Of a DNA stretch of 11,165 nucleotides, positions 1-11,165 are shown in pieces. Source of the DNA: an uncultured Nitrosomonadales bacterium (GTDB lineage: Bacteria; Pseudomonadota; Gammaproteobacteria; Burkholderiales; Gallionellaceae). Positions within the stretch are counted from its first letter, which is position 1, and the number at the start of each line of letters is the position of its first letter. A model generated the notes under the pieces. That model was given only the letters and a program-made list of their open reading frames with translations, was not told where the DNA came from and did not search any database. A program made the translations under genes and the position numbers. The stretch is taken from assembly GCA_903934275.1 (NCBI GenBank), contig CAIZNF010000182.1, positions 1-11,165 of the forward strand, written 5' to 3'.

Positions 1-2
1 GG

Positions 3-62
3 TCATGGCTGGGCGATGCGCCAGGAGAAGAGATCACCGAATTACACAACAAGCTGGAATGA
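3..62 (+). CDS. possible 3' end of an unrecognised gene (partial)
   Basis: Reading frame 3 is open from the window edge and ends at a TGA (60-62). It gives about 19 residues with a plausible acidic, helical C-terminal tail (WLGDAPGEEITELHNKLE). The two other forward frames give less protein-like translations. No family can be named from so short a tail. It would lie tail-to-tail with the integrase that ends at 189. It may belong to the same mobile segment or to the chromosome; sequence to the left of the window is needed to decide. Confidence 0.3.
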   Translation, partial: SWLGDAPGEEITELHNKLE

Positions 63-188
63 ATTGCCGGTGGCGGGTTGCTCTTAGCAGAATTTTTGTG
101 CTACTTGCTCGATCCAGCACTTGGCAACGGAGCACACGCTCCCAAAGTTCATTGCTTTTGTGCCAAGCGGTTTATAGTTCGGCTCTTC

Positions 189-1649
189 CTAAGTCGTGGT
201 CGGCGTGAAAAAGTTTAGCCCATAATCCAACTGGTTTAACAGCGCCGCCTTTTCAACCAATGGGATTTTCGGGACGGTTGATAAATACCCTTTGGCTGCC
301 CCTGTCGCGTTAATTGGGTTAGCACCCTGAGCGTGGTCTGTGATGCAAGTCAAGTTTAACGGCGGTTTTTTGTTTGCGCCGCATGATAGCAACGTATGTC
401 GGAATGCGTGCATTCCTGATAGGCAAGCACCTTGTGTTTCGTCCTTCAATCCAATATCTCGGAACAATTCATAAACCCACTTTTCCGCCCTGCCGCTTGC
501 CCTGCCGCCTGTCACCTTGCCCTTTGATTCCCATTTCGGGAAAATAGTTTTAGCTCCTTCGGATTTTACTCTACATACGTAAGCCAAAAAACCCAGTTCA
601 ATCAGTTTATTATGAATGGGTACTTTTTTTGATTCACCACCTTTTACTGACTTTATGATCCCGTCGCCGCTTTCGGTTTCTTCGGTAATCCACAAGTACC
701 ATACGCCAGAATCTGTATCTAGCAAAATGTCAGTTTGTGGGTTTAGCTGGCAAATTTCATTAACCCTCGCACCTGTAAATAGGCCAATATGGAGTAGCCA
801 AAAAAAATGTGCCTGTGCATAATTTTCTGAAAAGACTTTCATTTCTGCCCCCTCAAAAAGTCGCTTTAGTTCATGCTGCAAAAGTGGGCGCTGTTTATTT
901 TCTGGTTTTATTCGATCGCCCTCATATTTAATGCCCTCCAATGTTAAATTTTGAGGAAAACCCATCGCTTCATACTCTGCTTTCGCGTCGTTCAAAAAAG
1001 AGCGAAGGCCAGCCTTATATGTATCCCTGAAAGTTGCTTTTGAATAACTTGAAAGCGATTTGAAAAAGTTTTTTATATCGAGTTGGCAAAGTTCGTCAAC
1101 TGGCTTGTCTCCAATGCTCTCAAGCAACTTATTTAAGGCTCGCCTCTGCTTTGTGAGCATGTCAGGAGTTTTGTTACGTTCTGGGTCATCCAGAAATTTA
1201 TCAATTGCAGTTTTGAGTGTGAGCTTGGAAGCGATTTTAAGTTGCTTTAACGGGGTCGCTGCCGTGTCCGCGTGAATCCTCCTCTCTTTTGCCAGCGCGG
1301 CTGCTTCTATCGTGGCTCTGATAGCTGAATTTGCCGCGTCTGATTCGTGAGGCTCGGAGTTGATCTTAAATCCATCAGGTAAACCGAGTTCGTCAAATGA
1401 AACTTCAAGAATAAGATCAAAGCCATTAGTTGGTGATTTTTGGTTGGTCATGTCGCGTAAGTTTATGAAAAGCTGCTTTGCTTTAGCCGCTAATGATAGA
1501 GCAATCGGTATTGCGGTGCACCGGTCTTGAGTGGATAGTGCCTTGGTCAGTTCACGTGTGCCGATAGATTTATGTAAATCTTTTGGTACCGCAATGCGAA
1601 ATGAAAAGGAATCGCCCCGGCGTTGCAGGTAGGGTATTTTGCGCGGCAT
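189..1649 (-). CDS. tyrosine recombinase / phage-type integrase with DUF6538-like N-terminus
   Basis: Site-specific recombinase that would cut and rejoin DNA through a phosphotyrosine intermediate, as in integrases of prophages and genomic islands. The N-terminus (residues 1-30 from the ATG at 1649) has the RRGDSFSFRIAVPKDL pattern of the DUF6538 arm-binding region. A SAM-like core-binding domain spans roughly residues 145-230 and the catalytic domain 255-475. The catalytic set appears complete: Arg295 (TGARVNE), His414 and Arg417 (HAFRH), a second His439 (TDHAQG) and the likely nucleophile Tyr455 (KGYLS). The frame extends to a TTG at 1682, but the ATG at 1649 begins the family-like MPRKIPYLQRR and is preferred (486 aa). 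No strong Shine-Dalgarno precedes either start. The gene looks more AT-rich than its neighbours, which fits horizontal transfer. No tRNA or attachment repeat was found beside it, so the element it serves is unknown. Confidence 0.9.
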   Translation of the reverse strand: MPRKIPYLQRRGDSFSFRIAVPKDLHKSIGTRELTKALSTQDRCTAIPIALSLAAKAKQLFINLRDMTNQKSPTNGFDLILEVSFDELGLPDGFKINSEPHESDAANSAIRATIEAAALAKERRIHADTAATPLKQLKIASKLTLKTAIDKFLDDPERNKTPDMLTKQRRALNKLLESIGDKPVDELCQLDIKNFFKSLSSYSKATFRDTYKAGLRSFLNDAKAEYEAMGFPQNLTLEGIKYEGDRIKPENKQRPLLQHELKRLFEGAEMKVFSENYAQAHFFWLLHIGLFTGARVNEICQLNPQTDILLDTDSGVWYLWITEETESGDGIIKSVKGGESKKVPIHNKLIELGFLAYVCRVKSEGAKTIFPKWESKGKVTGGRASGRAEKWVYELFRDIGLKDETQGACLSGMHAFRHTLLSCGANKKPPLNLTCITDHAQGANPINATGAAKGYLSTVPKIPLVEKAALLNQLDYGLNFFTPTTT

Positions 1650-1832
1650 GATGTTCTCGTAGTTGATTGCTTTATGTAGCAATTCTTTGTAGCAAACAGA
1701 AAAAACCTACGAAAAAACTGGTAGTTACAAATAAATCAATGGCTTAAAATGCGCCGCGAAGAATAACCGATTCCTTCTGATACGGCATTTGTGATTAAAT
1801 CGCCCCCTGATTATTTTGGAATACTTTATCTC

Positions 1833-2564
1833 ATGGAAAAGACCCGTCTTTCTAAACGCATGTCAGAACTCGGCCTGTGCTCCCGCCGCGAGGCGGATGT
1901 CTATATCGAAAAAGGTTGGGTGGAGGTTGACGGCGAAATCGTCAGTGAACTGGGCAGTAAAGTCTATCCCACTCAGCAAGTCATCTTGCGCCGTGCCGCG
2001 CAGAACACCCAACAGCAGCGCGTGACCATTCTGCTCAACAAACCCATCGGCTTCGTGTCAGGACAAGCAGAGCACGATCACAAGCCTGCCGTTACCTTGA
2101 TCGACGGCGCGACACACTGGGCGGAAGATCAGTCGCCGCTACGCTTTCATCGCAGCCAGTTGCTCGGCCTCGCCCCGGCAGGTCGTCTGGATATTGATTC
2201 GCAAGGTTTACTGGTTCTCACTCAGGATGGCCGTATCGCCAAACATCTAATCGGCGAGGACTCCAAAGTTGACAAGGAATATCTGGTGCGCGTGCAGGGT
2301 GCATTGAAGGACAGCGGACTGGCTTTGCTTAACCAGGGTCTCAAACTGGATGGGGAATATCTTAAACCCGCCAAGGTGACTTGGCAGAACGAAGATCAGC
2401 TACGCTTTGTGCTGCACGAGGGCAAGAAACGCCAAATCCGCCGTATGTGCGATCTGGTCGAACTGAAGGTGACCGGACTGAAACGTATCCGCATCGGCAA
2501 GGTCAAGCTGGGCAATCTGCCGGTCGGGCAATGGCGCTATCTGGGCGAAAACGAGCAGCTTTGA
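1833..2564 (+). CDS. rRNA pseudouridine synthase, RsuA/RluB/RluF family
   Basis: Converts a specific uridine in ribosomal RNA to pseudouridine; cytoplasmic. Residues 3-50 form an S4 RNA-binding domain (RLSKRMSELGLCSRREAD). Residues 63-235 form the synthase domain. The catalytic Asp is Asp120 in GRLDIDSQGLLVLTQDG, the family's motif II, and KKRQIRRMC near residue 200 is the other family signature. The protein ends with the usual LPVGQWRYL. An in-frame GTG at 1791 would add 14 unrelated residues; the ATG at 1833 starts right before the S4 domain and gives 243 aa. The motif GRLDxDSQGL and the KEYLV segment resemble RluF (23S U2604) more than RsuA, but the exact target cannot be assigned by eye. 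It is a single-gene unit, convergent with the EAL gene downstream and divergent from the integrase upstream. Confidence 0.92.
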   Translation: MEKTRLSKRMSELGLCSRREADVYIEKGWVEVDGEIVSELGSKVYPTQQVILRRAAQNTQQQRVTILLNKPIGFVSGQAEHDHKPAVTLIDGATHWAEDQSPLRFHRSQLLGLAPAGRLDIDSQGLLVLTQDGRIAKHLIGEDSKVDKEYLVRVQGALKDSGLALLNQGLKLDGEYLKPAKVTWQNEDQLRFVLHEGKKRQIRRMCDLVELKVTGLKRIRIGKVKLGNLPVGQWRYLGENEQL

Positions 2565-2586
2565 ACCCAAATAGTCGTTAAAAAAC

Positions 2587-2700
2587 CACCACCAGAAAAA
2601 CATGAAATAAAACAATTAGTTGAATCAATGACTCACTTGTCGGGTATTTATTGGCGACATGGAGTCATTTGAATTTTTCGTGTTTTTCGCGGACAACTGG
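2587..2700. repeat. MITE-like palindromic repeat, copy A
   Basis: A degenerate inverted-repeat element fills the gap between the two convergent genes. The left end reads CCAGAAAAACATGAAAT (from about 2592). The right end (2675-2694), read on the minus strand, gives CGCGAAAAACACGAAAAA. The interior shares GACTCA, GGGTAT, ATGGAGTC and TTTTTCGTGTTTT, in the same order and spacing, with the copy at 5411-5530. On the minus strand its outer boundary is CCAGTTGTCCGC (2689-2700), the same boundary seen at 5549-5560. It has no coding capacity. The A/T-rich arms could also act as a terminator for both flanking genes. Confidence 0.7.
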
Positions 2701-2715
2701 GTTTTTCGGATTAAA

Positions 2716-3909
2716 TCAGTTTTTTGCGTAACGCAACGCCAAATCTTTTAGCGCGGCAGGTCTACCATAATGCCAGCCTTGTCCGAAGTCGCACTTCAAT
2801 TCCATAAGCTTGCCGCCAACGTCTTCGGTTTCGATCCCTTCCGCAACCACATTCATGCCGAGTGAATGCGCAAGCTTGATAGAGGATTGCACGATTTGCA
2901 AACTCTGCGCCGATTCGAGCATCGGCGCAATAAACGCACGGTCAAGTTTAAGTGTTTTGATCGGGTAGCGCTGCAAGTGATCCAGCCCGGAGTGACCCGT
3001 ACCATAATCATCCAGCGCGATGCTGCTACCCAATTCAATCAGCCTGTTCAGAATACGCAATGCAATTTCAGGGTGCTCGACCATGACTGTTTCAGTGAGC
3101 TCCAGCTTCAGTTCCGTTGTCGGCATATTGTGGCGCGCGATGATCACCCGCATATCATCCACCACGGATTCACAGATTAATTGGCTCGGCGACAGGTTGA
3201 CGCTGACAAAGGGGGACCCATAGCGGGTATATTGCCTTAGTATCGGCCAGTCTCGGCAGGCGCGTTCAAGCGTCCATAATCCGAGATCGCGTATCAGGCC
3301 GGTTTGTTCGGCAAGCCAGAGAAAGTCCATCGGCGGGATCACGCCCTCCGTAGGATGATGCCAGCGGATCAGCGCCTCGAATCCGGCAATGTGGCCATCG
3401 GCCAAATTGCAGATCGGCTGATAGTAAAGCTGAAACTCTTCGTGCGTTAACGCGCGCGAGATTCCGTGGGCAAGCGACAGTTTTTGCGTTGCCTCGCCCT
3501 TCAGCGCACTGCGACGATCGGATTGCTCCTGTTCGGCATCCGTGCTTATTGCAGACTTGACAGTATTTCCCTGTTTGCCACGGAAGCGCTCCAGAATAAC
3601 CAGTAGCAGATGACGCAAAATCGGGTCGCTTTTTTCCAGCAGATTCTCCACCAATTTTCGCCTGACAGGGATGAGAACCGTTTTCTCGGTAGCCCTGACT
3701 GTCGCGGTGCGGGGCTGTTGGTCAATCAGCGCGATCTCGCCGAACATCTCATCCTTGCCCATCGAACTGACGCACTGCTCCACACCCTGGATAACTGCAA
3801 AAATTTCGACAGTGCCCCTCTCGATAAGATAGGCACAATCACCGGTGTCGCCAATCTTGAATATCTGTTCTCCGGCGGCAAAAACTTCGCGATCCAATTC
3901 GTCAAACAT
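2716..3909 (-). CDS. cyclic-nucleotide-binding domain / EAL fusion, predicted c-di-GMP phosphodiesterase
   Basis: Predicted cytoplasmic enzyme that hydrolyses cyclic di-GMP under control of a bound cyclic nucleotide. Residues 8-110 are a CAP/Crp-type cNMP-binding domain. Its phosphate-binding cassette is intact (FGEIALIDQQPRTATV, residues 56-71), with the Glu58 and Arg67 expected to hold the ribose phosphate. A linker (112-143) leads to an EAL domain (about 144-397). Its metal and catalytic residues look complete: FEALIRW (Glu178), NLSPSQL, LELTET, DDYGTGHSGL, LKLDR, VVAEGIET and GQGWHYGRP. There is no GGDEF domain. The frame is open to an ATG at 3948, but the ATG at 3909 has a strong GGGAGG seven bases upstream and starts at the domain, giving 397 aa. 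A cNMP-EAL precedent is Bdellovibrio Bd1971, a cAMP-sensing phosphodiesterase. It lies 174 bp downstream of corC on the same strand, probably separately transcribed. Confidence 0.92.
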   Translation of the reverse strand: MFDELDREVFAAGEQIFKIGDTGDCAYLIERGTVEIFAVIQGVEQCVSSMGKDEMFGEIALIDQQPRTATVRATEKTVLIPVRRKLVENLLEKSDPILRHLLLVILERFRGKQGNTVKSAISTDAEQEQSDRRSALKGEATQKLSLAHGISRALTHEEFQLYYQPICNLADGHIAGFEALIRWHHPTEGVIPPMDFLWLAEQTGLIRDLGLWTLERACRDWPILRQYTRYGSPFVSVNLSPSQLICESVVDDMRVIIARHNMPTTELKLELTETVMVEHPEIALRILNRLIELGSSIALDDYGTGHSGLDHLQRYPIKTLKLDRAFIAPMLESAQSLQIVQSSIKLAHSLGMNVVAEGIETEDVGGKLMELKCDFGQGWHYGRPAALKDLALRYAKN

Positions 3910-3915
3910 ATAAAT

Positions 3916-3921
3916 CCTCCC
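3916..3921 (-). promoter_or_regulatory. ribosome binding site deciding the EAL gene start
   Basis: On the minus strand GGGAGG sits seven bases before the ATG at 3909. The upstream in-frame ATGs at 3948 and 3939 have no comparable site, so translation very likely starts at 3909. Confidence 0.75.
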
Positions 3922-3985
3922 AATCAGGATTGAACCCATAGTGTCCATCAGCCCAAAACCACGTTATTCATGCCCTTCGACAAAT

Positions 3986-4015
3986 TCAAAGCAAGCTGAC
4001 TCAAAGCAAGCTGAC
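3986..4015. repeat. tandem duplication of a 15-bp unit
   Basis: TCAAAGCAAGCTGAC is repeated twice without interruption (3986-4000 and 4001-4015), followed by TCA, the first bases of a third unit. It lies in the gap between corC and the EAL gene, in the likely 5' region of the latter. The exactness of the copies suggests a recent slippage event. Confidence 0.85.
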
Positions 4016-4083
4016 TCACGGTCAAGCGGTAATCCAGTATGTTTTTGGCAATCCAACTTTTAAAGCCGGGTTATCGGGGGGTG

Positions 4084-4926
4084 TTACAAGTTCTTTGTTA
4101 CAGGTATTTTACGCTCCACCAACAATGAATACAGCCTGCGGCTATCCGCCCGCAGCACGGTGAAAGTTAATTCACCGAAGTGGATATGGTCGCCGCGATT
4201 GGGGAGTTGACCGGCAGCTTTTAACACGAGACCTCCCACCGTGTCATATTCTTCGTCGCTGAATTCCGTGCCAAGCGCCCCGTTGAAATCGGCAATTTCG
4301 GTATCGGCTTTGACACGGTATAACCCCGCACCATCGGGGATGATATTGTCTTCGTTCTCGTCGAAATCGTATTCATCTTCTATGTCGCCGACAATCTGCT
4401 CCAGCACATCTTCAATCGTCACCATACCGGATACGCCACCGTATTCATCCGCCACCAGCGCGATGTGATTGCGGTTGCTGCGAAAATCGCGCAGCAGCAC
4501 GTTAAGCCGCTTGGCCTCAGGCACGAATATCGCCGGGCGCAACATGTCGCGCACGTCGAATTCTTCGCCCGCGTAGTAGCGTAGCAGGTCTTTCGCCAGC
4601 AGGATGCCGATGATATTGTCCTTGTCGCCGTCGATCACGGGAAAACGCGAGTGGGCCGTCTCGATGACAAAGGGGATGAATTTTTCCGGAGGTTCGCTGA
4701 TATCAATGACATCTATTTGCGCGCGCGGGATCATGATTTCTCGCACTTGGCGTTCGGATACTTGCAGCACGCCCTCCATCATGGACAACGCGTCGGCATC
4801 CAGCAGATTGCGTTCGTAGGCTGAATGCAGCAATTGCACCAGTTGTTCACGGTCTTCCGGCTCACGCAGCAGAAACGCGGAAAGGCGTTCCAACAGGCTG
4901 GGTTTACTACTTTCTGTTTCGTCCAT
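4084..4926 (-). CDS. corC: CorC/YbeX family CBS-domain protein
   Basis: Cytosolic CBS-pair protein of the CorC/HlyC family, linked to magnesium and cobalt resistance and, in enterobacteria, to ribosome function together with YbeY. After a short N-terminal helix region it has two CBS domains (about residues 62-120 and 128-185; MIPRAQIDVID, FPVIDGDKDNIIGIL, GVSGMVTIEDVLEQIVGDI). A C-terminal CorC_HlyC domain follows (about 195-275; EYDTVGGLVLKAAGQLP). The acidic stretch DIEDEYDFDENED between them is typical of the family. No DUF21 membrane domain is present. The length of 280 aa fits YbeX rather than the longer membrane-anchored CNNM-like relatives. Its ATG overlaps the end of ybeY by 20 bp, so the two are translationally coupled in one operon. 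The lnt gene that often follows corC in Proteobacteria is not found here. Confidence 0.95.
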   Translation of the reverse strand: MDETESSKPSLLERLSAFLLREPEDREQLVQLLHSAYERNLLDADALSMMEGVLQVSERQVREIMIPRAQIDVIDISEPPEKFIPFVIETAHSRFPVIDGDKDNIIGILLAKDLLRYYAGEEFDVRDMLRPAIFVPEAKRLNVLLRDFRSNRNHIALVADEYGGVSGMVTIEDVLEQIVGDIEDEYDFDENEDNIIPDGAGLYRVKADTEIADFNGALGTEFSDEEYDTVGGLVLKAAGQLPNRGDHIHFGELTFTVLRADSRRLYSLLVERKIPVTKNL

Positions 4927-5386
4927 TTTTGGTGCTTATTGCCTGATAAGGGTCGGAGTAGCGCAATTTTAACATCAGCGCGGTTTCAAGTGCTTCCATC
5001 TCCGTGGCATCGGTATCGATTTCGTGGTCGTAACCCTGCAAATGTAGTGTAGCGTGGATGGTGAGATGCGCGTAGTGCGCCAACAAATCCTTGTGTTGCG
5101 CGGCGGCTTCCTGCTCCGCCACAGGTGCGCAGACCACCACGTCGCCACAATAGACATCGGCCCTGTCATATACAAAGGTCAGCACATTGGTGGCGTAATC
5201 CTTGTTGCGGTATTTCTTGTTGAGCCCACGCCCCTCTGCCTCATCCACGATGCGCAATGTCATGCACACATCGCGTTGCAACGCATGCTTGACCCAGCGG
5301 CGCAGCTGTACGCGGGTCGGTAGATTTGGCGCAGAACTGGCGTATTGCACGGACAGGGAAAGTTTATGGGCAGGTAGTTTGTTCAT
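4907..5386 (-). CDS. ybeY: YbeY endoribonuclease / rRNA maturation factor
   Basis: Metal-dependent single-strand endoribonuclease that acts in 16S rRNA 3'-end maturation and late 70S ribosome quality control. The zinc-binding signature lies at residues 111-121 (HATLHLQGYDH), giving ligands His111, His115 and His121. The Gly that usually follows the first His is Ala here. The upstream NKKYRNKDYATNVLTF segment (56-71) is the conserved substrate-side motif. The length of 159 aa is normal. The start at 5386 has AGGA eight bases upstream on the minus strand; that AGGA lies in the boundary of an adjacent repeat element. It overlaps corC by 20 bp. The usual partner gene ybeZ/phoH is not upstream; miaB is, after a repeat-filled gap. 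Confidence 0.95.
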   Translation of the reverse strand: MNKLPAHKLSLSVQYASSAPNLPTRVQLRRWVKHALQRDVCMTLRIVDEAEGRGLNKKYRNKDYATNVLTFVYDRADVYCGDVVVCAPVAEQEAAAQHKDLLAHYAHLTIHATLHLQGYDHEIDTDATEMEALETALMLKLRYSDPYQAISTKNGRNRK

Positions 5387-5410
5387 CGCTTGATCCTACA
5401 AACGGCAATT

Positions 5411-5530
5411 CGTCCACGAAAAACACGAAAGGCACGAAATAAAATAAGAAGCTGCGTTGGCTCGGCGACTCAACCATTGGGTATCAATTCGTAGCATGGA
5501 GTCCATTGAGTTTTTCGTGTTTTCGTTAAC
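5411..5530. repeat. MITE-like palindromic repeat, copy B
   Basis: The left arm CGTCCACGAAAAACACGAAA and the right arm (TTTTTCGTGTTTTCG, about 5511-5525) are inverted copies of each other. The interior matches copy A at 2587-2700 in order and spacing (GAAATAAAA, GACTCA, GGGTAT, ATGGAGTC, TTTTTCGTGTTTT). The copies have diverged by many substitutions and small indels, so the spread is not recent. No transposase is encoded, so it would depend on proteins encoded elsewhere. Confidence 0.75.
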
Positions 5531-5554
5531 CAATGACCCTACAAAAAGCAGTTG

Positions 5555-5682
5555 TCCGCAGATTACGCAGATTTTCGCAGATTAAACAAAGAATTGCCCA
5601 GTTCAGCGTCCTCACCTTTTGGGTGATACTGTAATCATTGATAACTGCATAAAAATCTGCGTTAATCTGCGTAATCTGCGGA
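5555..5682. repeat. 128-bp element with 29-bp inverted repeats
   Basis: The left arm (5555-5583) and right arm (5654-5682) are reverse complements over 29 bases with only two adjacent mismatches (TT against AA). Each arm is itself built of a repeated GCAGATT-type unit (TCCGCAGATTACGCAGATT, then CGCAGATT). The 70-bp centre has no evident coding content. Sequences of this kind are widespread as dispersed intergenic repeats in environmental proteobacteria. The long stem could act on any transcript crossing from miaB into ybeY. Confidence 0.85.
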
Positions 5683-5779
5683 TTGAACTGCCGTTTCTAG
5701 GATGACTTAACGCATGTTTCATCGCGCTTAGTCAGATAGCTAGTTAGTTCATCAGGACAGCGGCTTTCTCTGAATTGAT

Positions 5780-7114
5780 TCAAATCGAATCTGATACTAA
5801 CTCACCGCGCAAAGTGTGACGCACCACTTTGATAATTTTTACATTGGCAAAGCGGCCTGCTATGTCCACCGAGCCGGGGAAATTTACCACGCGATTATTG
5901 TCGGTGCGCCCGGCCAATTCCTGCGCATCTTTTTTCGACACACCTTCCACCAGCACGCGCTGCACTGTGCCGAGCATCGACTGCGCAACATCCATTTCCT
6001 GTTCCATGATGCGATCTTGCAGTCGCTTCAAACGCGCCGCTTTTATTTCGAGCGGCGTGTCATCATGTATTTCTGCTGCGGGCGTGCCGGGGCGCGGGCT
6101 ATACAAATAACTGAAGCTGTTATCGAAGCCGATATCGTTGATTAACTTCATGGTGGCCTCGAAGTCCTGCTCTGTTTCGCCGGGAAAGCCGACGATGAAA
6201 TCTGAAGTAATGCAAATATCGGGGCGCACCGCGCGCAACTGGCGAATAATCGACTTATATTCGAGCGCGGTGTGACCGCGCTTCATCGCCGCCAAAACCC
6301 TGTCCGATCCGGATTGAACCGGTAAATGCAAATGGCTGACCAGCTTTGGTTCGGTCGCGTACACGTTGATCAGGCGTGGTGTCATTTCCTTGGGGTGCGA
6401 GGTAGTGTAGCGCAGGCGCTCCACGCCTTCCAGCATGGCTATGACCTGAAGCAGCAAAGCAAGGTCTGCCGTATCGCCATCATCCATCACGCCACAGTAG
6501 GCATTTACATTTTGCCCGATCAAGGTAATTTCCGCCACACCCTGAGCGACTAGTTCCCGCACGTCGTGCAGTACATCGGCAAGCGGGCGCGACACCTCTT
6601 CGCCGCGCGTATAGGGCACCACGCAATACGTACAGTATTTGCTGCAACCCTCCATGATGGAAACGAAAGCCGTGCCGGAGGTCGTCTGCGGTGCAGGCAA
6701 ATAATCAAATTTCTCGATCTCGGGAAAGCTTATGTCCACTTGCGGGCGACCGGTATCCCGGCGAGCCTGGATAAGCTGCGGCAAGCGATGCAAGGTCTGC
6801 GGGCCGAACACGATGTCCACATAGGGTGCGCGCCGCACGATCATCATACCTTCCTGGCTAGCCACACAGCCACCCACACCGATCAGTAAATCCGGTTTGG
6901 ACAGTTTGAGCAGGCGCACGCGCCCCAGATCAGAGAACACTTTTTCCTCTGCCTTCTCGCGAATCGAACATGTGTTGAACAGGATGACATCGGCCTCTTC
7001 AGGATTGTCTGTATGCTCCATGCCCGCGCAAGCGCGCAGCACATCCGCCATCTTGCCCGAGTCGTACTCGTTCATCTGGCAACCGTAGGTCTTGATATAA
7101 AATTTCTTTTGCAT
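5780..7114 (-). CDS. miaB: MiaB, tRNA-2-methylthio-N6-isopentenyladenosine synthase
   Basis: Radical SAM methylthiotransferase that adds a methylthio group to i6A37 of tRNAs reading UNN codons. The N-terminal domain has the three cysteines for the auxiliary 4Fe-4S cluster: Cys12 (TYGCQMN), Cys49 ([12 protein letters not shown]) and Cys83 (GGCVASQEG). The radical SAM motif CxxxCxxC is at Cys157, Cys161 and Cys164 ([10 protein letters not shown]). A TRAM RNA-binding domain ends the protein (about 375-440). The frame reaches a TTG at 7153, but the ATG at 7114 begins the family-typical [15 protein letters not shown] and is preferred, giving 444 aa with all signature positions in place. It lies upstream of ybeY and corC on the same strand but is separated from them by 393 bp of repeats. 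It is divergent from the small membrane-peptide gene. Confidence 0.96.
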
Positions 7115-7160
7115 ATCGGGCCTATCAAAAATATGCGTCAAAAAAAGTGACAAAAAAAAC

Positions 7161-7187
7161 TTGCCCGCAAAAAAATTGTGTTACGAT
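7161..7187 (+). promoter_or_regulatory. possible sigma70-type promoter of the 32-aa peptide gene
   Basis: TTGCCC (7161-7166) and TACGAT (7182-7187) resemble -35 and -10 boxes, but the spacer is only 15 bp, which is short. A start near 7194 would give a leader of about 50 bases ending in the strong ribosome binding site at 7231. The A-tract between miaB and this gene could serve both divergent promoters. Confidence 0.35.
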
Positions 7188-7230
7188 TCGTCCCACTTGA
7201 GCTTGTTGTTTGGTTCAACCCAGTTCTCTC

Positions 7231-7238
7231 GGGAGGAG
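7231..7238 (+). promoter_or_regulatory. very strong Shine-Dalgarno for the small peptide gene
   Basis: GGGAGGAG lies four bases (AAAA) upstream of the ATG at 7243 and is close to a full anti-Shine-Dalgarno match. It is the strongest ribosome binding site seen in the window and supports real translation of the short frame. Confidence 0.8.
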
Positions 7239-7242
7239 AAAA

Positions 7243-7341
7243 ATGGCGATTATCGCTGACGTGGTATCAATTAGTGCCGCAGTGTTTGCAGTCTTGTTTA
7301 GCTTGTGGACATTGAAGCAGTTGTTCACAGGCGACAAGTAA
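7243..7341 (+). CDS. 32-residue single-pass membrane peptide, unknown function
   Basis: A short frame, ATG to TAA, encoding a hydrophobic peptide that begins MAIIADVV and ends LKQLFTGDK. Residues 7-24 (from VVSISAAV through FSLWTL) form one likely membrane helix. The lysines at 25 and 32 follow the helix, so the positive-inside rule predicts a cytoplasmic C-terminus. There is no signal-peptidase site. Evidence that it is a gene: a strong Shine-Dalgarno at correct spacing, a clean stop, and a tight hairpin terminator 14 bases after the stop, all inside a gap with no other gene. I do not recognise the family. It is not like CydX, KdpF or CcoQ on the residues visible. Possible roles are a small subunit of a membrane complex or a membrane-active peptide; neither is shown by the sequence. 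Its neighbours are miaB (divergent) and the cyclase gene (convergent). Confidence 0.72.
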   Translation: MAIIADVVSISAAVFAVLFSLWTLKQLFTGDK

Positions 7342-7354
7342 AATAATAGCAACT

Positions 7355-7382
7355 AAAAAAACCAGCTTCGGCTGGTTTTTTT
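7355..7382 (+). terminator. rho-independent terminator, probably bidirectional
   Basis: Stem ACCAGC / GCTGGT with a TTCG tetraloop (7361-7376), flanked by six A before and six T after. It ends the small peptide transcript. Because the A and T tracts are symmetric it can also stop transcription arriving from the convergent cyclase gene, which ends at 7448. Confidence 0.92.
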
Positions 7383-7447
7383 ATTGAGGGTTGAATTAGT
7401 TGGCTTGCATTTCTGATTCTTCAAATTAGGCTGACCGCCGGTGTGTT

Positions 7448-8821
7448 TCAAACGCATCCGCAATCGCTCAGGAAACGACCAAGATGGCGATCATCGCGGG
7501 ATACATGATTTAGCAACCAGTTGGACAAGGACAAATTGATGCGGAAACCAAGATACAGGGACTTTTCGATGTTGGCCTCGATTTCTTCTCTCAGTTTGTG
7601 GAAGTATTTTTTGTAAGAATTATGCTGAGCGATGTGGTCCGAAGAGAAAAGGTAGTTATGTTTTATCATTAACTCATCTTCAAACTCAAAATGTTCCCGA
7701 ATACGTTTTTCCAGAATATCCATTGCGGATGTTATGGCATTCTGGCTATTTTCAACAGTCACGGCTTCGTGGAGCTTCTGGATAAGGTCCAATAACTCCT
7801 GGAGTTGGCGGTCAATTTCTTCGATGCCGACCTCATGTTTTTTGCGCCAGATCATTTCATCCGCAAGCTCTTCAGTACCGATAAAGATTCCAGTCTTGAT
7901 GTAATCCCCGCAACGTTTTAAATAAACTTTTGCGGGATTATCGCCGGGGTTTTCCAGTACTATTTCTTCCAGCATGGGGAGCGCCTTTGCGGCCGCACGT
8001 AGATGATAATAGGCGAGAGCCTCCTCAAATTTCTTCAAGGACTTTGCCTTTAGCCCCCTTATCTCCGGTGCATCGTGGTCAAATACCTCGTAGACCGATT
8101 CCGCCGGGGTGTTTTCAGCCACTTTCGATCGCCCGAGGTAACGTATCGAAAACCGCTCAGAATCGGAAAGGCTGTAAAGCGTGTGTTCGCTGATCAGCAA
8201 GGGTACCCCGTAAGTCTTGGTCAGGGTTTCCAAGCGTGATGCCAGATTGACTGCGTGGCTGATCACCGTGCCCTCCATCCGGTTGCCGCCACCTATCACA
8301 CCGAGCATCAACAAGCCGGTATTCACGCCGATCCCAATCTTTATCGGAGGGTAGGCGGCTCTTGACCGGCCATTATTGTATTCATCGAGGCGCGCCAGCA
8401 TTGCCAGTGCGGCAGAAAGCGCATCATCGGCCAATGTGGGGAACAGCGCCATGATCGCATCCCCCATGTACTTGTCGATGATCCCCTGATGGGTGCTGAT
8501 GACAGGATTCATTACCGACAGGTAAGAGTTGATCATGTTGAAGGTTTGTTGCGGGGTCATGCTTTCCGACAAGGTGGTGAAGTCGCGTATGTCAGTGAAC
8601 ACGATCGACATCGTTTTTTCGACCTGGTCGCCGAGTTCGACATCCAGCAGACTTCCCTTACCCAAAAAAGAAATCAGGTCACGCGGGACGAATTGCAACA
8701 CGGTATGTTCGAGCAACTTTAATCTGGCCCGTGTTCCCGCATGAGCTTCGCGCTCGGCTTCCAGTTCTGCAACGACGTTTGCAGGGTTGATCCTGGGGAG
8801 GGGGTTAAAGGTGGAACTCAT
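7448..8821 (-). CDS. class III adenylate cyclase with C-terminal hemerythrin domain
   Basis: Predicted soluble enzyme making cAMP from ATP, with an attached iron-site sensor. A short coiled segment (16-43) precedes the cyclase domain (about 68-245). Metal-binding Asp77 (FTDIRDFT) and Asp121 (DKYMGDAIMALF), base-selecting Lys117 and Thr185, and transition-state Asn192 and Arg196 (VNLASR) are all present; the Lys/Thr pair is the class IIIb adenylate-cyclase type. A helical TPR-like linker follows (258-310). The hemerythrin domain (about 325-455) keeps His377 and Glu381, His396 and His400, and His439 and Asp444. The first ligand His of the IDxQH motif is Leu340 (IDRQLQ). The frame starts at an ATG at 8887, but GGAG six bases before the ATG at 8821 favours that start (457 aa). 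It is the last gene of the HDOD-MBL cluster, 131 bp after the MBL gene. Guanylate cyclase activity is less likely. Confidence 0.9.
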   Translation of the reverse strand: MSSTFNPLPRINPANVVAELEAEREAHAGTRARLKLLEHTVLQFVPRDLISFLGKGSLLDVELGDQVEKTMSIVFTDIRDFTTLSESMTPQQTFNMINSYLSVMNPVISTHQGIIDKYMGDAIMALFPTLADDALSAALAMLARLDEYNNGRSRAAYPPIKIGIGVNTGLLMLGVIGGGNRMEGTVISHAVNLASRLETLTKTYGVPLLISEHTLYSLSDSERFSIRYLGRSKVAENTPAESVYEVFDHDAPEIRGLKAKSLKKFEEALAYYHLRAAAKALPMLEEIVLENPGDNPAKVYLKRCGDYIKTGIFIGTEELADEMIWRKKHEVGIEEIDRQLQELLDLIQKLHEAVTVENSQNAITSAMDILEKRIREHFEFEDELMIKHNYLFSSDHIAQHNSYKKYFHKLREEIEANIEKSLYLGFRINLSLSNWLLNHVSRDDRHLGRFLSDCGCV

Positions 8822-8827
8822 AATTTG

Positions 8828-8831
8828 CTCC
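8828..8831 (-). promoter_or_regulatory. ribosome binding site favouring the cyclase start at 8821
   Basis: On the minus strand GGAG is followed by six bases and then the ATG at 8821. The upstream ATGs at 8887 and 8833 lack an equally placed site, and the residues they would add (rich in Lys) do not look like a conserved domain. Confidence 0.6.
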
Positions 8832-8952
8832 ATGCGTGAAACGGTGAGAGCGTTTTTTATAGTTTTGATTTTGCAGGGTTTTGGCATCTTCAGCGAACCG
8901 CCCTGCGCTCAATGTTGACATCACGCCGACAAACATTGTCAATGCCAGCACA

Positions 8953-9840
8953 TTACAACTCGATCTCTATGCCCTCGCGTGCCAACCGGAAATCCGTCAT
9001 TCCTTCGCGTCGCGGATGCCGCTCCAGCGCCTTGGCGAATTCGCGCTCCAGCGCGTCATCGTCGCGTGTCGGTTCATGGTGGGTGCAGAAAAGAATTTTT
9101 GCGCCAACCGCATCGGCCATGTTCATGCAGGAATCGAACGTGCCATGCCCCCAGCCTTTTTTGCTGGGATATTCCTCGATGGTGTATGAGGAATCGGCAA
9201 TCAACACATCCACGCCTTGCATCACGTCGAAAACCATCCGTTCCTGCGCTTCGACCAGTCCGCGATATTCTTCATAGCTATCGTCTTCCGGCGAGTAGAT
9301 ATTGGAATAGGGTTCGTGGTCTCCGGTGAAAAATAGCGACTTGCCATTGCATTCCACCCGGTAACCAAAATTGACGACAGGGTGATTCAACAGGGTTGCC
9401 GTCACCGTGGCCGAACCCACTGTGACTGTCTGCCCAGGTGCCAACGAAACGTACTCGATACTCGCCTTCATTTCGGCTTCGCGTACCGGAAAGTAGCTAT
9501 ATTGCAGCTGCACATCCATGACTTGCTCTACCCCGCGCCCAGAAACCGGATCAAGTGCACCGTGCAGCTTCATCTTGTTACCGGGAATGAAGTTGGGAAT
9601 AAAGAAGGGTAGGCCCTGGATGTGATCCCAGTGGCTGTGGGTTATAAATATGTTGGCGGTGACCGGCAGCTCTTTCAAAAGGGACTGCGACAGCGGGAAA
9701 ATTCCGGTGCCCCCGTCGAGAATAATCAGCTCATTGTTGTCCGTGCGAATTTCGATACAGGTAGTGTTGCCGCCATATCGCACCGTGCCAGCGCGTGGTG
9801 ATGGGATCGAGCCGCGCACACCCCAGAATTTTATTTTCAT
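8953..9840 (-). CDS. metallo-beta-lactamase-fold hydrolase (PhnP/RNase Z-like class)
   Basis: Predicted cytoplasmic two-metal hydrolase, probably a phosphodiesterase. It opens with MKIKFWGVRGSIPSP, typical of the PhnP/RNase Z-like branch. The metal-binding motif THSHWDH spans residues 67-73 (His68, His70, Asp72, His73). Further expected ligands are His153 (LNHP), Asp174 (TGDHEP) and the His254/His255 pair (CTHHEP). Asp216 (IADSSYT) and His232 (GHGTFD) are also family-like. There is no signal peptide, so a secreted beta-lactamase role is unlikely. The length is 295 aa. The start codon overlaps the HDOD stop by four bases (ATGA), which shows translational coupling. Its place between the HDOD gene and the cyclase makes cyclic-nucleotide turnover a reasonable guess, since some proteins of this fold are cAMP phosphodiesterases. 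Nothing in the sequence proves the substrate. Confidence 0.9.
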   Translation of the reverse strand: MKIKFWGVRGSIPSPRAGTVRYGGNTTCIEIRTDNNELIILDGGTGIFPLSQSLLKELPVTANIFITHSHWDHIQGLPFFIPNFIPGNKMKLHGALDPVSGRGVEQVMDVQLQYSYFPVREAEMKASIEYVSLAPGQTVTVGSATVTATLLNHPVVNFGYRVECNGKSLFFTGDHEPYSNIYSPEDDSYEEYRGLVEAQERMVFDVMQGVDVLIADSSYTIEEYPSKKGWGHGTFDSCMNMADAVGAKILFCTHHEPTRDDDALEREFAKALERHPRREGMTDFRLAREGIEIEL

Positions 9841-10709
9841 GATGCATCCATTTGGGAAAATTGTTTGGCATGTTCGAGAACTCTCGCCAGCTCGTCGTCG
9901 CCGATAGAGGCAATCAATGTTTCCAGATTGACGTTAATGCCGAAATGCTTGGCAACTGAGGGGGGTAAGTCCTCTGAACGTGAATCTCCGGCGAAGCCAA
10001 ATCCCATTTTTTTGCTGATCTGGTTGGCGGCATAGACACAAGACCCCATTACTGAATCGCTAGCTTTTTCCGAGTGGTGGTTGCGGATGCTATCGATTAA
10101 CAGTTCTGGAAACTCCCATTTTTCGGCCAACATTGAGCCGACTACGGTATGGTCTGTTCCAATAGCGGCATGCTCCGCCGAGAACAGCGATATATCGCCG
10201 GTCTTGCTTTTTTCGAGCGCCACTTTGAACTGTTCCGGCATGAATTGGGCGAATACTACCTTGCCAAAGTCATGCAACAGCCCGGCAACGTAACAATCCA
10301 TCGGGTCGGCACCGCCTATCTTTCCGGCCAAATGTTTGGCAATAGCGGCGGTTGACAGGGAATGCAGCAGGTACTGGCCGACATCGAAGCCGGCAGCATT
10401 TTTCTTGGGCATGATACCGATTGCGGCAATGCTCAACGCAATGTTTTTGACGGTATTCAGGCCGAGAAACACCACCGAGTGGTTGATCGAGGTGATCTTG
10501 CTGGGCAATCTGTAATAGGCCGAATTGAGAACCCGCAGAATCTTCATCGTGATGACTGGATCGTTTTCGATGACCTGCACCAGAAGCTTCGGTGAGCAGT
10601 TGAGATCACGCGTCAACTCAAGAATTTTTTGCACGCTTTTCGGGAAGGCAGGCATTCGCTCCACGGCTTCGCCAAGCTTTTTGCTCAATTCCTCGGAAAT
10701 CTCGCTCAT
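9837..10709 (-). CDS. HDOD-domain signalling protein
   Basis: Single-domain HDOD protein of 290 aa, a degenerate relative of HD-GYP phosphodiesterases used as a regulatory or scaffold module in bacterial signalling. The HDOD core covers about residues 15-215 (PAFPKSVQKIL, NSAYYRLPSKITSINHSVVFLG, GLLHDFGK, NHHSEKA). Unusually many HD-type metal residues survive: His116, His146-Asp147, His180, His187 and His211-His212. Some metal binding is therefore possible, but there is no GYP motif. The ATG at 10709 is preceded by CAGGAG (10719-10724 on the other strand) at nine-base spacing. It is the first gene of the cluster and overlaps the MBL gene by four bases. A near-perfect -10 box lies about 80 bp upstream. 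Confidence 0.92.
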   Translation of the reverse strand: MSEISEELSKKLGEAVERMPAFPKSVQKILELTRDLNCSPKLLVQVIENDPVITMKILRVLNSAYYRLPSKITSINHSVVFLGLNTVKNIALSIAAIGIMPKKNAAGFDVGQYLLHSLSTAAIAKHLAGKIGGADPMDCYVAGLLHDFGKVVFAQFMPEQFKVALEKSKTGDISLFSAEHAAIGTDHTVVGSMLAEKWEFPELLIDSIRNHHSEKASDSVMGSCVYAANQISKKMGFGFAGDSRSEDLPPSVAKHFGINVNLETLIASIGDDELARVLEHAKQFSQMDAS

Positions 10710-10718
10710 GGGTGAATG

Positions 10719-10724
10719 CTCCTG
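10719..10724 (-). promoter_or_regulatory. ribosome binding site of the HDOD gene
   Basis: CAGGAG on the minus strand lies nine bases before the ATG at 10709, supporting that start for the first gene of the cluster. Confidence 0.7.
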
Positions 10725-10751
10725 AGTAACACAGCGGTGAAGAGCAGACCA

Positions 10752-10767
10752 CGGTCGCGAGTGACCG
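10752..10767. other. small hairpin in the HDOD-operon leader
   Basis: CGGTC (10752-10756) and GACCG (10763-10767) form a five-pair stem around a six-base loop. It lies between the likely -10 box and the Shine-Dalgarno, so it would be in the mRNA leader. It is too short to assign a function. Confidence 0.35.
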
Positions 10768-10786
10768 CAGGTTGCTCAAGATTAAA

Positions 10787-10792
10787 ATTATA
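10787..10792 (-). promoter_or_regulatory. -10 box (TATAAT) of the HDOD-MBL-cyclase cluster
   Basis: The minus strand reads a perfect TATAAT here, giving a leader of about 70 bases before the HDOD start. No good -35 hexamer is found 16-18 bp upstream, which suggests either a weak promoter or one that needs an activator. No clear CRP/FNR-type palindrome was seen at the usual position. Confidence 0.5.
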
Positions 10793-11026
10793 TTTAGAGT
10801 GCATATCGTTGTTCGGGTCTCAATGTACCCAAAATTTTCAGGTCACATGAATTGACGCACATAATCGCGGTTGGCAGCGGGCATTATGCCAGTTACACGG
10901 AGAAAACCAAAGCTGCGTATTTAATTATGGATTTGGCTCTAAAGGAACTTGTTTTTAGCCACTTATCGATTAGATGATGTCAAAACGTGACAAGAATTTT
11001 CCGCTGCCTCAATCGCCTTGTGGGAG

Positions 11027-11093
11027 CGTGCTGGAGCAAACTTCCATGCATAACCTTTTTGGCTCCGGCACGTCTGGGCTAGAAATAGCCCAG
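11027..11093 (+). ncRNA. candidate two-hairpin RNA structure
   Basis: The first stem pairs CGTGCTGGAGC (11027-11037) with GCTCCGGCACG (11062-11072): 11 pairs, one of them a G-U that pairs only in the plus-strand RNA, around a 24-base loop. Directly after it, CTGGGCTA (11074-11081) pairs perfectly with TAGCCCAG (11086-11093) around a GAAA tetraloop. No T-tract follows, so it is not a standard terminator. It may be a leader or small RNA; no known family was recognised. Confidence 0.4.
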
Positions 11094-11140
11094 CTAACCT
11101 GGCGCATTCAAAAGTGGTGGGCGGGTACCCCTCTCCCCAC

Positions 11141-11165
11141 CCCCTCTCCCGCGAGGGGAGAGGGA
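11141..11165. repeat. GC-rich palindromic intergenic repeat (partial)
   Basis: CCCTCTCCC (11142-11150) and GGGAGAGGG (11156-11164) form a nine-pair stem around GCGAG. It is preceded by a related CCCCTCTCCCC tract. Repeats of this form are common between genes in many proteobacteria. It is cut by the window edge. Confidence 0.75.

Follow-up and report, generated by a model that had tools for sequence, protein, structure and literature searches.

Hemerythrin-fold domains fused to enzymes of nucleotide second messengers are represented by Bhr-DGC of Vibrio cholerae and Bhr-HD-GYP of the iron oxidiser Ferrovum, whose C-terminal enzyme domain synthesises or degrades c-di-GMP (PMC9388753, available sections). 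According to the available sections of two reports, the reduced iron form is the more active or the sole active one in these proteins, and Bhr-HD-GYP forms no O2 adduct (PMC9388753, PMC8846402). The protein described here differs from both in having an N-terminal class III cyclase and a C-terminal hemerythrin domain, with one iron ligand absent. In the extracts consulted, the outputs of characterised hemerythrin sensors are chemotaxis, c-di-GMP or metal transport. As excerpted, a census of 2008 gives MCP, GGDEF, kinase, CheY, PAS and EAL as fusion partners, with about 20 unidentified (PMC2556348), and a 2013 paper on iron oxidisers names PAS/PAC, GGDEF, histidine kinase and MCP (PMC3770913). 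Among the extracts returned by the literature search, no described class III cyclase-hemerythrin fusion was found; the legend of one architecture figure names NMP cyclase and hemerythrin among the domains, and the figure may depict such a fusion (PMC1592074). The search returned nothing on HDOD with hemerythrin, nor on HDOD with metallo-beta-lactamase (MBL).

The window, which is the whole stretch of DNA analysed, is one complete contig of 11165 bases from a genome fragmented into 722 contigs. On its minus strand lie the genes for an HDOD protein, an MBL-fold hydrolase and a cyclase, in this order (Table 1). The first-pass annotation had described three same-strand genes, the first two coupled by a four-base overlap, and a cyclase with all core class III catalytic residues and a C-terminal hemerythrin-type four-helix domain; layout, residues and fold were all confirmed. 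We propose, with a probability of about one half, that these genes form a cAMP-signalling cluster, in which the cyclase would make cAMP under regulation by a hemerythrin-fold domain with a single-iron or weakened site, and the MBL enzyme would hydrolyse a phosphodiester with HDOD as its partner.

Table 1. Features of the window and their positions.
Feature	Position	Strand	Remarks
Integrase-like ORF near the contig end	189-1682	-	DUF6538 50.1 bits; Phage_integrase under the cut-off
cNMP-binding and EAL protein	2716-3948	-	Best solved relative Bd1971 (residues 27-400, 232 bits)
ORF for a 32-aa hydrophobic peptide	7243-7341	+	MAIIADVV...LFTGDK; same place in L037 and L038/L008
Terminator-like hairpin	7354-7383		After the 32-aa peptide ORF
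Class III adenylyl-type cyclase with C-terminal hemerythrin-like domain	7448-8821	-	457 aa
Hemerythrin-like four-helix domain	7469-7834	-	aa 330-451; retains H377, E381, H396, H400, H439, D444
Codon of aa 434 of the cyclase	7520-7522	-	D/E to N, beside the helix-D Trp
Codon CTC, Leu340	7802-7804	-	Helix-A Fe2-ligand His expected here
Helical linker joining cyclase to hemerythrin domain	7835-8080	-	aa 248-329
Cyclase catalytic domain	8081-8623	-	aa 67-247; D77, K117, D121, T185, N192, R196
MBL-fold hydrolase	8953-9840	-	295 aa; motif THSHWDH; candidate atypical class II-like phosphodiesterase
HDOD-domain protein	9837-10709	-	290 aa; Pfam HDOD 196 bits, cut-off 22.9

The start of the cyclase was placed at 8821 and not at 8887, because two distinct orthologues have a stop ahead of the conserved start and conservation of the start region extends to the loci L037-L039, where the gap between MBL and cyclase is about 60 bp. 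Scans of the window gave no excess of promoters (4 found, 4.3 in shuffles) or terminators (1 found, 4.7 in shuffles). The close relatives of the cyclase on named contigs (13 loci) belong mostly to Gallionella, Gallionellales and unplaced Proteobacteria metagenome genomes, with one Deltaproteobacterium.

The cyclase matches the Pfam family Guanylate_cyc with 65 bits. It was aligned with public sequences, taken as the best 120 of 5495 matches at 1e-10, of which 113 align across the hemerythrin region; with the locus sequences added the alignment has 136 rows, duplicates of identical protein included. At the catalytic columns, 132-136 of these 136 rows have the expected residue, the exceptions being gaps and one Y. 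N192 and R196 are present in every row, K117 in 133 and T185 in 135 (the remainder gaps), and K117 and T185 align with the K and T of CyaB. The metal-binding Asp pair (D77 and D121) is also present. We take the Lys and Thr to confer adenine specificity and the Asn and Arg to act on the transition state, with the Asp pair binding metal. The cyclase is thus probably of the adenylyl type, and the protein would produce cAMP, its C-terminal domain being the predicted regulatory part. CyaB of P. aeruginosa (3r5g, 80.9 bits) shares the K and T specificity residues, the Asp pair and the Asn/Arg; unlike the window cyclase, its solved chain of 198 residues has no hemerythrin domain. Full-length CyaB has other regulatory domains. 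The AF2 model is poor in the cyclase part (block means 30-83), and a structural search with the whole model gave good coverage of residues 318-455 only, being uninformative on the cyclase part.

The host genome contains five further class III cyclase matches and 17 matches to cyclic-nucleotide-binding domains, some within one protein; cAMP signalling is therefore well represented in it. The window itself encodes a relative of Bd1971, a protein which hydrolyses c-di-GMP only with cAMP or cGMP (PMC8846402, available sections). By analogy, this relative is a possible cAMP effector in a cAMP-to-c-di-GMP relay. Its linkage to the cyclase as a partner gene was rejected: by a hand count of coordinates, it is anchored to corC in 27 of the 32 genus genomes that encode it, and no more than three of these 27 (G000, G017 and G801) have the cyclase nearby.

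In the HDOD protein, the alignment revealed the H, HD, H and HH residues that are found in HD-type sites. HDOD adjoins MBL in 26 of 30 genomes, the window included; these 30 exclude four distant MBL relatives and 11 genus genomes with MBL. At an identity of at least 63%, MBL was found in 11 of 60 relatives, with HDOD beside it in all 11. An order-wide sample of 399 genomes contained MBL at 1e-90 in 22, again with the window, and among the 18 new genomes examined HDOD adjoins MBL in 14 and is absent beside it in four. Across the class, MBL was found at 1e-60 in six of 368 other genomes, three with HDOD and three in long fused MBL frames (L099, 5467-6795; L097, 2424-4238; L098, 5432-7264), of which L099 carries a response-regulator receiver. 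In the stretches examined around the distant MBLs (31-37% identity; G058, G041, G005 and G059), neither HDOD nor, by profile, a class III cyclase was found. These counts support HDOD-MBL as a conserved signalling gene pair. HDOD, the usual partner of MBL, is perhaps a scaffold or regulator.

The MBL motif fits [T/S]HXHXDH, given for atypical class II phosphodiesterases (PMC9293780, available sections), and its H68, H70, D72 and H73 are invariant in 27 chosen aligned relatives. The enzyme reaches 42.2 bits with NF041851, the curated cyclic-nucleotide phosphodiesterase profile, whose cut-off is 400, and scores higher with RNase Z, also below the cut-off. The structural matches were RNase Z (26.6) and YhfI (25.6), a near tie, followed by yeast PDE1 (22.2); identity to YhfI is about 18% in the structural alignment. 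It differs from the atypical class II enzymes Rv1339, YhfI and CpdA in that its gene is paired with HDOD. The protein is likely a phosphodiesterase. It probably cleaves a phosphodiester and may degrade a cyclic nucleotide; cAMP is a candidate substrate because of the gene neighbourhood.

Among the 76 genomes of the genus, the cyclase-hemerythrin gene was found in 32, MBL in 21 and both in 12. The two adjoin in five, the window included (G000, G801, G017, G008 and G817), and lie apart in seven of the 12. They also adjoin in G038, from another family, and the three genes stand in a row in L037-L040 and G038. Within the 13 kb of L040 no MiaB, YbeY, CorC or EAL match was obtained, and in G817 corC is on a different contig; the trio therefore stays together where the flanking genes differ. 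The eight orthologues of 63-72% identity that were examined (L041-L044, L048, L049, L071 and L072) all have the cyclase flanked by an SBP_bac_5 gene on one side and a GCV_T-type gene, presumably YgfZ-like, on the other, and no such neighbours were found near the cyclase in L037-L040. The trio is thus an assembly specific to its lineage, built on the conserved HDOD-MBL core; in the nearest outgroup the cyclase has a different conserved location. The expectation that the gene order is kept in other genomes was borne out for adjacency outside the window genome, but not as a general rule.

A class III cyclase lies within the examined stretch of nine of the 30 MBL genomes, a count that ignores relatedness; from a density of six cyclases per 3.3 Mb, chance would place one in about 0.7 of 30 stretches of 13 kb, a figure that ignores relatedness and differing genome content. 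The cyclase is hemerythrin-bearing and near MBL in the window, G017, G008 and G038, is next to HDOD in G001 and G010, and is a long CHASE2-like protein (named by eye), about 0.3 to 1.8 kb away from MBL, in G752, G668 and G458, all three without HDOD. Two of the nine have a cyclase frame that begins about 1.8 kb from MBL. The contigs of G016 and G522 end just past MBL. These observations support the presence of class III cyclases, in three architectures, close to the MBL or HDOD-MBL locus. In two genomes of the genus the cyclase lies just upstream of HDOD-MBL (L081, 8457-9575, the G010 protein, with a C-terminal PilZ domain; L082, 8048-9166). In G038, a gene for a Ser/Thr kinase with a C-terminal cyclic-nucleotide-binding domain (L066, 9507-10778) lies upstream of the trio.

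Several of these results count against a cAMP-signalling cluster: the adjacency of MBL and cyclase in five of the 12 genomes with both, the other neighbourhood of all eight orthologues, the MBL score far under the NF041851 cut-off and higher with RNase Z, the poor model of the cyclase part, and a nine-of-30 count that ignores relatedness. The MBL-HDOD pair could instead be unrelated to the cyclase, serving for example in RNA processing as an RNase Z-like enzyme, with an incidental adjacency in this clade. We consider this somewhat unlikely, since the three cyclase architectures occur near the MBL locus in separate lineages, the G038 kinase upstream also has a cyclic-nucleotide-binding domain, and the related MBL L099 is fused to a receiver.

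In the hemerythrin domain of the window, six of the seven iron ligands are present, including all three Fe1 histidines and both bridging carboxylates, and the helix-A His is replaced by Leu340. The domain is therefore classed as hemerythrin-like and not as a canonical diiron hemerythrin. This incomplete sensor site is absent from the first-pass annotation. The chemotaxis receptor DcrH-Hr, whose output is an MCP and not a cyclase, has the helix-A His, with IDTQH where the window has IDRQL. In the available sections of PMC9388753, Fe2 is the O2-binding iron and is coordinated by two histidines; every one of the ten rows of the window clade has Leu at one of these two positions, and a sequencing error is ruled out by this sharing. 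The codon is CAC or CAT in 11 compared orthologues outside the clade. No compensating new ligand was found: L340, V356, E383, S421, S431 and N434 are the changes fixed in the Leu clade and found in less than 10% of the 129 other rows, and no clade-unique His, Cys, Asp or Glu is among them. Both sister sequences (L040 and P0006) also have E383 and S431, and one of them has S421. N434 occurs in none of the 129 other rows and is possibly coupled to the ligand loss.

A canonical O2 or redox sensor would bind two irons despite Leu340, the vacant position being taken by water or another residue, and its redox state would gate the cyclase. With the fold intact, six ligands in place, a sister pair that retains the helix-A His and all seven ligands (grouping 89) and named relatives from a setting of microaerophilic iron oxidation (PMC3770913, available sections), this explanation has its attractions; it is nevertheless unlikely, as Fe2 is coordinated by two histidines (PMC9388753, available sections), one of which is Leu in ten of ten clade rows with no new ligand fixed. 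Because the window lineage has lost one iron-binding residue, the domain is probably not an oxygen sensor of the textbook kind. The first-pass annotation had read the locus as an oxygen-responsive cAMP module; its fusion of an adenylyl-type cyclase with a hemerythrin fold, the conserved HDOD-MBL pair and the cyclases near the locus stand, while "oxygen-responsive" is not supported for the window protein and the gene order is not general.

All seven ligands are present in 106 of the 136 rows, and the helix-A Leu is the sole change in ten. For the tree, which was built quickly and has some long branches, 143 rows were reduced to 128 by leaving out 15 (no hemerythrin part, fragments or duplicates); 102 of the 128 have all seven ligands and 26 are without at least one, labels that need ten changes. 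The seven Leu rows form a single clade (SH-aLRT 100). Outside it, the helix-B His was lost in L019/L020/L023, L021, P0055, P0046/P0053, P0105/P0119 and P0059, an Fe1 His became Gln in one six-row clade, and a bridging E or D was lost in few rows; ligand losses are therefore not restricted to Fe2. H400, H439 and the non-canonical extra His446 are invariant in all 136 rows. Pairwise NG86 estimates, in which dS is often saturated, gave a dN/dS of the domain of 0.04-0.15 in six Leu-clade pairs; of eight pairs from outside the clade, seven gave 0.09-0.43 and the eighth was not computable. The estimates point to purifying selection, with no sign of its relaxation. This invariance and the low dN/dS indicate that the domain is kept for some function. 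The same observations make it rather unlikely that the domain, being metal-free or vestigial, serves as a structural element or for protein-protein contacts, with the signal entering elsewhere, such as at HDOD or the N-terminal helix, an explanation that would suit the recurrent ligand loss and the several separate losses of the helix-B His.

The family profile was matched at 1e-60 in 31 of 369 class genomes, the window included; among the matches listed, every row other than the window stops by profile position 340, with the cyclase part only, so that no full-length fusion was found elsewhere in these genomes (generally four candidates were scored per genome, and misses are possible).

Under the proposed cAMP-signalling cluster, the domain of the wider family most likely senses redox or O2 through its diiron site, by analogy to the hemerythrin-DGC and hemerythrin-HD-GYP proteins. 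In the window clade, the change from His to Leu340 probably gives a single-iron or weakened site; the cyclase would still be regulated and O2 would not be bound canonically. A further, quite improbable reading is that the domain of this clade was converted from a diiron O2/redox sensor to a single-iron sensor of Fe(II) availability that sets cAMP synthesis, with HDOD-MBL shaping the signal.

With a large family of class III adenylyl-type cyclase fusions, hemerythrin sensing would reach into cAMP signalling. The seven-ligand and six-ligand sites among close orthologues are a natural series for the role of the second iron. The setting is that of relatives of microaerophilic iron oxidisers, for which O2 and Fe(II) are key variables; if the reading of Fe(II) availability were true, the cyclase would report on the energy substrate of its own cell through a cyclic nucleotide.
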